From positions 1 to 64,000 of the forward strand of contig CALMGU010000076.1 in NCBI GenBank assembly GCA_937865685.1: DNA of 64,000 bases. The letters are read 5' to 3'. This DNA is from an uncultured Alphaproteobacteria bacterium. GTDB taxonomy: Bacteria > Pseudomonadota > Alphaproteobacteria > Micropepsales > Micropepsaceae. Positions 1 through 64,000 of the stretch are shown here, one piece after another. Below the pieces are notes generated by a model that searched no databases, was not told the DNA's origin, and saw nothing but the letters and a program-made list of their open reading frames with translations. Both the position numbers and the translations under genes were made by a program. Every line of letters starts with the position of its first letter. The first letter of the stretch is position 1.

Positions 1-1370
1 AATTCGGTATTGGCCCAGGGACCCAGCACGATGCCCAGCTTGGGCTCGGTCATGCTGGCGGTGACGTCGCCTGAATTGCCCGTACCCGCGATGTTGGAAA
101 CGTCGAAGCGGAACAGGTCCCCGCGCAGGCCCATGATGGTGCGCAGCCGGGGCGTCCAATGCGTTTCGTTCTGGACATAAAAAGCCGCATTGGTTTCCGA
201 GATACGGTCGAACACATCCGACGACAATCGCTGGCGCCGTTCGGTATGGAACAACCCGTTGCGGATCTCATCGTCGCGCAGCTGCAAGCCGATCGTGGTG
301 CTGGAATTGGCCCCGAACAACATGTGGTCCCAGGCCTGATCGATGGCGCCGCCAAAGACGTAACGGGCGTCCTGCTGCTCGAACTGATCGCCGCGCACGG
401 GATCGTTCAGGACGTATGTGAAGTTGGAGAAGAGATCGAGATCGTAATAAAGCCCATAGGCCGTGGCATGGAAGCGGCTGTTGCCGTCCGTCCGCCGCCA
501 ATCCGCCGACAGGGAGTAACGCCCGGTTTTGCCACCGTCGGAATTGTCCAGCGCGCCCCAGCGCGAGATCTGGATGGTGGATGGTGGCGCGCCAACCGGA
601 TCGGCGCGGCCGCTGATGGCGCGGTCCGCCACCTGGTCGGTGGAATTCCAGATGTTGCGATAGGCCATGGCGGTGAGTGACCAGCCATTCTCCACATCGC
701 CTTCGGCATAGCGCAGCATGCCGCCGATCTTGCGCGCGTCGTCGCCCTTCACCCAGGGGCCGTCATTATGCTCCAGCGCCAGGGCATAGATCATGTTGCC
801 GGCGCCGATGCCCGCATTGTCGGCCAGAAAGGCGCGGCCATAGCCGAACTGGCCGCCTTCGATCCGCGCGATCCCGGACGGCAGCACATCGTAATACCGC
901 ACGCTGAAAGCGCCCGCGGACCCGAAATCGCCCACATCGGCGTAATAGGGACCCTTTTTGTAATCGACCTGACGGATCAGTTCGGGAATGGCGAAATTGA
1001 GATCGGAATAACCCTGGCCATGGCCGTGACTGGGCATGTTCACCGGCACGCCGTCGACATCGATGGCAAGATCGGTGCCGTGATCCAGGTTGAAGCCGCG
1101 CAGGAAATACTGGTTGGCTTTGCCGCTGCCCGAATGCTGGGTGATGATGACGCCGGGAATATTCTCCACGATCTCGCCGGGCCGAAGCAGCGGGCGCAGC
1201 TCCAGATCGGCGGCGCCCACCGCGCCCTGATTGGCGGAAGCGGCGATTCCGGTGAGATCGGCGGCGCGGCCCGTGACGATCACGGTTTCCAGCCCGCTCT
1301 CCGCCGCGCGTGACGGCAATGCGATCACCGGCATCGCCGCCGCCGCCAATAATAATGCCCGCAAATTCAT
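1..1370 (-). CDS. TonB-dependent outer membrane receptor, probable nickel uptake (3' part outside window)
   Basis: The reading frame starts at an ATG (1370-1368) and runs off the left edge after 456 codons, so the C-terminal barrel strands are missing. It opens with a signal peptide (MNLRALLLAAAAMPVIALPSRA), followed by a plug domain containing ENIPGVIITQHSG, FLRGFNLDHGTD and VDGVPVNMPSHGHG, the typical layout of TonB-dependent receptors. Later residues alternate polar and aromatic as in barrel strands. Family knowledge: these proteins import metal chelates, cobalamin or glycans using TonB energy. Two perfect NikR operators sit directly upstream and nikR is divergent, which points to nickel or a nickel chelate as substrate; that is inference. 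A start further upstream is unlikely because the operators begin 16 bases before the ATG. Confidence 0.9.
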   Translation of the reverse strand, partial: MNLRALLLAAAAMPVIALPSRAAESGLETVIVTGRAADLTGIAASANQGAVGAADLELRPLLRPGEIVENIPGVIITQHSGSGKANQYFLRGFNLDHGTDLAIDVDGVPVNMPSHGHGQGYSDLNFAIPELIRQVDYKKGPYYADVGDFGSAGAFSVRYYDVLPSGIARIEGGQFGYGRAFLADNAGIGAGNMIYALALEHNDGPWVKGDDARKIGGMLRYAEGDVENGWSLTAMAYRNIWNSTDQVADRAISGRADPVGAPPSTIQISRWGALDNSDGGKTGRYSLSADWRRTDGNSRFHATAYGLYYDLDLFSNFTYVLNDPVRGDQFEQQDARYVFGGAIDQAWDHMLFGANSSTTIGLQLRDDEIRNGLFHTERRQRLSSDVFDRISETNAAFYVQNETHWTPRLRTIMGLRGDLFRFDVSNIAGTGNSGDVTASMTEPKLGIVLGPWANTE

Positions 1371-1385
1371 GCCGCTTCCCATGCG

Positions 1386-1413
1386 GTATGATGAATTTTA
1401 GAAATCATCATAC
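1386..1413. promoter_or_regulatory. NikR operator, copy 1
   Basis: GTATGA, 16 bases, then TCATAC: a perfect match to the known NikR recognition dyad (GTATGA-N16-TCATAC). It lies 16 bases upstream of the receptor ATG, where bound NikR would block its promoter or early elongation. Confidence 0.9.
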
Positions 1414-1417
1414 CAAC

Positions 1418-1445
1418 GTATGATTATTTCCAAGGGACGTCATAC
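1418..1445. promoter_or_regulatory. NikR operator, copy 2
   Basis: A second perfect GTATGA-N16-TCATAC dyad, starting exactly 32 bases after the first (about three helical turns). The two dyads are separated by four bases and differ in their N16 cores, so this is not a simple duplication. It lies between the divergent receptor and nikR genes. Confidence 0.9.
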
Positions 1446-1557
1446 TGGCAAGTTACGAATGGACGCGGATTGCCGCATGAGGTTTTTCGGATGCGGCATT
1501 GTACAAAGCCGCATCCCTGTTCCACATTGAGTGACAGATTATCGGCTGGAGTTTTTG

Positions 1558-2028
1558 ATGAACCGCGTGACCATCACCCTGGATGACGAACTGCTTGCCG
1601 AGGTGGACAAGCTGATCAAGACGCGGGGCTATCAGAACCGGTCGGAAGCGATCCGCGATCTGGCGCGGGGCGGCCTGCGCCAGGCGGCGGAAAGCGCCAA
1701 CGTCAATGGCGATTGCGTCGCCACCCTGGTCTATACCTATGACCACCACACCCGCGACCTGCCCAAGCGATTGGTACAGACTTTCCACGATCATCACGAT
1801 CTGGCGGTCTCGACCCTGCATGTGCATCTGGATCACGACTCGTGCCTGGAGGTGAATGTGCTTCGGGGCAAATCACGCGATGTGCGGCACCTGGCGGATC
1901 ATGTGATCGCCGAACGCGGCATCCATCACGGGCGGCTGGTGATGTTTCCGGCGGAGGAGACAAAGCCCCACAGTCATGGCCATAACGGCAAAAAGCACAC
2001 CCACCTGCATGTGCGCAAAGCCGGTTGA
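1558..2028 (+). CDS. nikR: Nickel-responsive transcriptional regulator NikR
   Basis: 156 residues, the usual NikR size. The N-terminal ribbon-helix-helix domain (MNRVTITLDDELLAEVDKLI, about 1-45) binds DNA. The C-terminal ACT-like domain (about 55-135) carries the four nickel ligands at expected spacing: H77, H88, H90 and C96 in LHVHLDHDSCLE, equivalent to E. coli H76, H87, H89 and C95. The last 20 residues are unusually His-rich (PHSHGHNGKKHTHLH). The ATG at 1558 is preferred over an upstream GTG at 1531 because family members begin at MxRVTITLD and a GGAG lies about 7 bases upstream. It probably represses the divergent TonB receptor through the paired operators; autoregulation is possible since the operators lie 113 bases upstream. 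Confidence 0.97.
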   Translation: MNRVTITLDDELLAEVDKLIKTRGYQNRSEAIRDLARGGLRQAAESANVNGDCVATLVYTYDHHTRDLPKRLVQTFHDHHDLAVSTLHVHLDHDSCLEVNVLRGKSRDVRHLADHVIAERGIHHGRLVMFPAEETKPHSHGHNGKKHTHLHVRKAG

Positions 2029-2141
2029 TCCGAAAGCCGCCAAAGGGCAGATAATGCCGTCATATTTTTTCGCGGGCCCCCGCTGAGGAAAGCGATGTGG
2101 GGGCCGTCATTCTGAAACAGAAAGATTCATCGGGAGGTTTC

Positions 2142-3416
2142 ATGTCTTATTCTGCATTGTCACGCCGCATCCGCCTCGGCACCGGCATCGCCGCATTGGC
2201 GGCACTCTTCGCGACCGGCCCCTCCATGGTCGCCCAGGCCCAGAGCGGCGGCGACATCATGGTGCCCAAATTCGAAGTCGATCCCTATTGGCCCAAGCCC
2301 CTGCCCAATCACTGGCTGATGGGCAACACGATCGGCCTGGACGTGGACAAGAACGACAATGTCTGGATCATCCACCGGCCCCAGACCTTGGAATTCATGG
2401 AGACCTACCGCACGCGGGGCGAATCCGATTGCTGCACGGCGGCACCGGACGTGCTCGCCTTCAATCCGGCGGGCGATGTGATCAAGCATTGGGGCAAGGC
2501 CGCGGGCCATGACTGGCCCACTTCCAATCACGGCATCACCATCGACAAGGACGGCAATGTCTGGCTGGGCGGCAATGGCCCCGATCAGCCCGGCCCCGCC
2601 GCCGGCACCATGGCCCAGTTCCAGGCGGACGCAAAGCGCGCGCCCGGCGCAGGCGAAGGCGGCGAGGGCGGCCGCTATCACGACAGCTTCATTTTGAAGA
2701 TGAGCCCGGACGGCAAATATCTGGGCCAGATCGGCAAGGCCAATGCCAGCAAGGGCAGCCTGGACACCGAGAATGTGAAAGGCGTGGCCCTGGTCCGCTT
2801 CCTGCCCGGCACCAACGAATTGGTGGCGGCGGACGGCTATGGCAACCACCGCATCTCGGTGTGGGACGCCACCACCATGAAGTTCAAGCGCATGTGGGGC
2901 GCCTATGGCAAAAAGCCCAGCGACGCGAACATCCCGCCTTACAATCCCAAATCGCCGCAATTCGGCAATCCGGTCCATTGCGCCGAACCGACCAAGGACA
3001 ATCTGCTTTATGTCTGCGACCGCATGAACAACCGGGTGCAGATCTTCAAATTCGATGGCACCTTTGTGCGCGAATTCGTGATCGAGCCGAAATCCAAGGG
3101 CGACGGCACGCCCTGGGGCATCGCCTTCTCCCAGGACCCGCAGCAGAAATTCATGTTCATCATCGACGGGACCAACGAGAAGATCCATGTCTATGACCGC
3201 CAGTCCGAAAAGGAATTGTACACCTTCGGCGGCGGCGGCCGCACGGCGGGTCAGTTCTATGCGGTCCACAACATCATCGCGGATTCCAAGGGCAACCTCT
3301 ACACCACCGAGACCTATCGCGGTCAGCGGGTGCAGAAGTTCGTCTATAAGGGCATGGTGCCGCTTTCCCAGCTGATCAAGGAAGGCAAGGTCGGCAACAG
3401 CCTGATCAACCCGTAA
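2142..3416 (+). CDS. Secreted NHL/six-bladed beta-propeller protein
   Basis: 424 residues beginning at an ATG preceded by a strong GGGAGG. A signal peptide (RRIRLGTGIAALAALFATGP then AQAQS) directs export. The rest shows repeated strands of NHL type: DKNDNVWIIHRP, DKDGNVWLGGNG, ADGYGNHRISVWD, CDRMNNRVQIFKFDGTFVRE, DGTNEKIHVYDRQ and DSKGNLYTTETYRGQRVQKF. Such periplasmic propellers resemble the lyase domain of peptidyl-alpha-hydroxyglycine amidating enzymes, but enzyme function cannot be read from the sequence. The gene is monocistronic, followed by a clear terminator. The substrate is unknown. Confidence 0.85.
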   Translation: MSYSALSRRIRLGTGIAALAALFATGPSMVAQAQSGGDIMVPKFEVDPYWPKPLPNHWLMGNTIGLDVDKNDNVWIIHRPQTLEFMETYRTRGESDCCTAAPDVLAFNPAGDVIKHWGKAAGHDWPTSNHGITIDKDGNVWLGGNGPDQPGPAAGTMAQFQADAKRAPGAGEGGEGGRYHDSFILKMSPDGKYLGQIGKANASKGSLDTENVKGVALVRFLPGTNELVAADGYGNHRISVWDATTMKFKRMWGAYGKKPSDANIPPYNPKSPQFGNPVHCAEPTKDNLLYVCDRMNNRVQIFKFDGTFVREFVIEPKSKGDGTPWGIAFSQDPQQKFMFIIDGTNEKIHVYDRQSEKELYTFGGGGRTAGQFYAVHNIIADSKGNLYTTETYRGQRVQKFVYKGMVPLSQLIKEGKVGNSLINP

Positions 3417-3440
3417 ACCCGCTTCACAAGACGAAAGAGA

Positions 3441-3470
3441 GGCGCGGGGGCAATTCCCGCGCCTTTTTTT
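3441..3470 (+). terminator. Rho-independent terminator
   Basis: Stem GGCGCGGG / CCCGCGCC with a 7-base loop, followed immediately by seven T residues; placed 24 bases after the beta-propeller stop codon. Confidence 0.93.
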
Positions 3471-3478
3471 GGGCTCTA

Positions 3479-3552
3479 TTTGTCGCGGTTCCGGACGGAA
3501 AACGTCGCGCTACGCTGCCGCTAGCGACCACACTTTTCCTGGAACCGCTCTA
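3479..3552. repeat. Intergenic palindromic repeat, copy 1
   Basis: This stretch shares TTTGTCGCGG(T/C)TCCGGACGG, then GAAAAC, and CACACTTTTCCTGGAACCGCT with 30012-30065. The ends are imperfectly complementary (GCGG.TCCGG / TTCC.GGAACCGC), so it can fold. Relative to the second copy it has about 20 extra bases in the middle (around 3512-3529). The right end includes the stop codon of the Ku gene. Confidence 0.8.
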
Positions 3553-4452
3553 ACCCCGCGCCCGTTTCGCGGACGACTTACCGCCCTTGGCCTTCAGGCT
3601 TTTCTTCAACGCCGCCATCAGGTCGATGACATTGTCTTCTTCCACCGGCTCGGCGGTGACCAGCTTCTCGCCCTTCTGCTTGCGCCGGATCAGATCGCGC
3701 AATGCATTCTCATAGCGGTCCTCGAATTTTTCCGGTTCGAAATCGCCCTCCCGCTGCTCGATGATCTTGCGGGCGATCTGGATCATCTCCTTGTCGGGCC
3801 GCGATGCGGGAATATCGGCGAAGGCATCCTTCGACGGAATGACTTCATCGCCCATCCGCAAGGTATAGACGATGATGCCCTTGTCCTTTGGCTCCAGCGC
3901 CACCAGCCTTTCGCGGGTATGCATCACCACCCGGCCCAGCGCGATGCGCCCGGCTTCCGACAGGGCTTCGCGGATCACGGTATAAGCTTCGACGCCGCTG
4001 TCTTCATTGGGCACCAGATAATAGGGATCGTTCCAGTAAAGCCGGTCGATCTCCGTCTCATCCACGAAGCGCTCGATATCGATGGTGCGGGTGGTTTCCA
4101 GTTTCACCGCCTTCAATTCCTCGTTGCTGAGAACGACATATTTGTTCTTGGCCAGCTCATAGCCCTTGACCAGATCGGCGCGTTCCACCGGCCCGGTATC
4201 GGGATCGGTGGGCACCATGCGGATGCGGTTGTTGGTTTCCGGATTGAGCAGATGAAAGGAGATATCGCTGGACTTGGTGGTGGCGCCGAACAGGGCGACC
4301 GGGCAGGACACCAGGGACAGGCGCAGCTGCCCCTGCCAGATGGGCCGGGACGACAAATGCGGTTCGTTGGAATTGGCGGGCTTGTGATGGCCCGCGATCT
4401 TGTGTGCCTTGGCTTTCCGCTTGGCAGGTTTGGCTTTCTTTTTTGCGGCCAT
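3550..4452 (-). CDS. ku: Ku protein, non-homologous end joining
   Basis: 300 residues, the usual size for bacterial Ku homodimers. After a Lys-rich N-terminal tail ([18 protein letters not shown]) comes the Ku core: [45 protein letters not shown] and [14 protein letters not shown]. The C-terminal tail ends in basic residues ([17 protein letters not shown]). Ku forms a ring on broken DNA ends and recruits LigD, encoded divergently 68 bases away; the shared promoter region implies co-regulation. The N-terminus of LigD also begins MAAKKK. The stop codon lies in a palindromic repeat. Confidence 0.97.
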
Positions 4453-4520
4453 GGGCTTTTTCTCCGGGAACCGGAACGGAAACGCGGGCCAGGACCTATG
4501 TTTCCCAGGAAGGAACCGTC

Positions 4521-7133
4521 ATGGCTGCAAAGAAGAAGTCCGCCCAGAAAGCCCTGGCCAAATACCGGTCGATGCGGGATTTCGCCGTCACCGCCGAACC
4601 CAGCGGCAAGGCCGGCGGCGCCAAGCCTTCCAAACGCCTGCGCTATGTGATTCAGAAGCATGCCGCCACCCGGCTCCACTATGATTTCCGTCTGGAACTG
4701 AACGGCACCTTCCGCTCCTGGGCGGTGACGCGGGGGCCTTCGCTTGACCCCGCCGACAAGCGCCTGGCGGTGGAGGTCGAGGATCATCCCCTCGATTACG
4801 GCGATTTCGAAGGCACCATTCCCAAGGGCCAGTATGGCGGCGGCACGGTAATGCTGTGGGACCGGGGCTATTGGGCGCCGGACGGCGATCCGGACAAGAT
4901 GCTGGCCAAGGGCGATCTGAAATTCGCGCTGGAAGGCGAGAAGCTGCATGGCGGCTGGGTGCTGGTCCGCATGCGCAAGGACAAATTCAAAAGCAAGCGC
5001 AACAACTGGCTTCTGATCAAGCATCACGACAAATACGCCAAGGACGGCAAGGGCGACGCGATCCTGGAAAAAGATCACTCCGTGGCATCGGGCCGGGCGA
5101 TGAAGGCGATCGAGAGCGGCAGCGGCAAAAAGCCGAAGCCCTTCATGCGGGCGAAAAGCTTCAAGGCCGATGCGGTGTGGAATTCGAAGGCGGGCAAAAA
5201 AGACAAAGACGAAGAACCTGAGCCGGTGAAGCCGAAAGCGGTTTCATCTTTGCCCAAATTCGTGCCGCCGCAACTTTGCCGCCTGGTGGATCAGCCGCCA
5301 TCCGGCACCGATTGGGTGCATGAAGTGAAGTTCGACGGTTATCGCCTGCAGCTGCGGGTGGAGGATGGCAAGGCGCGCCTTCTCACCCGGAAGGGTTTGG
5401 ATTGGACACCGAAATTCGCCGCGATCGCCAAATCCGCCGCGGACCTGCCCGACAGCATCATCGATGGCGAAGTCTGCGCCTTGGATCACAATGGCGCGCC
5501 GGATTTCGCCGCGCTCCAGGCTGCCCTGTCGGACGGCAAGACCGAGCCCTTGATCTTCTTTGCCTTCGATCTTCTCTTTGCGGAGGACGAAGACTTGCGC
5601 CGCCTGCCCTTGTCGGCGCGCAAGGCGCGGCTGAAGAAACTGCTGGCCAGGCATGAAACCCATATCCGCTATGTCGAGCATTTCACCAGCGGCGGCGATG
5701 CGGTGTTGCTATCGGCTTGCCGGATGAATCTGGAAGGCATCGTCTCCAAGAAGCTGGACGCGCCCTACACATCCGGACGGGGCGATACCTGGACCAAAGC
5801 CAAATGCCGCGCGGGGCATGAAGTGGTGATTGGGGGATGGTCTACGACGGCGGGGAAATTCCGCTCCCTGCTGGTGGGCGTCCATCGCGGCGACCATCTG
5901 ATCTATGTGGGGCGAGTGGGCACCGGCTATTCCGCCGGCAAAGTGAAGCAATTGATGCCCAAGCTGAAGGAAGTGGCGGCCAAAGCTTCGCCCTTTAGCG
6001 GCAAAGGCGCGCCGAAAAGCGAACGCGGCGTCCATTGGCTGAAACCGGACCTGGTGGCGGAAATCGAGTTTGCAGGCTGGACCGGCGACGGCATGGTGCG
6101 CCAGGCTGCCTTCAAGGGCCTGCGCGCCGACAAACCTGCCAGCGATGTGGAGGCTGAAACGCCCAGGAAAACAAAAAAACTGGCCACGCCAAAAGCGGGA
6201 AAAGCGGCACCGAAGAAAGCCGCCTCGGACGCGGTGGTGATGAACATTCCCATCTCCCATCCCGACAAGCCGCTATGGCCGGATGCGGGCGATGGCGAGC
6301 CTGTCACCAAGCTGGATCTGGCCCGCTATTACGAAGCGGTGGGCGACTGGATGCTGCCGCACATCAAGGGCCGGCCCTGCTCGTTGGTGCGCGCGCCCGA
6401 CGGGATCGACGGCGATCAACGATTTTTCCAGCGTCATGCCATGGCGGGACAATCCAGCCTGTTCAGCGAAGTCAAAGTTTCGGGGGACCGCAAAGCCTAT
6501 TTGCAGATCGACCGGGTCGAAGCCCTGGCCGCCGTGGCCCAGGCGGGCGGGCTGGAACTGCACCCCTGGAACAACGCGCCCGGCCATCCCGACCAGCCGG
6601 GCCGTTTCGTGTTCGATCTGGATCCGTCGCCCGATCTGGATTTCGCCGATGTGGTGGCGGCGGCCAATGAATTGAAGACGCGGCTGGAAAGTCTGGGCCT
6701 TGCTCCCTTCGCCAAGACCACCGGCGGCAAGGGCCTGCATGTGGTGACGCCCTTCGATGCGGGTACCTCCATCGGCTGGCGGCACGCCAAAGCCATCGCA
6801 CGGGAAATCTGCGCCCGCATGGCGGCGGACAGTCCGGACAAATATCTGGTCAACATGTCCAAGCAAAAGCGAAAGGGAAAAATCTTCCTGGATTATCTGC
6901 GCAACGACCGCATGGCGACGGCGGTGGCCCCGCTCAGTCCCCGCGCCCGGCCGGGCGCCACCGTGTCCATGCCGCTGACATGGAGCGCGGTGAAAAAGGG
7001 CCTGGATCCCAAACACTTCACCGTCCGCACCGCGCCCGCGCTTCTGAAAAAGAGCAGTGCCTGGAAGGATTACGCCAGGGCGGAAAGGCCGCTCTTGCCG
7101 GTGTTGAAGAAGTTGGCGCTGAAGAAATCTTGA
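4521..7133 (+). CDS. ligD: ATP-dependent DNA ligase LigD (phosphoesterase-ligase-polymerase)
   Basis: 870 residues with all three end-joining modules. The 3'-phosphoesterase domain (about 40-190) has [14 protein letters not shown] and [13 protein letters not shown]. The ligase domain (about 250-560) has the adenylated lysine in HEVKFDGYR (K270) and the [16 protein letters not shown] motif. The primase-polymerase domain (about 575-860) has the metal-binding pair in [12 protein letters not shown] (D699, D701). The order matches the Pseudomonas type. An AGGAAGG sequence precedes the ATG at 4521; a longer upstream frame exists but would overlap the Ku start and lacks homology. Works with the divergent Ku to repair double-strand breaks. 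Confidence 0.97.
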
Positions 7134-7136
7134 TGC

Positions 7137-7547
7137 TTACTTCTTATCCAAGGTCGTCAGCGGCGCTTCGTTGGTGTCCACGACAAAGATCGCCAGCAGC
7201 TTGGCCGGTTCGGTCTTGCTGGCATTCTCGCTGACCCGGTGATGGGCGCCCGGATTTTCCGTGAAATACTCGCCCACATGATAGACCTTGACCGGACCGT
7301 CATCGACCTGGCTGCGCACCGCCCCTTCCAGCACATAGCCGGTGATGAAAGCCGATGGTGCGTGATGGTGCGACGGCGTGCCCCCGCCGGGCGGATAATT
7401 CACCACCAGGGCAGTGATGCTTTTGCCCGGAATGTTGGGAATGGGCAGGTTGAAACCGGGCGCGCTGCTGGATGGGGCGGCCGGGACGGGCTGCGCGAGC
7501 GCGGCGCTCGCTCCCAGAACGACCGCGAAGAGTGCCATTCTGATCAT
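7137..7547 (-). CDS. Secreted cupin-domain protein
   Basis: 136 residues. An N-terminal signal peptide (MIRMALFAVVLGASAALAQP) precedes one cupin domain with a metal-binding HHH cluster (GGGTPSHHHAPSAFITGYVLEG) and a second motif around YFTENPGAHHRVSENA. Cupins of this kind bind a metal; no substrate can be named. The start is uncertain: ATG codons at 7562, 7547 and 7538 are all possible, and 7547 gives the most normal signal peptide. It converges with ligD, with 3 bases between the stop codons. Confidence 0.75.
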   Translation of the reverse strand: MIRMALFAVVLGASAALAQPVPAAPSSSAPGFNLPIPNIPGKSITALVVNYPPGGGTPSHHHAPSAFITGYVLEGAVRSQVDDGPVKVYHVGEYFTENPGAHHRVSENASKTEPAKLLAIFVVDTNEAPLTTLDKK

Positions 7548-7620
7548 CGGGATCCCCGTCATTGTGACGGATGCAGTCTGGCACCTTTCCCTGCCGCCGC
7601 CCAGCATCCGGCGGTGACCG

Positions 7621-9027
7621 TCAGGCCGCTTCCGCCAACCGGGCCGGCATCACCAGGCTGATGGTGGTTCCCACGCCCGGCGCGCTTTCGATTTCCAGCC
7701 GTCCGCCATGCAGCTCGGTAAAAGCCTTGGCCAAAGGCAGGCCCAGCCCCGTGCCTTCATAGCGGCGGTTGAGGGCGCTATCGATCTGCCGGAACGGCTT
7801 CATCGCGATCAGGACATCTTCCGGCGACATACCGATCCCGGTATCGGCAATGACGATCGCCAGGTCGCCGCCCCGGATTTTCACGGTCAAGCCGACGCTG
7901 CCTCCCACCGCGGTGAACTTCACGGCATTGGAAAGAATGTTCAACATCGCCTGCTTCAAGCGGATTTCGTCGGCCAGCACCACCGGCAGATCGGGAGGAA
8001 TATCGAGATTCAGCGTCACCCGCGCGGCGTCGGCCAGCGGCAGCACGATCCGGTGACAGGCTTCCGCCAGATCCGCGACAAAGACCGGCGCTTCGCGCAA
8101 TTCCAGGGCGCCGACTTCGATCTTCGAAAGATCCAGGATCCCGTTCACCACATCCTTGAGATGCACGCCCGAGCGCTGGATGTCGTCAGCATATTCGCGG
8201 TATTTCGGGTTGAGCGGCCCGGCAATTTCATATTGCATCATCTGCGCGAAGCCGATGATCGCGTTCAGCGGCGTGCGCAGCTCATGACTCATATTGGCCA
8301 GGAACGCGGATTTGGCGCGGTCGGCATCCTTGGCCTCGTCGCGGGCCTTTTCCAGTTGAACGGTCTGGGCGCGCAAGGATTCTTCGGCGCGCTGACGCTC
8401 GATCACCCGCCCCAGCTGGGTGCCGATCTGGGCCATCAGGTCCAGGACCGCATCGTCCGGCTTGCGCGGCTGGTTGCCGAAGAATTCCAGCACCGCCACC
8501 ACGTCCTGGCCGCAGAGGACAGGAAAGGCGACGGCGCTGCGCAATCCGCAAGCCTGCGCGATGCCGGAGCGCGGAAAATTATCGTCGGCGGCCAGATCGT
8601 CGATCCAGATCGGCTTGCCGGTTTCCTGTGCCCGTCCCGGCAATCCGACCTGACTGGCGAACAGGGAAACTTCGCTGACTTTGCGGAATGCGCGCACGGA
8701 TGCGGGATCGGCGGCGTGCCAGATCCCCGCGCTGCGCAAGAGAACGCCGTCCGGGCCGCGATCGGCCAGAAAACAATGGCCGGTGTCCCAGTTGTGAAAA
8801 CGGCAGATTTCCTCCACCGCATAGAGAAGGATGCCGTCGGCGCTGCGGCTCTGATTGGCGGCGGCGGCAATGCGCTCCAGGAACTGAAGCTCCTGCTGAC
8901 GCTCGTAAAGCGCGCGCAGCCCTTTCTCGGCGATCGCCTCGGCTTCCAGGCGCGTGGCGCGTTCGCGCTCCAGCCTGCGTCTCAAGCGTTGATTTTCGGC
9001 GGCCAGCGCGTCTTGGTCAGGCTGCAT
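7621..9027 (-). CDS. GAF-domain sensor histidine kinase, partner of H-NOX
   Basis: 468 residues. An N-terminal coiled coil (about 5-50) is followed by a GAF domain (about 55-210, with HNWDTGHCFL and RSAVAFPVL), a second short coiled coil, a HisKA domain with the phospho-acceptor H248 in ANMSHELRTPLNAIIGFA, and a HATPase domain (ILSNAVKFT, VIADTGIGM, GTGLGLPLAKA). There is no transmembrane segment, so it is cytoplasmic. Its start overlaps the end of the upstream H-NOX gene by 11 bases, so the two are translationally coupled. By analogy with other H-NOX/kinase pairs, NO binding by the partner should change autophosphorylation. No response regulator is encoded nearby. Confidence 0.92.
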   Translation of the reverse strand: MQPDQDALAAENQRLRRRLERERATRLEAEAIAEKGLRALYERQQELQFLERIAAAANQSRSADGILLYAVEEICRFHNWDTGHCFLADRGPDGVLLRSAGIWHAADPASVRAFRKVSEVSLFASQVGLPGRAQETGKPIWIDDLAADDNFPRSGIAQACGLRSAVAFPVLCGQDVVAVLEFFGNQPRKPDDAVLDLMAQIGTQLGRVIERQRAEESLRAQTVQLEKARDEAKDADRAKSAFLANMSHELRTPLNAIIGFAQMMQYEIAGPLNPKYREYADDIQRSGVHLKDVVNGILDLSKIEVGALELREAPVFVADLAEACHRIVLPLADAARVTLNLDIPPDLPVVLADEIRLKQAMLNILSNAVKFTAVGGSVGLTVKIRGGDLAIVIADTGIGMSPEDVLIAMKPFRQIDSALNRRYEGTGLGLPLAKAFTELHGGRLEIESAPGVGTTISLVMPARLAEAA

Positions 9028-9586
9028 CGGCCGCGATCTTCGCGCCGGCCGTCAATGTATGAATGGCCAACTGACAATTGGCGTCGCCATGATGCATGCA
9101 ACGCGGATGTTCGACCCTCACGGTTTCGCCGAAATAGTCGGCGGCGCCTTCTATGAATCCATGCGCCAGGGCGCAAAGCCGGCGTGGCGAATTATATCCC
9201 AGCAGCAAGGCGCCATCGCTTGCATTCTCGAAATGGAAATGCGGACACCCCGCACCGGTATAGAGCTTGCGCACCTCCGGGTGGATGATGCTGTTCACGC
9301 TCATCACGAAGGAGCGCGTGCTGGAATGGGGCTGGAAAAATGCCGGATAATGGCCAGCCAGCAACGGCATCGCTTCACGCCCGAACCAGCGCAGCACCTC
9401 GCCAGGCGCCATGCCCAGCGCTTGGGAAGCCGCGCCGACCAGCGCCTCGATTTCCGCATCCGGATAGCTGCCGAGCGACGTGTAAGTGCCGGAAAGACCG
9501 GTCTCGTCCAGAAGTGCATCCCAGGCCGCCTCGCCATGGCGATTGACCACCACACGCTCCAGCAGATTAAAAACAATGCCTTTCAT
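9017..9586 (-). CDS. H-NOX heme nitric-oxide-binding protein
   Basis: 189 residues, the full family length. The proximal heme ligand falls exactly at H102 (NSIIHPEVRKLY) and the porphyrin-binding YxSxR motif at Y131-S133-R135 (GYNSPRRLCALA), the canonical numbering. The C-terminal part (FIEGAADYFGE, HPRCMHHGDANC) also fits. H-NOX proteins are cytoplasmic heme sensors; proteobacterial members usually bind NO and not O2. The downstream overlapping histidine kinase is the expected partner. Its promoter must lie in 9587-9703. Confidence 0.96.
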   Translation of the reverse strand: MKGIVFNLLERVVVNRHGEAAWDALLDETGLSGTYTSLGSYPDAEIEALVGAASQALGMAPGEVLRWFGREAMPLLAGHYPAFFQPHSSTRSFVMSVNSIIHPEVRKLYTGAGCPHFHFENASDGALLLGYNSPRRLCALAHGFIEGAADYFGETVRVEHPRCMHHGDANCQLAIHTLTAGAKIAADAA

Positions 9587-9703
9587 GGACCCCGCACGCG
9601 GCCAACAACAAGCGACAAGGCGGTCTTAAGGGGGGAGTGGTAAAAACTTAGCCAACCATACTGTAAGTTGCAATATCGCTACGGACACGCAATACGTGTC
9701 GCG

Positions 9704-10131
9704 TCACGCAGCTTTACGGGCCCGTGCGAAACCGGCGAGGAGCCGCCGCAATCCGGTTTCGGCGACTTTCGCGGCGGCCCGTTCCGCGGGCAGCCACAGC
9801 TTCTGCCGTTTTTCCTTTTCGGCCCAGGACGCATGTTCGCCCGTCACGAGCAGGGAAAAAACTTCCACCGCGCAGGGCAGCGCGCTGCCGCTCTTTTCCT
9901 TCAGATAGTGATAGCGGCCGATGGGGTCGCCGGCGATCTCGCCAAAGACGCCCGCCTCTTCCAACGCTTCGCTGGCGGCGGATTGCGCCAGACTCATGCC
10001 GTCCTGCGGCCAGCCTTTGGGCAAGATCCAGCGGCGGGTGCGCAAAGAGGTGACCAGGAGGATTTCCAGCTTCGGTGAACTTCGCCAGCACAGCGCCGCC
10101 ACTTGAACAAGGCTGCCGCGCGGCGCGCCCG

Positions 10132-10135
<4 letters not shown>
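9704..10135 (-). CDS. Nudix hydrolase
   Basis: 143 residues. The Nudix region is PKGWPQDGMSLAQSAASEAL followed by EEAGVFG: the downstream EExG is kept, but the usual REuxEE arginine is Ser and the upstream Glu is Met, a variation seen in alphaproteobacterial diphosphoinositol-phosphatase-like Nudix proteins. Substrate is therefore uncertain (nucleoside diphosphate derivative or inositol/poly-phosphate). The start codon overlaps the PiT stop codon in ATGA, so it is the last gene of the phosphate unit DUF47-pit-nudix, and a phosphate-linked role is plausible. Confidence 0.85.
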
Positions 10136-11127
<992 letters not shown>

Positions 11128-11129
11128 GC

Positions 11130-11774
11130 CTAGACCTGCTCGATCACGATGCCGCTGATGCGGTTGGCGACATCCTCGAAACGGTCCACCACCTTTTCCA
11201 GATGGTCATAGATCTCGTTGCCGATGATGAAGGCCATGGCGTTGCCCTCGCGGTGCTTGAGGAACAGGGCCTTTATCCCCGCATCGTTGAGTTCGTCCGC
11301 CTGCTCTTCCAGCTTGGTGATCTCTTCGGCGATGGCGTTGATGCGGCCCGCCTTCTGGCGCATGTCGCCCAGAAGGCTCACCGCTTCCACCGTCAGAACG
11401 GCGCAGCGCAGGATGATGTCGGCCATCTCGCGCATATGGGGCTCGAAGCTGGTGACCTCGAACAGGATGATCGCCTTGGCGGTCTTCTGCATCTGGTCGA
11501 TGGAATCGTCCAAAAGCCCGATCAGGTCCTTGATGTCGCCCCGGTCGAACGGGGTGATGAAGGACCGGCGCACCGTCATCAGGACTTCGCGCGCCACCGT
11601 GTCGGCTTCATTCTCATGAGTGATGATGCGGCGGCAGGCTTCGGGAACCACCGATCCGCCTTCCAGCAGATCGCGCAGGGCGGTCGCCCCGGACACCAGG
11701 GTGGCGGCGTGCCGGTCGAACAGCACGAAGAATTTCTCCTCGCGCGGCATCAATGCCTGGAAAAAACGCTGCAT
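11130..11774 (-). CDS. DUF47/PhoU-like Pit accessory protein
   Basis: 214 residues, all-helical, with the family motifs EKFFVLFDRHAATLVSGA, ITHENEADTVAREVL, ITPFDRGDIKDLIGLLDDS and EEQADELNDAGIKALF. Proteins of this family (TIGR00153/DUF47) resemble PhoU and are almost always encoded beside pit; they modulate phosphate transport. First gene of a three-gene minus-strand operon with pit and a Nudix hydrolase. Confidence 0.93.
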   Translation of the reverse strand: MQRFFQALMPREEKFFVLFDRHAATLVSGATALRDLLEGGSVVPEACRRIITHENEADTVAREVLMTVRRSFITPFDRGDIKDLIGLLDDSIDQMQKTAKAIILFEVTSFEPHMREMADIILRCAVLTVEAVSLLGDMRQKAGRINAIAEEITKLEEQADELNDAGIKALFLKHREGNAMAFIIGNEIYDHLEKVVDRFEDVANRISGIVIEQV

Positions 11775-11849
11775 GAGTCCTCGAAAGCGGGGCTGTCGCC
11801 TGGGGGGACTACAGCATGAGTCGACGCTTTGCCAGCCCGCCGGAACCCC

Positions 11850-12236
11850 TCAGCCGTGGTCGAAAGCCGCAATGATAGGGCACGGTCCTGTGGATGACGC
11901 GCAGTCCCGGGCCAGCCGCTTCAGGGCGTTCCGGGCAGCCTCCAGTTCGGCGATCTTGGCGTCCAGGGCGGCGATCCGTTCCCGGGCCAGGGCGCGGGCG
12001 CGGTCCCGGTCCTCGGTGGCGTCCAGTGCCAGCAATTCCGCCACCTGTTCCAGGGTAAAGCCCGCCGCCTGGGCGGACCGGATGAAGCGCAGCCGCCTCA
12101 GGTCCTGCTCGTCATAATGGCGGATGCCCCCGCCCCGGCGAGGTGTCTGAAGAAGACCCCGGCGCTGGTAATAGCGGATGGTTTCCACCCCCACCCCTCC
12201 GGCCCGCGCCAAGCCGCCGATTGTGTGTTCCGTCAT
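11850..12236 (-). CDS. MerR-family heavy-metal-responsive regulator
   Basis: 128 residues. The MerR HTH (TIGGLARAGGVGVETIRYYQ, about 5-45) is followed by the dimerization helix and a C-terminal metal loop with C112 and C119 (DCASSTGPCPII). The loop resembles the MerR and CueR loops, but the spacing (six residues between the cysteines) is shorter than in either, and there is no cysteine near residue 80 where mercury MerR has C82. The ATG at 12236 is chosen because the operator starts immediately upstream; a GTG at 12254 would lie inside the operator. It should control the divergent glutaredoxin-MauE gene. The metal cannot be fixed from sequence. Confidence 0.9.
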   Translation of the reverse strand: MTEHTIGGLARAGGVGVETIRYYQRRGLLQTPRRGGGIRHYDEQDLRRLRFIRSAQAAGFTLEQVAELLALDATEDRDRARALARERIAALDAKIAELEAARNALKRLARDCASSTGPCPIIAAFDHG

Positions 12237-12239
12237 GGT

Positions 12240-12271
12240 TTGACTCCGTACCACGGTACGGGGCGTATATG
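12240..12271 (+). promoter_or_regulatory. MerR-type promoter/operator
   Basis: The -35 box TTGACT (12240-12245) is followed by the perfect dyad CCGTACC-AC-GGTACGG (12246-12261) and a -10 box GTATAT (12265-12270). The 19-base spacer is over-long, the hallmark of promoters that MerR proteins untwist. TTGACTCCGTAC and GTACGG at these positions are the same as in the Tn501/Tn21 mer operator as I recall it. It reads toward the glutaredoxin-MauE gene and overlaps the regulator's own start region. Confidence 0.92.
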
Positions 12272-12307
12272 GGCCGGGTCACTCTGTTCCACAAGACGGA
12301 TACCCCC

Positions 12308-13057
12308 ATGTCAGCAGGCATCTCCATTCCCCGGCAGGCCACCCTTTACCGCATGGTGATGGACAAGCATTTGTGCCCTTTCGGCCTCAAGGCCAAATCC
12401 CTGCTGGAGCGGGAAGGCTACAAGGTCGAGGATCATTGGCTGCGCACGCGCGCGGAAACCGACGCCTTCAAGGCTGAGCGCGACGTCAAGACCACGCCCC
12501 AGATCTATATCGATGGCGCACGCATCGGCGGCTATGACGATCTGCGCCGCTTCTTGGGAAAAAGCGTGCCCGATCCCAAGGCCCTCACCTACAAGCCCGT
12601 GATCGCGGTGTTCGCGGTGACCGCGCTGATGGCGCTGGCCGCCAGCCAGGCTGCGTTCGGTAATCCCGTCACCGTCCGCGCGGCGGAATGGTTCATCGCC
12701 TTCAGCATGTGCGTGCTGGCGATCCTCAAGCTGCGCGACATCGAAAAATTCTCCAGCATGTTCCTAGGATACGACATCCTGGCGCGGCGCTTTGTCCCTT
12801 ACGCCTATATCTATCCTTTTGCCGAAGCCCTGGCCGGCATCCTGATGATCACCCACGTGCTGAAGGCCGTCTCGATCCCCCTGGCGCTGTTCATCGGCAC
12901 GGTGGGCGCCATATCGGTGTTCAAGGCGGTCTATATCGACAAGCGCGAACTCAAATGCGCCTGTGTCGGCGGCGACACCAATGTGCCCTTGGGCTTCGTC
13001 TCGCTCACCGAGAATGTGATGATGGTGGCGATGGCGGTCTGGATGATGATCGGTTAG
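12308..13057 (+). CDS. Glutaredoxin-MauE/DoxX-like membrane fusion protein
   Basis: 249 residues. Residues 10-85 form a glutaredoxin domain with a single-cysteine active site (DKHLCPFGLKAKSLLEREGY, C23) and the cis-Pro loop TTPQIYIDG. Residues 95-249 have four hydrophobic helices of MauE/DoxX type (VIAVFAVTALMALAAS, AEWFIAFSMCVLAILKL, YAYIYPFAEALAGILMIT, VSLTENVMMVAMAVWMMIG) and a CAC pair in KCACVGG. MauE-like proteins move reducing equivalents across the membrane. The ATG at 12308 is chosen because the likely transcription start (about 12277) rules out upstream frames. Controlled by the divergent MerR protein, it probably answers metal or thiol stress; transport of a metal is an alternative. 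Confidence 0.85.
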   Translation: MSAGISIPRQATLYRMVMDKHLCPFGLKAKSLLEREGYKVEDHWLRTRAETDAFKAERDVKTTPQIYIDGARIGGYDDLRRFLGKSVPDPKALTYKPVIAVFAVTALMALAASQAAFGNPVTVRAAEWFIAFSMCVLAILKLRDIEKFSSMFLGYDILARRFVPYAYIYPFAEALAGILMITHVLKAVSIPLALFIGTVGAISVFKAVYIDKRELKCACVGGDTNVPLGFVSLTENVMMVAMAVWMMIG

Positions 13058-13078
13058 AGCAAAACGCATTCAGGCGCC

Positions 13079-13150
13079 CCTCATGCTTCGACAAGCTCAG
13101 CATGAGGATATCCATTGAATTCCTCACCCTGGGCTTGTCGAAGGGTGAGT
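13079..13150. repeat. Pair of inverted palindromic repeats between convergent genes
   Basis: Two related hairpins in opposite orientation: CCTCATGC...GCATGAGG (13079-13107) and CTCACCCT...AGGGTGAG (13123-13149). Both contain the core CTTCGACAAGC or its complement GCTTGTCGAAG. Palindromes with this core are widespread in alphaproteobacteria. Here they lie between convergent stop codons and may also terminate transcription. Confidence 0.85.
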
Positions 13151-13164
13151 TGGCGATACCGGTC

Positions 13165-13791
13165 TTAGCGATATTGCGCCGCGGTCTGGCGCATGTGGGC
13201 GGTCAACGCTTTCACATCGCCCCGGTTCTGCGCCAGGAAGGCGACGAACTGGTCGCGCTGCGACAAGGCCAGCCAGATCCCCAGGACGCTGATGTCGATC
13301 AACTCGGGGCGGCCCGCATCGGTACGTACGCGGAAATCCACTTCCAGCGGACGCTGCCCGCTGCGGTCGCTGGGATCGACCATCACCGTGGTGACGATGA
13401 AATCGTCCGGCGCGCGCTGGCTGGAGCCGGTCACCTTCAGGCTCTGGCCCGCATATTTCGCCAGATAGGAGCGATAGACCGCGATGGAATAATCCTGGAA
13501 GGCCGCCGCGAATTCATCCCGGTCGACTTGCGGCGCGGTGCGCACATATTGCCCAAGGGTGAAGGCCGCGATCCGCTTGGTGTTGGTCAGGCCCAGAAGC
13601 AGCTGCTGGAATCGGTCGGCCCGGTCGGCTTCGCTCAATTGCCGGTCGTTCAGAATGGTAAGGCCCTTCTGAATATTGTCGGCGATGAACATTTCGGCCG
13701 GCGTCGCCGCCGAAGCAGGCAACAGGCCGGCCGCGGCCGCGCCCATCGCCAGCGCCAGGATCGTTCTGCGCCGCATTCCGATATCCGTCAT
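13165..13791 (-). CDS. MlaC-like phospholipid-binding protein (Tgt2/MlaC family)
   Basis: 208 residues. A Tat- or Sec-type signal (MRRRTILALAMGAAAAGLLP) precedes a MlaC/Ttg2D domain: DNIQKGLTIL, RFQQLLLGLTNTKRIAAFTLGQYVR, and LEVDFRVRTDAGRPELIDIS VLGIWLALSQRDQFVAFL-type C-terminal strand and helix. MlaC is the periplasmic lipid carrier of the Mla pathway that keeps the outer membrane asymmetric. The ATG at 13791 has a GAGG nine bases upstream. No other mla gene is adjacent, so the transporter must be elsewhere. Confidence 0.88.
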   Translation of the reverse strand: MTDIGMRRRTILALAMGAAAAGLLPASAATPAEMFIADNIQKGLTILNDRQLSEADRADRFQQLLLGLTNTKRIAAFTLGQYVRTAPQVDRDEFAAAFQDYSIAVYRSYLAKYAGQSLKVTGSSQRAPDDFIVTTVMVDPSDRSGQRPLEVDFRVRTDAGRPELIDISVLGIWLALSQRDQFVAFLAQNRGDVKALTAHMRQTAAQYR

Positions 13792-13907
13792 TCCGTACCG
13801 CCTCATCCGGGGAAGATGCACTTCTACAGACCGGCAAAGTCCCAAATAAGGCCGTGCACGGCAAGGGCTTCATGCTAGGCTTCGGCTGGGAAAAGGGGAG
13901 AATAAGA

Positions 13908-14600
13908 ATGGCGAAGCGCGCATCTCTTGCGGTTCTGGCGGCGCTGGCCGCGTTCGGCGCATGTCCGGCAAAGGCCGAAATGGTGGGCAAATACACGCTG
14001 GTCTCCGCCCTGCCCCGTCCCGGCGCCACCAAGATCTTCGACAATGATCGCGGCACGGTGTGGGACGTGATCTATCCGCCCGGCATGGCCACCGGCATGC
14101 ACCGTCATCCCGTCGATTTCGTGGGCGTGGAGCTGATCGAGACCTTGCTGAAAGTCACCACCCCCGACGGCAAGGAGCGCATCAATCCCATCCATCGCGG
14201 CCAGATCTATATGCTGCCCAAGGGCCTCACGCACATCGAGGAGAATGTGATCGGCAAGCCGCAGCGCAATTCCATCCTGATCGAACTCAAGGATGCGGGA
14301 CCGCACGACTATGCCAATACCGGCAAGGACGCTTCGGGCTTCACCGCCGACGGCGCCAAGAAGATCACCGACAATAATCGCGTCACTCTGTGGGATTGGA
14401 CGACGGGCCCAACCAAGACTTTCTACCAGACCCACGACATGTATCTGGTGCCGATGGATGCGGGCACATTGACGGTGGCGGGCGACGAGCCGTCCAAGGC
14501 GCTGCCGGTGGCGAACGGCCAGGTGATCTTCCTGCCCGGCGGCCATGCCCGTTCGCTCCAGGCGCCCGGCGTGCGCATCGCGGTGGTGGAACTCAAATAG
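13908..14600 (+). CDS. Secreted bicupin-like protein
   Basis: 230 residues starting at an ATG behind GGGGAG. Signal peptide (MAKRASLAVLAALAAFGACPAKA), then two related halves. The first has the metal-ligand pattern HRHPVDFVGVEL and the strand ERINPIHRGQIYMLPKGLTHIEE; the second has NRVTLWDWTTGPTKTFYQTHD and NGQVIFLPGGHARSLQ. Two cupin domains in tandem are likely. Function is unknown; the protein should be periplasmic. It is a single gene, divergent from mlaC. Confidence 0.75.
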   Translation: MAKRASLAVLAALAAFGACPAKAEMVGKYTLVSALPRPGATKIFDNDRGTVWDVIYPPGMATGMHRHPVDFVGVELIETLLKVTTPDGKERINPIHRGQIYMLPKGLTHIEENVIGKPQRNSILIELKDAGPHDYANTGKDASGFTADGAKKITDNNRVTLWDWTTGPTKTFYQTHDMYLVPMDAGTLTVAGDEPSKALPVANGQVIFLPGGHARSLQAPGVRIAVVELK

Positions 14601-14606
14601 ACGGCG

Positions 14607-14747
14607 TTAGTTGTTGACCGGCAGATGACGGCTGATCGCGGACCGCGCGTCATGCACCAGCACATTGACGTCGGTGCCGGCGAATTGGGGCGCGATGAGA
14701 AGGCCGGCGACCAGACCGACCAGCAATCCCAGAATGAACTTGACCAT
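14607..14747 (-). CDS. Small single-span membrane protein
   Basis: 46 codons from an ATG at 14747: MVKFILGLLVGLVAGLLIAP then QFAGTDVNVLVHDARSAISRHLPVNN. One glycine-rich transmembrane helix with a short soluble tail. A GAGTGAG lies 4-10 bases upstream. It sits in an otherwise unassigned 230-base gap between a convergent cupin gene and the rhodanese. No function can be named. Confidence 0.65.
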   Translation of the reverse strand: MVKFILGLLVGLVAGLLIAPQFAGTDVNVLVHDARSAISRHLPVNN

Positions 14748-14829
14748 TGCTCACTCGCCGCGACCGCAACACACCCAGTCTGGCGAAAAATGACCTGTCC
14801 GTCACCTTAAGTTTCCGTATGAGGGAGTT

Positions 14830-15729
14830 TCACTTGGCCGCCGGCATTTCCACCGGCAGGCCGCGCTTGGACCAGTCCTGAAATGAACCATCATACAGCT
14901 GAGCATCGATCCCCAAGGTCCGGGCCGCGAAAATCACCGCCGTGGCCTGAATCCCGATATGGCAATAGGCGATCACATGGTCGCCGGACTTGACCCCGGC
15001 GGCGGTGAACAAGGCCTGCAATTCCTCCGGCGATTTCACCTTGCCGTCCGCGCCGCTGATGCTGGTGAAAGGAAGGTTGTGCGCGCCCGGCACATGGCCG
15101 GGCACCGCGCCTTCGATGCCCGGCTTTTCGCCACTATAGAATTCCGGCGCGCGCGCATCGATCACGGTCGTACCGGGCGCCTTCAAATGCGACTGGACAT
15201 AATCCGCGGTCACGATGCGCGACTGCATCTTGAGCGGTGACAGGACCACCATGGTCGCGGCAGGGGCTTCGGCATTCACCGCATGGCCGTCGGCTTCCCA
15301 GCCTTTGAGACCGCCATCCAGCAGGGACGATTGCTTGCCCAATCCAGCCGCGTCGAGCGTGAGCATGATGCGGGTGGCCCGCGCGATGCCGTCATTCTCG
15401 CTATAGACGATGATGCGCGAGCGATCGGAGACGCCCAGGGACTGCAATTCGGCACGCAGATCGTCCGGCGGCGGCAATTCGGTCATCAGGCCCTCGGGAC
15501 TCTTGACCGTCAAGCCATTGGGCCCGACCAGATGGGCGCCGGGAATATGCTTGGCTTTATAGCCGTCCGGCGTGCCGACATGCAGGATCACCAGATCCTT
15601 GTCGGCGGCATGTTGCGCCAGCCATGCGGAGGTCACCAGCAATTCATCGCGGGGACCGGCGGCCCATGCGCCCGTGCTGCCGACAGTTGCGGTGGCGATG
15701 GCGGCGGCGAACAAAAGCGATTTCAACAT
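14830..15729 (-). CDS. Periplasmic tandem-rhodanese sulfurtransferase
   Basis: 299 residues: signal peptide (MLKSLLFAAAIATATVGSTG AWA) then two rhodanese domains. The first (about 30-145) has lost the active-site Cys (VYSENDGIARATRIM). The second (about 165-290) keeps it in AYCHIGIQATAVIF. This is the usual thiosulfate/3-mercaptopyruvate sulfurtransferase layout, here exported. The ATG at 15729 has GGGAG upstream. A clear paralogue lies at 16685-17566, on the other side of a PhzF-like gene. Confidence 0.9.
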   Translation of the reverse strand: MLKSLLFAAAIATATVGSTGAWAAGPRDELLVTSAWLAQHAADKDLVILHVGTPDGYKAKHIPGAHLVGPNGLTVKSPEGLMTELPPPDDLRAELQSLGVSDRSRIIVYSENDGIARATRIMLTLDAAGLGKQSSLLDGGLKGWEADGHAVNAEAPAATMVVLSPLKMQSRIVTADYVQSHLKAPGTTVIDARAPEFYSGEKPGIEGAVPGHVPGAHNLPFTSISGADGKVKSPEELQALFTAAGVKSGDHVIAYCHIGIQATAVIFAARTLGIDAQLYDGSFQDWSKRGLPVEMPAAK

Positions 15730-15806
15730 CAACGTCTCCCGGCCCGATTTCCAGTATTCATCGGCACATGATTAGCATTGGCGGGTGAACCGCGACAGTG
15801 CCCGCC

Positions 15807-16688
15807 TTAATGGCCGGCTTCGAGCCGCACATCGCCGCCCAGCCAGCAGCCTTGCACCGTGCCCGTGGAATCGATTTGAAACCGCACCCGGATTTCCGAA
15901 GGCCGGCCCATCGCCCGGCCCTGGCGCACCCTGATACATGATCCGGCGGTCGATCCGGCCGCGGTGACCTGCCCGCTTTCCAGCAAACCGAATGCCAGCG
16001 CGGCAGCGGCGATGCCGGTTGCCGCATCCTCGGGATAGCCGGAGGATTTGGGGAATTGCCGCGCATCGAATGTCCAATTCCGCGCATCCGAAACCGCGAA
16101 AGGATAAAGGCCGGTCGATCCGATCTTTTCGCAAAGCCCTTCCATCCGCGCGAAATAAGGCTTGAGCTCGTCCAGGATCGTCACACTGTTCAGCGGTATC
16201 AGCGTCTTCACCCGGCTGGTACAGGCATTCCAGACCGCCTGCGGCGCCAATGCCGCTTCGTCGATTCCCAGGACCGCCAGGATTTCCGCGATAGCCCCAT
16301 CCGGCAAAGGATCGAGCCTTCCCTTGGGCTGGCTGATGTCGATGCCGGCTGGGGTGACACGCGCTTCCACCACCCCGCTCAAGGTCGCGATGCGGAGCTG
16401 ATCGCCGGGCAAACGGCCGAGCTGCTGCAGCAACCAGACCGCGCCGACCGTGGCATGGCCGCACATTTCCATTTCATGATTGGGCACGAAGAAGCGGAAG
16501 GTGAAATCGCAGCCGGATCGGTCCGGCGGCGGCGTCACGAAAACGCTTTCATGACCGTACCGGGCGGCAATCGCCCGCATGTCGGCGTCAGCAAGCCCGG
16601 CGGCATCGACCACCACCGGCGCGGGATTGCCGCCGCCGGGACCATCCGCAAAAACGCTGACCAGCGCTATCTCACGCGCGTTGGTCAT
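15807..16688 (-). CDS. PhzF-family isomerase/epimerase
   Basis: 293 residues. Family motifs are present: GGGNPAPVVVDAAGL at the N-terminus, the catalytic Glu region YGHESVFV, HEMEMCGHATVGAVWLLQQL, and SGYPEDAATGIAAAALAFGL near the C-terminus. PhzF-fold proteins are cytoplasmic enzymes that isomerize or epimerize small amino-acid-like molecules; the substrate is unknown. Its ATG overlaps the stop codon of the upstream rhodanese by four bases (ATGA), so they form an operon. Confidence 0.9.
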   Translation of the reverse strand: MTNAREIALVSVFADGPGGGNPAPVVVDAAGLADADMRAIAARYGHESVFVTPPPDRSGCDFTFRFFVPNHEMEMCGHATVGAVWLLQQLGRLPGDQLRIATLSGVVEARVTPAGIDISQPKGRLDPLPDGAIAEILAVLGIDEAALAPQAVWNACTSRVKTLIPLNSVTILDELKPYFARMEGLCEKIGSTGLYPFAVSDARNWTFDARQFPKSSGYPEDAATGIAAAALAFGLLESGQVTAAGSTAGSCIRVRQGRAMGRPSEIRVRFQIDSTGTVQGCWLGGDVRLEAGH

Positions 16689-17566
16689 TTTCCCGGCGCG
16701 TTCGAGGTTTCGACCGGAAGCTTGCGCCGGGACCAGTCCTCGAACGAGCCGTCATAAAGCTGCGGCTCGATCCCCACCGTGCGGGCGGCGAAAACCACCG
16801 CGCTGGACTGGCCGCCAACCTGGCAATAGGCCACCACATGATCGCCGGGCTTGACGCCCGCGGCGGCGAACAAGGCTTTCAATTCGGCGGCCGGTTTCAG
16901 CTTGCCATCGGAATCGAAGACTTTGGTGTAGGGAAGGCTGCGGGCGCCGGGGATATGGCCGTCGCCGGTCATCTTGGCGACCATGCCGCCATAGAAGATC
17001 GCATCGCGGGCATCGATCAGGTCATAGCCGGGCGCCTTGGCATGGGACTGGACGAAATCGGCGGTCACCACTTTGGGCTGCATGTCGAGCGGCGCCAGAT
17101 GGCCCGGTTCCGAAGACGCTGCTTCCGTGCTGGTGGCATGACCGGTCTTTTTCCATTCCGCCAGCCCGCCATCGAGCAGCGAAGAGCGATCGCCGAAGCC
17201 CGCCACATCCAGCGTGAACAACACGCGGGTGGCGCGCTGGAATTCGCCGGTCTCGTTGTAAACCACGACATGGGAATTGTCGGAGATGCCCAGGCTCTCC
17301 ATCTGCTTGTGCAGCAGGTCTGCGGGCGGCACTTCGACTTTCAGTTCCGGGCCGGACACTTGAAGGAGTTTGGAATCGACCAGATGCGCGCCGGGAATAT
17401 GCCCCGCGGCATATCCGTCCGCCGAACCGACATGAAGAATGACGAGATCCTTGTCCGTCGCATGAGTGGCCAGCCAAGTCGGCGTCACCACCAGCTGGTC
17501 GCGCGTCGCCGCCTCGGCAGCGGTTGCCGACACCAGAACAGCAGCGAACAGAAGCGGCTTCCACAT
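16685..17566 (-). CDS. Periplasmic tandem-rhodanese sulfurtransferase (paralogue)
   Basis: 293 residues with signal peptide (MWKPLLFAAVLVSATAAEA) and two rhodanese domains. The catalytic Cys is in the second domain (AYCQVGGQSSAVVF); the first has VYNETGEFQRATRVL. It is closely similar along its length to the protein at 14830-15729 (for example DKDLVILHVG, HIPGAHLV, QLYDGSF.DWS), so the two arose by duplication. ATG at 17566 with GGGAG upstream is preferred to a longer frame that starts at 17608. Confidence 0.9.
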   Translation of the reverse strand: MWKPLLFAAVLVSATAAEAATRDQLVVTPTWLATHATDKDLVILHVGSADGYAAGHIPGAHLVDSKLLQVSGPELKVEVPPADLLHKQMESLGISDNSHVVVYNETGEFQRATRVLFTLDVAGFGDRSSLLDGGLAEWKKTGHATSTEAASSEPGHLAPLDMQPKVVTADFVQSHAKAPGYDLIDARDAIFYGGMVAKMTGDGHIPGARSLPYTKVFDSDGKLKPAAELKALFAAAGVKPGDHVVAYCQVGGQSSAVVFAARTVGIEPQLYDGSFEDWSRRKLPVETSNAPGK

Positions 17567-17638
17567 CGTCGGCTCCCGGCTAAACCCGTGATGCCATTTC
17601 ACTAGCATCGCGGCCGGGCGGGCGACAAGTTTGGAAAG

Positions 17639-18619
17639 TTACACGGAATTCAGCCTTCGTTCCCAGGCGAGCGCGCTGGCCACGATTTCGTCCAGCGAGT
17701 CGTGCTGCGGTTTCCAGCCCAAAGCGGCTTTCAGCTTGGCGGGATTGGAGACGATGGCGGGCGGATCGCCCGCGCGACGAGGCATTTCCTTGACCGCCAG
17801 GAGCGCGCCCGCCGCCTTCTCCACCGCCTTGGCCACTTCGCGCACGGAAAATCCGCGGCCATAGCCGCAATTGAAAATGCTCGAGGCGCCGCCGCCGCGC
17901 AAATGCGCCAGGGCCAGCGCATGGGCGCCGATCAAGTCGGAGACATGGATATAGTCGCGCACGCCGGTGCCGTCGGGCGTGGGAAAATCGGTGCCGAAAA
18001 TCCCCAGATAAGGCGCGCGGCCCAGCGCCACCTGGCAGGCGCGCTTGATCAGATGGGTGGCGCGGGGTGTGGACTGGCCGCTGCGCCCTTTGGGATCGGC
18101 GCCCGCGACATTGAAATAGCGCAAGGCCACATAGCGGAAATCATGGGCATGCGCGGTGTCTTCCAGCATCCATTCCGTCATCAGCTTGGAACGGCCATAG
18201 GGACTGGCGGGATCCTTGACGGCGTCCTCGGCGATGCTGGCTTCCTCGGTGACGCCATAGACCGCGGCGGTGGACGAGAAGATGAATTGCTTCACCCCGC
18301 CCGCGACGCAGCCTTCGATCAGGTCGCGGGATTTGGCGGTGTTGTTGGAATAATACTTCAAAGGATCTTCCACCGATTCCGGCACCACCACCGAACCGGC
18401 GAAATGGATCACGGCCTCGACCTTGTGTGTCTTCAGAATGTCACGGACCAGATCCCTGTCGCTGATATCGCCTTCGACGAAGGTGGCTTTTTCCGACACC
18501 TGGGCGCGCACGCCGGTGACCAGATTGTCCAGCACCACCACGGAATCGCCCTGGTCGACAAGCTGCAAGGTCATATGGCTGCCGATATAGCCGGCGCCGC
18601 CGGTCACCAATACGGACAT
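17639..18619 (-). CDS. galE: UDP-glucose 4-epimerase
   Basis: 326 residues, the family length. NAD-binding GGAGYIGSH at the N-terminus, catalytic SSTAAVYG and YGRSKLMTEWML (YxxxK), and C-terminal substrate motifs VRDYIHVSDLIGAHALA and FNCGYGRGFSVREV. It interconverts UDP-glucose and UDP-galactose for the polysaccharide genes that follow. ATG at 18619 lies behind GAGGGGGAG. Two stray substitutions are not seen in the active site. Confidence 0.95.
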   Translation of the reverse strand: MSVLVTGGAGYIGSHMTLQLVDQGDSVVVLDNLVTGVRAQVSEKATFVEGDISDRDLVRDILKTHKVEAVIHFAGSVVVPESVEDPLKYYSNNTAKSRDLIEGCVAGGVKQFIFSSTAAVYGVTEEASIAEDAVKDPASPYGRSKLMTEWMLEDTAHAHDFRYVALRYFNVAGADPKGRSGQSTPRATHLIKRACQVALGRAPYLGIFGTDFPTPDGTGVRDYIHVSDLIGAHALALAHLRGGGASSIFNCGYGRGFSVREVAKAVEKAAGALLAVKEMPRRAGDPPAIVSNPAKLKAALGWKPQHDSLDEIVASALAWERRLNSV

Positions 18620-18662
18620 CACTCCCCCTCAATGCGAATTTCCGGCCCGCGCGGGCGCAGGT

Positions 18663-20063
18663 CTAATGCGCGCCCGAAGGTTTGGCGAGCGCACGCATAT
18701 CCTGATCGACCGGCCGGCGCCAGATCGGCACGGTGCGGCCCAGCGCATCCTGGGTGAGCGGCTTTTTCACCAGCAGCAGCAGCGCGGCGCTCAACGCCAC
18801 GATGATCAGGAAGCCGTCATAATAGGCCATCGACAGAAGCGCGCCGCCAGTGACGAAACCGATGATGCTGACCTGCATCATGCGCGCGAGTTTGACCGCC
18901 CAATCCAGTTCGGGTTTGCCCTTGGCGAAAGACAGAGTGGTGGCGGTATTGTACCAGGCGGCCGCAATCAGCATCAGGAAGATGGCAAGGCCGATAAAGC
19001 CGTGATCGCCCAACACTTCGAAATAAATGCTGTGCGCGGCGCGGCCGATGGTCAGACTGCCCGGCGAATGATAGGCCAGCGCCACATCGCCCAGATTGAC
19101 GGACGAGAAGCCGCCGCCAGTGATACGCGCCTCGGCGATGTTGAAGCTGGTCCGCCAGGCTTCGACGCGGCCTTCGAAAGATGAATCCTGACCATAGCTG
19201 TTGATGGTCGACATGCGCTCGAACCAGCTCGCGGGAACCAGCGACGGCAGCGCCAAGATCACCACGCCGCCCAGCAGCAGAGGAATGAGACCCGCGCGCG
19301 ACTTGATCGCATAGAACAGGCCCATCACCGCCAGCGCCGACAAGGCGCCGCGCGAATAGGTGCCGATCACCGCCACGATGGTCAGGCCCATGGTCAGCAC
19401 AAGGCACATCCGAATCCAGTATTTCTCCGATGTCTCGCGCAAATAGTTGATCAAGGGCAGGATCATCACCAGGGCCAGGCCCAGGCTGTTATTGTCCTCG
19501 ATCATGGTGTTTTCCGGACCAAAGACATGATGGCGCCCGCCCGTCAGCAGAGTGAAGCCGCCGCCTTTGATTCCGAAATAGGCCAGCGACAAGACGGTCA
19601 CCCAGACCACGGCCTGAATGCGCCCCTTGGTGTTGGCGATGGTCATCACCGCCAATGCCAGGATGAAAGTCTTCATCGTGCGGTCCCACAATATGTAGGA
19701 GAAGCTGCGATGAAGCGCGTAGTAAGTGGTGATCGAAACCCAGACGCCGAATATGACCAGGACAGCGGTGACCGCGTTCATCGGCGCGATTTTCTTTTCC
19801 TTGGAAAAGAGCCAGGCGATCGCGGTCAGGGCAGCGAAATAGAAATTGAGCTGGAAATCGCTGAGGAAGCCATAGACCTCCCGCTGCGGGCTCATCAAGG
19901 TGATCCAGATCCAGGTCAGGATACCGATGGCCGGCGCGCGCAGGATGAGCGGGAACACGCTTACAAGCGCGGCCAGCAGAACAAGATCACGCACGCGAAG
20001 GGGCTCCCCAAAACGAGACTTGATCGCGAGCCATGCAGATATTGTGCCCGCCCGGATCAGCAT
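18663..20063 (-). CDS. O-antigen ligase-like protein, exosortase A-associated type
   Basis: 466 residues with 10-12 hydrophobic segments. Signature stretches of the family recalled as TIGR03097 (probable O-glycosylation ligase beside exosortase A) are clear: FPLILRAPAIGILTWIWITL, FGIKGGGFTLLTGGRHHVFG, IEDNNSLGLALVMILPLINY and GTYSRGALSALA. A large periplasmic loop with AAHSIYFEVLGDHGFIGL carries the ligase histidine typical of O-antigen ligases and polymerases. It should polymerize or transfer a polyprenyl-linked glycan in the inner membrane. The start is an ATG with a weak SD. Confidence 0.88.
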   Translation of the reverse strand: MLIRAGTISAWLAIKSRFGEPLRVRDLVLLAALVSVFPLILRAPAIGILTWIWITLMSPQREVYGFLSDFQLNFYFAALTAIAWLFSKEKKIAPMNAVTAVLVIFGVWVSITTYYALHRSFSYILWDRTMKTFILALAVMTIANTKGRIQAVVWVTVLSLAYFGIKGGGFTLLTGGRHHVFGPENTMIEDNNSLGLALVMILPLINYLRETSEKYWIRMCLVLTMGLTIVAVIGTYSRGALSALAVMGLFYAIKSRAGLIPLLLGGVVILALPSLVPASWFERMSTINSYGQDSSFEGRVEAWRTSFNIAEARITGGGFSSVNLGDVALAYHSPGSLTIGRAAHSIYFEVLGDHGFIGLAIFLMLIAAAWYNTATTLSFAKGKPELDWAVKLARMMQVSIIGFVTGGALLSMAYYDGFLIIVALSAALLLLVKKPLTQDALGRTVPIWRRPVDQDMRALAKPSGAH

Positions 20064-20145
20064 GGCAGCAAGAGGTTAACTAATGCGTGAAGGTCGTCTT
20101 GTACAATGAAATAAAGCGTGAGAACGTCCATCCCGGAGAGTGACC

Positions 20146-20415
20146 ATGTCCGGCCTTCTGTTCCTTGCCTCCGTTATCGGCTTCGTTCTGATCGCCTATT
20201 GGGCGTATCGCAACGATGCCATAGGCCTCAGCGAAAACGGGTCCGGACTGCTGGCGATGCGGACTTCGGCCGCCGCCAAGCCCAAGCCCCTCCCCAAATG
20301 GAAAAAAGAAGCGCGTCCTGCGGCCGACATCACCCGCCGCCTGGGTTCGCCCAAGGCGTCCGGCGACAAGAAGCCGCTCTGGAACCAGACCTTCCTTCCC
20401 GGACGCGACCGCTAA
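20146..20415 (+). CDS. Small membrane-anchored protein
   Basis: 89 residues. One N-terminal transmembrane helix (MSGLLFLASVIGFVLIAYWA) followed by a soluble, basic, Pro-rich tail (KPKPLPKWKKEARP). ATG at 20146 behind GGAGAG. It stands alone between two minus-strand genes of the polysaccharide region. Not recognised; it may be a membrane-bound accessory factor. Confidence 0.7.
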   Translation: MSGLLFLASVIGFVLIAYWAYRNDAIGLSENGSGLLAMRTSAAAKPKPLPKWKKEARPAADITRRLGSPKASGDKKPLWNQTFLPGRDR

Positions 20416-20435
20416 CTTTTCCCGTTTTGATACAG

Positions 20436-21965
20436 TCAGATAAAGGGGCCCGGGGGCAGCCTGACAAAGGCGGACGCCAGGAAGATTCCGGCTGACGCCG
20501 CCGCGGCATAAAGACTGGCGGGATCCCTGAGCGCGAACTGGATGGGGTCTTCGGGAACCCGGCCGCGCCGGGCAAATATCCACACCCGGCTGACCCAGTA
20601 GAGCAGAAGCGGGCATAGAAGCCACAGTCCCTGAGGCGTGTGGAACGCGACCTTTGCATCCGGGGTGGTCGCATAAAGTGCCAGAATCACTGCCGATAGA
20701 TAGCCGCCCGCCAGGCCGAAGCTGGCCAGGATGTCCTGATCGCCCGGCCGGTAGGCGTTGGCGCGCGTCGCCTGCCGGGAGCCGGAAAAACGGCTGCTTT
20801 TCAATTCGCCATAGCGCGCCAGCATCGCCAGGCCGAAGAAGAAGAAGCCGGCGAACAGCAAAAGCCAGAAAGACGGCATGCTGGCGGCAATGATGAAGCC
20901 GGTCAGAACGCGATGCATCGTCAAGGAGGTCAGCGCCAGGACATCCAGAACCAAGGTCTTTTTCAGCCACAGCGAATAGGACAAGGACAGGGTCAGATAG
21001 ACCGCCATCCAGCCTGCCAGGAGCGGAGACAGGAAAGAGCTCAACCCGAATCCCGCCGCCGCCAGCCCGGCAAACAGCAAAAGCGCGCGGGGAATGGAAA
21101 GGCGGGCCGCGGCGAACACGCGGCGATGCTTGACGGCATGACGCCGGTCGGCCCCGAGATCGGCCAGATCATTGGCGACATAGCCGGCCGAGGCGATCAG
21201 GCAATACGCACAGAAAGTCAGATAGGCGCTGACCACGAATTGCGGGCTGCCGCGGTTGGCGGCGTCCAAGAGCGGGATGAAGATCAGCAGATTCTTGATC
21301 CAGCGGCCCGGACGCAAGGCATCGACATAGCGTCCTGAAACCCGGTCGTCGGGACACAGCACGTCCGCCGTCTGACTGTGCCACATCTGATTTTTGAGAA
21401 GCTGTGAGGAAGGCGCCACGATCACCGAGCGGCGCGCGGTCCGCCACACGGGAATATCGGCATGCCCGCTGCCGGCATAATCGAAATCGCCCGACCCGAA
21501 ACGGGCGCAGAGCGCCTTGGCGATGGTTTCGCCCCTCGGCGTTTTGTCATGTTCGATTTCGATGACATCGGAAAACAGGCCCAGATGATTGGCGATGGCC
21601 CGGGCCACTTCGGATTTGGTGCGCGTGACCAGAAATATCGCACGGCCGGATCGGGCTTCGCGGCGCAGGAACGCCAGGAACGGCCGGCGATAGGGCAGCC
21701 GCGCAGGATCGAATACCGCCTCCTCGGCTACCCGATCGCGGAACTCCGCCCGGTCCTTGAACAGCCAGGTCAACAGGACGAACAGCATCCATGGCCGCCG
21801 GCGCAGCAGTGCCAGGGCAAGTTCGGCCGTGGTCCCCGTGCGAAGAACGGCACCTTCCAGTTTCACGCATAAAGGAATGTTGGGATCGTCGCGCAGATGG
21901 CGAACGCGCTGTCCGAGCGCCCTGGTGCTCAGATCTCTCAGCGAAAGGGACAGGATGTTCGTCAC
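20436..21965 (-). CDS. UbiA-family prenyltransferase with degenerate HAD domain
   Basis: 509 residues. Residues 25-215 look like a HAD phosphatase domain (LPYRRPFLAFLRREARSGR, LVTRTKSEVARAIANHLGLF, DFDYAGSGHADIPVW), but the nucleophile motif expected as DxDGT reads VKLEGAVLRTG (K35, E37), so it should not be a phosphatase. Residues 220-509 form a UbiA domain with LRPGRWIKNLLIF and the metal/diphosphate motif NDLADLGADRRH, and about eight membrane helices. Relatives are decaprenyl-phosphate phosphoribosyltransferase-like enzymes. GTG start with weak SD. It probably makes a polyprenyl-phosphate sugar for the glycan pathway. Confidence 0.85.
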   Translation of the reverse strand: MTNILSLSLRDLSTRALGQRVRHLRDDPNIPLCVKLEGAVLRTGTTAELALALLRRRPWMLFVLLTWLFKDRAEFRDRVAEEAVFDPARLPYRRPFLAFLRREARSGRAIFLVTRTKSEVARAIANHLGLFSDVIEIEHDKTPRGETIAKALCARFGSGDFDYAGSGHADIPVWRTARRSVIVAPSSQLLKNQMWHSQTADVLCPDDRVSGRYVDALRPGRWIKNLLIFIPLLDAANRGSPQFVVSAYLTFCAYCLIASAGYVANDLADLGADRRHAVKHRRVFAAARLSIPRALLLFAGLAAAGFGLSSFLSPLLAGWMAVYLTLSLSYSLWLKKTLVLDVLALTSLTMHRVLTGFIIAASMPSFWLLLFAGFFFFGLAMLARYGELKSSRFSGSRQATRANAYRPGDQDILASFGLAGGYLSAVILALYATTPDAKVAFHTPQGLWLLCPLLLYWVSRVWIFARRGRVPEDPIQFALRDPASLYAAAASAGIFLASAFVRLPPGPFI

Positions 21966-22037
21966 GTCCGCACTTTTGTCCGCTCAAATCGCCGCACGAT
22001 ACTACCATCCCCCAAGCGGAGTTGCAGCATTGAGGGA

Positions 22038-24080
22038 TCAGCGCGGCGGCTTTGCCTCCGCGCGCGGCTGGATCGCAAATGTGGGATCGCCCTTGGCTTG
22101 TGCCCAGTTGATCCGGCTGGCGCGGGCGGTCACGAATTCATAAGCCGCGCGGGCGCGCGCCGAACCGGTCACCGCATAGGTCGCGCCGGTGGCGGCCCGC
22201 ATGATCAGACCGTAATCGTTCCAGGTTTCCTCGATATCCTTGGAAGATTTGCCGCCAAGGCTGCTTTTCTGGAACGCCTCGGCCCAGCTGGTGAATCGCC
22301 GCCCATTGTCGCCGTCATAGACCTGGAGCATGTAGGCGGCGCCGCGGTCCGGGTCGAAACCTTGATCGCCATTGGTGAAGAGCCCGTCGATGAAATTCGA
22401 CATCCATCCGACGGTCTTGCCGGCATCGGCATAGCCCATATCGTTGATCCAGTTCAGAACCACCACCAGGAAACCCTGCTGCCAGGGCGCGGTCCAATTG
22501 TCGGGCCGGTATGCGCCCGGAATCCAGCCTTCCAGCTGACCCGCCGCTTTCTGACGCCGGTCCTGGACATAGAGCTGCACCAGCTTGGCGAGATTGCCCC
22601 GGAGCTTGGCATCGAAATAGCCGCGCATGGGATCGGCGGCGGGCAGAACATAAGCCGCGGTGGCAAGGGTACGCAGCGACCAGGAGACGCCACGCACCTG
22701 CTGCCAGGCTTCACCATGCTCGCCGATGAAAAGCCCATGGCTCTGGCCCCGGAAACTGGGATCGTAATAGAGCAGCACATAGGCCGCCTGGGCCGCCAGC
22801 TCGTCACGGTAATATTGCGAGCCGGTGAGAAGATACGGCAGATAGCTCAAAGACGGCTGGTGGGCGTCGTCCATGGTCCAGCCATGGAGTTCGTCGCTGA
22901 AGGGTTCTGCCAGGATGCCTTTGACGGAATCTTCGCCCCTGGGATCCAGCCACAGATCCGGATGCGCGTCGATCGAAAGCGGCAGTCCGGTTTTGCGTTC
23001 GCGCAGATGCCAGGGCACGCTGCCGGCGGCATCGCCATTGGCCAAAAGCACTTCGCGGCTGTCTTCGCTGGCGTCCAGAAGATCGATCACGGCCCACATC
23101 GGCAAGGGCCCGATATCCATCCGGCCGCCGGTGTCGGGCATGTGGGTGTCCACCGTGCCATTGTCCATCACCTTGCCGTCCAGCTTGCCCGCGGCCCTGG
23201 AAATATCGTCCAGGAAATTTCCCGCGATCCGAAAATCCGGCGCATAGCGGGGCACAGCCCCCGCCGCCGATAATCCCGCCAGGTCCGGCACGATGCGCGG
23301 AGACGGCTTGCCGTCGGTCCACAACAGATGGTGCCAGGTGGAGAAGCTGTATTGATGCACGCCGCGCATCTGATAGGCGACGGCGCCCGCCAGCCGCATC
23401 TCCACGTCATAATCGAAATTGTCGTCGCGGCGAATTCCGGTCCAGTCATTGTGGAAGATCACATCGATCCGGGCCGGGCCTTGGGCCGGCGTGAAAACGT
23501 CGAACAGGATCTGCAGGCGGTCATTGACGTCCGCCATGTAGCGCCGCTCCTGCGCCAGGGGCCCGTTGATCCAGAAACTGGGCACGACATTTTTCGGATT
23601 CTGCGCGATGGCGGGAAGATCGATGGTCACGGGTTTGACCGCGCCGCCGGCGCCTTTGATCGTCAAGGTGACCGTGAGGGCCGGGATCGCGGCGGCGGCC
23701 GGCGCGGCGGCAGGCTGCGCATCCGCTTGCTTGACGATCTGGGCATTCAGCGTCTTGCCCGACGACATTTGGGGCAAGGCAAGCGTGAGAATGGCATGCC
23801 GGACCGAGCCGTCGGCATGGAACGCTTTGGCATCGATCTGGGTGGGGGCGGCGCGGCCGTCCAGCAACACCTGCAGCCGGTCGCCGCGCTGGACGGTTCC
23901 GGGCGCGAAGACCTGACCGAAACTGATGGTCCTGGCCGGCATCGAGGTGTCGGCATGAACCTCGAATTTGCCCACCGCGGCGGGCGCTTGCGCCACCGCG
24001 GGGGATGACAGGAAAAAGCTGCCCCACAAGAGTCCCGAAGCAAGAATAAGAAGTCTGCCCAACGCCATTACCGTCGCCAT
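22038..24080 (-). CDS. Large secreted protein, possible polysaccharide lyase/hydrolase-like
   Basis: 680 residues with a signal peptide (MALGRLLILASGLLWGSFFL then SSPAVAQA). The N-terminal part (about 35-110) has SFGQVFAPGTV and FHADGSVRHAILTL, which resemble the N-terminal barrel of PcRGLX/YetA-like exo-lyases. The rest contains many Trp/Tyr-rich helices (PYLLTGSQYYRDELAAQAAY, GYFDAKLRGNLAKLVQLYV, WQQGFLVVVLNWINDMGYAD) like an alpha/alpha toroid of glycan-degrading enzymes. No catalytic residue can be assigned. Within a polysaccharide cluster, a periplasmic trimming or release enzyme is a reasonable guess. ATG codons at 24080 and 24068 are both possible. Confidence 0.6.
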   Translation of the reverse strand: MATVMALGRLLILASGLLWGSFFLSSPAVAQAPAAVGKFEVHADTSMPARTISFGQVFAPGTVQRGDRLQVLLDGRAAPTQIDAKAFHADGSVRHAILTLALPQMSSGKTLNAQIVKQADAQPAAAPAAAAIPALTVTLTIKGAGGAVKPVTIDLPAIAQNPKNVVPSFWINGPLAQERRYMADVNDRLQILFDVFTPAQGPARIDVIFHNDWTGIRRDDNFDYDVEMRLAGAVAYQMRGVHQYSFSTWHHLLWTDGKPSPRIVPDLAGLSAAGAVPRYAPDFRIAGNFLDDISRAAGKLDGKVMDNGTVDTHMPDTGGRMDIGPLPMWAVIDLLDASEDSREVLLANGDAAGSVPWHLRERKTGLPLSIDAHPDLWLDPRGEDSVKGILAEPFSDELHGWTMDDAHQPSLSYLPYLLTGSQYYRDELAAQAAYVLLYYDPSFRGQSHGLFIGEHGEAWQQVRGVSWSLRTLATAAYVLPAADPMRGYFDAKLRGNLAKLVQLYVQDRRQKAAGQLEGWIPGAYRPDNWTAPWQQGFLVVVLNWINDMGYADAGKTVGWMSNFIDGLFTNGDQGFDPDRGAAYMLQVYDGDNGRRFTSWAEAFQKSSLGGKSSKDIEETWNDYGLIMRAATGATYAVTGSARARAAYEFVTARASRINWAQAKGDPTFAIQPRAEAKPPR

Positions 24081-24399
24081 CCGATTCGCGCTTCGATAGT
24101 CGGCGACCCTAGCCGAGTTCTCCGGCAATTCCCCATCGCAAAGGGCCCGGTGCGGCCGGATTGTGCAGTGTTGGTAAACCGTTAGGGCCCCGCTAGAGAT
24201 TTTAAGCATAGGGAGCGATTTCCTGTACGGTATAAAGCCGTTTCTTTATAACGGTTTAGCTATTCTGCGATAATCCGGCATTTCAGGGGCGGCACGATTT
24301 CTCGAGAAAATACGATGCCGGTCACAAAAGGGCATTGTTCGGTCATGACGCGCGCATCGACGATTTCAAGTTCCTGCGCCATCGCAAAGCATCGCAGCC
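24081..24399. promoter_or_regulatory. Divergent intergenic region with inverted repeat
   Basis: No gene seen. It separates the secreted-protein gene from the plus-strand glycosyltransferase operon and must hold both promoters. It is AT-richer than its surroundings around 24210-24300. AAACCGTTA (24176-24184) is repeated in inverted form as TAACGGTTT (24249-24257), 64 bases apart; this could bind a regulator but may be chance. Confidence 0.5.
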
Positions 24400-25416
24400 A
24401 TGTTTGACCCGGCACAATGGCGCGTCAGCGCGATCATTCCGGCTTATAACAGGGCGGACTTTCTACCCGAGACCATTGCCGCGCTTCTGGCGCAGAGTTC
24501 TGCGCCGCATGAGATCATCGTGGTCGATGACGGCTCGACCGACGGAACCGAAGCGGCCGTCGCGCAGTTCGGCGATGCCGTGCGCTACAAGCGTATCGAA
24601 AATAGCGGCGCGCCGGTGGCCCGCAATGTGGGCGCGGCGATGGCGACCGGCGACTGGCTGTGGTTCTGCGACAGCGACGATCTGTGGCGCCCCGAATTCC
24701 TGGCGCGGATGCGGGCTCTCGCCGCGACTGCGCCTTATCCGAAATTCCTGTTCGGCAATTTCCAGCTGGTGCGAGACGGCGCCTGGGAGACCGCCACCAA
24801 ATTCGACACCGCACCCAAAGGTTTCTGGGAGGCGATCGCATCCCGGAAAAGCGAAGCCGGCACCATCTTCATCGAGCCGCTCTATCCCCACATCCTGAAA
24901 TTCCAGCCCATTTTCCCCTCCACCATCGTGATGACCAAGGCCTTGTTCGACGCGGTGGGCGGCTTCGACGCCAAATTCGCCCGCACCGCCAGCGAGGATT
25001 TCGAATTTACCTTGCGTTGCGTGGCCGATGCGCCCGTCGGCATGATTGAAACACCCCTGGCCGGGGTCAGGCGGCATGGCGGCAATTTCAGCGGCAACCA
25101 GCTGAAGAATCTTCTGGGCGAAGTGACGATATTGCGCCATGCCCAGGTGCATCACAGCGCGGCGCCCCGCTATGCCGCCCTGATCGATGCCGACATCCGG
25201 CTGCGCAATCTGCAGGCGCTGGATCTGGCATTCGCCAATGGCGATTATAAGCTGGTGCAGAGCCTCGCCCGCGAAATCGGCAAGGACAATTTGGGCTTCA
25301 AGCCGCGGCTCAAGGCTCGGCTGGCCGCATTGCCTGAAATCCTCCGCACGCCTTTCATCGCGCTGGCGCTCAAGACAAATCCAAGCAGCATTCCGCAAGG
25401 GCAGGACAAAAGATGA
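24400..25416 (+). CDS. Family 2 glycosyltransferase
   Basis: 338 residues. GT-A fold motifs: VSAIIPAYNRADFLPETIAA, the nucleotide-binding VVDDGSTDGTE, and the metal-binding CDSDDLW. It transfers a sugar from a nucleotide donor at the cytoplasmic face of the membrane. First gene of a plus-strand operon of three glycosyltransferases; its stop overlaps the next ATG (ATGA). Confidence 0.9.
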   Translation: MFDPAQWRVSAIIPAYNRADFLPETIAALLAQSSAPHEIIVVDDGSTDGTEAAVAQFGDAVRYKRIENSGAPVARNVGAAMATGDWLWFCDSDDLWRPEFLARMRALAATAPYPKFLFGNFQLVRDGAWETATKFDTAPKGFWEAIASRKSEAGTIFIEPLYPHILKFQPIFPSTIVMTKALFDAVGGFDAKFARTASEDFEFTLRCVADAPVGMIETPLAGVRRHGGNFSGNQLKNLLGEVTILRHAQVHHSAAPRYAALIDADIRLRNLQALDLAFANGDYKLVQSLAREIGKDNLGFKPRLKARLAALPEILRTPFIALALKTNPSSIPQGQDKR

Positions 25417-26558
25417 GCCGGGCGCGCGTCCTGCACGTCTTCAAATATTTCCGGCCGCAATTCACCGGCGAAGGCATATTCACCGAAAGGCTGGCCCATG
25501 CCTTCGCGGGTTTGAGGCCGGACGTGGCGCATGAGGTGATGGTCACCACCACCCGCGCGCCGGCCGGCACGAACCCGCCAGACCATCTTTCGGCCGTGCA
25601 TTATCTGAGCGGCGCGGACGGCGCGGCCAGCCAGAAGGAGATCGCAGCCTGGCTTTCGCGCCATGCGGGCCGCTATGCCGCCGTCCATTATCACACCCAT
25701 GTGGATCGCACCTTCGCGGGCAGCCTGCTGCTCAAGCTGAAAGGATGCCGGCTGATCCTCTCCGCCACACTGGATGACAGCGTCGAGGGCCTGCTTCTCA
25801 CCTATCGCAGAAATCTGCGCCCGCTGATCCGCCAGCTGTTCCGGCTGATCGACCGGTTCGTGGCGATCAGCCCCAAGCTTTATGCCGAGAACAACCGTTA
25901 TATTCCGGAGCGCAAATCGTCGCTGATCCCCATCGGCATCGCCATTCCCGACCTTCATGCGTCCGGCGCCCGCGACAGCCGCGAGAAACTCGCCATCGAT
26001 CCTCATGCGAAAATGCTGGTGTCGGTGGGCGGCATCTGTGCCCGCAAGGACCAGATGTTCCTGGTGCAGCAGATCCACGCGCTCGCCAACCAGCATCCGG
26101 ACCTGCTGCTGGTTCTGGTCGGCCCGGATGTCGAGCCGGATTATGCCGCAGCCGTCCGCGCCTATGTCGCTGAGCATGGCCTGGAAAAGCAGGTGCGGTT
26201 CGCCGGCTATAGCGAAGCGCCCTGGGACTACTACCGGGCGGCGGACGTCATGGTGTTCGCTTCGCATGAGGAGGGTTTCGGCACCGTGGTGATCGAGGCC
26301 ATGGCCTATGGCCTTCCCGTTGTCGCCCGCCATCTTCCCGGCGTGAACGACACTTTCGTGGAACAGGGCCGATCCGGCTTTCTTTTCACCCGTGACGAGG
26401 AATTCCGCACCCATCTCGATCATCTGCTGGGGGCCGATACGGCGCGCCGGGAGATGGGGGAGCATGGCCGCGCTTTCGTGGTCGCCCATTACAACATTGT
26501 CGATATCGCCGCCCGCTATCTGGCGCTGTACGGATTTCCCGCCGAGGCCCGGACATGA
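25413..26558 (+). CDS. Family 4 (GT-B) glycosyltransferase
   Basis: 381 residues. N-terminal RVLHVFKYFRPQFTGEGIFT and C-terminal donor-binding region VSVGGICARKDQMFLVQQIH, FASHEEGFGTVVIEAMAYGLPVVA (the E-x7-E motif) identify a retaining GT-B enzyme. The ATG overlaps the previous stop; the stop overlaps the next ATG, so the three glycosyltransferases are translationally coupled and probably extend one glycan. Confidence 0.9.
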   Translation: MSRARVLHVFKYFRPQFTGEGIFTERLAHAFAGLRPDVAHEVMVTTTRAPAGTNPPDHLSAVHYLSGADGAASQKEIAAWLSRHAGRYAAVHYHTHVDRTFAGSLLLKLKGCRLILSATLDDSVEGLLLTYRRNLRPLIRQLFRLIDRFVAISPKLYAENNRYIPERKSSLIPIGIAIPDLHASGARDSREKLAIDPHAKMLVSVGGICARKDQMFLVQQIHALANQHPDLLLVLVGPDVEPDYAAAVRAYVAEHGLEKQVRFAGYSEAPWDYYRAADVMVFASHEEGFGTVVIEAMAYGLPVVARHLPGVNDTFVEQGRSGFLFTRDEEFRTHLDHLLGADTARREMGEHGRAFVVAHYNIVDIAARYLALYGFPAEART

Positions 26559-27529
26559 TCGGCGTGGTCATCCCCTATTTCCAAAGAACGCCCGGCCTTC
26601 TCAACCGGGCGCTGCGGTCGGTCGCGGCACAGGAAGGGCAACATCCGCTCCAGGTCTATGTGGTCGACGATTCTTCGCCGGTCCCCGCCGAAGGGGAATT
26701 GGCCGGACTGGACGAAGCCTTTACGCGCTGCGTCACCATACTGCGCCAGCCCAATGGCGGGCCCGGCGCCGCGCGTAACCTGGCGCTGGACCGGATGGCC
26801 GCCGGCATCGATTTTGTCGCCTTCCTGGATTCCGACGACGCCTGGAGCACCGATCATCTGAACAGCGCCGTTGCCGCCTTTGCGGCCGGCGCCACTTTCT
26901 ATTTCGCGGACTATCAAAGGGAAGAAGACCCGCAAAGCCGCTTCGCCCAGTGCGGCTTCCGTCCGGATGGCGCGCCTCTTGCCGGCAGCGACGGCACGCT
27001 TTTCTGGTGCGATGCGCGCATGCTGTCCCGCCACATTATGCTGCGCTCCCCCATCGGGACGCCCACCGTCGCGGTCCGCCGCGACAAGATCGGTGGCATG
27101 CGCTTCAATACCAGGCTTCGTTCGGCGGGCGAGGATTCGATCTTCTGGCTGGAATTGCTCCGCGCCGACATCAAAGTCGCCTGCAACACTGCAACCGAAG
27201 TGGCGGTCGGACGCGGGGTGAGCGTCTTCAATCACCGCAGCTGGGGTAACGCGGCCGCGCTTCGCACCATCCTGGACGAGATGCGGGCCCAACTGCATCT
27301 GCGCCGGCATTTCATCGGCGACGGCGAATTGGTGGCGCAAAGCCGGACCCAGTGCCGCGCGCTGGACCAGGCCTTTTGTCTCAATCTCCTGGGCTGCATC
27401 CGGCGGGGGAACTGGCCGCCGTCTCATCTGGTTCTGGCCTATCTTGGGCAAAGGCCCTGGGCCTTGTTGCGGCTGCCGCCTGCAGCGGCCGGGGCGATTG
27501 TCCGGAAAATGCGCGCCTCCGCGCGATAA
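26555..27529 (+). CDS. Family 2 glycosyltransferase
   Basis: 324 residues. Motifs: MIGVVIPYFQRTPGLLNRAL, VYVVDDSSP, GGPGAARNLALDRM and FLDSDDAWS (metal-binding). C-terminal part carries ARGxSVFNHRSWGN-like acceptor sequence and a hydrophobic basic end. ATG overlaps the stop of the preceding GT-B gene. Last gene of the three-gene unit; the 247 bases up to the ABC permease hold no recognised gene. Confidence 0.88.
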   Translation: MIGVVIPYFQRTPGLLNRALRSVAAQEGQHPLQVYVVDDSSPVPAEGELAGLDEAFTRCVTILRQPNGGPGAARNLALDRMAAGIDFVAFLDSDDAWSTDHLNSAVAAFAAGATFYFADYQREEDPQSRFAQCGFRPDGAPLAGSDGTLFWCDARMLSRHIMLRSPIGTPTVAVRRDKIGGMRFNTRLRSAGEDSIFWLELLRADIKVACNTATEVAVGRGVSVFNHRSWGNAAALRTILDEMRAQLHLRRHFIGDGELVAQSRTQCRALDQAFCLNLLGCIRRGNWPPSHLVLAYLGQRPWALLRLPPAAAGAIVRKMRASAR

Positions 27530-27776
27530 TCACGGACCCGGGACACAAAGATATCTTTACCTCTATGTCATAACCTTTTGGGGGTAATTTGACATAATTC
27601 GCATCCAATCGGGAACTTGGCCGGCAGCAATCGTCCAATCGGAACAACGACTAACTCTCAAAACCATCTTCGGCTCAGGTTCAGGACCCCTATAATGACC
27701 CCTTCCCTTCGTCTCCGACGCCCAGGCCATCGCCTCGCGTTTTCCGCTCCCGGCGAATTGGTATAGGAAGCGGCCA

Positions 27777-28601
27777 ATGACGAATGTGGTCATCCTCGAA
27801 CATGGGCGCCATGAGCGCAATTACTGGAGCGACATCTGGCGCTACCGGGAACTGTTCTATGTTCTGGCCTGGCGCGATGTCGCCGTTCGCTACAAGCAGA
27901 CCATCATCGGCGCGTCCTGGGCGCTGATCCGTCCCTTCCTCACCATGGTGGTGTTCACCGTGGTGTTCAGCCGGATCGCCAAATTGCCGTCCGACGGCGT
28001 CACGCCCTATCCCCTGATGGTGTTCGTCGGCACCCTGCCCTGGACCTTCTTCTCCACCGGCCTGACCGACGCCTCCAACAGCCTGATCGGCAATTCCAAC
28101 CTGATCAGCAAAGTCTATTTCCCCCGCCTGATTGTTCCCATCGCGGCGGTGGTGGTGGCGTTCGCGGATTTTCTCATCGCTTTCGCCATCCTGATCGGGA
28201 TGTTCTTCTGGTACCACTTCATGCCGACCTGGCACGTTGTGTTCTTTCCCGTCTTCGTTCTCGCCGCCATCGCCGCCTGCATCGGGCCTTCCCTGTGGAT
28301 CACCGCGCTCAACGTCAAATACCGGGACTTCCGCATCATCGTGCCCTTCATCGTGCAGCTGGGTCTCTACATCTCGCCCGTTGGCTTCAGCTCCAGCATC
28401 GTGCCCCCGCAATGGCGGCTGCTCTATTCGTTGAACCCGATCGTCGGCGTCATTGACGGATTCCGCTGGTGCCTTCTGGGCAATGACAGCCAGCTCTATC
28501 TGCCCGGCGTCGCGCTCAGCTTTGCCGTCATCATTTTCTTCATGTGGCTCGGCGTGCGCCAATTCCGCACCACCGAAAAGAGCTTCGCGGACCTGATCTG
28601 A
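27777..28601 (+). CDS. ABC-2 polysaccharide exporter, permease (Wzm-like)
   Basis: 274 residues with six membrane helices; ATG behind AGGAAG. Typical Wzm/KpsM features are the N-terminal YWSDIWRYRELFYVLAWRDV, VRYKQTIIGASWALIRPFL and the C-terminal SPVGFSSSIVPPQWRLLYSL followed by NPIVGVIDGFRW. It forms the channel that exports a lipid-linked polysaccharide across the inner membrane with the ATPase encoded one base downstream. Confidence 0.95.
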   Translation: MTNVVILEHGRHERNYWSDIWRYRELFYVLAWRDVAVRYKQTIIGASWALIRPFLTMVVFTVVFSRIAKLPSDGVTPYPLMVFVGTLPWTFFSTGLTDASNSLIGNSNLISKVYFPRLIVPIAAVVVAFADFLIAFAILIGMFFWYHFMPTWHVVFFPVFVLAAIAACIGPSLWITALNVKYRDFRIIVPFIVQLGLYISPVGFSSSIVPPQWRLLYSLNPIVGVIDGFRWCLLGNDSQLYLPGVALSFAVIIFFMWLGVRQFRTTEKSFADLI

Positions 28602-28602
28602 C

Positions 28603-29964
28603 ATGACAACACCGGTCATCACCGTCGAAAATCTCTCCAAGCGGTATCTGTTGGGACACCATTCCGATCCCAATATCCGCAACAAGGACGTCAATCTGCG
28701 CGACGCCATCGTGCGCACCGCCCGTAATGCCGTGCGCCGCACAGGGGATGTGGTGCGCGGCCGCAACATGATCCAGGGCGATGAGATCGAGGAATTCTGG
28801 GCGCTGAAAGGCGTGAGCTTCGACGTCAAGGAAGGCGAAGTCCTAGGCATCATCGGCCGCAACGGCGCGGGCAAGAGCACGTTGCTCAAGATCCTCAGCC
28901 GCATCACCGAACCGACCGGCGGCCGGGTGACCCTGAAGGGCCGCGTCGCCAGCCTTCTGGAAGTGGGCACCGGCTTTCACGCCGAATTGTCAGGCCGGGA
29001 GAACATCTTTCTCAATGGCGCCATTCTGGGCATGACCCGGGCCGATATCAAAAAGAAGTTCGACGAGATCGTCGCCTTCTCGGAAGTCGAACGCTTCCTC
29101 GACACGCCGGTCAAGCGCTATTCCTCGGGCATGTATGTGCGCCTGGCCTTCGCCGTGGCCGCGCATCTGGAGCCGGAAATCCTCATCGTTGACGAAGTGC
29201 TGGCCGTGGGCGATGCCGCCTTCCAGGCCAAATGCATGGGCAAGATGAGCTCGGTGGCGCAGGAAAACCGCACCGTCCTGTTCGTGAGCCACAATATGGG
29301 CGCGGTGAAGACCCTCACCACACGCTCGATCCTTCTGGAAAGCGGCGTGATCACCGCCAACGGCCCGTCGGAAACCGTGGTGGAGAATTACCTGATCCGC
29401 ACCCTGGATGCGCGCGCCAAGGCCTTGAAGGCCAAGAATCTGGAAAGCTTCCGCCGCGGCCGGACTTACGAAAATCCGCCGGCCAAAATTCTGGAAGTGA
29501 ACATCGCCAAACCCAACGAAGATCCGGATTCCTTGCCCGAGATCGAGCTGGGTTCCACTTTCACCATCGAAGTCACTCTGGATGTGGAACGCCCGATCGT
29601 GAATGGCGATCTCTGCGTCACTTTGATGAACTCGCAAGGCGACCGCGTCACCTCCTTGGTGGCATCCGACCGAGTCATGGGCCTGTCCATTCAGCCGGGT
29701 GAGAAAGTGATCAAGCTTTCGGTCCCCGACCTCTATCTGGCGCCGGGCCGTTATTTCGCCGAAGTCTGGCTGGACCCGATGATCGACGGCATCTCCTGCG
29801 ACGCCATCTTCGATTACCCGCTGCTGTCGGTGGTCAATAGCGGTCAGGTCACCCATGGCCTGACCCGCCCTTGGGGCTCGGTCTACAGCAAGGACGCCAA
29901 ATGGAGCGTCACGGAAAAGAAAGAAACCGCGCCGGCGGAAGCTTCGCCGCGCGTTGCGGTCTAG
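28603..29964 (+). CDS. ABC-2 polysaccharide exporter, ATPase with glycan-binding domain (Wzt-like)
   Basis: 453 residues. ABC domain: Walker A GRNGAGKST, signature YSSGMYVRLAFA, Walker B ILIVDEVLAVGD, switch His FVSHN. Residues 290-430 form a C-terminal beta-sandwich (GSTFTIEVTLDVERPIVNGD, MGLSIQPGEKVIKLSVPDLY) like the carbohydrate-binding domain of Wzt proteins that recognise the capped end of the polymer. Between the first strand and Walker A there is a longer insertion (about 15-55), as in other proteobacterial Wzt. It overlaps a hairpin at its stop codon. Confidence 0.95.
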   Translation: MTTPVITVENLSKRYLLGHHSDPNIRNKDVNLRDAIVRTARNAVRRTGDVVRGRNMIQGDEIEEFWALKGVSFDVKEGEVLGIIGRNGAGKSTLLKILSRITEPTGGRVTLKGRVASLLEVGTGFHAELSGRENIFLNGAILGMTRADIKKKFDEIVAFSEVERFLDTPVKRYSSGMYVRLAFAVAAHLEPEILIVDEVLAVGDAAFQAKCMGKMSSVAQENRTVLFVSHNMGAVKTLTTRSILLESGVITANGPSETVVENYLIRTLDARAKALKAKNLESFRRGRTYENPPAKILEVNIAKPNEDPDSLPEIELGSTFTIEVTLDVERPIVNGDLCVTLMNSQGDRVTSLVASDRVMGLSIQPGEKVIKLSVPDLYLAPGRYFAEVWLDPMIDGISCDAIFDYPLLSVVNSGQVTHGLTRPWGSVYSKDAKWSVTEKKETAPAEASPRVAV

Positions 29965-30001
29965 AGCATTTTCACGATTCGCTGAATCGTGAAAACGCTC
30001 T
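29963..30001. repeat. 18-base inverted repeat after wzt
   Basis: AGAGCATTTTCACGATTC and GAATCGTGAAAACGCTCT are complementary at 17 of 18 positions with a 3-base loop (GCT). It starts inside the TAG stop codon of the Wzt gene and lies between convergent genes; no clear T-run, so its terminator role is uncertain. Related palindromes are common between alphaproteobacterial genes. Confidence 0.85.
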
Positions 30002-30011
30002 ATCTCTTTGG

Positions 30012-30065
30012 TTTGTCGCGGCTCCGGACGGAAAACCGCTACACACTTTTCCTGGAACCGCTTTA
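30012..30065. repeat. Intergenic palindromic repeat, copy 2
   Basis: Closely matches 3479-3552 but without the central extra bases. The right end again supplies the stop codon (TTA in plus orientation, 30063-30065) of the minus-strand gene, here a glycosyltransferase. Confidence 0.85.
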
Positions 30066-30995
30066 CCGGACGCGGTTCTGCTCCGCCCGCGCACCGTGAA
30101 CCAGTCCCGATAGATAGGCATCGCGCATCTGGATTTGCGATTTGCGCATGGCCGGAAAGCCGAACAGCCGCGCGGCCAAGAGCTTGGCCTTTTGTTTCAG
30201 TGCTGATTTCAAGATCCAGGCGGGAACGCCGAAAATCTTCCGGCGCATCTTCATGGGGCTATAGGTCATGATCCAGTCGGTCACGCCCAGCCGGAAATTG
30301 CGGTGCCACACCCATCCCACCGTGTAGCATTCGCGTGGCACGAAATGATGAATTACGGCGCCCGGCAGATAGATCGCCTTGGCGCCGCCCGCGATCAGGC
30401 GTTGCTGCAATTCGCCTTCCTCGCCCACCGGCGAGATTTTCTCCGACGTCACGCCCAGTTCTTCGGAAAACAGACCGGTCTTCTCAAGATCGGCTTTGAA
30501 CACGGCCCAGTTGGCGCCGAAAAAGAATTCGAAGTCCGAAGCTGGAATTTCCATTTCTTTTTTGCCGTGCGACCAGCCGATGGCGGAGCGGGGAAGGTGC
30601 GGGATGAGATCGGCCGGACACTCGGTCTCCGCATCGGGAATGAGCGGGCCGCCGAAGAAATGGCCTTTGCCATGACGTTCGGCGGCGGAGACATAGACCG
30701 CCACCATGTCCGTAGGCACCAATATGTCGTCATCGAAGAAGATGAAGAAATCCGCATCGCTGCGCTCGACCGCGTAATTGATCGCCTTGGAGCGTCCGGC
30801 GATGGGCGAATAGAGATAGCGCACCCGCCCTCCGATGGAATGGGTGCGGCAAACCTCTTCAGATCCGCTTACGGGCCCGTTCTCCACCACATGGATTTCG
30901 ACATCGGACGGATAGACGCATTGCGACAGGCTGGTCAGCACCCGCTCCAAGAATGCCGGCCGCTTATAGGTCGGGATGATGATAGCCGTCTTCAT
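30063..30995 (-). CDS. Family 2 glycosyltransferase
   Basis: 310 residues. Motifs MKTAIIIPTYKRPAFLERVL, IAGRSKAINYAVERSDADFF and metal-binding IFFDDDILVP; a cluster FFGANWAVFK and GEEGELQQRLIAGGAKAIYL is typical of the C-terminal half of such enzymes. The final 70 residues are basic and hydrophobic (VPAWILKSALKQKAKLLAAR), suggesting membrane attachment. It converges with wzt. Confidence 0.9.
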   Translation of the reverse strand: MKTAIIIPTYKRPAFLERVLTSLSQCVYPSDVEIHVVENGPVSGSEEVCRTHSIGGRVRYLYSPIAGRSKAINYAVERSDADFFIFFDDDILVPTDMVAVYVSAAERHGKGHFFGGPLIPDAETECPADLIPHLPRSAIGWSHGKKEMEIPASDFEFFFGANWAVFKADLEKTGLFSEELGVTSEKISPVGEEGELQQRLIAGGAKAIYLPGAVIHHFVPRECYTVGWVWHRNFRLGVTDWIMTYSPMKMRRKIFGVPAWILKSALKQKAKLLAARLFGFPAMRKSQIQMRDAYLSGLVHGARAEQNRVR

Positions 30996-31207
30996 TGCGT
31001 CATCTCGAATACCGCGTGCGCGAGCCAGGACAGTTTAGCCGCGCCACTCTTGATGGAAACTGGTGCGGTCCCTTCGCCGCCATGGTAGGGGATTTAAGCT
31101 TAATATGCCGCAAATTAGCCGATCGGTAGAGTTTGGCTGTGATACTCCCACATCCCTTGCCAGGACCGTTCCGGGCATGGGAAAGGGTAACCGGACGACG
31201 GGGACTG

Positions 31208-31969
31208 ATGGGTTTGGCGCAATCTCGATCCTTTCATGATTTTGCGCGAAAAGTCCGGCGCAAGCTGGGTCAGCTTCTGGGCCAGCGCCAGATCGGCGAT
31301 ATTTGGGCCGGTGGAGTCGTCTCCTTCACGTTCGATGATTTTCCCAAAACCGCCTTCACACAAGGCGGCGCCATCCTGGAGCGCCACGGCGTCCGCGGAA
31401 CCTATTACACCGCGTCCAAACTGGTGGGCACAGAGGGTGCTCTGGGTCCCTTGTTCGACGCCGAAGATCTTCGCGCCGCACATCGCAACGGCCATGAGAT
31501 CGGCTGCCACACCTACAGCCATCTGCGCTGCTCGGAGGCCGACAGGCCCGCTCTGGTATCCGAAGTGCGGGCCAACGCAGCCGGGATTTCCGCCATCCTC
31601 GAAGGCCATATCCCGAAGAATTTCGCCTTTCCCTATGGCGCGACCTCGCCAACCGCCCGGCATGTGATGAAGCGCCATTATGCGTCCTGCCGCGGCATCC
31701 GGCCGGGCATCAATCGCAGGATCCCCGACACGGCAGAACTATTCGCCTACAGCGTCTATGCCGGGACCTTCGACGAAGCACGCATGCGCGCGCTGATCGA
31801 TCAAAACAAATCCTTGGGCGGCTGGCTGATCTTCTATACCCATGATGTGACCGCCGCGCCGTCGCCCTATGGCTGCACCCCGGAACAATGGGACGCCGTG
31901 GTCGGCTATGCGGCGAAGACTTCGCCCATCCTGCCGGTGCGCGATGTGATGGCGGCGCTGAACGTTTGA
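31208..31969 (+). CDS. Polysaccharide deacetylase (NodB-type)
   Basis: 253 residues. NodB motifs: TFDDFP (the first-Asp motif, here TFDDF), the metal-binding HEIGCHTYSH, and FAFPYGATSPTARHV. The enzyme removes acetyl groups from a polysaccharide or lipid-linked sugar. No clear signal peptide, so it may act in the cytoplasm. The ATG at 31208 is chosen over a TTG at 31133. Convergent with the HTTM-like gene. Confidence 0.88.
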   Translation: MGLAQSRSFHDFARKVRRKLGQLLGQRQIGDIWAGGVVSFTFDDFPKTAFTQGGAILERHGVRGTYYTASKLVGTEGALGPLFDAEDLRAAHRNGHEIGCHTYSHLRCSEADRPALVSEVRANAAGISAILEGHIPKNFAFPYGATSPTARHVMKRHYASCRGIRPGINRRIPDTAELFAYSVYAGTFDEARMRALIDQNKSLGGWLIFYTHDVTAAPSPYGCTPEQWDAVVGYAAKTSPILPVRDVMAALNV

Positions 31970-31978
31970 CTGCCGATC

Positions 31979-32995
31979 CTACCGCGCCGCGTAAGCGCGC
32001 TCGTCGAACGCTGTCGCCGCATCCGGCGTCCGCCAAAGCTTGCGGATAAAGAAACCAAAGATCGGCAGATCGCACAGCACTTCGCGGATAGTCCAGCGTT
32101 CCGGGCGGAATGGCGACATCACGAACAACAGGCCCAGCAACAGCACATGGACGGGAAAATAGATCTCCATCAAAAGCCAGGTGCCCATGTGGAACACGAT
32201 CAGCCCATAGCCCCAGATCAGATGCAGCCGCGGGCGCAGCGCCACGAACAGCGCCACCAGCTGCATGTAAATCAGCACCAGGAACATGGGATAAGAGAGC
32301 CAATAATTTGTGATCACGAAGTGACCCAGCAATGGCACAGTGCCCGTTTCCAGGATCCGGTTGGCCAGCTGCTGGGCCAGCCCGCGTGGGGCGAAATTGC
32401 CTTCGATCCCCTGCAATAGCGGGCCCAGGCCCCAGAAGAATTTCCAGAAACCGGCAAAGGAATAGAACAGAAGGACCAGCGCCTGGGTGCCTGCGATGAC
32501 GGACAGATACGCCATCTTGCCGGCGCGGCGCGGTGCTTTGCGATCCAAGTCAGGCAGAAACACGAAACAGATGCCCAGCCACACCCAGGCATGATAGCTG
32601 TGATCCATCGTGCCTTGCGAATTCTCGATCCCGACCGCGCCAAGGAAAAACAGTGCGAACAGGACGCGGAATGTCCGGACCGTGGGGAATTGGAACGACA
32701 GGCCTGCGGCCACAAATGCACCTACCACGACCCATTCGATGGCCCAATCGCCGAACATCGGCAGCCAGCGCACCGGCCAGAGGAAGCTCCAAGTCTGCGA
32801 TTCTCCCACCAAGGTATGAACATCGGGCATCATCAGATAGGCGATGAACATCGACGCCAGATAATAGAAGCGCACGAGACTCTGCGCCCGCAAAAGCTGA
32901 GAGCCGATCCTGGAGAAAATCGGATCACGGGACGGATGGACGCTTTCCAGGACGTGGCGGGTTTGCCGGAAGACCCGGTCGATCAGTTTAGTCAT
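31979..32995 (-). CDS. HTTM-like multi-pass membrane protein
   Basis: 338 residues with about eight membrane helices (for example RFYYLASMFIAYLMM, AIEWVVVGAFVAAGLSF, FRVLFALFFLGAVGI, TQALVLLFYSFAGFWKFFWG, YPMFLVLIYMQLVALFVAL, LLMEIYFPVHVLLLGLLFVM). The arrangement, the YSFAGFWKF motif and the neighbouring DCC protein suggest the HTTM family (membrane part related to vitamin-K-dependent carboxylase), but I hold this loosely. The ATG at 32995 overlaps the end of the upstream gene by eight bases, so the two are coupled. Confidence 0.6.
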   Translation of the reverse strand: MTKLIDRVFRQTRHVLESVHPSRDPIFSRIGSQLLRAQSLVRFYYLASMFIAYLMMPDVHTLVGESQTWSFLWPVRWLPMFGDWAIEWVVVGAFVAAGLSFQFPTVRTFRVLFALFFLGAVGIENSQGTMDHSYHAWVWLGICFVFLPDLDRKAPRRAGKMAYLSVIAGTQALVLLFYSFAGFWKFFWGLGPLLQGIEGNFAPRGLAQQLANRILETGTVPLLGHFVITNYWLSYPMFLVLIYMQLVALFVALRPRLHLIWGYGLIVFHMGTWLLMEIYFPVHVLLLGLLFVMSPFRPERWTIREVLCDLPIFGFFIRKLWRTPDAATAFDERAYAAR

Positions 32996-33476
32996 AAGCT
33001 TTCCTGTAGGATGCCACCACGCGCTCATCCTGAATCTTGCCTGTTTGCAGGCGTTCGATGGGATCGAAGTGCAGCATGACCAGGTCGTATTCCACTTCAT
33101 GCGCGTCGGCCATGAAGCGATCCTCGATCATGCGCCGCTTTTCATAAGCGAGCTGCGGCTTGTTCTGGTGCAAGGCGCTACCCAACTCTTGCGTCACTTT
33201 GGAAACATTGATGTCCCGCTGGCGGGCATGCAGGAACGTGTCCTTCATGTCGTAGAAGAGCTGCGGCTTGGCGAGCGGCTGACCGTCAACGCTGCGCACC
33301 AGCAGCGCGTATTCGTTGCGATCGCCGGAACTGGATGAGAACAGGCTCCAGTTGAAGAAGGGAAATATTTCCGGACGGCTATCAAACCGGGCGCCATAAA
33401 AGGCGACCAGAATATAGAAGCCCACCACCAGCAGCGGGAAAAGCCGGAAGACTCTGTATCTTGCAAAGCTGGTCAT
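32988..33476 (-). CDS. Membrane-anchored protein of unknown function
   Basis: 162 residues. One N-terminal helix (YRVFRLFPLLVVGFYILVAF) and then an extracytoplasmic domain rich in charged residues (FFNWSLFSSSSGDRNEYALL, LFYDMKDTFLHARQRDINVS, EVEYDLVMLHFDPIERL). No family recognised. Its place between a DCC-family protein and an HTTM-like protein suggests they act together. ATG at 33476 with GGGGTG upstream; the frame could also start at GTG 33482. Confidence 0.75.
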   Translation of the reverse strand: MTSFARYRVFRLFPLLVVGFYILVAFYGARFDSRPEIFPFFNWSLFSSSSGDRNEYALLVRSVDGQPLAKPQLFYDMKDTFLHARQRDINVSKVTQELGSALHQNKPQLAYEKRRMIEDRFMADAHEVEYDLVMLHFDPIERLQTGKIQDERVVASYRKAYD

Positions 33477-33548
33477 CGTCACCCCACTTCACGATGGGCC
33501 GGATTGGGAAAATGTAATCTAGCCCGCCCGGATGAACCTATTGCAAGT

Positions 33549-33938
33549 CTACGGCGTCGTTAATTTCTCCCGGCCCAGCAGGCGAAGCGTCGTATTCCGG
33601 CCGAACCGGAGGACGGGATAGAGAAGGTGCGAAACCGTACGGGAGCTGAAAATACGGGCATGCAGCCAGTTAAAGGCCCCGATCGGCGAGGACAGCATGG
33701 CCAGCACGCGGACCGCGTCGGCGCCATGATGATAAGTCCCGTCGATCAGCACCACCATGCCAACATTCAGATCGAAACCCCTTTGCAGGGCATCCGCCAC
33801 GATGGGCCCGCCATCACGGGCGTTCACATATTGCAGTTTTTCCGAGACATCCCGCAGGCGCACATGTTTGACATACTGCGAACAAAACGGGCACTCGCCG
33901 TCATAAATCACGATCAGATTTTTGATGGGCTTGGCCAT
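33549..33938 (-). CDS. DCC-family thiol-disulfide oxidoreductase
   Basis: 129 residues, the DUF393 family length. The signature YDGECPFCSQYVKHVRLRD contains the CxxC pair (C16, C19). Family members have a thioredoxin-like fold and are often encoded next to HTTM-like membrane proteins, as here. The substrate is not known. There is a gap of 72 bases to the next gene downstream. Confidence 0.9.
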   Translation of the reverse strand: MAKPIKNLIVIYDGECPFCSQYVKHVRLRDVSEKLQYVNARDGGPIVADALQRGFDLNVGMVVLIDGTYHHGADAVRVLAMLSSPIGAFNWLHARIFSSRTVSHLLYPVLRFGRNTTLRLLGREKLTTP

Positions 33939-34071
33939 GTCTTCAATCCGGGGAGCACGCCACTATAGGCAGGGGCCCGACCATCCTCCAGCCGCCGCCC
34001 TCAACTAAGTAAATGGGCATGCAACGCGGCTTTTTAAACGGCCGCCCGCCCGTCGTCAGGCTATCGCAATC

Positions 34072-35022
34072 CTAGTGCCGGAAGCGGTGGGCCAGGCGTG
34101 GCCCTTGTTTTTGCAGCCATTTCGGCGCCAGGCCCTGGCATTCGCGCCAGCCATCCTCATAGCCCTGGTCCGCCACCCATTCCCATTGCCGGGCCCAGGC
34201 CTCGTCCGGGTCGTAGAAAGGCATCAGGAGGGGATAGAGCGCCCAGCGCAGGTGGTTTTTCCGGCTGAGCCGGCTGGGGGAATAATGATGCTGCTCCCGC
34301 ATATGGGCCTGGCCCCTGCCCCAACGATATCCCCGAAGCAGGATGGCCGGAATCTGCATCTGCTTGGGCCGGATGATATGGCGGACTCGGGCATCATCCG
34401 CGAACCAGCATTTATAGCCCAGCGCGGCAAGGCGAAGCGCGAACTCGGTTTCGCTGCCCATGGGATAGGCCAATGAGCCGTTGGGCCCGATATTCTCGTT
34501 GAAGCGCACGCCGGTCCCAAACACCGAAGCGCGGATTGCCATGTTGGTTCCGAACATGCAGCGCGAGTCGCAGGGCCCGCCTTTTTGCTGTTCATTGGTG
34601 CCAAAGGCGATGCTGATCACCATATCCTTCATGCGCAATTTGGGCGCATCGGCCGGCCAGTGGGGCACGGTGGATCCGGCGAACAATTCGAACTCCGGGT
34701 GATCGTCGGCGGCAGCGCGCCACTTCACCAGCCAGTCCTCCTGGACGATCACATCGTCATCGCAAAAGACATAGAAATCGCCTTCCGCGATTTCCAGTCC
34801 GCGATTGAGGCTCCGGTTCTTGCTGGGCACCGGTTCGCTGAGGATCGTTAGCGGCAGGCCGTCCCGGTAAGACTCCAGGATGGACCGGGTATCGTCCGTG
34901 CTGGCATTGTCTATGGCAATGAGTTTCCAGCCCCCAACCGGCGCCTCGGTGCGCGTCAGGCTCTCGAGCATTTTCGGGAGCACCGCTCCGCCATTATGGC
35001 TCGAGAAGATTACCGACATCAT
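34072..35022 (-). CDS. Family 2 glycosyltransferase
   Basis: 316 residues. Motifs MMSVIFSSHNGGAVLPKMLE, AIDNASTDDT, KNRSLNRGLEIAEGDFYVFC and the metal-binding FCDDDVIV; the FGTNMAIRASVF and GSETEFALRLAALGYKCWFA stretches are typical of rhamnosyl/glucuronosyl-type GT2 enzymes. Start ATG at 35022 is preferred to 35091 because the family begins at the first beta strand. Cytoplasmic. Confidence 0.88.
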   Translation of the reverse strand: MMSVIFSSHNGGAVLPKMLESLTRTEAPVGGWKLIAIDNASTDDTRSILESYRDGLPLTILSEPVPSKNRSLNRGLEIAEGDFYVFCDDDVIVQEDWLVKWRAAADDHPEFELFAGSTVPHWPADAPKLRMKDMVISIAFGTNEQQKGGPCDSRCMFGTNMAIRASVFGTGVRFNENIGPNGSLAYPMGSETEFALRLAALGYKCWFADDARVRHIIRPKQMQIPAILLRGYRWGRGQAHMREQHHYSPSRLSRKNHLRWALYPLLMPFYDPDEAWARQWEWVADQGYEDGWRECQGLAPKWLQKQGPRLAHRFRH

Positions 35023-35215
35023 TTGCGTAAACCGTTTCGTACCAGATGGTCGCGTATGCTCTAATAGCCCGGATGCGCGCGGGCCCGCCATATAGTCTAG
35101 GATCCAACGGGTTAACTTAGTTTTGAGACATTACGGTCCGCGGGCTTTATGGGTGAAATATAAGGCCGTCCATGCAGGGAAAATCGACCATGTCATCGCG
35201 CCGAATGGGACTTGA

Positions 35216-36124
35216 ATGTCGGCCCTGACCCTGGCGATCCGGCGCGCCTGGCAGCGCTGGGATCAGGCCGCTTACGCCCGGCTCTATGGCGGACGCAAAA
35301 GCCGCATGACGGGCGCCGGTCCAGGCCGGGCGCTGGACGATTTGCCGATGCAGCCCACGCTCCTTGTAGTCGCCCATCCCGACGATGAAGCATTGGGCGC
35401 AGGCGGATTGCTGACCCGTCTCACGAATGCCCGCATCGTGATCGTGACCGACGGCGCGCCGCGGGACGGCGTGGCGGCCCGCGCCGCCGGCTTTGATGGC
35501 AACGCTGCCTATCGGCGGACACGGGAAATTGAAACGGCGGATGCAATGACGCTGATCGGCCGCGGCGACATTCCGGTATATCGGCTTGGATTCTCCGACC
35601 AGCAGGCGGTCACCAACATTCCGCGCATCGTATCGCGCCTGATGGAAATCATGCGCGCGGAAAATTTCCGCTATGTCGTGACCCATCCGTATGAAGGCGG
35701 GCACCCGGATCACGATGCCACGGCGCTGGCGGTTCATGCCGCCTGCTTCCTTTTGCGCGAGGACGGATTCGAAGCGCCTCTGCCGGTGGAGATGACCAGC
35801 TACCATCTGGCTGGCGGCCGAATGGTCTATGGCGCTTTTCTCGCGGTCCCGGGCGCGGGGCCGGTGACGACAATCGCGTTCGATGCCGGCGAACAGGATC
35901 GCAAGCAGCGCATGCTCCAATGCTACCGGACCCAATATCGCACCTTGACCGAATTTCCGCTGGACGCGGAACGGTTCCGGACGGCGCCGCTTTACGATTT
36001 TCTAGAGCCGCCGCATCCGGGACCCTTGGCGTATGAAATTTTCATGTGGCGCATGGATGGAGCAGGTTGGCGCCGTGCGGCCGGGCGCGCGTTGAACCGG
36101 CTGGGTCTGCTTCGATCGTCCTGA
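35216..36124 (+). CDS. PIG-L family deacetylase
   Basis: 302 residues. The zinc-binding motif AHPDDEALGAGG near residue 55 and HPDHDATALAVHAA (about 170) define the PIG-L/LmbE fold. These enzymes remove acetyl from N-acetylglucosamine-type substrates. A divergent glycosyltransferase and the following acyl-modification genes suggest it acts on a sugar of the polysaccharide. SD is weak (GGGACTTGA before ATG at 35216). Confidence 0.92.
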   Translation: MSALTLAIRRAWQRWDQAAYARLYGGRKSRMTGAGPGRALDDLPMQPTLLVVAHPDDEALGAGGLLTRLTNARIVIVTDGAPRDGVAARAAGFDGNAAYRRTREIETADAMTLIGRGDIPVYRLGFSDQQAVTNIPRIVSRLMEIMRAENFRYVVTHPYEGGHPDHDATALAVHAACFLLREDGFEAPLPVEMTSYHLAGGRMVYGAFLAVPGAGPVTTIAFDAGEQDRKQRMLQCYRTQYRTLTEFPLDAERFRTAPLYDFLEPPHPGPLAYEIFMWRMDGAGWRRAAGRALNRLGLLRSS

Positions 36125-36150
36125 AATCGGCGCCTTCTGCAATTCTTTCT

Positions 36151-36163
36151 GATAATCATTATC
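36151..36163. promoter_or_regulatory. Palindrome resembling a Fur-type box
   Basis: GATAATCATTATC is a perfect 13-base palindrome and equals the right-hand 13 bases of the classical 19-base Fur consensus; the left six bases do not match well. It lies 232 bases upstream of the alpha-hydroxy-acid oxidase gene and 27 bases after the PIG-L stop. Whether any Fur-type protein binds it is unknown. The remaining gap 36164-36394 holds no recognised gene. Confidence 0.4.
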
Positions 36164-36394
36164 GGGAAAAGCAGCGCATACCCGCGCAATTCCGCACGCC
36201 AATGGCATGTCTTGGGCGTGCCGCAAAAATGCCGCCAAAACCGTCACCCAATTTAACCAATCCACGCTAAGGTCCGCGCAACGAACGCAGGTGACACTGT
36301 ATAAGCCGGAAAGGCTGCCTGGACGGGCTGCCAGTGATGTGGAATGGGCCGGCCGCAGCTTTGCAAAACGGCTTCATTGAGGGCGGGGAACGAG

Positions 36395-37708
36395 ATGACG
36401 GATACGCAATCGGCCGCCGGCTGGCAGCGGAATGAAGCGGTCGCTGTCGGCCGCGATTCCAGCGCTGCCACAAGCGCCAAAGCCGATTCCATCCGCATCG
36501 CCGAACATCTGAACAAATATCTTTGTCTCGATGATTTCGAAGCAGCCGCGCGCAAAAAACTTCCGCGCATGCTCTATGGCTATGCCGCCAGCGGCACCGA
36601 GACCGACGCTTCCATCCGGCAGAACCGGGACAGCTTCAAGGACTATGCGCTGGTCACGCGCGTGCTCACCAGTGCCATTCATCGCGATCCCAAATGCACG
36701 CTGTTCGGCGAAAATCATGCGGCGCCCTTCGGCATCGCGCCGATGGGCGCTGCTGCGCTCTTCGCCTATCGCGGCGATGTGGCGATGGCCGAAGCGGCGA
36801 AGGCCGCGAACATCCCCATGGTGCTGAGCGGCGCATCCTTCACGGCCATGGAAGAGGTTGCGCGCGCGGCGCCTGGCACCTGGTTCCAGGCCTATCTCCC
36901 CGGTCATCCCGATCAGATCCGGCGCCTGTTGGAGCGCGTCTCGGCCGCCGGCTTCAAGACCCTGGTCATCACCGTCGATGTTCCGGTTCCGGGAAACCGG
37001 GAAGTGGACAAGCAGAACGGCTTCAATGTGCCGCTCAAGCTCACGCCCCGGATTCTGTGGGACGGCATTAGCCATCCTTCCTGGCTGATCGGCACGGCGG
37101 CGCAGACGGTGCTGCGCCGCGGGCTGCCACATCTTGAAAATTATCGCGCCGTGCGCGGCCCGTCGGTGCTGGCCCGGGCCGATATAAGAGGCGGCGGCGC
37201 CGTCGACCGCATGGGCTGGCCGGAAATTCATCTGGTGCGCAGCCTGTGGAAGGGCAAGCTGGTGCTCAAAGGCATTCTGTCCGCCGCCGACGCGACACAG
37301 GCGCGCGAATGCGGGGCCGATGGTGTGATCGTTTCCAATCATGGCGGCCGCCAGCTCGACGGTGCCGTGGCGCCGTTGCATGTGCTTCCCGCGATCAAGG
37401 CCGCGGTCCCGGACCTGCCCGTGATGCTGGATGGCGGTGTGCGTCGGGGCACCGATGTGATCAAGGCGCTGGCATTGGGCGCGGATTTCGTTTTCGCGGG
37501 GCGCCCCTTCCTCTATGCCGCCAGCATCGGGGGCACAGGCGGGGTCGCGCGCGCCATCGCCCTGATGGCCGAGGAATTGAAGCGCAACATGTCGCTGGTG
37601 GGGATCTCACGCATGTCGGAGCTGAACGCCGGCTTCGTGATGCCGACCGACGCAGCCATGCGGCGGACCTGGAGCGAACGCGCGGGAGAGACGCCGCACC
37701 GCCCCTGA
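36395..37708 (+). CDS. FMN-dependent alpha-hydroxy-acid oxidase/dehydrogenase
   Basis: 437 residues. FMN-barrel motifs: PRMLYGYAASGTETDASIRQ, FGIAPMGAAALF, the catalytic His and FMN site in VIVSNHGGRQLDGAVAPLHV and VMLDGGVRRGTDVIKALALG. Family members oxidise L-lactate, glycolate or related 2-hydroxy acids to 2-oxo acids. The N-terminal 45 residues are an extra low-complexity tail. ATG at 36395 behind GGGGAACGAG. It lies just upstream of an FkbH gene, whose substrate group is also a hydroxy acid; a link is inference. Confidence 0.93.
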   Translation: MTDTQSAAGWQRNEAVAVGRDSSAATSAKADSIRIAEHLNKYLCLDDFEAAARKKLPRMLYGYAASGTETDASIRQNRDSFKDYALVTRVLTSAIHRDPKCTLFGENHAAPFGIAPMGAAALFAYRGDVAMAEAAKAANIPMVLSGASFTAMEEVARAAPGTWFQAYLPGHPDQIRRLLERVSAAGFKTLVITVDVPVPGNREVDKQNGFNVPLKLTPRILWDGISHPSWLIGTAAQTVLRRGLPHLENYRAVRGPSVLARADIRGGGAVDRMGWPEIHLVRSLWKGKLVLKGILSAADATQARECGADGVIVSNHGGRQLDGAVAPLHVLPAIKAAVPDLPVMLDGGVRRGTDVIKALALGADFVFAGRPFLYAASIGGTGGVARAIALMAEELKRNMSLVGISRMSELNAGFVMPTDAAMRRTWSERAGETPHRP

Positions 37709-37848
37709 GCGATGGAGTTGCGTCATGATGCTCACCTGCGGTGACCGCAATCCGTCGAATGAATGTCTTGCCGGCCGTGATCGCTCTCAGGGGGCGGCGC
37801 GCACGGCGGTCAAGTGGGTATTTTGGGTTTAATGCGAGTTGGGTTTTG

Positions 37849-39741
37849 ATGTCGGTATCGGATCTTTGGTGGCTCCCGGAAAACGTGGACTGGAGCGATG
37901 AGGTTCGCTCGCTGGGCGGCGCGGCGGGATGGGACCGTTTCGTTTCCCTGGCGAATTGCCGGATGGATTTCCTGCGCACCGAGCGCCTCGACAAGCTGGC
38001 CCGGAAGAATTTCGGCGATCATCCGCCCACCGGTTTGACATTGCCGATCGTGCGCCTGGCGGTCCTGAGCTCGTCGATGGTCTCCCACCTTATTCCCGCC
38101 ATCCGGGTGGCGTTGATGCGCCGCGGGATGTGGGCCGAAATCTATACCAACCCCTTTGGCCAATATCTTCAGGATCTGATGGATCCGGCTTCGGCGCTTC
38201 ACGCCTTCAAGCCGAACGCGATTCTTTTCGCTTTCGATGCCCGGCACGCGCTGGGCAAAGCCAATGCCAGCCGCGATGCCGCCGCTTCGGACCGCACGGT
38301 CGAAGATTCGGCCGATCATTGCACCCATGTCTGGAACATGGCGCGCCAGGCCTTCGCCTGTCCCATCATCCAGCAGACCATCCTGCCGCTGTTTCCCGCG
38401 CTTCTGGGCAGCAACGAGCATCGCCTGCCCGGCTCGCCGCAAGCTATGACCCAGCGCATCAATCAGCGCATCCGCCAGCGCGCCGACGAGGCCGGTGTGG
38501 ATATTTTGGCCATCGATGCGCGCGCGATGGAGGACGGCCTCGGCAATTGGCACGATCCGGTCTTGTGGCACCGGGCGAAAATCGAGATCGCCCCACCCAT
38601 GGCGCCGCTTTATGGCGATCTGGTGGCCCGCATCGTCGCGGCCCAGCGCGGCCGCTCCTACAAATGCCTGGTGCTGGATCTGGACAATACGCTGTGGGGC
38701 GGAGTGATCGGCGATGACGGCATCGAAGGCATCGTCCTGGGCCAGGGCAGTTCCGAAGGCGAGGCCTTTATCGGCTTCCAAGATTATGCCCAGCGCCTGT
38801 CGGAGCGCGGCATCATCCTGGCGGTCTGTTCCAAGAATGACGAGACAATCGCGCTGACGCCGTTCGCCCGCCATCCGGACATGGTGCTGAAACGCTCGTC
38901 TTTCGCCGCCTTCGTCGCCAACTGGTCGGACAAGGCCACCAATCTTCGGGCCATCGCGGCTCAGATCAATATTGGGCTGGATGCCCTGGTGTTCGCCGAC
39001 GACAATCCGTTCGAGCGCAATCTGGTGCGCCGCGAACTGCCCATGGTCGCGGTGCCGGAACTGCCCGAAGACGCGGCCTTCTACGCGAAATGCATCGCCG
39101 ATGGCGGGTATTTCGAAAGCGTGCGGATGACGGCGGAAGATTTCTCCCGCGCCGGTCAGTACCAGGCCAATGCGGAACGCGAATTTGCCCGCCAGGCCAC
39201 TGCCGACCTTCCCGCCTATCTGAAAAGCCTGGAAATGGAGATGCGGGTCACGTCCTTCGACTCCCTCGGCCAGGCCCGCATCACCCAACTGATCAACAAG
39301 ACCAACCAGTTCAACCTTACCACCCGGCGTTATGCGGAGCGCGATGTCGAAGCGGCGATGGCCGACAAGGATACCGTCACCTTCCAGATCCGCCTGACCG
39401 ACAAATATGGCGATAACGGCATGATCGCCGTCGTCATCGCCAAGCCGTCATCGCGTCCCGGCGAGTTGATGATCGACACCTGGCTGATGAGCTGTCGCGT
39501 TCTGGGCCGGCAGGTCGAACACGCGACCTTGAATCTTCTCGTAGAGGAAGCATCGAAGCGGGGCTATCGCGCCGTGGTCGGCGAATTCCGTCCCACGGAA
39601 AAGAACGGTCTTGTCCGCGATCACTATGCGAAGCTGGGCTTCGAGGAAGACGGCGCCAATGATGCTGGTGGCAGCTTCTGGCGTCTTCCGGTCGAGACGT
39701 ACATACCGGTGCATACGCACATTAAAATTGGGGAAAATTAA
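37849..39741 (+). CDS. FkbH-like HAD-fold enzyme (glyceryl or similar acyl activation)
   Basis: 630 residues, longer than the ~360 of stand-alone FkbH because of a ~260-residue N-terminal domain (LAVLSSSMVSHLIPAIRVAL, NAILFAFDARHALG) seen in longer FkbH proteins. The HAD domain has motif I LVLDLDNTLWGGVIGDDG (DxDxT), VCSKNDE and VFADDNPFERNLVR. The C-terminal part contains INKTNQFNLTTRRY and a GNAT-like segment (VEHATLNLLVEEASKRGYRA). FkbH enzymes load a glyceryl group from 1,3-bisphosphoglycerate onto a carrier protein. An acyl carrier protein gene follows 2 bases downstream. ATG at 37849 fits the family start. Confidence 0.88.
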   Translation: MSVSDLWWLPENVDWSDEVRSLGGAAGWDRFVSLANCRMDFLRTERLDKLARKNFGDHPPTGLTLPIVRLAVLSSSMVSHLIPAIRVALMRRGMWAEIYTNPFGQYLQDLMDPASALHAFKPNAILFAFDARHALGKANASRDAAASDRTVEDSADHCTHVWNMARQAFACPIIQQTILPLFPALLGSNEHRLPGSPQAMTQRINQRIRQRADEAGVDILAIDARAMEDGLGNWHDPVLWHRAKIEIAPPMAPLYGDLVARIVAAQRGRSYKCLVLDLDNTLWGGVIGDDGIEGIVLGQGSSEGEAFIGFQDYAQRLSERGIILAVCSKNDETIALTPFARHPDMVLKRSSFAAFVANWSDKATNLRAIAAQINIGLDALVFADDNPFERNLVRRELPMVAVPELPEDAAFYAKCIADGGYFESVRMTAEDFSRAGQYQANAEREFARQATADLPAYLKSLEMEMRVTSFDSLGQARITQLINKTNQFNLTTRRYAERDVEAAMADKDTVTFQIRLTDKYGDNGMIAVVIAKPSSRPGELMIDTWLMSCRVLGRQVEHATLNLLVEEASKRGYRAVVGEFRPTEKNGLVRDHYAKLGFEEDGANDAGGSFWRLPVETYIPVHTHIKIGEN

Positions 39742-39743
39742 TC

Positions 39744-39989
39744 GTGACCGATCTTGAAATCATGGATGGAATAACGGAAGTCGTCCGCGAAGCGCTGGAC
39801 GACGACACGATCATCCTTACGCCCAGCAGCGTTGCTGGCGATTTTGCGGGTTGGGATTCCTTCAAGCACATCGCCATCGTCGTGGCGACGGAGATGCGCT
39901 TCGGCGTCAAGTTCCGGACGGCGGAAATCGAGTCGCTGAAGGAAATCGGCGACTTCGTCGCTCTCATCCGGAAGAAGAAGGGGGCTTAA
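39744..39989 (+). CDS. Acyl carrier protein
   Basis: 81 residues, GTG start. Four-helix carrier fold with the phosphopantetheine Ser in FAGWDSFKHIAIVVATEMRF (DSF) and a flexible end. It follows the FkbH gene by 2 bases and precedes the MBOAT gene, so it is presumed to carry the activated group from FkbH (or from the later AMP ligase) to the membrane acyltransferase. Confidence 0.9.
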   Translation: MTDLEIMDGITEVVREALDDDTIILTPSSVAGDFAGWDSFKHIAIVVATEMRFGVKFRTAEIESLKEIGDFVALIRKKKGA

Positions 39990-40059
39990 GGATGGCAAAC
40001 CGTCCGGCGGGGACCGGAAAAGCCGCTTGCGGCTTTCCGCATGGGGATGGGTAGACGCC

Positions 40060-41613
40060 TTGCTCTTCAACTCCCACATTTTCATTTTCGTCTTCATGCC
40101 GCTGGCGCTGTTGGCCTACTACCTGCTGGGCCGGATTAACCATCGCGCCGCCGAACTTTCGCTCGTCGTCAGCTCCTTGATTTTTTACGCCTGGTGGAAC
40201 CCGCCCTTCCTGCTCATCCTGATGAGCTCGATCGCCTTCAACTATTCGATCAGCCATTGGATCACCCGCAATGAAGGGTTCGATCTGCGCCAGAGCGCGA
40301 TCCTGGCGCTCGGCATCATCACCAACCTCGCGGTCCTGATCTATTACAAATATCTTTTCGCCTTGATGGGATTTCTGGATTCCATCGGCGTGACCAGCTT
40401 GAAACTCGATCCCGTCATCCTGCCGCTGGGCATCTCCTTTTATACCTTCACCCAGATCGGATATCTGGTCGATTGTCGCCAGGGCATGGCCAAGGAACGC
40501 GGCCTTCTCGATTACTGCCTGTTCGTCACCTTCTTCCCGCACCTGATCGCGGGGCCGATCCTCCATCACCGGGAGATCATGCCCCAATTCGCCAAGAGCG
40601 AAACTTACCGCGTCAGCCGCCGCAACATGGCGATCGGTCTTACCATCTTCATCATCGGGCTGGCCAAGAAGGTTCTGATCGCCGATTCCCTGAGCCAGGT
40701 GTCCGGCGCCGGCTTCGACGCGCCCGGCACATTGGGACTCATCCCCTCCTGGCTGACGGCACTGTCTTTTTCCCTTCAGATCTATTTCGATTTTTCCGGC
40801 TATTCCGACATGGCGATCGGGCTGGCTTACATGTTCAACATCCGCTTCCCCCTGAACTTCAATTCGCCCTACAAGGCCCGCAACATCATCGATTTCTGGC
40901 AGCGCTGGCATATGACCCTGACGCGCTACCTCACCCTCTATCTCTACAATCCCATGGCGATCTGGGTCACCCGCCGGCGCATCGCGCGCGGGGCGCCGAT
41001 CCTCACCCGCGACAGCAAGACGGTGGGCGGCTTCGTCACCATGATCGCCATCCCCACCCTCATCACCATCGTGCTGGCTGGCGTCTGGCACGGCGCGGGA
41101 TTGACCTTTCTCATATTCGGCCTGCTGCACGGCCTCTATCTGATCGTCAATCACGCCTGGCGCACTTTCGCGCCGGCGCGGATGCGGCAGGACCCGAAAG
41201 GCCGGGTCGCGCTGACCGCCACTGTGATCGTGCAAGTGCTGCTGACCTATCTTGTGGTGCTGGTGGCGCAGGTATTTTTCCGCGCCGGGACGGTGGGCGA
41301 TGCGACCGCGCTTCTTGCGGGCATGATCGGGCTGCACGCGGGCGGCGCTTTTGCCGGATGGGGATATAATTTCGGATCGGAATCGCAAAGCATCCTGCGG
41401 ATCGCGGCCTTTTTCGGAATGGCCTGGTTCCTGCCCAATACCCAGCAGATCATGGCCAAATTTCCCGCCGCGCTGGGCCAGATCGCGGCCAACCGCTACC
41501 GCCTTCTGGAATGGATGCCGGACCTGAAATGGGCGGTGTCCATGGGATTGGCCGCGGGGCTGGCGATCGCCAACCTGTCGCAGCATTCCGAATTCCTCTA
41601 TTTCCAATTCTGA
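40060..41613 (+). CDS. MBOAT membrane acyltransferase (DltB/AlgI type)
   Basis: 517 residues with 10-12 helices. It begins LFNSHIFIFVFMPLALLAYY, the family N-terminus, at a TTG with GGGGATGGG 8 bases upstream; another TTG at 40027 is less likely. AlgI/DltB motifs are present: ISFYTFTQIGYLVDCRQG, HLIAGPILHH, YFDFSGYSDMAIGLA, FWQRWHMTL and the active-site His in GVWHGAGLTFLIFG. Such proteins pass an acyl group from a carrier to an extracytoplasmic polymer. Confidence 0.93.
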   Translation: MLFNSHIFIFVFMPLALLAYYLLGRINHRAAELSLVVSSLIFYAWWNPPFLLILMSSIAFNYSISHWITRNEGFDLRQSAILALGIITNLAVLIYYKYLFALMGFLDSIGVTSLKLDPVILPLGISFYTFTQIGYLVDCRQGMAKERGLLDYCLFVTFFPHLIAGPILHHREIMPQFAKSETYRVSRRNMAIGLTIFIIGLAKKVLIADSLSQVSGAGFDAPGTLGLIPSWLTALSFSLQIYFDFSGYSDMAIGLAYMFNIRFPLNFNSPYKARNIIDFWQRWHMTLTRYLTLYLYNPMAIWVTRRRIARGAPILTRDSKTVGGFVTMIAIPTLITIVLAGVWHGAGLTFLIFGLLHGLYLIVNHAWRTFAPARMRQDPKGRVALTATVIVQVLLTYLVVLVAQVFFRAGTVGDATALLAGMIGLHAGGAFAGWGYNFGSESQSILRIAAFFGMAWFLPNTQQIMAKFPAALGQIAANRYRLLEWMPDLKWAVSMGLAAGLAIANLSQHSEFLYFQF

Positions 41614-41623
41614 CGGGCGCGCC

Positions 41624-42640
41624 GTGTCGAAGGACAAGACAAGTCTTTATCTGACGGCCCTGACGCTTCTGGTGGCGGCGGTTCTGGGCGGCATCGGGCT
41701 CTTGAACTATCTGGTCGATCCCTTGTGGTTCTTCGGCGGCAACAAACTTCAACCCCGCAATTTCTCCTGGGACGAACGCATCGCGCGCCTGGCGCGGTTT
41801 TCCGCCGGCGACCGCGATTATGACTGCTATATATTCGGCGCTTCCCGCGTGGGCATGATGAGCGAGTATGCGATCAAGGGACATAGCTGCTTCATGGTCT
41901 CGTTCGAAAACGGCTCGCCCCGCGAACTGATCGCCTATGCGCAATACATCAAGCGCAATGCCAAACGGGAGCCGGACCTGGTCGTGGTCGGCGTGGACGA
42001 TTTCGACTTCATCGATCAGGCGGATGCGAACAATGTGCCGCCGGACGTCCTTGCGAACCGAGCGCCGCATTTCTGGGATTATTACTTCTCCTGGGATGTC
42101 GCCACCTGGTCCCTCAAGACCCTGCTCGATCAATCGCCGAAGGCGCGCTATTTCGGCAAGGATTTGACCGGCCAGGTCCGCGCCGATGCCGGCACCATGC
42201 CGGTGCTGCACATGACGCTGAAGCCGGGACAGAAATGGCATATGAGCCTGAACAGCGTGGCGCAATATGCCAAATTCCGGCAGATATTCCCCAAGGCGCA
42301 TCTGGTGGGCTATGCCACGCCGGTGGCGGCCGACAAGATCGTGCAATTCAAGGAAACGGGCCTTCTGCCCTTCTATCTGCAAGCCCTGCAAAAGACTTCG
42401 GCCCAATTCGACGAAATGTATGACTTCTCCATCCCCTCCCAGGTCACGTCCGATCCGAAATTGACGTATGACGGTTCGCATTATCAACCAGCCGTGTCCG
42501 GCCGGATCGCCGCCGCAATCCAGAATCACGAGCCGTCTTTCGGGATCGTGCTTTCGGGCCGCACGCCAGAGGAAATCACCCGGCTTTACGCCGACCGGCT
42601 GGAAATATATGCCCCGCAGGGCATCTCGCGGGCGGAATGA
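41624..42640 (+). CDS. SGNH-like membrane-anchored protein, DltD/AlgJ-like role
   Basis: 338 residues, GTG start. One N-terminal helix (LYLTALTLLVAAVLGGIGLL) anchors it; the rest is extracytoplasmic. SGNH-type signs are CYIFGASRVGMMSEYAI (the GxSR region, Ser as possible nucleophile), DLVVVGVDDFDFIDQ and a C-terminal YDGSHYQP (DGSHY, the Asp-His block). Proteins like AlgJ/DltD in the same gene arrangement help an MBOAT partner to acylate a polymer. Ten bases separate it from the MBOAT stop. Family not certain, role by context. Confidence 0.75.
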   Translation: MSKDKTSLYLTALTLLVAAVLGGIGLLNYLVDPLWFFGGNKLQPRNFSWDERIARLARFSAGDRDYDCYIFGASRVGMMSEYAIKGHSCFMVSFENGSPRELIAYAQYIKRNAKREPDLVVVGVDDFDFIDQADANNVPPDVLANRAPHFWDYYFSWDVATWSLKTLLDQSPKARYFGKDLTGQVRADAGTMPVLHMTLKPGQKWHMSLNSVAQYAKFRQIFPKAHLVGYATPVAADKIVQFKETGLLPFYLQALQKTSAQFDEMYDFSIPSQVTSDPKLTYDGSHYQPAVSGRIAAAIQNHEPSFGIVLSGRTPEEITRLYADRLEIYAPQGISRAE

Positions 42641-42932
42641 CCGGCGGTTTCCGGCCGCGCCCGCTCGGGGAAGGCCGTGGCGGGCCGGACGGCCCTGGCT
42701 TAGTATGACGCCCGGAAAATGGCCTGTTCGCGCATTCCCTTCCGAAGCATTAACTGCGACCGTTAACCAGCCGAGCGTCTTTTCCAGATTATCAATGAGT
42801 TTGGCCTGAGAATAAGCGATGGAATGGCGGCCTTAAGGGATCACCAATCCGCCCCTATCTCGGGAATGTCCCAGGTGACCGGGTTGGACTTGCAGACGCG
42901 AATTGTAGCCATATGCCTGGGATGACTTGCGG

Positions 42933-45779
42933 ATGACCCTCGACGATCTTCTCTTTCGTGCGGCGGCGCAGTATCCCGGCAAGCCCGCGCTGATCTTTCA
43001 GAAGGAGACCATTCTTTATTCCACGCTTGCCGCCGATGCGCGCCGCTTCGCCTATGCAGTGCGCCGGGCGGGGATCGGTGCCGGCGAGCGGATCGGCATT
43101 TTCCTTGAGAAGCGTCCGGAAGCGGCGGTCGCGATCATGGGTGCGGCGGCGGCCGATACGGTCTTCGTGCCCATCAATCCCGCCTTGCGGCCCGCACAGG
43201 TCGCGCATCTGGTCAAGGATTGCGGCATCAAGCTTCTCGTCACCTCCCGCGCCCGGATTCCCGAACTGGAAGAAGCGCTGGCCGGTTGCCCTTCGCTGCA
43301 GCGGATCGTTTTTGTCGAAGATGAAGACGTCCCGCCGCAAACCAAGGGCGCGCCCAGCCAATCGCTGCGCCGGTTCCTGGAGACGGGCTTGGACAAGGAG
43401 CCCACCTGGCCGCGCGGCGCCGATACCGACATGGTGGGCATTCTCTACACTTCCGGTTCGACGGGCGAGCCCAAAGGCGTGATGCTTTCGCACAAGAATT
43501 TCGTCGCCAGGGCGAAATGCGTCTCGGAATATCTGGACCTCAACCCGGACGACCGGATCCTGCACCTTCCCCATTACAGCTTCGGCTTCGGGCTCGATCA
43601 ACTGTTCAACGGCTTTTACGCCGGCGCCACGGGCGTGCTGCACAATTATGTGACGCCGCAGGCCTTGATGAAGCTGATGCTGGAAGAACGCATCACCGGG
43701 CTTGCCGGCGTGCCGACGGCCCTGGTGGCGCTGACGGCGCTGGACTGGCCTTTGGAGATCCGCGAGCATCTGCGCTACATCGCGGCCGCGGGCGGGCGCA
43801 TGCCGGAAAGCGCCACCCGCTATCTGCGTTGCCTGGCCCCGGAGGCCCGCATCTTCCTAATGTACGGCCAGACCGAGACTTTGCGCTCGACCTTTCTTCC
43901 CCCCAGCGAAGTGGATCGCCACCCCAATTCGATGGGCCGGCCGATCGCATGTTCGAATATTTATGTGGTGCGGGCGGACGGAACCTTGTGCGGCCCGAAC
44001 GAGCAGGGCGAACTGGTGCAGACAGGCGACACCGTGGCGATGGGCTATTGGAACGATCCGGAGCGCACCGCGCAGGTCTTCCGGCCGGCGCCCGTTGAAA
44101 CCGCGGCACCTGGGTCGCAGCCTAAGATCGGCGTCTGGTCCGGCGATATCGTCACCACTGACGAAGACGGGCGGCTTTATTACATCGGCCGCCAGGACGA
44201 TCTGATCAAGACCAGCGGCTATCGCGTCAGCCCTACCGAGATCGAAGATGTTCTCTATGCCAGCGGGCTGGTGAGCACAGCCGCCGTGGTCGGCGTCAAG
44301 CATGCCGATCTGGGCCAGGTCGTGATCGCCTTCGTCACCACCCAGGGCAATGGCGCCTTGGACCGCGACGGATTGCTTGGCCATTGCCGCCGCGAACTGC
44401 CGGGCTACATGCTGCCCTACCAGATCGTCCACCGCGACAGCCTTCCCCTCAACGCCAATTCCAAGATCGACCGGCGGCGCCTGGTTTCGGAATATGGCGA
44501 GCAGCTCCATGACACGGTTCTGGAACGCCCCCGCGCCGCCTTGGACCTGCCAGCCCGGGAAAAATCCGATCTGGCCGGCCGGACGCTGGAATTCCTGGGC
44601 ATGCGCCGCCGCACCTCCGCCAGTGTGGCCGACATTTTCGCCTCCGCCTTCAATCTCAAATATGTCGATGAGCAGAAATCCTTCTCCTCGCTTGGCGGCG
44701 ATTCGCTGTCGTATGTCGATGTCTCCACCGCGCTGGAAGATTTCATCGGCCGCATTCCCGAAGGCTGGGAAAATATGTCGATCGCCGAGCTGGAGCAGAT
44801 TCCGAGATCCAATTCCTCCAGCACCACCATCGCACCGGACGTTCTGTTGCGCGCCGCAGCGATTTTCGGCGTGGTGGCGCTGCACAACCGCTATTCCAGC
44901 GTGGCGGGCGGTCCCAGCCTTCTCTTCGTGCTGTCCGGATTGAGCTTTGCCCGCTTCGCCTGGAACGGTGATCCCGGCCAGGTGCGCCGGTCGATCTTCG
45001 GAACCATGATGAAAGTCGTGATCCCGACCATGCTGATGCTGCTGATGTTCTTTGTCGGCGACGGCATTTTCCACTGGAGCACGATTTTCTTCTACGACAA
45101 TTTCGTGGAGCCCGAGTCGCCGCTATGGTGGGAAGGCGCCTGGTTCGTGCAGGTCCTGTTCCAGATTCTTCTTTTCATGGGGGCCCTAGCCTTCATTCCG
45201 GGCGTCGCCCCGTTCGGCGAAAAGCACCGTTATGCGTTCGGGCTGGTGCTGACAGCGGGCACCTTCCTGCTGCATTACATCATGGCGCTGACCGTACACG
45301 CGCCGATCATGATGTTCGGCCATCTGCCGCAATTCTTCCTCTGGCAGTTCGCGCTGGGCTGGCTGGTGTTCAGCGCCAAAAGTCAGCTGCAACGGGTGAT
45401 CACGCTGGCGATCCTGTTCGGCTGCATGGGCGCACTGACCACCATCAATGGCATGAGCGGCGACTACCTGCTGCAGCATCATGCGCCCTATTGGCTGGGC
45501 CTGGGCACGCTTCTTCTATTGTGGATGCCGCCCGTCCCGCTTCCGCGCGTTATCGCCGCGCCCATCGTCACGATCGCCAAATCCACACTCTTCATCTATC
45601 TGTTCCACTGGCCCTTCGATGTGGTGGCTTACCGGTGGCTGCATATCAATGGCGGCCCGCTGGGGATCATCATTGGGTTCGCCGGCAGTCTGGCGGTGTG
45701 GGCGCTTTATGAAGGTCTGGTCCGGATGTTGCGTTCGATGCGCGGCACAAACCGGCAGACCGCCGACGTTTTCGGCTAG
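42933..45779 (+). CDS. Trimodular AMP-ligase / carrier domain / membrane acyltransferase
   Basis: 948 residues. Residues 1-540 are an adenylating ligase: GILYTSGSTGEPKGVMLSH (phosphate loop), MYGQTE, GRQDDLIKTSGYRVSPTEIE, and LPLNANSKIDRR with the catalytic Lys. Residues about 570-640 hold a carrier domain with LGGDSLSYVDV (phosphopantetheine Ser). Residues about 660-940 have ten helices of Acyltransferase-3 type with the conserved His of VVALHNRYSS and LLFVLSGLSFARF. XrtA-associated ligases (TIGR03098) normally stand alone; the fusion is unusual. It would activate an acid, load it on its own carrier and transfer it at the membrane. ATG at 42933 is preferred to TTG at 42927. Confidence 0.88.
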   Translation: MTLDDLLFRAAAQYPGKPALIFQKETILYSTLAADARRFAYAVRRAGIGAGERIGIFLEKRPEAAVAIMGAAAADTVFVPINPALRPAQVAHLVKDCGIKLLVTSRARIPELEEALAGCPSLQRIVFVEDEDVPPQTKGAPSQSLRRFLETGLDKEPTWPRGADTDMVGILYTSGSTGEPKGVMLSHKNFVARAKCVSEYLDLNPDDRILHLPHYSFGFGLDQLFNGFYAGATGVLHNYVTPQALMKLMLEERITGLAGVPTALVALTALDWPLEIREHLRYIAAAGGRMPESATRYLRCLAPEARIFLMYGQTETLRSTFLPPSEVDRHPNSMGRPIACSNIYVVRADGTLCGPNEQGELVQTGDTVAMGYWNDPERTAQVFRPAPVETAAPGSQPKIGVWSGDIVTTDEDGRLYYIGRQDDLIKTSGYRVSPTEIEDVLYASGLVSTAAVVGVKHADLGQVVIAFVTTQGNGALDRDGLLGHCRRELPGYMLPYQIVHRDSLPLNANSKIDRRRLVSEYGEQLHDTVLERPRAALDLPAREKSDLAGRTLEFLGMRRRTSASVADIFASAFNLKYVDEQKSFSSLGGDSLSYVDVSTALEDFIGRIPEGWENMSIAELEQIPRSNSSSTTIAPDVLLRAAAIFGVVALHNRYSSVAGGPSLLFVLSGLSFARFAWNGDPGQVRRSIFGTMMKVVIPTMLMLLMFFVGDGIFHWSTIFFYDNFVEPESPLWWEGAWFVQVLFQILLFMGALAFIPGVAPFGEKHRYAFGLVLTAGTFLLHYIMALTVHAPIMMFGHLPQFFLWQFALGWLVFSAKSQLQRVITLAILFGCMGALTTINGMSGDYLLQHHAPYWLGLGTLLLLWMPPVPLPRVIAAPIVTIAKSTLFIYLFHWPFDVVAYRWLHINGGPLGIIIGFAGSLAVWALYEGLVRMLRSMRGTNRQTADVFG

Positions 45780-45823
45780 GCAATCCGTCACGGCTGAGAA
45801 GCACCGCGCTTAAGCGGCCAATC

Positions 45824-46921
45824 CTATTTGCCGGCCGTTTCCAGCATCAGCGCCTTGTGCGCGGCGATCATGTCGTCCGCCAGATAATTCTTGCGCAGGC
45901 GTTCCCTGTTGGCCGTGCCCACCGCCTTGCGCGCCGCGGTTCCGATCACCAGCGCCCGCATGGCGGCGCCCAATTCCCGATCCGACGGATGGACCACATA
46001 GGGCTGGTTGGCGCCGGACACCATCTGGCGGACATCGCCAACGTCGGTGGAGGCGATGGGCAGGCCCGCATCCATCGCTTCCAGCACGGCCAGCGGCATC
46101 TGCTCGGTATCGCTGGACAGCGCCATCAGATCGCATTGCATGAGAATGTCGCGGACATCCTCGCGCCGGCCCAGAAAGCGGATGGACGATCCCAGCGAGA
46201 GCGCCTCGGCTTCCCGCAATACCGCGTCCAGTTCCGGTCCGTCGCCGATCACCAGCAGCACCGCTTCGCTTTTCAGCGGCGCGAAAGCGCGGAGCAGCCG
46301 GACCACATTCTTTTCCCGCCGGACAGCGCCCGCCCAGGCGATGCGCGGCAGACCTTGCGGCAGATTGAGCCCCAGCTCCTCGATCCGGGTGGAATAGCGG
46401 TCCAGGGGCGCCAGGCCGTTGGGAATGTAATGCACATGGGCCCGGTTCAATCGCCATACATTGAGAGCCAGATCCTGAAGCGCCAGGGACGGCACGATCA
46501 GCTGGCTGTGCCGGAGCGCCAGCCGGCGGGTCCAAACGCGGCGGCGGAATTGGCGCTGCGCTTCTTCGGGACCGAAACCGTCTTCCATATGGATATGGGG
46601 CACGCGGCCAAAGGCATTGGCCATCGCCCATTCGATCGAACCCCAATTATACGTCATCAAGAGGTCCGGGGCACGCGCCGCAATCTCGTGGCGATAATGG
46701 CCGATGCGGCTGGGAAGCGATCCCTTCGTGTGGGGCTGCCCGCCCAGAATGACGCGGATACCAGGAGAGAGAAACTGGGCGGCGGTATAGGCGCCGTCCA
46801 GCGCGATCACCGTATGCGAGAATTCGGGACCGAATCCCTTGGCCAGCTGGGTGAAGCGGACCTGGGCGCCCCCGATCTTGAAGGACGGGAAGACGTGAAG
46901 AATGTTGAGCGCGCGCGTCAC
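45824..46921 (-). CDS. Family 4 (GT-B) glycosyltransferase
   Basis: 365 residues, GTG start. N-terminal NILHVFPSFKIGGAQVRFTQ and C-terminal donor region RIAWAGAVRREKNVVRLLRA, ALSSDTEQMPLAVLEAMDAGLPI mark a retaining GT-B enzyme. It converges with the trimodular acyltransferase gene; 44 bases lie between the stop codons and no strong terminator is visible. The upstream GTG at 46921 has no good SD. Confidence 0.88.
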   Translation of the reverse strand: MTRALNILHVFPSFKIGGAQVRFTQLAKGFGPEFSHTVIALDGAYTAAQFLSPGIRVILGGQPHTKGSLPSRIGHYRHEIAARAPDLLMTYNWGSIEWAMANAFGRVPHIHMEDGFGPEEAQRQFRRRVWTRRLALRHSQLIVPSLALQDLALNVWRLNRAHVHYIPNGLAPLDRYSTRIEELGLNLPQGLPRIAWAGAVRREKNVVRLLRAFAPLKSEAVLLVIGDGPELDAVLREAEALSLGSSIRFLGRREDVRDILMQCDLMALSSDTEQMPLAVLEAMDAGLPIASTDVGDVRQMVSGANQPYVVHPSDRELGAAMRALVIGTAARKAVGTANRERLRKNYLADDMIAAHKALMLETAGK

Positions 46922-46972
46922 GTCTGAGCCCGGTTTCTGTCTGGCGCCGGATGGCCCAGAATCATCTCTGCA

Positions 46973-48397
46973 TTATTGCGCGCCGTGTGCGAACAAAACC
47001 ACCCGCACGGTCTGAACCAGGATCGTCAGGTCGAGGAAAAAGTCGTTGTTCTTCACATAATAGAGATCGAAAGCCAGCTTCTGGCGCGCATCCTCGATCG
47101 ACTCGCCATAGCGATAATTGACTTGCGCCCAGCCCGTGATGCCCGGCTTCACGCGATGACGAAGATCATAATAGGGCACTTCGCGGCGCAGCTGCTGAAC
47201 GAAATAGGGCCGTTCGGGGCGCGGCCCGATGAAGCTCATATCGCCCTGCAGCACATTGATGATCTGGGGAATCTCGTCGATCCGGGTGGCGCGGATGAAA
47301 CGGCCGACCTTGGTAACGCGATTGTCCTTGGCGGTCGCCCAGCGCGGCACGCCGTCTTTCTCGGCATCCTGGCGCATGCTGCGGAATTTCCAGACGCGGA
47401 AGATGCGCCCGTTCAGTCCCACGCGCTCCTGGCGATAAAAGACCGGCCCCCTGCTCTCCAGCTTGATCGCGATGGCGACCAGAAGCGTGATCGGCAGCAC
47501 CGCCGCCAGGAAGGCTAGGCTGACGGTGAAATCGCCCACCCGCTTCAAGACGCGGCGGCGGCGGTTGAGCTGAAAGCCGCTGGTGAAGGCGAGCGTGCCG
47601 GGACCGACATTGGAAACATCGATCTGGGCGAATTCCCGCTCCCAGAAATTCAGATACTCGACCACATCGATGCCGTTGAGGCGGCATTCCAGAAGATCCC
47701 ACACCGCCAACCCGCGCTTGTCGTCCACGGCGACGATGATTTCATCGACCCGCATCTGCTGAGCGATCTGCAGGAGCGGGGTCGCCGCATGCGCGGAAGG
47801 CTCGCCCACCGCCAGATTGCCTTCGGTGGTCCAAACCCGGTTCTCGACCGCCCGGCAGCTATCGACCGTGCGCACATGCTTGAGATGGTTGCGGCCGGGG
47901 CCGTCCATATAGGCGATGACGGCATCGGCGGTCGCGCCCTGGCCCAGCACCAGAACCCGCTTCTTCAGGAAGGAGCTGCGATAATAGATATGGAAGACAA
48001 AGCGCATGCACAGCAGGAGCGCCATGAACAGGCTGATGGCTAGGGAAAGAATGCCCACGAACCAGCCGAACGGCACTCCCAGCGCGATCTTGCTGATGGC
48101 GAAAAAACCCACGGCCAGAACGAAGATCACCTGCCAGGCGATAGCGAAACGCTTCAGGAAAGTGCGGAAGCTGCGCAGCGCATCGGCATTGTAGATGCCC
48201 ATCGATGCGCACAAGAGCACGAAGATGCAGGCCAAGGTCGTCGCCTTGGCCAGGTTCAGCGACACCAGGCTGTTGAAATAGCAGATGGAGCAATGCTGCT
48301 CGAGGCTGAGCAGCCTCAGGCCGGCCAGAAACAGGCCCCCATCAAGGCCGGCCAGCACCACGGAAGGCGCCGCTACATAATGACCAAAAAGCCTCAC
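46973..48397 (-). CDS. Initiating sugar transferase, XrtA-type (EpsB_2-like)
   Basis: 474 residues. N-terminal membrane part (five helices), CoA-like central segment (VLVLGQGATADAVI) and C-terminal bacterial sugar transferase domain: RVGLNGRIFRVWKFRSMRQD, TKVGRFIRATRIDEIPQIIN, GDMSFIGPRPERP and GITGWAQVNYRYG. It transfers a sugar-1-phosphate to undecaprenyl phosphate and so starts the repeat unit. The start at RLFGHYV is typical of the family recalled as TIGR03013. GTG start behind TGGGGT. Membrane helix count and this start argue for the exosortase-locus type. Confidence 0.93.
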   Translation of the reverse strand: MRLFGHYVAAPSVVLAGLDGGLFLAGLRLLSLEQHCSICYFNSLVSLNLAKATTLACIFVLLCASMGIYNADALRSFRTFLKRFAIAWQVIFVLAVGFFAISKIALGVPFGWFVGILSLAISLFMALLLCMRFVFHIYYRSSFLKKRVLVLGQGATADAVIAYMDGPGRNHLKHVRTVDSCRAVENRVWTTEGNLAVGEPSAHAATPLLQIAQQMRVDEIIVAVDDKRGLAVWDLLECRLNGIDVVEYLNFWEREFAQIDVSNVGPGTLAFTSGFQLNRRRRVLKRVGDFTVSLAFLAAVLPITLLVAIAIKLESRGPVFYRQERVGLNGRIFRVWKFRSMRQDAEKDGVPRWATAKDNRVTKVGRFIRATRIDEIPQIINVLQGDMSFIGPRPERPYFVQQLRREVPYYDLRHRVKPGITGWAQVNYRYGESIEDARQKLAFDLYYVKNNDFFLDLTILVQTVRVVLFAHGAQ

Positions 48398-48664
48398 TGG
48401 ACCCCAAACCCATGCGTTTCATGTTTCACGGATTTCCCGGCCCTAAAGCCGGTCAACCGCATGAAGACGCTGCAACTCATATGCCAGGGCTGCCGCGCCC
48501 GAATACGCGCCGTTTCGGGACATTAACCACCGATTTTGAAGAAAAAATAGTTGTCCCGGCATAAACTCCCAGAAGCTTTTTTAAGGGGGAAAGTTCCCCG
48601 CCGGGGCTTCAGAGGCCCTTAGCAATTCGCCTGCCAAACTGCTGCCCGCCACAAGGAGAGACAT

Positions 48665-49918
48665 TTGCTGCGCGTTCTGGTCTTTTCGACCCTCTACCCC
48701 AACCAGGCGCAGCCCAACCACGGCGTTTTCGTGGAAAATCGCTTGCGTCACACTTTGGCACAGGGCGGGATCGACGCGACGGTCCTGGCGCCAGTCCCAT
48801 GGTTTCCGTCACGGAACCCTGCTTTCGGCCGCTATGCCCAATTCGCGGGCGTCCCGCGGCAGGAAACGCGGCACGGCCTGACAATCTACCATCCCCGCTA
48901 TCCGGTCATCCCCAAAGTGGGTAGCCGCTTCACGCCTGCGTTCCTCTACAGAGCGGCCCGGCGCACCCTGGACAAGTTGGCGCGCGCGGGCGTTCCGAAA
49001 TTCGACCTGATCGACGCGCATTATTTTTATCCCGACGGCGTGGCGGCGGCGCGGCTTGCCAGGGATTTGAATATTCCGCTTCTGATCACCGGGAGGGGCA
49101 CCGATCTCACGCTGATCCCGCAATCGGCGCCGGAGCGCGCGCAGATCCAATGGGCCGGCCGTCAGGCCAGCGGCATGATCACCGTCTGCGAAGATCTCCG
49201 GCAAAAGCTGGTGGGGCTGGGCGAGACGGCATCGCGGGTGGTGACGTTGCGCAATGGCGTGGACCTGAAACGCTTTTCGCCCGGCGACCGCGCGGCGGCG
49301 CGCGCCAAGCTGGGACTTGAGGGTTTCACCTTGCTCTCCGTGGGCAGCCTGATCCCGCGGAAGGGTCATGAACTGATCATCGGCGCGCTCGCCGAATTGC
49401 CGGACATGACATTGATGATCGCTGGCTCCGGTCCCATGCGCACGGAACTGGAACGCATCGCCGCGGAGAAAGGCGTTGCCTCGCGCGTCCGCTTCCTGGG
49501 TGAGATCGCGCATGACGCGCTGGTGGATGCCTATCGCGCCGCCGATATCTTCGTGCTGGCGTCATCGCGCGAAGGCTGGGCCAATGTTCTTCTGGAAGCG
49601 ATGGCGTCCGGCACGCCCGTGGTCGCAACAAATGTGAACGGCACGCCCGAGGTCGTCACCGATCCCAGGTTGGGCGCCCTGGTGGAAGAACGGTCCGCGC
49701 CCGCATTGGCGCATGCCATCCGCGCATTGCGCGAAAAAGCGCCGGATCGCGCCGCCGTAAGGGCCTATGCGGAACAATTCAGCTGGGACGATACTGCGCG
49801 CGCGAACAAGGCATTGTTTCTTGCTGCGGCGCGATATGGATATGAAGATCGTTTCAATCCCGCCATCGTAACGGCAGCTTACGACGTTCTCGCCAAACGC
49901 CATTTCACGCCCGCGTAA
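48665..49918 (+). CDS. Family 4 (GT-B) glycosyltransferase
   Basis: 417 residues. TTG start supported by AAGGAGA 5 bases upstream. N-terminal RVLVFSTLYPNQAQPNHGVF VEN-type motif, central HYFYPDGVAAARLAR, donor site SVGSLIPRKGHELIIGALAE and LASSREGWANVLLEAMASGT (E-x7-E). Typical of glycosyltransferases in exopolysaccharide loci. The 138 bases before it (48527-48664) hold CCCCGCCGGGG but no recognised gene. Confidence 0.9.
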   Translation: MLRVLVFSTLYPNQAQPNHGVFVENRLRHTLAQGGIDATVLAPVPWFPSRNPAFGRYAQFAGVPRQETRHGLTIYHPRYPVIPKVGSRFTPAFLYRAARRTLDKLARAGVPKFDLIDAHYFYPDGVAAARLARDLNIPLLITGRGTDLTLIPQSAPERAQIQWAGRQASGMITVCEDLRQKLVGLGETASRVVTLRNGVDLKRFSPGDRAAARAKLGLEGFTLLSVGSLIPRKGHELIIGALAELPDMTLMIAGSGPMRTELERIAAEKGVASRVRFLGEIAHDALVDAYRAADIFVLASSREGWANVLLEAMASGTPVVATNVNGTPEVVTDPRLGALVEERSAPALAHAIRALREKAPDRAAVRAYAEQFSWDDTARANKALFLAAARYGYEDRFNPAIVTAAYDVLAKRHFTPA

Positions 49919-50009
49919 CGCCATAATCGTTTGTTAACCAAGTGCCCGTTACTCATACTCGCAGATCTGGAATCCGAACCTACGATCCCAGGACAGAGGC
50001 GGACATCAC

Positions 50010-50201
50010 GTGCGACCGAGCGCGGCTGAAAGCAAAATCGTCCAGTTTCCGGCAGCCCGGTCTGCCGGTCGCAACGCTGCAATCCAAGACAAAGCGGCCG
50101 ATCGGGGCCGCAGGCTGCCCGTCGGCTATTGCATGATGATCTGGACCGCGCTGGCCGCGGCAGGCTGGGGCGCGTTCCACGCCGCCCTCCAACTGATCTG
50201 A
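50010..50201 (+). CDS. Possible small membrane protein
   Basis: 63 codons from a GTG at 50010 with GAGGCGG about 10 bases upstream. The first 40 residues are polar and basic; the last 22 form a transmembrane helix (GYCMMIWTALAAAGWGAFHA). It is in the gap between the glycosyltransferase and the amidotransferase operon end and is not recognised; a chance frame is possible. Confidence 0.45.
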   Translation: MRPSAAESKIVQFPAARSAGRNAAIQDKAADRGRRLPVGYCMMIWTALAAAGWGAFHAALQLI

Positions 50202-50217
50202 ATTCCCAATCTTCGCG

Positions 50218-52116
50218 TTAATGCGCCTCGGCCGCATGGTCCAGGAAGCTGGCGAACACCCATAAGAGCCAGAGCGGCTTGGAGAAATCGCGGCTGCCCG
50301 CGATATGCGCGTCGGCCATTGCCGCGATCGCTTTGGTATCGAAAAGACCGCTGCCCTTCAGGCGTGCGCCATCCGCGAGGGCACGAACCTGACCGCTGAG
50401 CGGCCCGCGGAACCATTCCGCCACCGGCACGGTGAAGCCTTTCTTGGAGCGGTAGAGCAGATCGTGGGGGAGAAAATCCTCCATCGCCTGCTTCAAAATC
50501 GCCTTTCCGCCCGCGCCGCGCTGCAGCTTCAGTTCGTCGGGCAGCGAGAAGGCCCAATCCGACAATTCCTGGTCCAGGAACGGCGCGCGCAGTTCCAGCG
50601 AATTGGCCATGCTGGCCCGGTCCACCTTGGTCAGGATATCGCCCGGCAGATAGGTCATGATGTCGGTATATTGCGCCCGCTGCAGCATATCGAGCGGCGC
50701 ATCGATGTTGAAGTGCCGGCGCACCACATCGCCGGAATCGTAACCCCCCAGGCTGTCGCGGAAATCGCGGGAGAGAAACTGGATGCGGATTTCCGGCGGC
50801 AAAGCCGACACCATGCGCAGATAGGCATCGGCGGGACCGAGCGATAATTCGCGGAAGGTGGTCTTGGCGCGCAGCATGCGCGGCAGGCGCGCGCCATGGG
50901 GATAGATGTCGGCGAGGAACGAAAAAAGCGGCCCGCGCACGCGGTCCGGAATCCAGCCTCGCGCCCGCATCTGCGCGGCGAAGAAGGCGTAGCGGCGATA
51001 TCCGCCCAGGATTTCGTCGCCGCCGTCACCGGTGAGCGCCGCCTTCACTGTCTGACGCGCCAGCTTGCAAACCGCAAAGGTGGGCAAAGCCGAGATATCG
51101 CCGAACGGCTCGTCGTAAATGCCAGGCAGGCGCGGCAACAGGCTGAAATCGCCCGGATCGACAATGCGGATATGATGGCTGGTGCCATAGCGGTCCGACA
51201 CCGCCTTGGCATAATCGCTTTCGTCGTAATCGCGCTCCTCGAAGCCGATGGAGAAAGTGCTGACCGGCGCGTCCTGAAGCCCCGCCATCAGCGACACCAC
51301 GGCGCTGGAATCCACGCCGCCCGACAAAAGCGCGCCCACTTCCACATCGGAAATCAGACGCAGCTTCACCGCATGGCGCAGCACATCGACCATCGCTTTC
51401 CTGGGATGCTCCGGCATGGTCCTGGCATGCACCTGGTCCAGCAGATTCCAATAGCGCATCAGCTCCGGCGCCTGGCCCCGGCGCACGATCAAGGCATGCG
51501 CCGCCGGCAATTTGCGGATCGCGGCATAGATGGTCTTGGGGTCAGGCACATAGCCATAAGTGAAGAAATCTTCGACCGCGACGGGATCGAGCCTGCGATC
51601 CAGGCCCGGCGCCTTGAGCAGGGATTTGATTTCCGAGCCGAACACCAGCTGGCCGCCAGCAAGCTCCGCATAATGCATCGGCTTCTTGCCGAAGCGGTCC
51701 CGCACCAGCACCAGACTCTGCTGCGGCGCGTCCCATAGCGCGAAAGCGAACATGCCACGCAGCCGGGCGAACAATCCCGTGCCCCAGTGCCGCCAGCCAT
51801 GCAACAACACCTCGGTATCGCTGCGGGTCTGGAATTGCGCGCCTTCGGCCTTCAGCGCCGCCATCAGGTCCGGGAAATTGTAGATCTCGCCATTGAAGAC
51901 GATGGTGAGCGCACCATCCACGGTCTGCATGGGCTGAATGCCGCCCGCCAGGTCGATGAAAGCCAGGCGCCGGTGTCCCAGCGCGATGCCGGGCTCGTTG
52001 AAGATGCCCTCCCCGTCCGGGCCGCGATGGGCCACCGCATCCGTCATGGCCTGGATCAGGGCCGGATCGAACGAGCGCATGCCCTGGCAATCGAACAATC
52101 CCGTCAGACCGCACAT
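50218..52116 (-). CDS. Asparagine synthase-like amidotransferase, XrtA type
   Basis: 632 residues. Class II glutaminase domain with the N-terminal catalytic C2 (MCGLTGLFDCQG), RGPDGEGIF and FNGEIYNF; then an ATP-pyrophosphatase domain with LLSGGVDSSAVVSLMAG and TGDGGDEILGGYRRY. Family recalled as TIGR03108 (exosortase A-associated amidotransferase 1). It probably amidates a uronic acid of the polysaccharide. Last gene of the minus-strand operon; 3 bases separate it from the preceding gene. Confidence 0.92.
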   Translation of the reverse strand: MCGLTGLFDCQGMRSFDPALIQAMTDAVAHRGPDGEGIFNEPGIALGHRRLAFIDLAGGIQPMQTVDGALTIVFNGEIYNFPDLMAALKAEGAQFQTRSDTEVLLHGWRHWGTGLFARLRGMFAFALWDAPQQSLVLVRDRFGKKPMHYAELAGGQLVFGSEIKSLLKAPGLDRRLDPVAVEDFFTYGYVPDPKTIYAAIRKLPAAHALIVRRGQAPELMRYWNLLDQVHARTMPEHPRKAMVDVLRHAVKLRLISDVEVGALLSGGVDSSAVVSLMAGLQDAPVSTFSIGFEERDYDESDYAKAVSDRYGTSHHIRIVDPGDFSLLPRLPGIYDEPFGDISALPTFAVCKLARQTVKAALTGDGGDEILGGYRRYAFFAAQMRARGWIPDRVRGPLFSFLADIYPHGARLPRMLRAKTTFRELSLGPADAYLRMVSALPPEIRIQFLSRDFRDSLGGYDSGDVVRRHFNIDAPLDMLQRAQYTDIMTYLPGDILTKVDRASMANSLELRAPFLDQELSDWAFSLPDELKLQRGAGGKAILKQAMEDFLPHDLLYRSKKGFTVPVAEWFRGPLSGQVRALADGARLKGSGLFDTKAIAAMADAHIAGSRDFSKPLWLLWVFASFLDHAAEAH

Positions 52117-52119
52117 GGC

Positions 52120-53286
52120 TTACGCGTCCTTCCTGCCGGCAGACGCTACAAGCCGCTTTGCCACCGCCACAACCCGTTCGGCGCTATTGACCCAGGTGAG
52201 GGATTTTCGCGTGATCGTTTCTCTGGCGGCCGCACCCAGACGCACACGGAGCGCCGGGTCGGCGCAGAGCTTGAGCAACGCCGCTTCCAGCGCGCCCGGA
52301 TTCTTGGCGAACAGCAGCGCGTCATGACCCTCGGTGAGAATCTCGCGGATATTTTCCATGTCGGGCGCGACGATGGCCGAACCCAACTGCAGATATTCGA
52401 ACAGCTTGAGTGGCGATGAATAAGGCGTGACATCCGGCAGCACGGCGATGTCGAACGAGGTCACATGGCGGGTGACATCTTCGCGGCCCACAATGCCGGT
52501 AATGGTAAGCCGGTCAGGAATGCCTTTGTTGCGGGCATGTTCTTCCAGCGAAGCGCGCGCCGGCCCGTCGCCCACCACCAGCACCCGGATATCATACGCA
52601 TCGCGATGCAAAGCCGCGAAATCGATCAGCCGATGCACCGCGTTCCAGTCGCGGATGAACCCGGTGAAGCCCAGCACGATCACCGGCTTGCCGTCAGGCC
52701 CCGCAGGCATGTCGGTCTTCGGCACCGCCTGGAAACGGGCGGGATCCACGCCATTGGGCACCACGGTGATGCGCGATGGGGGAACGCCATAGCTTTCCAC
52801 GGTCTTGGCCAGAACCCCGGTGACGGGAAAGGCGTGATCGGCATTGCGCCAGATATAGCCTTGCGCCCAGCGCCCAATGCGATGCAGGCGCAGCCCGTCA
52901 TTCTTCGCCCGTTCTTCGAACAGGGGCGAATTGACTTCCAGGATCAAGGGCAGGCCCAGACGCTTTCGCACCCAGACACCGGCGAACAGATAGAGGCTGA
53001 AGCGCTCATAGATGATATCCGGCCGATATTTCAGCGCGGCCGCGCGCAGGCGCCGATAGGCCTTCAGATTGTAAAGGATCTCCAGCGGCTCATAGAGCCA
53101 GGCGGGGATCAACTTCTTGATGCGGTCCACGGCGGAATTGGAGCCGCCGAATTTGGTTTCGGCGAAGGCGGCCGGCCCCACCAGGATCACATCGTGACCC
53201 AGGGTCTTCAGCGCCTTCATCAATTCTTCCAGATGGACAGACTGGCCGTCGCGCGAGGCGATGCGATGATGGAAGAGAATTCGCAT
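52120..53286 (-). CDS. Family 4 glycosyltransferase, XrtA-associated type
   Basis: 388 residues, ATG start. N-terminal MRILFHHRIASRDGQSVHLE and C-terminal LPDVTPYSSPLKLFEYLQLG SAIV with the KPSLEYLQ-like donor site. The protein resembles the family recalled as TIGR04063, common in exosortase A loci. GT-B fold; donor unknown. It sits between a similar glycosyltransferase and the amidotransferase. Confidence 0.88.
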   Translation of the reverse strand: MRILFHHRIASRDGQSVHLEELMKALKTLGHDVILVGPAAFAETKFGGSNSAVDRIKKLIPAWLYEPLEILYNLKAYRRLRAAALKYRPDIIYERFSLYLFAGVWVRKRLGLPLILEVNSPLFEERAKNDGLRLHRIGRWAQGYIWRNADHAFPVTGVLAKTVESYGVPPSRITVVPNGVDPARFQAVPKTDMPAGPDGKPVIVLGFTGFIRDWNAVHRLIDFAALHRDAYDIRVLVVGDGPARASLEEHARNKGIPDRLTITGIVGREDVTRHVTSFDIAVLPDVTPYSSPLKLFEYLQLGSAIVAPDMENIREILTEGHDALLFAKNPGALEAALLKLCADPALRVRLGAAARETITRKSLTWVNSAERVVAVAKRLVASAGRKDA

Positions 53287-53330
53287 GATTCAGTGAACCC
53301 CTCCCTCTATCGCCTTGTGCAACGAAGCTG

Positions 53331-54551
53331 TCATAGCACCGGGGCCGCTTTACCTTGGTTAAGAAGCCGGTCGAATTGCTGCAACAGGGCCGGCCAGGCG
53401 TAATCCTGCTCCACACGCCGGCGGGCGGCGGCGCCCAGGCTGCCGCCGGACAACCCGGCTGCCGACAGGCAGGCATGCGCAAATTCCTCGGCCGTATCGG
53501 CCAGCAGCAATTCACGCCCCGGCTCCGCATGGATGCCCTCCAACGCGTCGCTGGTCACCACGGTGGGGCGGCCCATCGCCATCGCTTCCAGCACCTTGTT
53601 CTGGATGCCGCGTGCGATGCGCATCGGCGCCACCGAGGCATCGGCATGGGCAACATAGGCTCGAACGTCCGGCACCCGGCCGGTGACGAAGACGCCGCCG
53701 ATCGACGTCAGTGCCCGCACTTTCGGCGATGGGCTGGCGCCCACGATGTGAAATTGCGCCGCGGGCATGGTCTGGCGGATCAGAGGCAATATGTCCTGGG
53801 CAAACCAGACCACCGCATCGACATTGGGCGGATAATCCATGGTGCCGGTGAAAACGAAATTCGGCTTGTCCAGGGGATAAGGCGGATCGAATGCATGCGC
53901 CGGATCGAAATAATCCAGATCGACACCATTGCTGACCGCCCAGATGCGTTGGAGATAACGGGCCTGTTCCTTGCGGAAGACATCAGCCTCCGCTTCGGAC
54001 ACGAAAGTGGACCAGTCACATTCGCGTACGATACGGGCTTCCAGTTCCGCCACACGCCGCCATTCGCGCCGATAGACCTGGCGCATGGGAAAGGATGCCA
54101 CCTCCGCATAGGAACGCCATTTCTCGGAATCGACATCGATCAGATCGATCAGGCGGATGGCCGAACGCGTTTCGGGCAAATCCAGGATATAGGGCGCCAT
54201 ATTGGACGAGCAGACCACGATGATGTCCGGCTTGATGGTCCGCACCACATCGCGAACCCAGTTCTGCAGCCCCCGGTCGCGGTAGAAAACCACGCTGAGC
54301 GCCTCGCCGGTCAGAAGGCCCGACAGAGACAATATCTTGGCATAACCCCGGTCGATCTCGGCGAAATGAGAACTGGCGCACATCGCCCGGACGGTGGGGA
54401 TATGCTGTACGTCATGGGGATCGTCCACCAGGCAACCCAGATGGATGTCGTGGGATTTGCGCAAATGCCGAAGCAGCTGCAGCACCCTGATTTTCTCCCC
54501 CTTGTTGGCGGGATAGGGGATGCGCTGGGTGAGGAAAAGAAGATTGGCCAC
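53331..54551 (-). CDS. Sugar transferase, XrtA-associated type (TIGR03087-like)
   Basis: 406 residues, GTG start, 5 bases after the FemAB stop. N-terminal ANLLFLTQRIPYPANKGEKI, DLIDVDSEKWRSYAE and C-terminal APMRIARGIQNKVLEAMAMG RPTV match the stp1 family of exosortase A loci. GT-B enzyme in the assembly of the repeat unit. Confidence 0.9.
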   Translation of the reverse strand: MANLLFLTQRIPYPANKGEKIRVLQLLRHLRKSHDIHLGCLVDDPHDVQHIPTVRAMCASSHFAEIDRGYAKILSLSGLLTGEALSVVFYRDRGLQNWVRDVVRTIKPDIIVVCSSNMAPYILDLPETRSAIRLIDLIDVDSEKWRSYAEVASFPMRQVYRREWRRVAELEARIVRECDWSTFVSEAEADVFRKEQARYLQRIWAVSNGVDLDYFDPAHAFDPPYPLDKPNFVFTGTMDYPPNVDAVVWFAQDILPLIRQTMPAAQFHIVGASPSPKVRALTSIGGVFVTGRVPDVRAYVAHADASVAPMRIARGIQNKVLEAMAMGRPTVVTSDALEGIHAEPGRELLLADTAEEFAHACLSAAGLSGGSLGAAARRRVEQDYAWPALLQQFDRLLNQGKAAPVL

Positions 54552-54556
54552 GGCGG

Positions 54557-55582
54557 TTACGCCAGGCTACGGCTGATGAAAGGCGAAATCGCGTTGGCCA
54601 CCGGAATCGGCAACCGCTGCCAGGCCGCGATGATCTTGGCATAGCGCGGATTGGTGGGATTGAGATTGGGCAGGGTATCGCGCTCCAGAAGCAGATATTG
54701 GTGTGTGATCGGGCGCGGCTCGAACCCCCAATTGCTCTTAAAACTGTAGGGGCCGGTGCCGACCTTGCTGCGGCCGAAATCGAAGATGGTGGCGCCCCGT
54801 TCCACCGCCCGGCGCATCAGCGCCCAATACATCATGTCGTTGGCGCCGCTGCGGCGGGCTTCCACCAGGCTGCCGGTATAATAGGGAAGCACCTTGTCGC
54901 GGAAAAAGAAGCTCATCACGCTGGCGGTGGGTACGCCGTCCTTGCGGACGGTGAGAATCTCACACGCCTCGCCGAACACGGTCAGCAGATTTTCATAGAA
55001 GCGCCGGGGCAGGATGGGCGTGCCGTGATCGCGCAAGGTGCGGGCATAAAGATCAAAGAATGGCTGGATGCTGCGCTCGATGGAGATGGTAAAGCCCTGC
55101 TCCAGGGCCTTGCGGACCACGGCGCGCTGCTTTCGGGGGATCTGCTTGAGGTTGTCGGCTTCCGTGGCGGCAATCGGCCCTTCGAAGCCGGCATAGAGAT
55201 CGCTTTTCGCCTGCCAGCCGGGTTCCGCTGCCGGACAAGCGCGAAGTTCGACATAGCCGACCTTGCGGTCGCGGCCGAGCTGGGCTGCTTCTTCCAGCAC
55301 CGCCGCCAAACCCGCGGTGCTGGCGGAGAGCGGACCGCCCCCCACCGTGAAGCCATTGCTGATCAGAAAATGCCCGAACAGCCGGCTGTCGATCTCCGTC
55401 AGCGGCAGAATTGCATCGATGGCGCCTGCGCCATCGCGCGAAATCACATAGGGGCAGGCATGGCCGAAGCTGCGCTTGACCACCTCGCGCCAGCCCGACA
55501 GCTGGAAGAAATTGGCATCCGGGCGGGAGGCGACAAACGCATCCCATTCGGCCGAAGCCGCTTTTGTATCAGGCAGCAGCAT
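54557..55582 (-). CDS. FemAB/GNAT-like protein, XrtA-associated
   Basis: 341 residues. Features of the FemAB family (TIGR03019): FFQLSGWREVVKRSFGHACP, RKQRAVVRKALEQGFTISIE, and ANDMMYWALMRRAVERGATI followed by DFGRSKVGTGPYSFKSNWGF. Such proteins have two GNAT-like domains and may transfer an aminoacyl or acyl group onto a glycan. ATG at 55582 overlaps the deacetylase gene by 14 bases. Confidence 0.9.
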   Translation of the reverse strand: MLLPDTKAASAEWDAFVASRPDANFFQLSGWREVVKRSFGHACPYVISRDGAGAIDAILPLTEIDSRLFGHFLISNGFTVGGGPLSASTAGLAAVLEEAAQLGRDRKVGYVELRACPAAEPGWQAKSDLYAGFEGPIAATEADNLKQIPRKQRAVVRKALEQGFTISIERSIQPFFDLYARTLRDHGTPILPRRFYENLLTVFGEACEILTVRKDGVPTASVMSFFFRDKVLPYYTGSLVEARRSGANDMMYWALMRRAVERGATIFDFGRSKVGTGPYSFKSNWGFEPRPITHQYLLLERDTLPNLNPTNPRYAKIIAAWQRLPIPVANAISPFISRSLA

Positions 55583-56468
55583 TGCGGGTCTGGGTCGGCG
55601 CCCGCTCCGAGGATCCATTGAGGAATATGGAATCCATCCGATCCCAGCGGAAATCGCGGGTCAGCCGGCCAAGCCGTTCGCCGGTCTTGGCCAGATTGGT
55701 GTAATGGCGCAGGCGCGATTTCGCCGACACGCCGCCGGGACGCGGCTGATCCGGATCGACTTCCCAGGGATGAATGTAGAACACCGCCGGCAGGCGGTCG
55801 CGGCGATTGATACGATTGAGCGCCGCGCGCGACAGCGCATAAGGCAAAAGGCGGAAATAGCCGCCGCCGCCGGCCGGATAATTTTTCGAACCGACGCGGA
55901 CCGTGGCGATCGGCACTTCGATCAGGCTTTTTGTGCCTGCGGGCTTATAGACCGCGCGCGGTGCATCCGGATTGGAATAATTGTCCCGCGCCACCGGATA
56001 GATGCTGGAGGAATAGCGATAACCTTCCTCTTCCAGCAGGGGCCAGGCCCAAGGCGTGGCGGCGCCCACGCTGAAGGTGGCGGCGCGATAGCCGCGCACT
56101 TCCACCCCGCCAATATCTTCCAGGATATTCTTGGTGCGGCGGATGTCAGCGCGGAATTCTTCCGGCGTCTGGGAATCGACGCGATAATGACAATAGCCGT
56201 GACTGGCCAGTTCATGGCCACCTTCCACGATGGCGCGGATGGTGGCGGGATTGCGCTCGGCGATCCAGCCCAAGGTGAAGAAGGTGCCTTTCACTTTCGA
56301 CGCGGCGAAGATGTCCAGAATGGTTCTGGTGTTGCGGTCGACGCGCGAGGGATAGCTGTCCCAGTTGGCGCGCGTATACGCCGCCTCAAGAGCCTGGACC
56401 TGATAATAGTCCTCCACGTCCACGGACAGGCCGTTCACGATGGAAGATGTTTCCGGTCCCTGCTCCAT
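55569..56468 (-). CDS. Polysaccharide deacetylase, XrtA-associated
   Basis: 299 residues. NodB fold with VDVEDYYQVQALE (first Asp), FFTLGWIAERNP, metal-binding HELASHGYCHYRV, and ATFSVGAATPWAWPLLEEEG. The C-terminal DUF3473-type segment (YFRLLPYALSRAALNRINRR, FYIHPWEVDPDQPRP) fits TIGR03006. It should de-N-acetylate the exopolysaccharide. ATG 56468 lies after GTGGTGG; GTG at 56477 is possible. Confidence 0.92.
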   Translation of the reverse strand: MEQGPETSSIVNGLSVDVEDYYQVQALEAAYTRANWDSYPSRVDRNTRTILDIFAASKVKGTFFTLGWIAERNPATIRAIVEGGHELASHGYCHYRVDSQTPEEFRADIRRTKNILEDIGGVEVRGYRAATFSVGAATPWAWPLLEEEGYRYSSSIYPVARDNYSNPDAPRAVYKPAGTKSLIEVPIATVRVGSKNYPAGGGGYFRLLPYALSRAALNRINRRDRLPAVFYIHPWEVDPDQPRPGGVSAKSRLRHYTNLAKTGERLGRLTRDFRWDRMDSIFLNGSSERAPTQTRNAAA

Positions 56469-56480
56469 GGCCACCACTTG

Positions 56481-58004
56481 TCAGAATCGCCTGGTGATGG
56501 CCGCGTACAAGACGTTTTCGGTGACGCTCTGGCCGTTGGTGAAAAGCTGCACCTGGCGCTGATAGGCATAGCCTGCCGCCGCCCGCATGGTGGAATTGAT
56601 GTCGTACTGAAGACCGACCCTGCCGCCATAGGATTCACTGGAGCCGAAGAAGGGATTGGCAAAGGTGTGGTAGTAATCGATGCCCGCGGCGAAGGCGAGA
56701 TCCGGGGCAATGCTGCGCTGATAATCGACACCGGATACCAGCGAACGGTCGTGATTGTTGGAAGGCAGCAGCATGCGGTCGTTCCAGGTTGCCCGCAGAC
56801 CGATGCTCTGGGTTTCCCAGGCATAGACCAGGGCCAGATCGCCTTGCTTGTTCAACGCGGTCTGGTTGTCGATGTTGCCGTTGATCAGGAACTGGGTGGT
56901 GCTGAGCTGGGGCGGCAGCTGGATAGCGGCAATGGTGGACGTGTTGAACGCCGTGTTGATCTGAAGCTGGTTCGGCTGAATGGCTTCAAAATAATGGCCT
57001 TCGGCGAAGAATTCCTGGGAAATCTGCAGATGCAGATCGCCTCTCCAGGCGGCGTGGCCGAACCGCGCGCCATATTCGACCGAGATGGTGGAATTCTCGC
57101 CGCCAGGATTGACGCCGAAAATGTATTCGGCGCCGCCGCTCCACAGTGCATCGTGGATATTCACGATGCCCGGCTGCGTCACATTATCATAGCCGCCGCG
57201 CCCGATCAGGCGGATCTCCGGGAAGATCTGGACGTAGAGGGACTGCTGCAAATTATAGGCTTCGAAATTGTGATCGTCCCGCTCGACCTGGGCATTGGTG
57301 ACCAGCTCATAGCCGCGATAGCGCGCGCCCGTATCGATCGCGGCGGCACCCGCCAGAATCGCGGCATTGTTGGGCAAGCCGACGCTGCTGGCATTGGGAT
57401 TGTCGAAAAAGACCTGGGCGAAGCGGCCCAGCACATCGACATCGGCGAAATCGTCCAGGGTGGTCGTCAGGTGCGGACCAATATCATAGGTGGCGATTGT
57501 GATCTGATTTGCGGTTCCCACCCGGTTGATCGCGGGGGTGCCGAAAGTCGAGACGCTGGCGTTCATCAGCATCGCATTGGCGTCGATCGACAGGAATTCG
57601 GGGATCACGGCGTAATTGGCGGTGCCTTGCGCATCGCCGGAGAAGCCGCTGAGCTGGCTCTGGCTGGCATAGGCGTCGTAATAGGCATGGCCGACCAGGC
57701 TGGCGGTGAAGGGGCCGTGGACATTGACCTCCGCCCCCACCATCGGGCGGGTGATGAAGTCGGCTTTCTTATCGGTCGAGGTCAAAAGCGCGTTGTCGGT
57801 GAAGGTCTCCTGCAGACCCACCAACGGAGAAATCGAGAAATCTCGGGTATCGATCAGCGGGGCGGGGGCGCCGGCAGGCGGCCGTTCCAGGATGCCCGAA
57901 AAGACGCTCTGCGCGGAGGCGCCGGTCGATGCCATGGCAAGCAGAAAGACGCAGCCGCCCGCGAATTTACCAGCGCGGCTGGCCCGAAAACCCAAAGACT
58001 GCAT
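56481..58004 (-). CDS. Outer-membrane beta-barrel protein, XrtA-associated
   Basis: 507 residues with signal peptide (MQSLGFRASRAGKFAGGCVF LLAMASTGASA) and barrel-type alternating strands ending in ENVLYAAITRRF (terminal Phe). It begins after the signal with a short plug-like region and LQETFTDNALLTSTDKKADF. Family recalled as TIGR03016. It may be the outer-membrane partner for export. ATG 58004 has GAGGGGAT upstream; a GTG at 58037 would overlap the kinase stop. Confidence 0.85.
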   Translation of the reverse strand: MQSLGFRASRAGKFAGGCVFLLAMASTGASAQSVFSGILERPPAGAPAPLIDTRDFSISPLVGLQETFTDNALLTSTDKKADFITRPMVGAEVNVHGPFTASLVGHAYYDAYASQSQLSGFSGDAQGTANYAVIPEFLSIDANAMLMNASVSTFGTPAINRVGTANQITIATYDIGPHLTTTLDDFADVDVLGRFAQVFFDNPNASSVGLPNNAAILAGAAAIDTGARYRGYELVTNAQVERDDHNFEAYNLQQSLYVQIFPEIRLIGRGGYDNVTQPGIVNIHDALWSGGAEYIFGVNPGGENSTISVEYGARFGHAAWRGDLHLQISQEFFAEGHYFEAIQPNQLQINTAFNTSTIAAIQLPPQLSTTQFLINGNIDNQTALNKQGDLALVYAWETQSIGLRATWNDRMLLPSNNHDRSLVSGVDYQRSIAPDLAFAAGIDYYHTFANPFFGSSESYGGRVGLQYDINSTMRAAAGYAYQRQVQLFTNGQSVTENVLYAAITRRF

Positions 58005-58033
58005 ATCCCCTCGCCACCAAAAGTGACGCCGAT

Positions 58034-58876
58034 TCACGAATTCCTGGAATATCGGACCGGCGACCTGGAATGATCAGTCTTATTGAAGACCATAGCAACC
58101 CGGGATTCGTCAATCGGTCCGGCCTGGCGGTGGAGGATACCCAACCCTTCGTCAATGTCTTTCCGGCGGGTCTGTCCCTTGGCGGCAACAAACATGATCT
58201 GGCCGGCATAGCCGGCCAGCGAGATGGTCTCGCTGCAGGCCAGGACCGAGCCGGAATCGATGATCACGATCCGTTTCTGGGAGCCGTCATGGAAAGCCTT
58301 CAGCAGCTGCGTCATCCGCTCGCTGGTGATCAGTTCGGGCGCGGTGATCCTGGGCAGACCTGCCGGCACGGCATACACGCCCTTGACGCTGGTGGGATAG
58401 ACGATGTCCTCGATCCCGATTTCCTCATTCTCCAGGAAATCCAGCAAGCCCAGTTCGCCCGAAAGGCCCATGCGGCGGGACAATTCCGGCGAACGCATAT
58501 CGGCATCGATCAGGATGACGCTGTAGTCGCGTTCGAAGATAAAGCTCATCGCCAGGCCCAGAGTGACCGTGGTCTTGCCTTCGCGGGGGCTGGCGCTGGT
58601 GATCAGGATGGTGCGCGGATCCTTGGCCTTGTCCGCGGGCGCATTGTCGATGCGCGACAGGATATGACGTTTGACGACCCGGAAATCCTCGCGGGTGCGG
58701 GACTCGTCGAAATGCGGGGTGACGACCGAGCCGACCCGCTTCACGACCCCGCCCCGCTCCTCGACCTTATCCAGGCTCGAAACCGTGTTGGCCGGCACCA
58801 GGACGGTGTCGTCGTCTACCGATATGTCGGCGGGAAAAACCTTGCCCGTAAAGGGAACTTTGCTCATCTGACCCAT
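58034..58876 (-). CDS. BY-kinase-type tyrosine autokinase, XrtA-associated
   Basis: 280 residues. Walker A TSASPREGKTTVTLGLA, Walker A' VILIDADMRSPELSRRM and VIIDSGSVL. These cytoplasmic kinases pair with a Wzc-like chain-length protein (encoded immediately upstream) to control polymer length. The C-terminus has only one Tyr (RYSRNS) where many BY-kinases have a Tyr cluster. ATG at 58876 chosen; ATG at 58867 also possible. Confidence 0.9.
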   Translation of the reverse strand: MGQMSKVPFTGKVFPADISVDDDTVLVPANTVSSLDKVEERGGVVKRVGSVVTPHFDESRTREDFRVVKRHILSRIDNAPADKAKDPRTILITSASPREGKTTVTLGLAMSFIFERDYSVILIDADMRSPELSRRMGLSGELGLLDFLENEEIGIEDIVYPTSVKGVYAVPAGLPRITAPELITSERMTQLLKAFHDGSQKRIVIIDSGSVLACSETISLAGYAGQIMFVAAKGQTRRKDIDEGLGILHRQAGPIDESRVAMVFNKTDHSRSPVRYSRNS

Positions 58877-58892
58877 CGCCAATTGCCGCCTG

Positions 58893-60341
58893 TTATTTCA
58901 CAAAACCCTGAAACAAGGTTGTCGAATATTGATGGAAAATTGCCTGAAGCCATGGCGACGTGGAAACCGATATCAGAACCGTGGCAACCAAAAGGATAAT
59001 TCCGAAGGTTACGAAGACGGCAACATGGCGGGAACTTTGAGCAACCTCGCCCGTATGCCAGGTCTGCTCCCAGGAAATCGTTCCTATGACCGGTAGCTGG
59101 AAAGCTTCCTCCAGCTCTCTGGGTGCCACGAAGACGCCGGTGATGGCGCCGCGCAGATAGGCCGCTCCGATGCCGCCCGCGATCGCCGCAACCACCGCGA
59201 GCAGCAGCAACAACGGACGGTTGGGGCCCGATGGCGTGGCCGGAATCGTGGGCTGGTTGGTGACCTGGAACTTCGCCGAATTGTTCGCGCCATAGACCGC
59301 CAGGGACATCTGGGCGGCTTCGCGGCGGGCCAAAAGCTCCTGATAGGCGTTGCGCAGCATGTCGTCGGTACGCTTGAGATCGGCTTCCTGCGCGGCGATC
59401 TGCGGCGGCAGGCTGGGTCGGAACCGGGCGCGGCGCAGCCGCGCCTGGGCGGCGGCCAATTGTCCGCGCGCCACAGCGACAGCGGAATTGCCGCCGGCCC
59501 TGCTGGTCTGGGCGGCACGCTGCTGCAGTTGCGCCAATTGCTGGCGGGCCGCGATCACGTCGGGATATTGATCAGTGTATTGCAGGCGCAAGGCCGCGAT
59601 GCGGTCTTCCAGGGCCGCAATTTGTCCCTGCACCGGCGAATCCGAGCCGCCATCGCGCGCCAAAGCGGCAGTATAGGCGGCGCGCGCATTCTCGACATCG
59701 CTGGCGGCATCGGCCTCTTCGGCGGTATCCGTCGCCAGAGCGGCGCTGTCGCCATAACGGGCATGGAACGCGGCGATCTTTTGCTGCGATTCATTCAGCT
59801 TGCGCTGATAGATCGCGATCTGCGAATCCAGGAAGACATCGGCCTGGCTGAAATCGCGCTGGGCACGATCCTGGGTGCTCGACACGAACTGGGCCAGGAG
59901 CAGCCGGACCACATTATAGGCCTTGGCCGGATTGGTGGCGGTGTAGTGGAATTCGGTGAAGCCGTCGCCGGCATCGGGAACAACTTCGATCTTGTTGCGC
60001 AAAGACAGGATCGCGGCCTGGCGCTGGGCCGGGTCGAGGCGCGACAGGGTCGGATTCAATTGCTCGGCGACCTTGCCCAGATTCTGGTCGTTGAGGAGGG
60101 TCTTCTGCACCACATAGGTGCCGCCATATTCGGCGCCCAAAGAGACATTCGCGGCGGCGGCGGAGAGCGAGGTCTGCCGGGGAACATAGATCTGCGCCCA
60201 GGCGTCGTAATTGTCGGGCATCCGCACGATATAGGCGGCGCCTGCCACGAACAGAACGATCGCGGTGATGATGGCCGTCCAGCGATAGCACCAGATGCGA
60301 ACCATTTCGTCGTAGAGCAGACTGAGTACGGTACCGACCAT
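58893..60341 (-). CDS. Polysaccharide chain-length determinant (Wzz/Wzc-like), XrtA-associated
   Basis: 482 residues. Two membrane helices (AIITAIVLFVAGAAYIV near the start, and VFVTFGIILLVATVLISV near the end) enclose a periplasmic coiled coil (about 160-350). Also NQPTIPATPSGPNRPLLLLL leading to another helix. The protein is a co-polymerase that sets chain length with the kinase downstream (family TIGR03007). Gap of 16 bases to the kinase start. Confidence 0.93.
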   Translation of the reverse strand: MVGTVLSLLYDEMVRIWCYRWTAIITAIVLFVAGAAYIVRMPDNYDAWAQIYVPRQTSLSAAAANVSLGAEYGGTYVVQKTLLNDQNLGKVAEQLNPTLSRLDPAQRQAAILSLRNKIEVVPDAGDGFTEFHYTATNPAKAYNVVRLLLAQFVSSTQDRAQRDFSQADVFLDSQIAIYQRKLNESQQKIAAFHARYGDSAALATDTAEEADAASDVENARAAYTAALARDGGSDSPVQGQIAALEDRIAALRLQYTDQYPDVIAARQQLAQLQQRAAQTSRAGGNSAVAVARGQLAAAQARLRRARFRPSLPPQIAAQEADLKRTDDMLRNAYQELLARREAAQMSLAVYGANNSAKFQVTNQPTIPATPSGPNRPLLLLLAVVAAIAGGIGAAYLRGAITGVFVAPRELEEAFQLPVIGTISWEQTWHTGEVAQSSRHVAVFVTFGIILLVATVLISVSTSPWLQAIFHQYSTTLFQGFVK

Positions 60342-60441
60342 GTTCCTGTTCGTTCAGTTTGAAAGCGCCCATCAGACCGCCGGGCTGCGTACGCAAGACT
60401 AGACATCCGGCCCCGCCGCCGGGCGGGGCCGGATTAACGCA

Positions 60442-61068
60442 TCAGAACCAACGCTCCGGAATGCGGACGACATCGCCCGGCATCAGCTGAACATTGGCTT
60501 TCAGGTCGCCCGACTTCATCAGGTCGGCCAGATGAACCGGAATGCCCCGGCTCACGCCATTCTGCGTGCGGATGATCTGGGCGTCATTGCCCGCCGCATA
60601 GGTGTTGAGGCCACCCACATCGATCATCACGTCCAGAACCGTCATGCCGGCGCGATACGGCACCGATTTCGGAGTCGCGGCGGCGCCGATGACCCGGATG
60701 GAAGCGGCGCTGCCGGTCGCGGTGGCGACGGTGCGGACCAGGACAGTGACCACGGGATCCTGGACATATTTGCCAAGCGCGGTGCGCAGGTCGGCCGCCA
60801 GCGCGGTCGGTGTCTTGCCCTGGGCCTGGATGTCGGCCACCAGCGGCGTGGAGATTTTGCCATCCGGCCGGACCGGCAGGGTAACGGACAGGTCCGGATT
60901 TTTCCAGACAAAGACCTGCAGTTCGTCGCCAGGCCCGATCAGATAATCGGAAGCGACAGCCGCCGAAGCGGACGAAGCCGGAGCGGCGGCACTGTTTTGC
61001 GCCTGTGCCGAGATCGGCGACAGCAGCAGCAAAGCCGCCGCCACATGTGTGAGTTTAAGACAATTCAT
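60442..61068 (-). CDS. Polysaccharide export protein (Wza-like), XrtA-associated
   Basis: 208 residues. Signal peptide (LKLTHVAAALLLLSPISAQA) then the export domain: YLIGPGDELQVFVWKNPDLS, VRPDGKISTPLVADIQAQGK, VRTVATATGSAASIRVIGAA and an SLBB-like domain ending MPGDVVRIPERWF. Family recalled as TIGR03027. No lipobox Cys at the cleavage site. First gene of the nine-gene operon; ATG behind GAGGGGC. Confidence 0.93.
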   Translation of the reverse strand: MNCLKLTHVAAALLLLSPISAQAQNSAAAPASSASAAVASDYLIGPGDELQVFVWKNPDLSVTLPVRPDGKISTPLVADIQAQGKTPTALAADLRTALGKYVQDPVVTVLVRTVATATGSAASIRVIGAAATPKSVPYRAGMTVLDVMIDVGGLNTYAAGNDAQIIRTQNGVSRGIPVHLADLMKSGDLKANVQLMPGDVVRIPERWF

Positions 61069-61402
61069 TGCGATGCCCCTCGTTTGAAGCTCAATTCCCA
61101 AACCCAAAGCAAACCCCGTACCAAGTCGTTACGTATCAAAAGCAGACGATCTTCAAGTCTGCCCAAACTGGCACGGGCTGCCCTGCCCAACGCGAACTCC
61201 AACCGGCAACCGACAGGCGGCTCCGGTCCCGGGATTACAACGTACGATGCTATAATATTTCCTGAAGGCTGTCGCAGAACTTGGCCAACAATAGGTATCG
61301 GTATCGTGACAGTTAATCGCAGGTAACCCAGCCAAAAAACCGGCCCCGGACAGCCTTCCCGGCGGGGAAGGCGCCGCGGCCCTTTTCGGGGGCGGACTTA
61401 GC
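61069..61402. promoter_or_regulatory. Upstream region of the exopolysaccharide operon
   Basis: No gene seen. It must hold the promoter of the minus-strand operon that begins with the Wza-like gene; an AT-rich TATTATAG near 61247-61256 (on the minus strand) is a possible -10 region. The other end contains a terminator for the gene that enters from the right. Confidence 0.5.
61335..61384 (-). terminator. Rho-independent terminator after the Asn-rich protein gene
   Basis: On the minus strand, GCCTTCCC-CGCC-GGGAAGGC forms a perfect 8-bp stem, extended by the flanking GGCC/GGGGCC bases, and is followed by GGTTTTTT. It lies 20-70 bases after the stop codon at 61403. Confidence 0.8.
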
Positions 61403-62437
61403 TCAACGGGCCCGGCTTTGCATGCCTTTCCACGGTTTATCCACCGCGGAAAAAGCGGAATATTCCTCCTGGGTTTCCAGGCAGACTTCCGCTCGATACG
61501 AGAAAAACAGGTCCGCGGTGCCATATTTGCGCAGGTTCGTGCGTTCGGTGCAGTCCACAACCGGAACCGCCGGCGCGCATTTGACCAACCCGTCCTTGTA
61601 GTGGCGCAGCGCTTCATGCGGACCGCATTCCAGCACCTGACCGCTGGAGGTGCCCGCCGCCAGGCCTTCGCTGGACTGGACAACCTTGCCGACCATGATT
61701 TTCAGATGCGAGCCGGGAATGCAGCGCACCACTTCGCCTTCATAGCCGCCATTGATCCAGGTATCGTTCAGCATGTGGGACGCGGGAAATTCATGGCCTT
61801 CCGCCGACACGCAGACCGCATGGATGGTCTTGACGATAGTGGCCTCCTGGATGGTGCATCGGGCCCGGGCGGGCGCGGTTTCCACATTCAAGGTGCCGAT
61901 ATCGCCGCCCGCGAACGCCGCCGGCGCTTCCGGCGCCCAGCCGCCGCCGCCGATCACGATCGCGCCAGCTCCAGCAAAACTTGCGGCATTGGCTGCCGCG
62001 CTGGCGCTGGCCACCGCCGATGCCTCGGCGCTGACCGAGATATTGTCGCCGCCCTTGTTGATGACAATGCTCTTGTTGATGTTGATATTCTTGGAATTAT
62101 CGATGGTTTTCGAATTGTCGATATTCTTGGTGACGTTGATGGTCTTGGAATTGTCGATGTTGTTGGTCACATCGATGGATTTGTTGATCGTCACCGGCTT
62201 GTAGACGTTGATATTGTTCTCGATCGTGGTGGACTTATAGATCCGGATATTGGTGCCACCGGAGGGGCGGCCCGGATGACCGACCGGCCCGCAGGTCGAA
62301 GGAGACGGCACATGGCCCATGCCGCCGCCATATGTCCCCATCTGGGGCATCCCGCCGGCTTGAGCCATCAGCGGCGCGCCAGTAATGGCCGCGGTAACGA
62401 GCGCGGAGGTCAGGAAATGTGCGGCCCTGTTCGGCAT
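61403..62437 (-). CDS. Secreted Asn-rich repeat protein
   Basis: 344 residues. Signal peptide (MPNRAAHFLTSALVTAAITG, cleavage after AQA). Residues 63-128 are a repetitive Asn/Ile/Lys/Thr stretch (NNIDNSKTINVTK, NIDNSKTIDNSKNININKS) alternating polar and beta-branched residues, which suggests a beta-solenoid. Then an Ala-rich linker, and a C-terminal domain with eight cysteines (for example RCTIQEATIVKTIHAVCVSA, VLECGPHEALRHY, KCAPAVPVVDCTERTNLRKY). Exact family not recognised. ATG at 62437 behind GGGAGAAG. It may be an extracellular or surface protein. Confidence 0.8.
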   Translation of the reverse strand: MPNRAAHFLTSALVTAAITGAPLMAQAGGMPQMGTYGGGMGHVPSPSTCGPVGHPGRPSGGTNIRIYKSTTIENNINVYKPVTINKSIDVTNNIDNSKTINVTKNIDNSKTIDNSKNININKSIVINKGGDNISVSAEASAVASASAAANAASFAGAGAIVIGGGGWAPEAPAAFAGGDIGTLNVETAPARARCTIQEATIVKTIHAVCVSAEGHEFPASHMLNDTWINGGYEGEVVRCIPGSHLKIMVGKVVQSSEGLAAGTSSGQVLECGPHEALRHYKDGLVKCAPAVPVVDCTERTNLRKYGTADLFFSYRAEVCLETQEEYSAFSAVDKPWKGMQSRAR

Positions 62438-62560
62438 TGCTTCTCCCGGCGTCCCTTTCGGACGTGAAATCCCGGCAGGAGCAGCTTCACAAACCATGCC
62501 ATCGGGCGCCGAGCCTGGAGCGGGCACCTGTTCCATATCGGAACATGTGCCCGCTGCCGG

Positions 62561-63403
62561 TTACTCGCCTTCCCAGAAATTCCGCAATTCGCGATTGAAT
62601 TCCGCCCAGCGTTCTTCAGGGAAAAAGATCCGCGCGCCCGTCAATTCCACCAAGCGCCGTGTGCCCGGCAGAGTCTCGGCCAGCCAGCGGCCCCATGCGG
62701 CAGGAAAATAGATATCGTCGGTGCCCCACACGATCAGGGCGGGCGCCGCCAGCACTTTCAGGCCGTCTTCGATGGCGAGGGTGTGCTTGTTGTCGAACGC
62801 CGCCAGGAAGCGCTGAAAATCCGAGAGCCGCTGCTCGCTCTTCACCAGCGGCCGCAGATAGGCCTCGATATCGGCATCGCTTATCTTGCCCGCATCTTCA
62901 TAGGCCAGTCCCAGCGCATCCGGCGAACGATAGGCGCTCTTGTCCGCCAGCATGGCGTTCAGCGCGCCGGACAGACCGCCCGCCGCCGCCATCGCCAGAA
63001 ACGGCTTGAACGCTTCCGGCGGCCAATTGTCCTGCGCATCGCAATTGGTCAGGGTCAAACTGCGCACCCGGTCCGGATGATTGGCGGCAAAGATCTGCGC
63101 GATGCCGCCGCCGCTGTCATTGCCCACCAGATCGACCTTGTCGATCTTCAATGCGTCCAGGAATTGCAGCAGCATTTCGGCATTGGCGGTGACGGAGACA
63201 TCGCCGCCCGGTGCCATTTCCGTGGCGCCATGGGCCAGAAGATCGGGCGCGATGCAGCGCCTTATGTCCGACAGATGCGCCAGCTGGTGGCGCCACAGAT
63301 GATTGTTCAGCAGAACGCCATGCACGAACAGCGCGGCGGGGCCTTTGCCTTCTTCCGCACAGGCAATCTTGCCCGACGGTGTTTGAACGGTCTTGAGGGT
63401 CAC
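62561..63403 (-). CDS. Alpha/beta hydrolase, haloalkane-dehalogenase-like
   Basis: 280 residues. Fold motifs: AALFVHGVLLNNHLWRHQLA (oxyanion region), nucleophile elbow DLVGNDSGGGIAQIFAANHP with Asp as nucleophile, and PALIVWGTDDIYFPAAWGRW. Near the C-terminus the usual catalytic His (GARHFFPEE in relatives) reads GARIFFPEE, so catalytic competence is doubtful. GTG start at 63403 is chosen because GGAGGG lies 7 bases upstream and the upstream gene ends 2 bases earlier. A longer ATG frame from 63460 would overlap the small Cys-rich gene. Confidence 0.8.
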   Translation of the reverse strand: MTLKTVQTPSGKIACAEEGKGPAALFVHGVLLNNHLWRHQLAHLSDIRRCIAPDLLAHGATEMAPGGDVSVTANAEMLLQFLDALKIDKVDLVGNDSGGGIAQIFAANHPDRVRSLTLTNCDAQDNWPPEAFKPFLAMAAAGGLSGALNAMLADKSAYRSPDALGLAYEDAGKISDADIEAYLRPLVKSEQRLSDFQRFLAAFDNKHTLAIEDGLKVLAAPALIVWGTDDIYFPAAWGRWLAETLPGTRRLVELTGARIFFPEERWAEFNRELRNFWEGE

Positions 63404-63405
63404 GA

Positions 63406-63558
63406 TCAGCCCTCCGTCCGCAAGGCGGAGGCTTTGGCCTCGCGCAAACTCTGCGCGCATTCCTCGCAGCAGACTTCCACCACATGCCCCCCGATCGTCA
63501 CCGTGATGGCGGTCTCATCCAGCTTGCAGTCGCAAGCAGCGCAACTTTTCTCGTCCAT
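63406..63558 (-). CDS. Small Cys-rich metal-binding protein
   Basis: 50 residues from an ATG at 63558: MDEKSCAACDCKLDETAITV TIGGHVVEVCCEECAQSLREAKASALRTEG. Six cysteines in two groups (C6-C9-C11 and C30-C31-C34) suggest a zinc or other metal site of TRASH/YHS-like type. AAGGACG precedes the start by 6 bases. The hydrolase start follows 2 bases after its stop, so the two are one operon. Confidence 0.75.
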   Translation of the reverse strand: MDEKSCAACDCKLDETAITVTIGGHVVEVCCEECAQSLREAKASALRTEG

Positions 63559-63677
63559 GACTTCGTCCTTTCTTGTTCATCATTCGATGACGGCAAGGAC
63601 CATTTTCGGGGGAAATGTCGCTATCAGGATCTTTAGCGATCTGCGGTCTGGACTTAGTTGCAGACGCTCAACATTTT

Positions 63678-63814
63678 GTCATGGCCCACCACCCCGGTCC
63701 GCGCAAAGCGCGGCCGGAGTGTAAATTCCGTGTGGGCCATCCAGTCGATCCATCCCCGCATTGTTGGCAGAAGAGCCTGCGTCACCTGGATGGCCCGCAT
63801 TTGCGGGCCATGAC
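63678..63814. repeat. Palindromic intergenic element
   Basis: GTCATGGCCC at 63678-63687 and GGGCCATGAC at 63805-63814 are the inverted ends. Internal hairpins CCGCGCAAAGCGCGG and TGGCCCGC-ATTT-GCGGGCCA (63791-63810) add structure. It sits between the small Cys-rich gene and the AraC-type regulator; no coding is seen in 63559-63845. Confidence 0.75.
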
Positions 63815-63845
63815 AGCAAAACTCAATTCCCGTGGAAGTTGGACG

Positions 63846-64000
63846 CTAGTGCGCCATCGCCGCCTGTCGGAACTCCGACGGCGAGCGGCCATAGGCCTCG
63901 CGGAATGCGGCGCTGAAATGGCTGTGGCTGGAGAAACCCAGATCCAGGCCTAGTGCTGTCAGATCGTCATATTGCGGCAAAAGCTCCAGAGCCCGCGCCA
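63846..64000 (-). CDS. AraC-family transcriptional regulator (C-terminal end, 5' part outside window)
   Basis: The frame enters from the right edge and ends at TAG (63846-63848). The 51 visible residues are the second helix-turn-helix of an AraC domain: LELLPQYDDLTALGLDLGFS, SHSHFSAAFREAYGRSPSEF RQAAMAH. The sensor domain is not in the window, so the effector is unknown. Confidence 0.85.
   Translation of the reverse strand, partial: ARALELLPQYDDLTALGLDLGFSSHSHFSAAFREAYGRSPSEFRQAAMAH

Follow-up and report, generated by a model that had tools for sequence, protein, structure and literature searches.

A probable Dlt-like acyl-decoration module in a Micropepsaceae alphaproteobacterium, with FkbH in place of DltA

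A five-gene run in a Micropepsaceae alphaproteobacterium probably has at its core a Dlt-like acyl-decoration module in which DltA is replaced by FkbH, with a second, fused acylation machine added in this genus. The window, that is, the whole stretch of DNA that was analyzed, covers 64,000 nucleotides of contig C76 from a 3.26 Mb draft genome. The original prediction placed FkbH, a carrier protein, an MBOAT, an SGNH-type protein and an AMP ligase in one cluster on one strand, and each of these proteins was found on the + strand at matching coordinates with its key motifs intact. That description missed two upstream genes, encoding a PIG-L deacetylase and an FMN dehydrogenase, as well as the fusion of the ligase to a carrier and an AT3 domain of its own. 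The full block reads as follows:

35216..36124, + strand: deacetylase of the PIG-L family, opening the conserved block (PF02585, E 6e-20); position kept in three relatives at 55-90% identity
36344..37708, + strand: FMN-dependent alpha-hydroxy-acid dehydrogenase (PF01070, E 3e-122); position kept in three relatives at 67-96% identity
37849..39741, + strand: FkbH, HAD-IIIC glyceryl transferase/phosphatase, proposed ACP loader (TIGR01686, 305 bits)
39744..39989, + strand: stand-alone acyl carrier protein, ACP (weak ACP models; GWDS serine invariant in 82 homologues)
40027..41613, + strand: MBOAT, DltB-like membrane O-acyltransferase (PF03062; DltB model; DltB structures, E 1.7e-26)
41624..42640, + strand: membrane-anchored SGNH-fold protein in a DltD-like position (AlphaFold2 model; conserved motifs)
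42927..45779, + strand: adenylation domain (1-520), carrier (GGDSL at 590) and AT3 membrane acyltransferase (about 640-927) in one protein (TIGR03098, PF01757, GGDSL)

The order of the seven genes is the same in three relatives (G036, G033 and G018), at about 53-98% identity to the window; the block occupies single contigs in two of them and is spread over two contigs in G033. Of the 96 genomes of the order that were compared, only these three and the window genome have complete sets. Two more FkbH genes with an MBOAT nearby, in different arrangements, belong to G080 and G086, and FkbH genes of the order that are more distant (L032-L036) have none in their vicinity.

FkbH carries the FkbH domain and the HAD motifs of the glyceryl transferase/phosphatase family. 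Its score against TIGR01686 is about twice the cut-off of 147, and the motifs DLDNT, SKN, DDNP and SCRVL are intact and nearly invariant across 92 homologues; the sole solved relative is 3SLR. Position 37849 is the conserved start. A longer reading frame from 37741 was rejected, as relatives carry stops upstream and the extension is therefore unconserved. The ACP, 81 aa long, starts 2 bases past the FkbH stop. Its matches to ACP models are weak, and the phosphopantetheine serine in GWDS is kept in 82 of 82 homologues.

The MBOAT matches PF03062 (E 7e-21) and the DltB model TIGR04091 (E 3e-50), the latter at 172 bits against a cut-off of 375, and its best solved match is DltB. By sequence it is related to DltB without being an orthologue at the curated threshold. 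Its true start is probably about 12 codons inside 40027, and two histidines of active-site type (WHG and RWH) are invariant in 56 homologues. No other MBOAT was found in the genome. A second MBOAT and SGNH pair was seen in the relatives G033 and G036 (L023:3-2445 and L026:1-1552), followed by an FAD-dependent amino-acid-oxidase-like gene; SGNH identity is about 61-62%, and the contigs end at the MBOAT.

The SGNH-type protein has no Pfam match at E 0.001, the DltD family included. An AlphaFold2 model built with eight homologues (pLDDT 74, pTM 0.76) consists of an N-terminal helix (3-31) and an SGNH/GDSL-hydrolase domain. The VIA list for this model includes PAF acetylhydrolase, sialate esterases, PatB, OatA and DltD; the match to DltD extends over 207 residues (Z 9.7, rmsd 4.3), with other SGNH enzymes also listed. 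Foldseek returned the same fold with weak E-values (best 5e-3). G72-S74, D283 and H286 are invariant in the family. For the largest SGNH-like family found elsewhere (18 loci, Stutzerimonas and others), the model reached pLDDT 84 and the top Foldseek hits were DltD structures (E 2e-5). Comparison by hhalign of SGNH families from different locus types did not find homology (probabilities 0.1-48%), so our claim for these proteins is limited to fold and motifs; they may be esterases.

FkbH, ACP, MBOAT and SGNH genes form a real and widespread unit. The FkbH alignment was scanned against 84,980 species genomes and 80 loci were kept; leaving out one already-counted locus gave 79, and statistics were computed on the 52 loci with 4 kb or more of flank on each side. 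ACP and MBOAT both lie within 5 kb of FkbH in 47 of the 79 loci. Over the same distance, 50 of the 52 loci have an ACP, 38 an MBOAT and 37 both; by our arithmetic, one MBOAT per ~4 Mb genome would give MBOAT linkage in roughly 0.3% of cases, which the observed linkage exceeds by a wide margin. A recurrent SGNH-like family is also present in 26 of the 37 loci, 11 MBOAT loci have no recognized SGNH family and FkbH occurs without an MBOAT in 14 of the 52. Gene order varies (FkbH-ACP-MBOAT-SGNH, MBOAT-FkbH-ACP-SGNH, ACP-FkbH-SGNH-MBOAT and ACP-FkbH-MBOAT-SGNH), and an MBOAT accompanies FkbH in loci of Pseudomonadota, Acidobacteriota, Nitrospinota and Vulcanimicrobiota. Mapped on the FkbH tree, loci with a linked MBOAT form clusters, and the linkage needs 10 changes, at least six of them forced by well-supported branches. 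Recurrent neighbors include glycosyltransferases, the GDP-sugar dehydratase family, Wzx-type flippases and ABC exporters.

Plasmids also carry the unit. On pSymB of Sinorhizobium meliloti (L127:8834-13869), MBOAT, SGNH-like, ACP and FkbH genes lie upstream of RkpR and an ABC exporter for capsule export; the SGNH-like protein is anchored, has GGS...DPGH motifs and is annotated 'TonB-dependent receptor'. FkbH is present in 39 Sinorhizobium plasmid records, and on a Rhodobacteraceae plasmid the order ACP-FkbH-MBOAT is continued by the gene for a 358-aa protein that contains a GSS motif.

An AMP ligase lies within 5 kb of FkbH in only 3 of the 52 loci, one of them with an MBOAT, and this absence is fairly robust because the ligase profile also detected ligases at only 26-31% identity. 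With AMP ligases nearly absent, FkbH most likely takes the role of DltA as ACP loader. The original prediction had likewise made FkbH the loader of the carrier, and the co-occurrence of the four-gene set in distant bacteria, nearly always without an AMP ligase, supports this. The transfer of the group across the membrane by the MBOAT and SGNH pair, also proposed there, gains support from genes that travel with FkbH-ACP and from the second SGNH family, which resembles DltD best. The proposal is supported for its loader and its transfer pair, which are linked across distant bacteria in several orders, and not for the ligase as DltA.

The fifth gene encodes a 950-aa protein, larger than DltA, that joins adenylation (AMP-binding and AMP-binding_C), a GGDSL carrier and Acyl_transf_3. 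It scores 611 bits against TIGR03098, the exosortase-A-associated ligase (cut-off 592), and 38.5 against PF01757 (threshold 31). DltA structures are among its matches and score under several NRPS adenylation domains. Like canonical TIGR03098 ligases, it passes the cut-off with its adenylation domain and lies at an apparently XrtA-type exopolysaccharide (EPS) locus; unlike them, it is fused to a carrier and AT3, and its pocket motif is SFGFG in all four fusion proteins, with the canonical Asp235 replaced by Gly, where members from other Alphaproteobacteria have SFDAG or SFDYG. In amino-acid-activating adenylation domains this Asp holds the alpha-amino group, and a Gly at the position is known in hydroxy-acid-activating domains, which offers a lead only. 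The substrate of the fusion is probably a carboxylic acid that lacks an alpha-amino group. Two specificities were rejected, that of a D-Ala ligase on architecture and pocket, and that for glycine, to which the closest structure (LgrA module 2) pointed, on the loss of Asp235. No adenylation-carrier-AT3 fusion was found outside this genus in a 386-genome sample of the class, and adenylation or carrier fusions are unmentioned in the AT3 literature examined.

The original prediction took this ligase for the DltA-like part of the system. Its place in the same block in four genomes, together with the DltA structures among its matches, would suit one undivided Dlt route, with the AMP ligase in the role of DltA and FkbH as an extra activator on the same carrier. 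We consider that arrangement very unlikely. The ligase belongs to TIGR03098 and brings its own carrier and AT3, about 220-290 bases separate it from the SGNH gene across the four genomes (286 in the window) and nearly all other FkbH-ACP-MBOAT loci have no ligase. No promoter or terminator signal above shuffles was detected in this gap. The fusion is most likely a second, separate acylation machine.

Read with FkbH as loader, the module has in common with the Dlt system of teichoic acid D-alanylation (DltA-DltB-DltC-DltD) its contiguous genes and a small stand-alone carrier beside the MBOAT; the MBOAT and the anchored SGNH protein resemble DltB and DltD and may be their counterparts. The systems differ in the loader, which is DltA with D-Ala in one and putatively FkbH with glyceryl in the other. 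The setting differs as well, with a Gram-negative polysaccharide locus here, presumably no teichoic acid and a nearby ligase that is a separate fusion. AlgI/AlgJ-type and PatA/PatB O-acetylation systems acylate surface glycans through an MBOAT with an SGNH partner. They use an acetyl donor without a dedicated ACP, whereas an ACP and FkbH are linked to the pair here.

The nature of the loaded group is suggested by the FkbH family, whose members pair with an adjacent stand-alone ACP in the FK520, tetronate and oxazolomycin pathways (PMC7489565); in the window, too, an ACP adjoins FkbH, and the FkbH motifs are intact. The partner in those pathways is a PKS, FabH-like or dehydrogenase enzyme, and here it is a membrane O-acyltransferase. 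By analogy, FkbH would use the acyl phosphate of 1,3-bisphosphoglycerate as its source of 3-phosphoglycerate, remove the phosphate and load D-glyceryl onto the small ACP. If DltB/DltD and AlgI/AlgJ-type systems are a guide, the DltB-like MBOAT would then work at the inner face on the ACP thioester. The anchored SGNH protein would help to hand the group to a surface polysaccharide outside. In other lineages, neighboring methyltransferases or SDR dehydrogenases may alter the ACP-bound glyceryl. In this Micropepsaceae genus, the added adenylation-carrier-AT3 protein would probably transfer its acid in the same surface pathway.

A rival reading places such alteration ahead of transfer, with the ACP-bound glyceryl converted to, for example, hydroxymalonyl or O-methylglyceryl along the lines of methoxymalonyl-ACP synthesis; the decoration would then not be plain glycerate. 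A methyltransferase occurs together with an MBOAT in 6 of the 52 loci, and the order ACP-SDR-SDR-FkbH in L102, L114 and L118 suggests that a carrier-bound group is modified before use. The methoxymalonyl route (PMC7489565) and the dimethylglyceric acid on Campylobacter flagellar sugars (PMC7099621) are precedents, and in the window an FMN dehydrogenase precedes FkbH. Most MBOAT loci, the window included, nevertheless have no methyltransferase or SDR beside FkbH, and the FMN dehydrogenase was found next to FkbH in this clade only. The closest NCBIfam models of the FMN dehydrogenase are L-lactate dehydrogenases, with scores below the cut-off. Its family acts on free 2-hydroxy acids, which also counts against rebuilding on the carrier. 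We judge this variant rather improbable.

Some FkbH-ACP pairs have no MBOAT, which leaves room for a further reading in which glyceryl-ACP feeds an amide-forming or cytoplasmic transfer to give an N-acyl sugar and the MBOAT and SGNH proteins perform ordinary O-acetylation nearby. On an annotated Niveispirillum plasmid (L128:7989-12469), the genes after FkbH-ACP encode a WcbI-type transferase and a MaoC-SDR protein in place of the MBOAT, and PIG-L could free an amine in the window cluster. We judge this unlikely, since FkbH-ACP-MBOAT adjacency recurs in varied orders and phyla, often with SGNH. Given the WcbI transferase after FkbH-ACP, a glyceryl-ACP donor, if such it is, may serve different transferases, and the MBOAT may draw on some other donor.

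Under the preferred reading of O-acyl transfer to a surface glycan, two acceptors are equal candidates. The seven-gene block is located between a Wzm/Wzt-like ABC exporter (27777-29964) and an EPS locus, apparently of the XrtA/PEP-CTERM type, at about 46 to 61 kb of the window. The decorated glycan may be the one exported by Wzm/Wzt, as the exporter is near the block and directly adjoins it in the relative G033 (L024), or it may be the XrtA-type EPS. In the EPS locus, models for EpsB_2, an amidotransferase, stp1, FemAB, a deacetylase and an export protein score over their cut-offs, and the chain-length protein and others score below. An exosortase A homologue (G000:C58:8160-8927; 143 bits against a cut-off of 208) lies on a contig separate from the EPS locus. 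Polyketide and peptide pathways are the best-known setting of FkbH, and in suomilide FkbH occurs with an MBOAT that acts on a sugar, so the target might instead be a small secreted molecule or lipid and no polysaccharide. That outcome appears distinctly unlikely, as neither a PKS nor an NRPS assembly line was seen in the annotated part of the window, the block has XrtA-type EPS genes and Wzm/Wzt as neighbors and the S. meliloti set has a capsule exporter next to it.

Searches of the open-licence literature found no relevant report for FkbH with exopolysaccharide or O-antigen, and nothing for the HAD-IIIC/MBOAT/ACP/SGNH combination. This is provisionally consistent with the original suggestion that the route is undescribed, with the qualification that Campylobacter flagella already provide a record of FkbH-type genes and of dimethylglyceric acid on surface sugars (PMC7099621). 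In Campylobacter, as proposed here, a glyceric-acid-type acyl group sits on a surface sugar, the flagellar pseudaminic acid, and the flagellar glycan locus holds an FkbH-domain gene, cj1302, which may be linked to the modification; an MBOAT/SGNH export route is not described for that system (PMC7099621). Gellan gum carries L-glycerate (PMC9104527). No genes for it were named in the literature searched, and Sphingomonas elodea is not among the 80 FkbH loci kept. FkbH should give D-glyceryl as opposed to the L-glycerate of gellan, and a direct link should not be assumed.

Taken more broadly, the chances seem about even that these loci represent an unnamed, widespread class of surface-glycan acylation. 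In this class, FkbH would charge the carrier from 1,3-bisphosphoglycerate instead of through ATP and an adenylating ligase, and MBOAT and SGNH proteins would deliver glyceryl or a derivative outside, joined here by a one-protein adenylation-carrier-AT3 machine. The presence of the quartet on S. meliloti pSymB makes the module testable by knockouts in a laboratory model. If the proposal is true, the loci would supply candidates for the genes that put glycerate and methylglycerate on bacterial polysaccharides, and the Dlt layout would be a general chassis with a swappable loader, tying surface decoration directly to a glycolytic intermediate.
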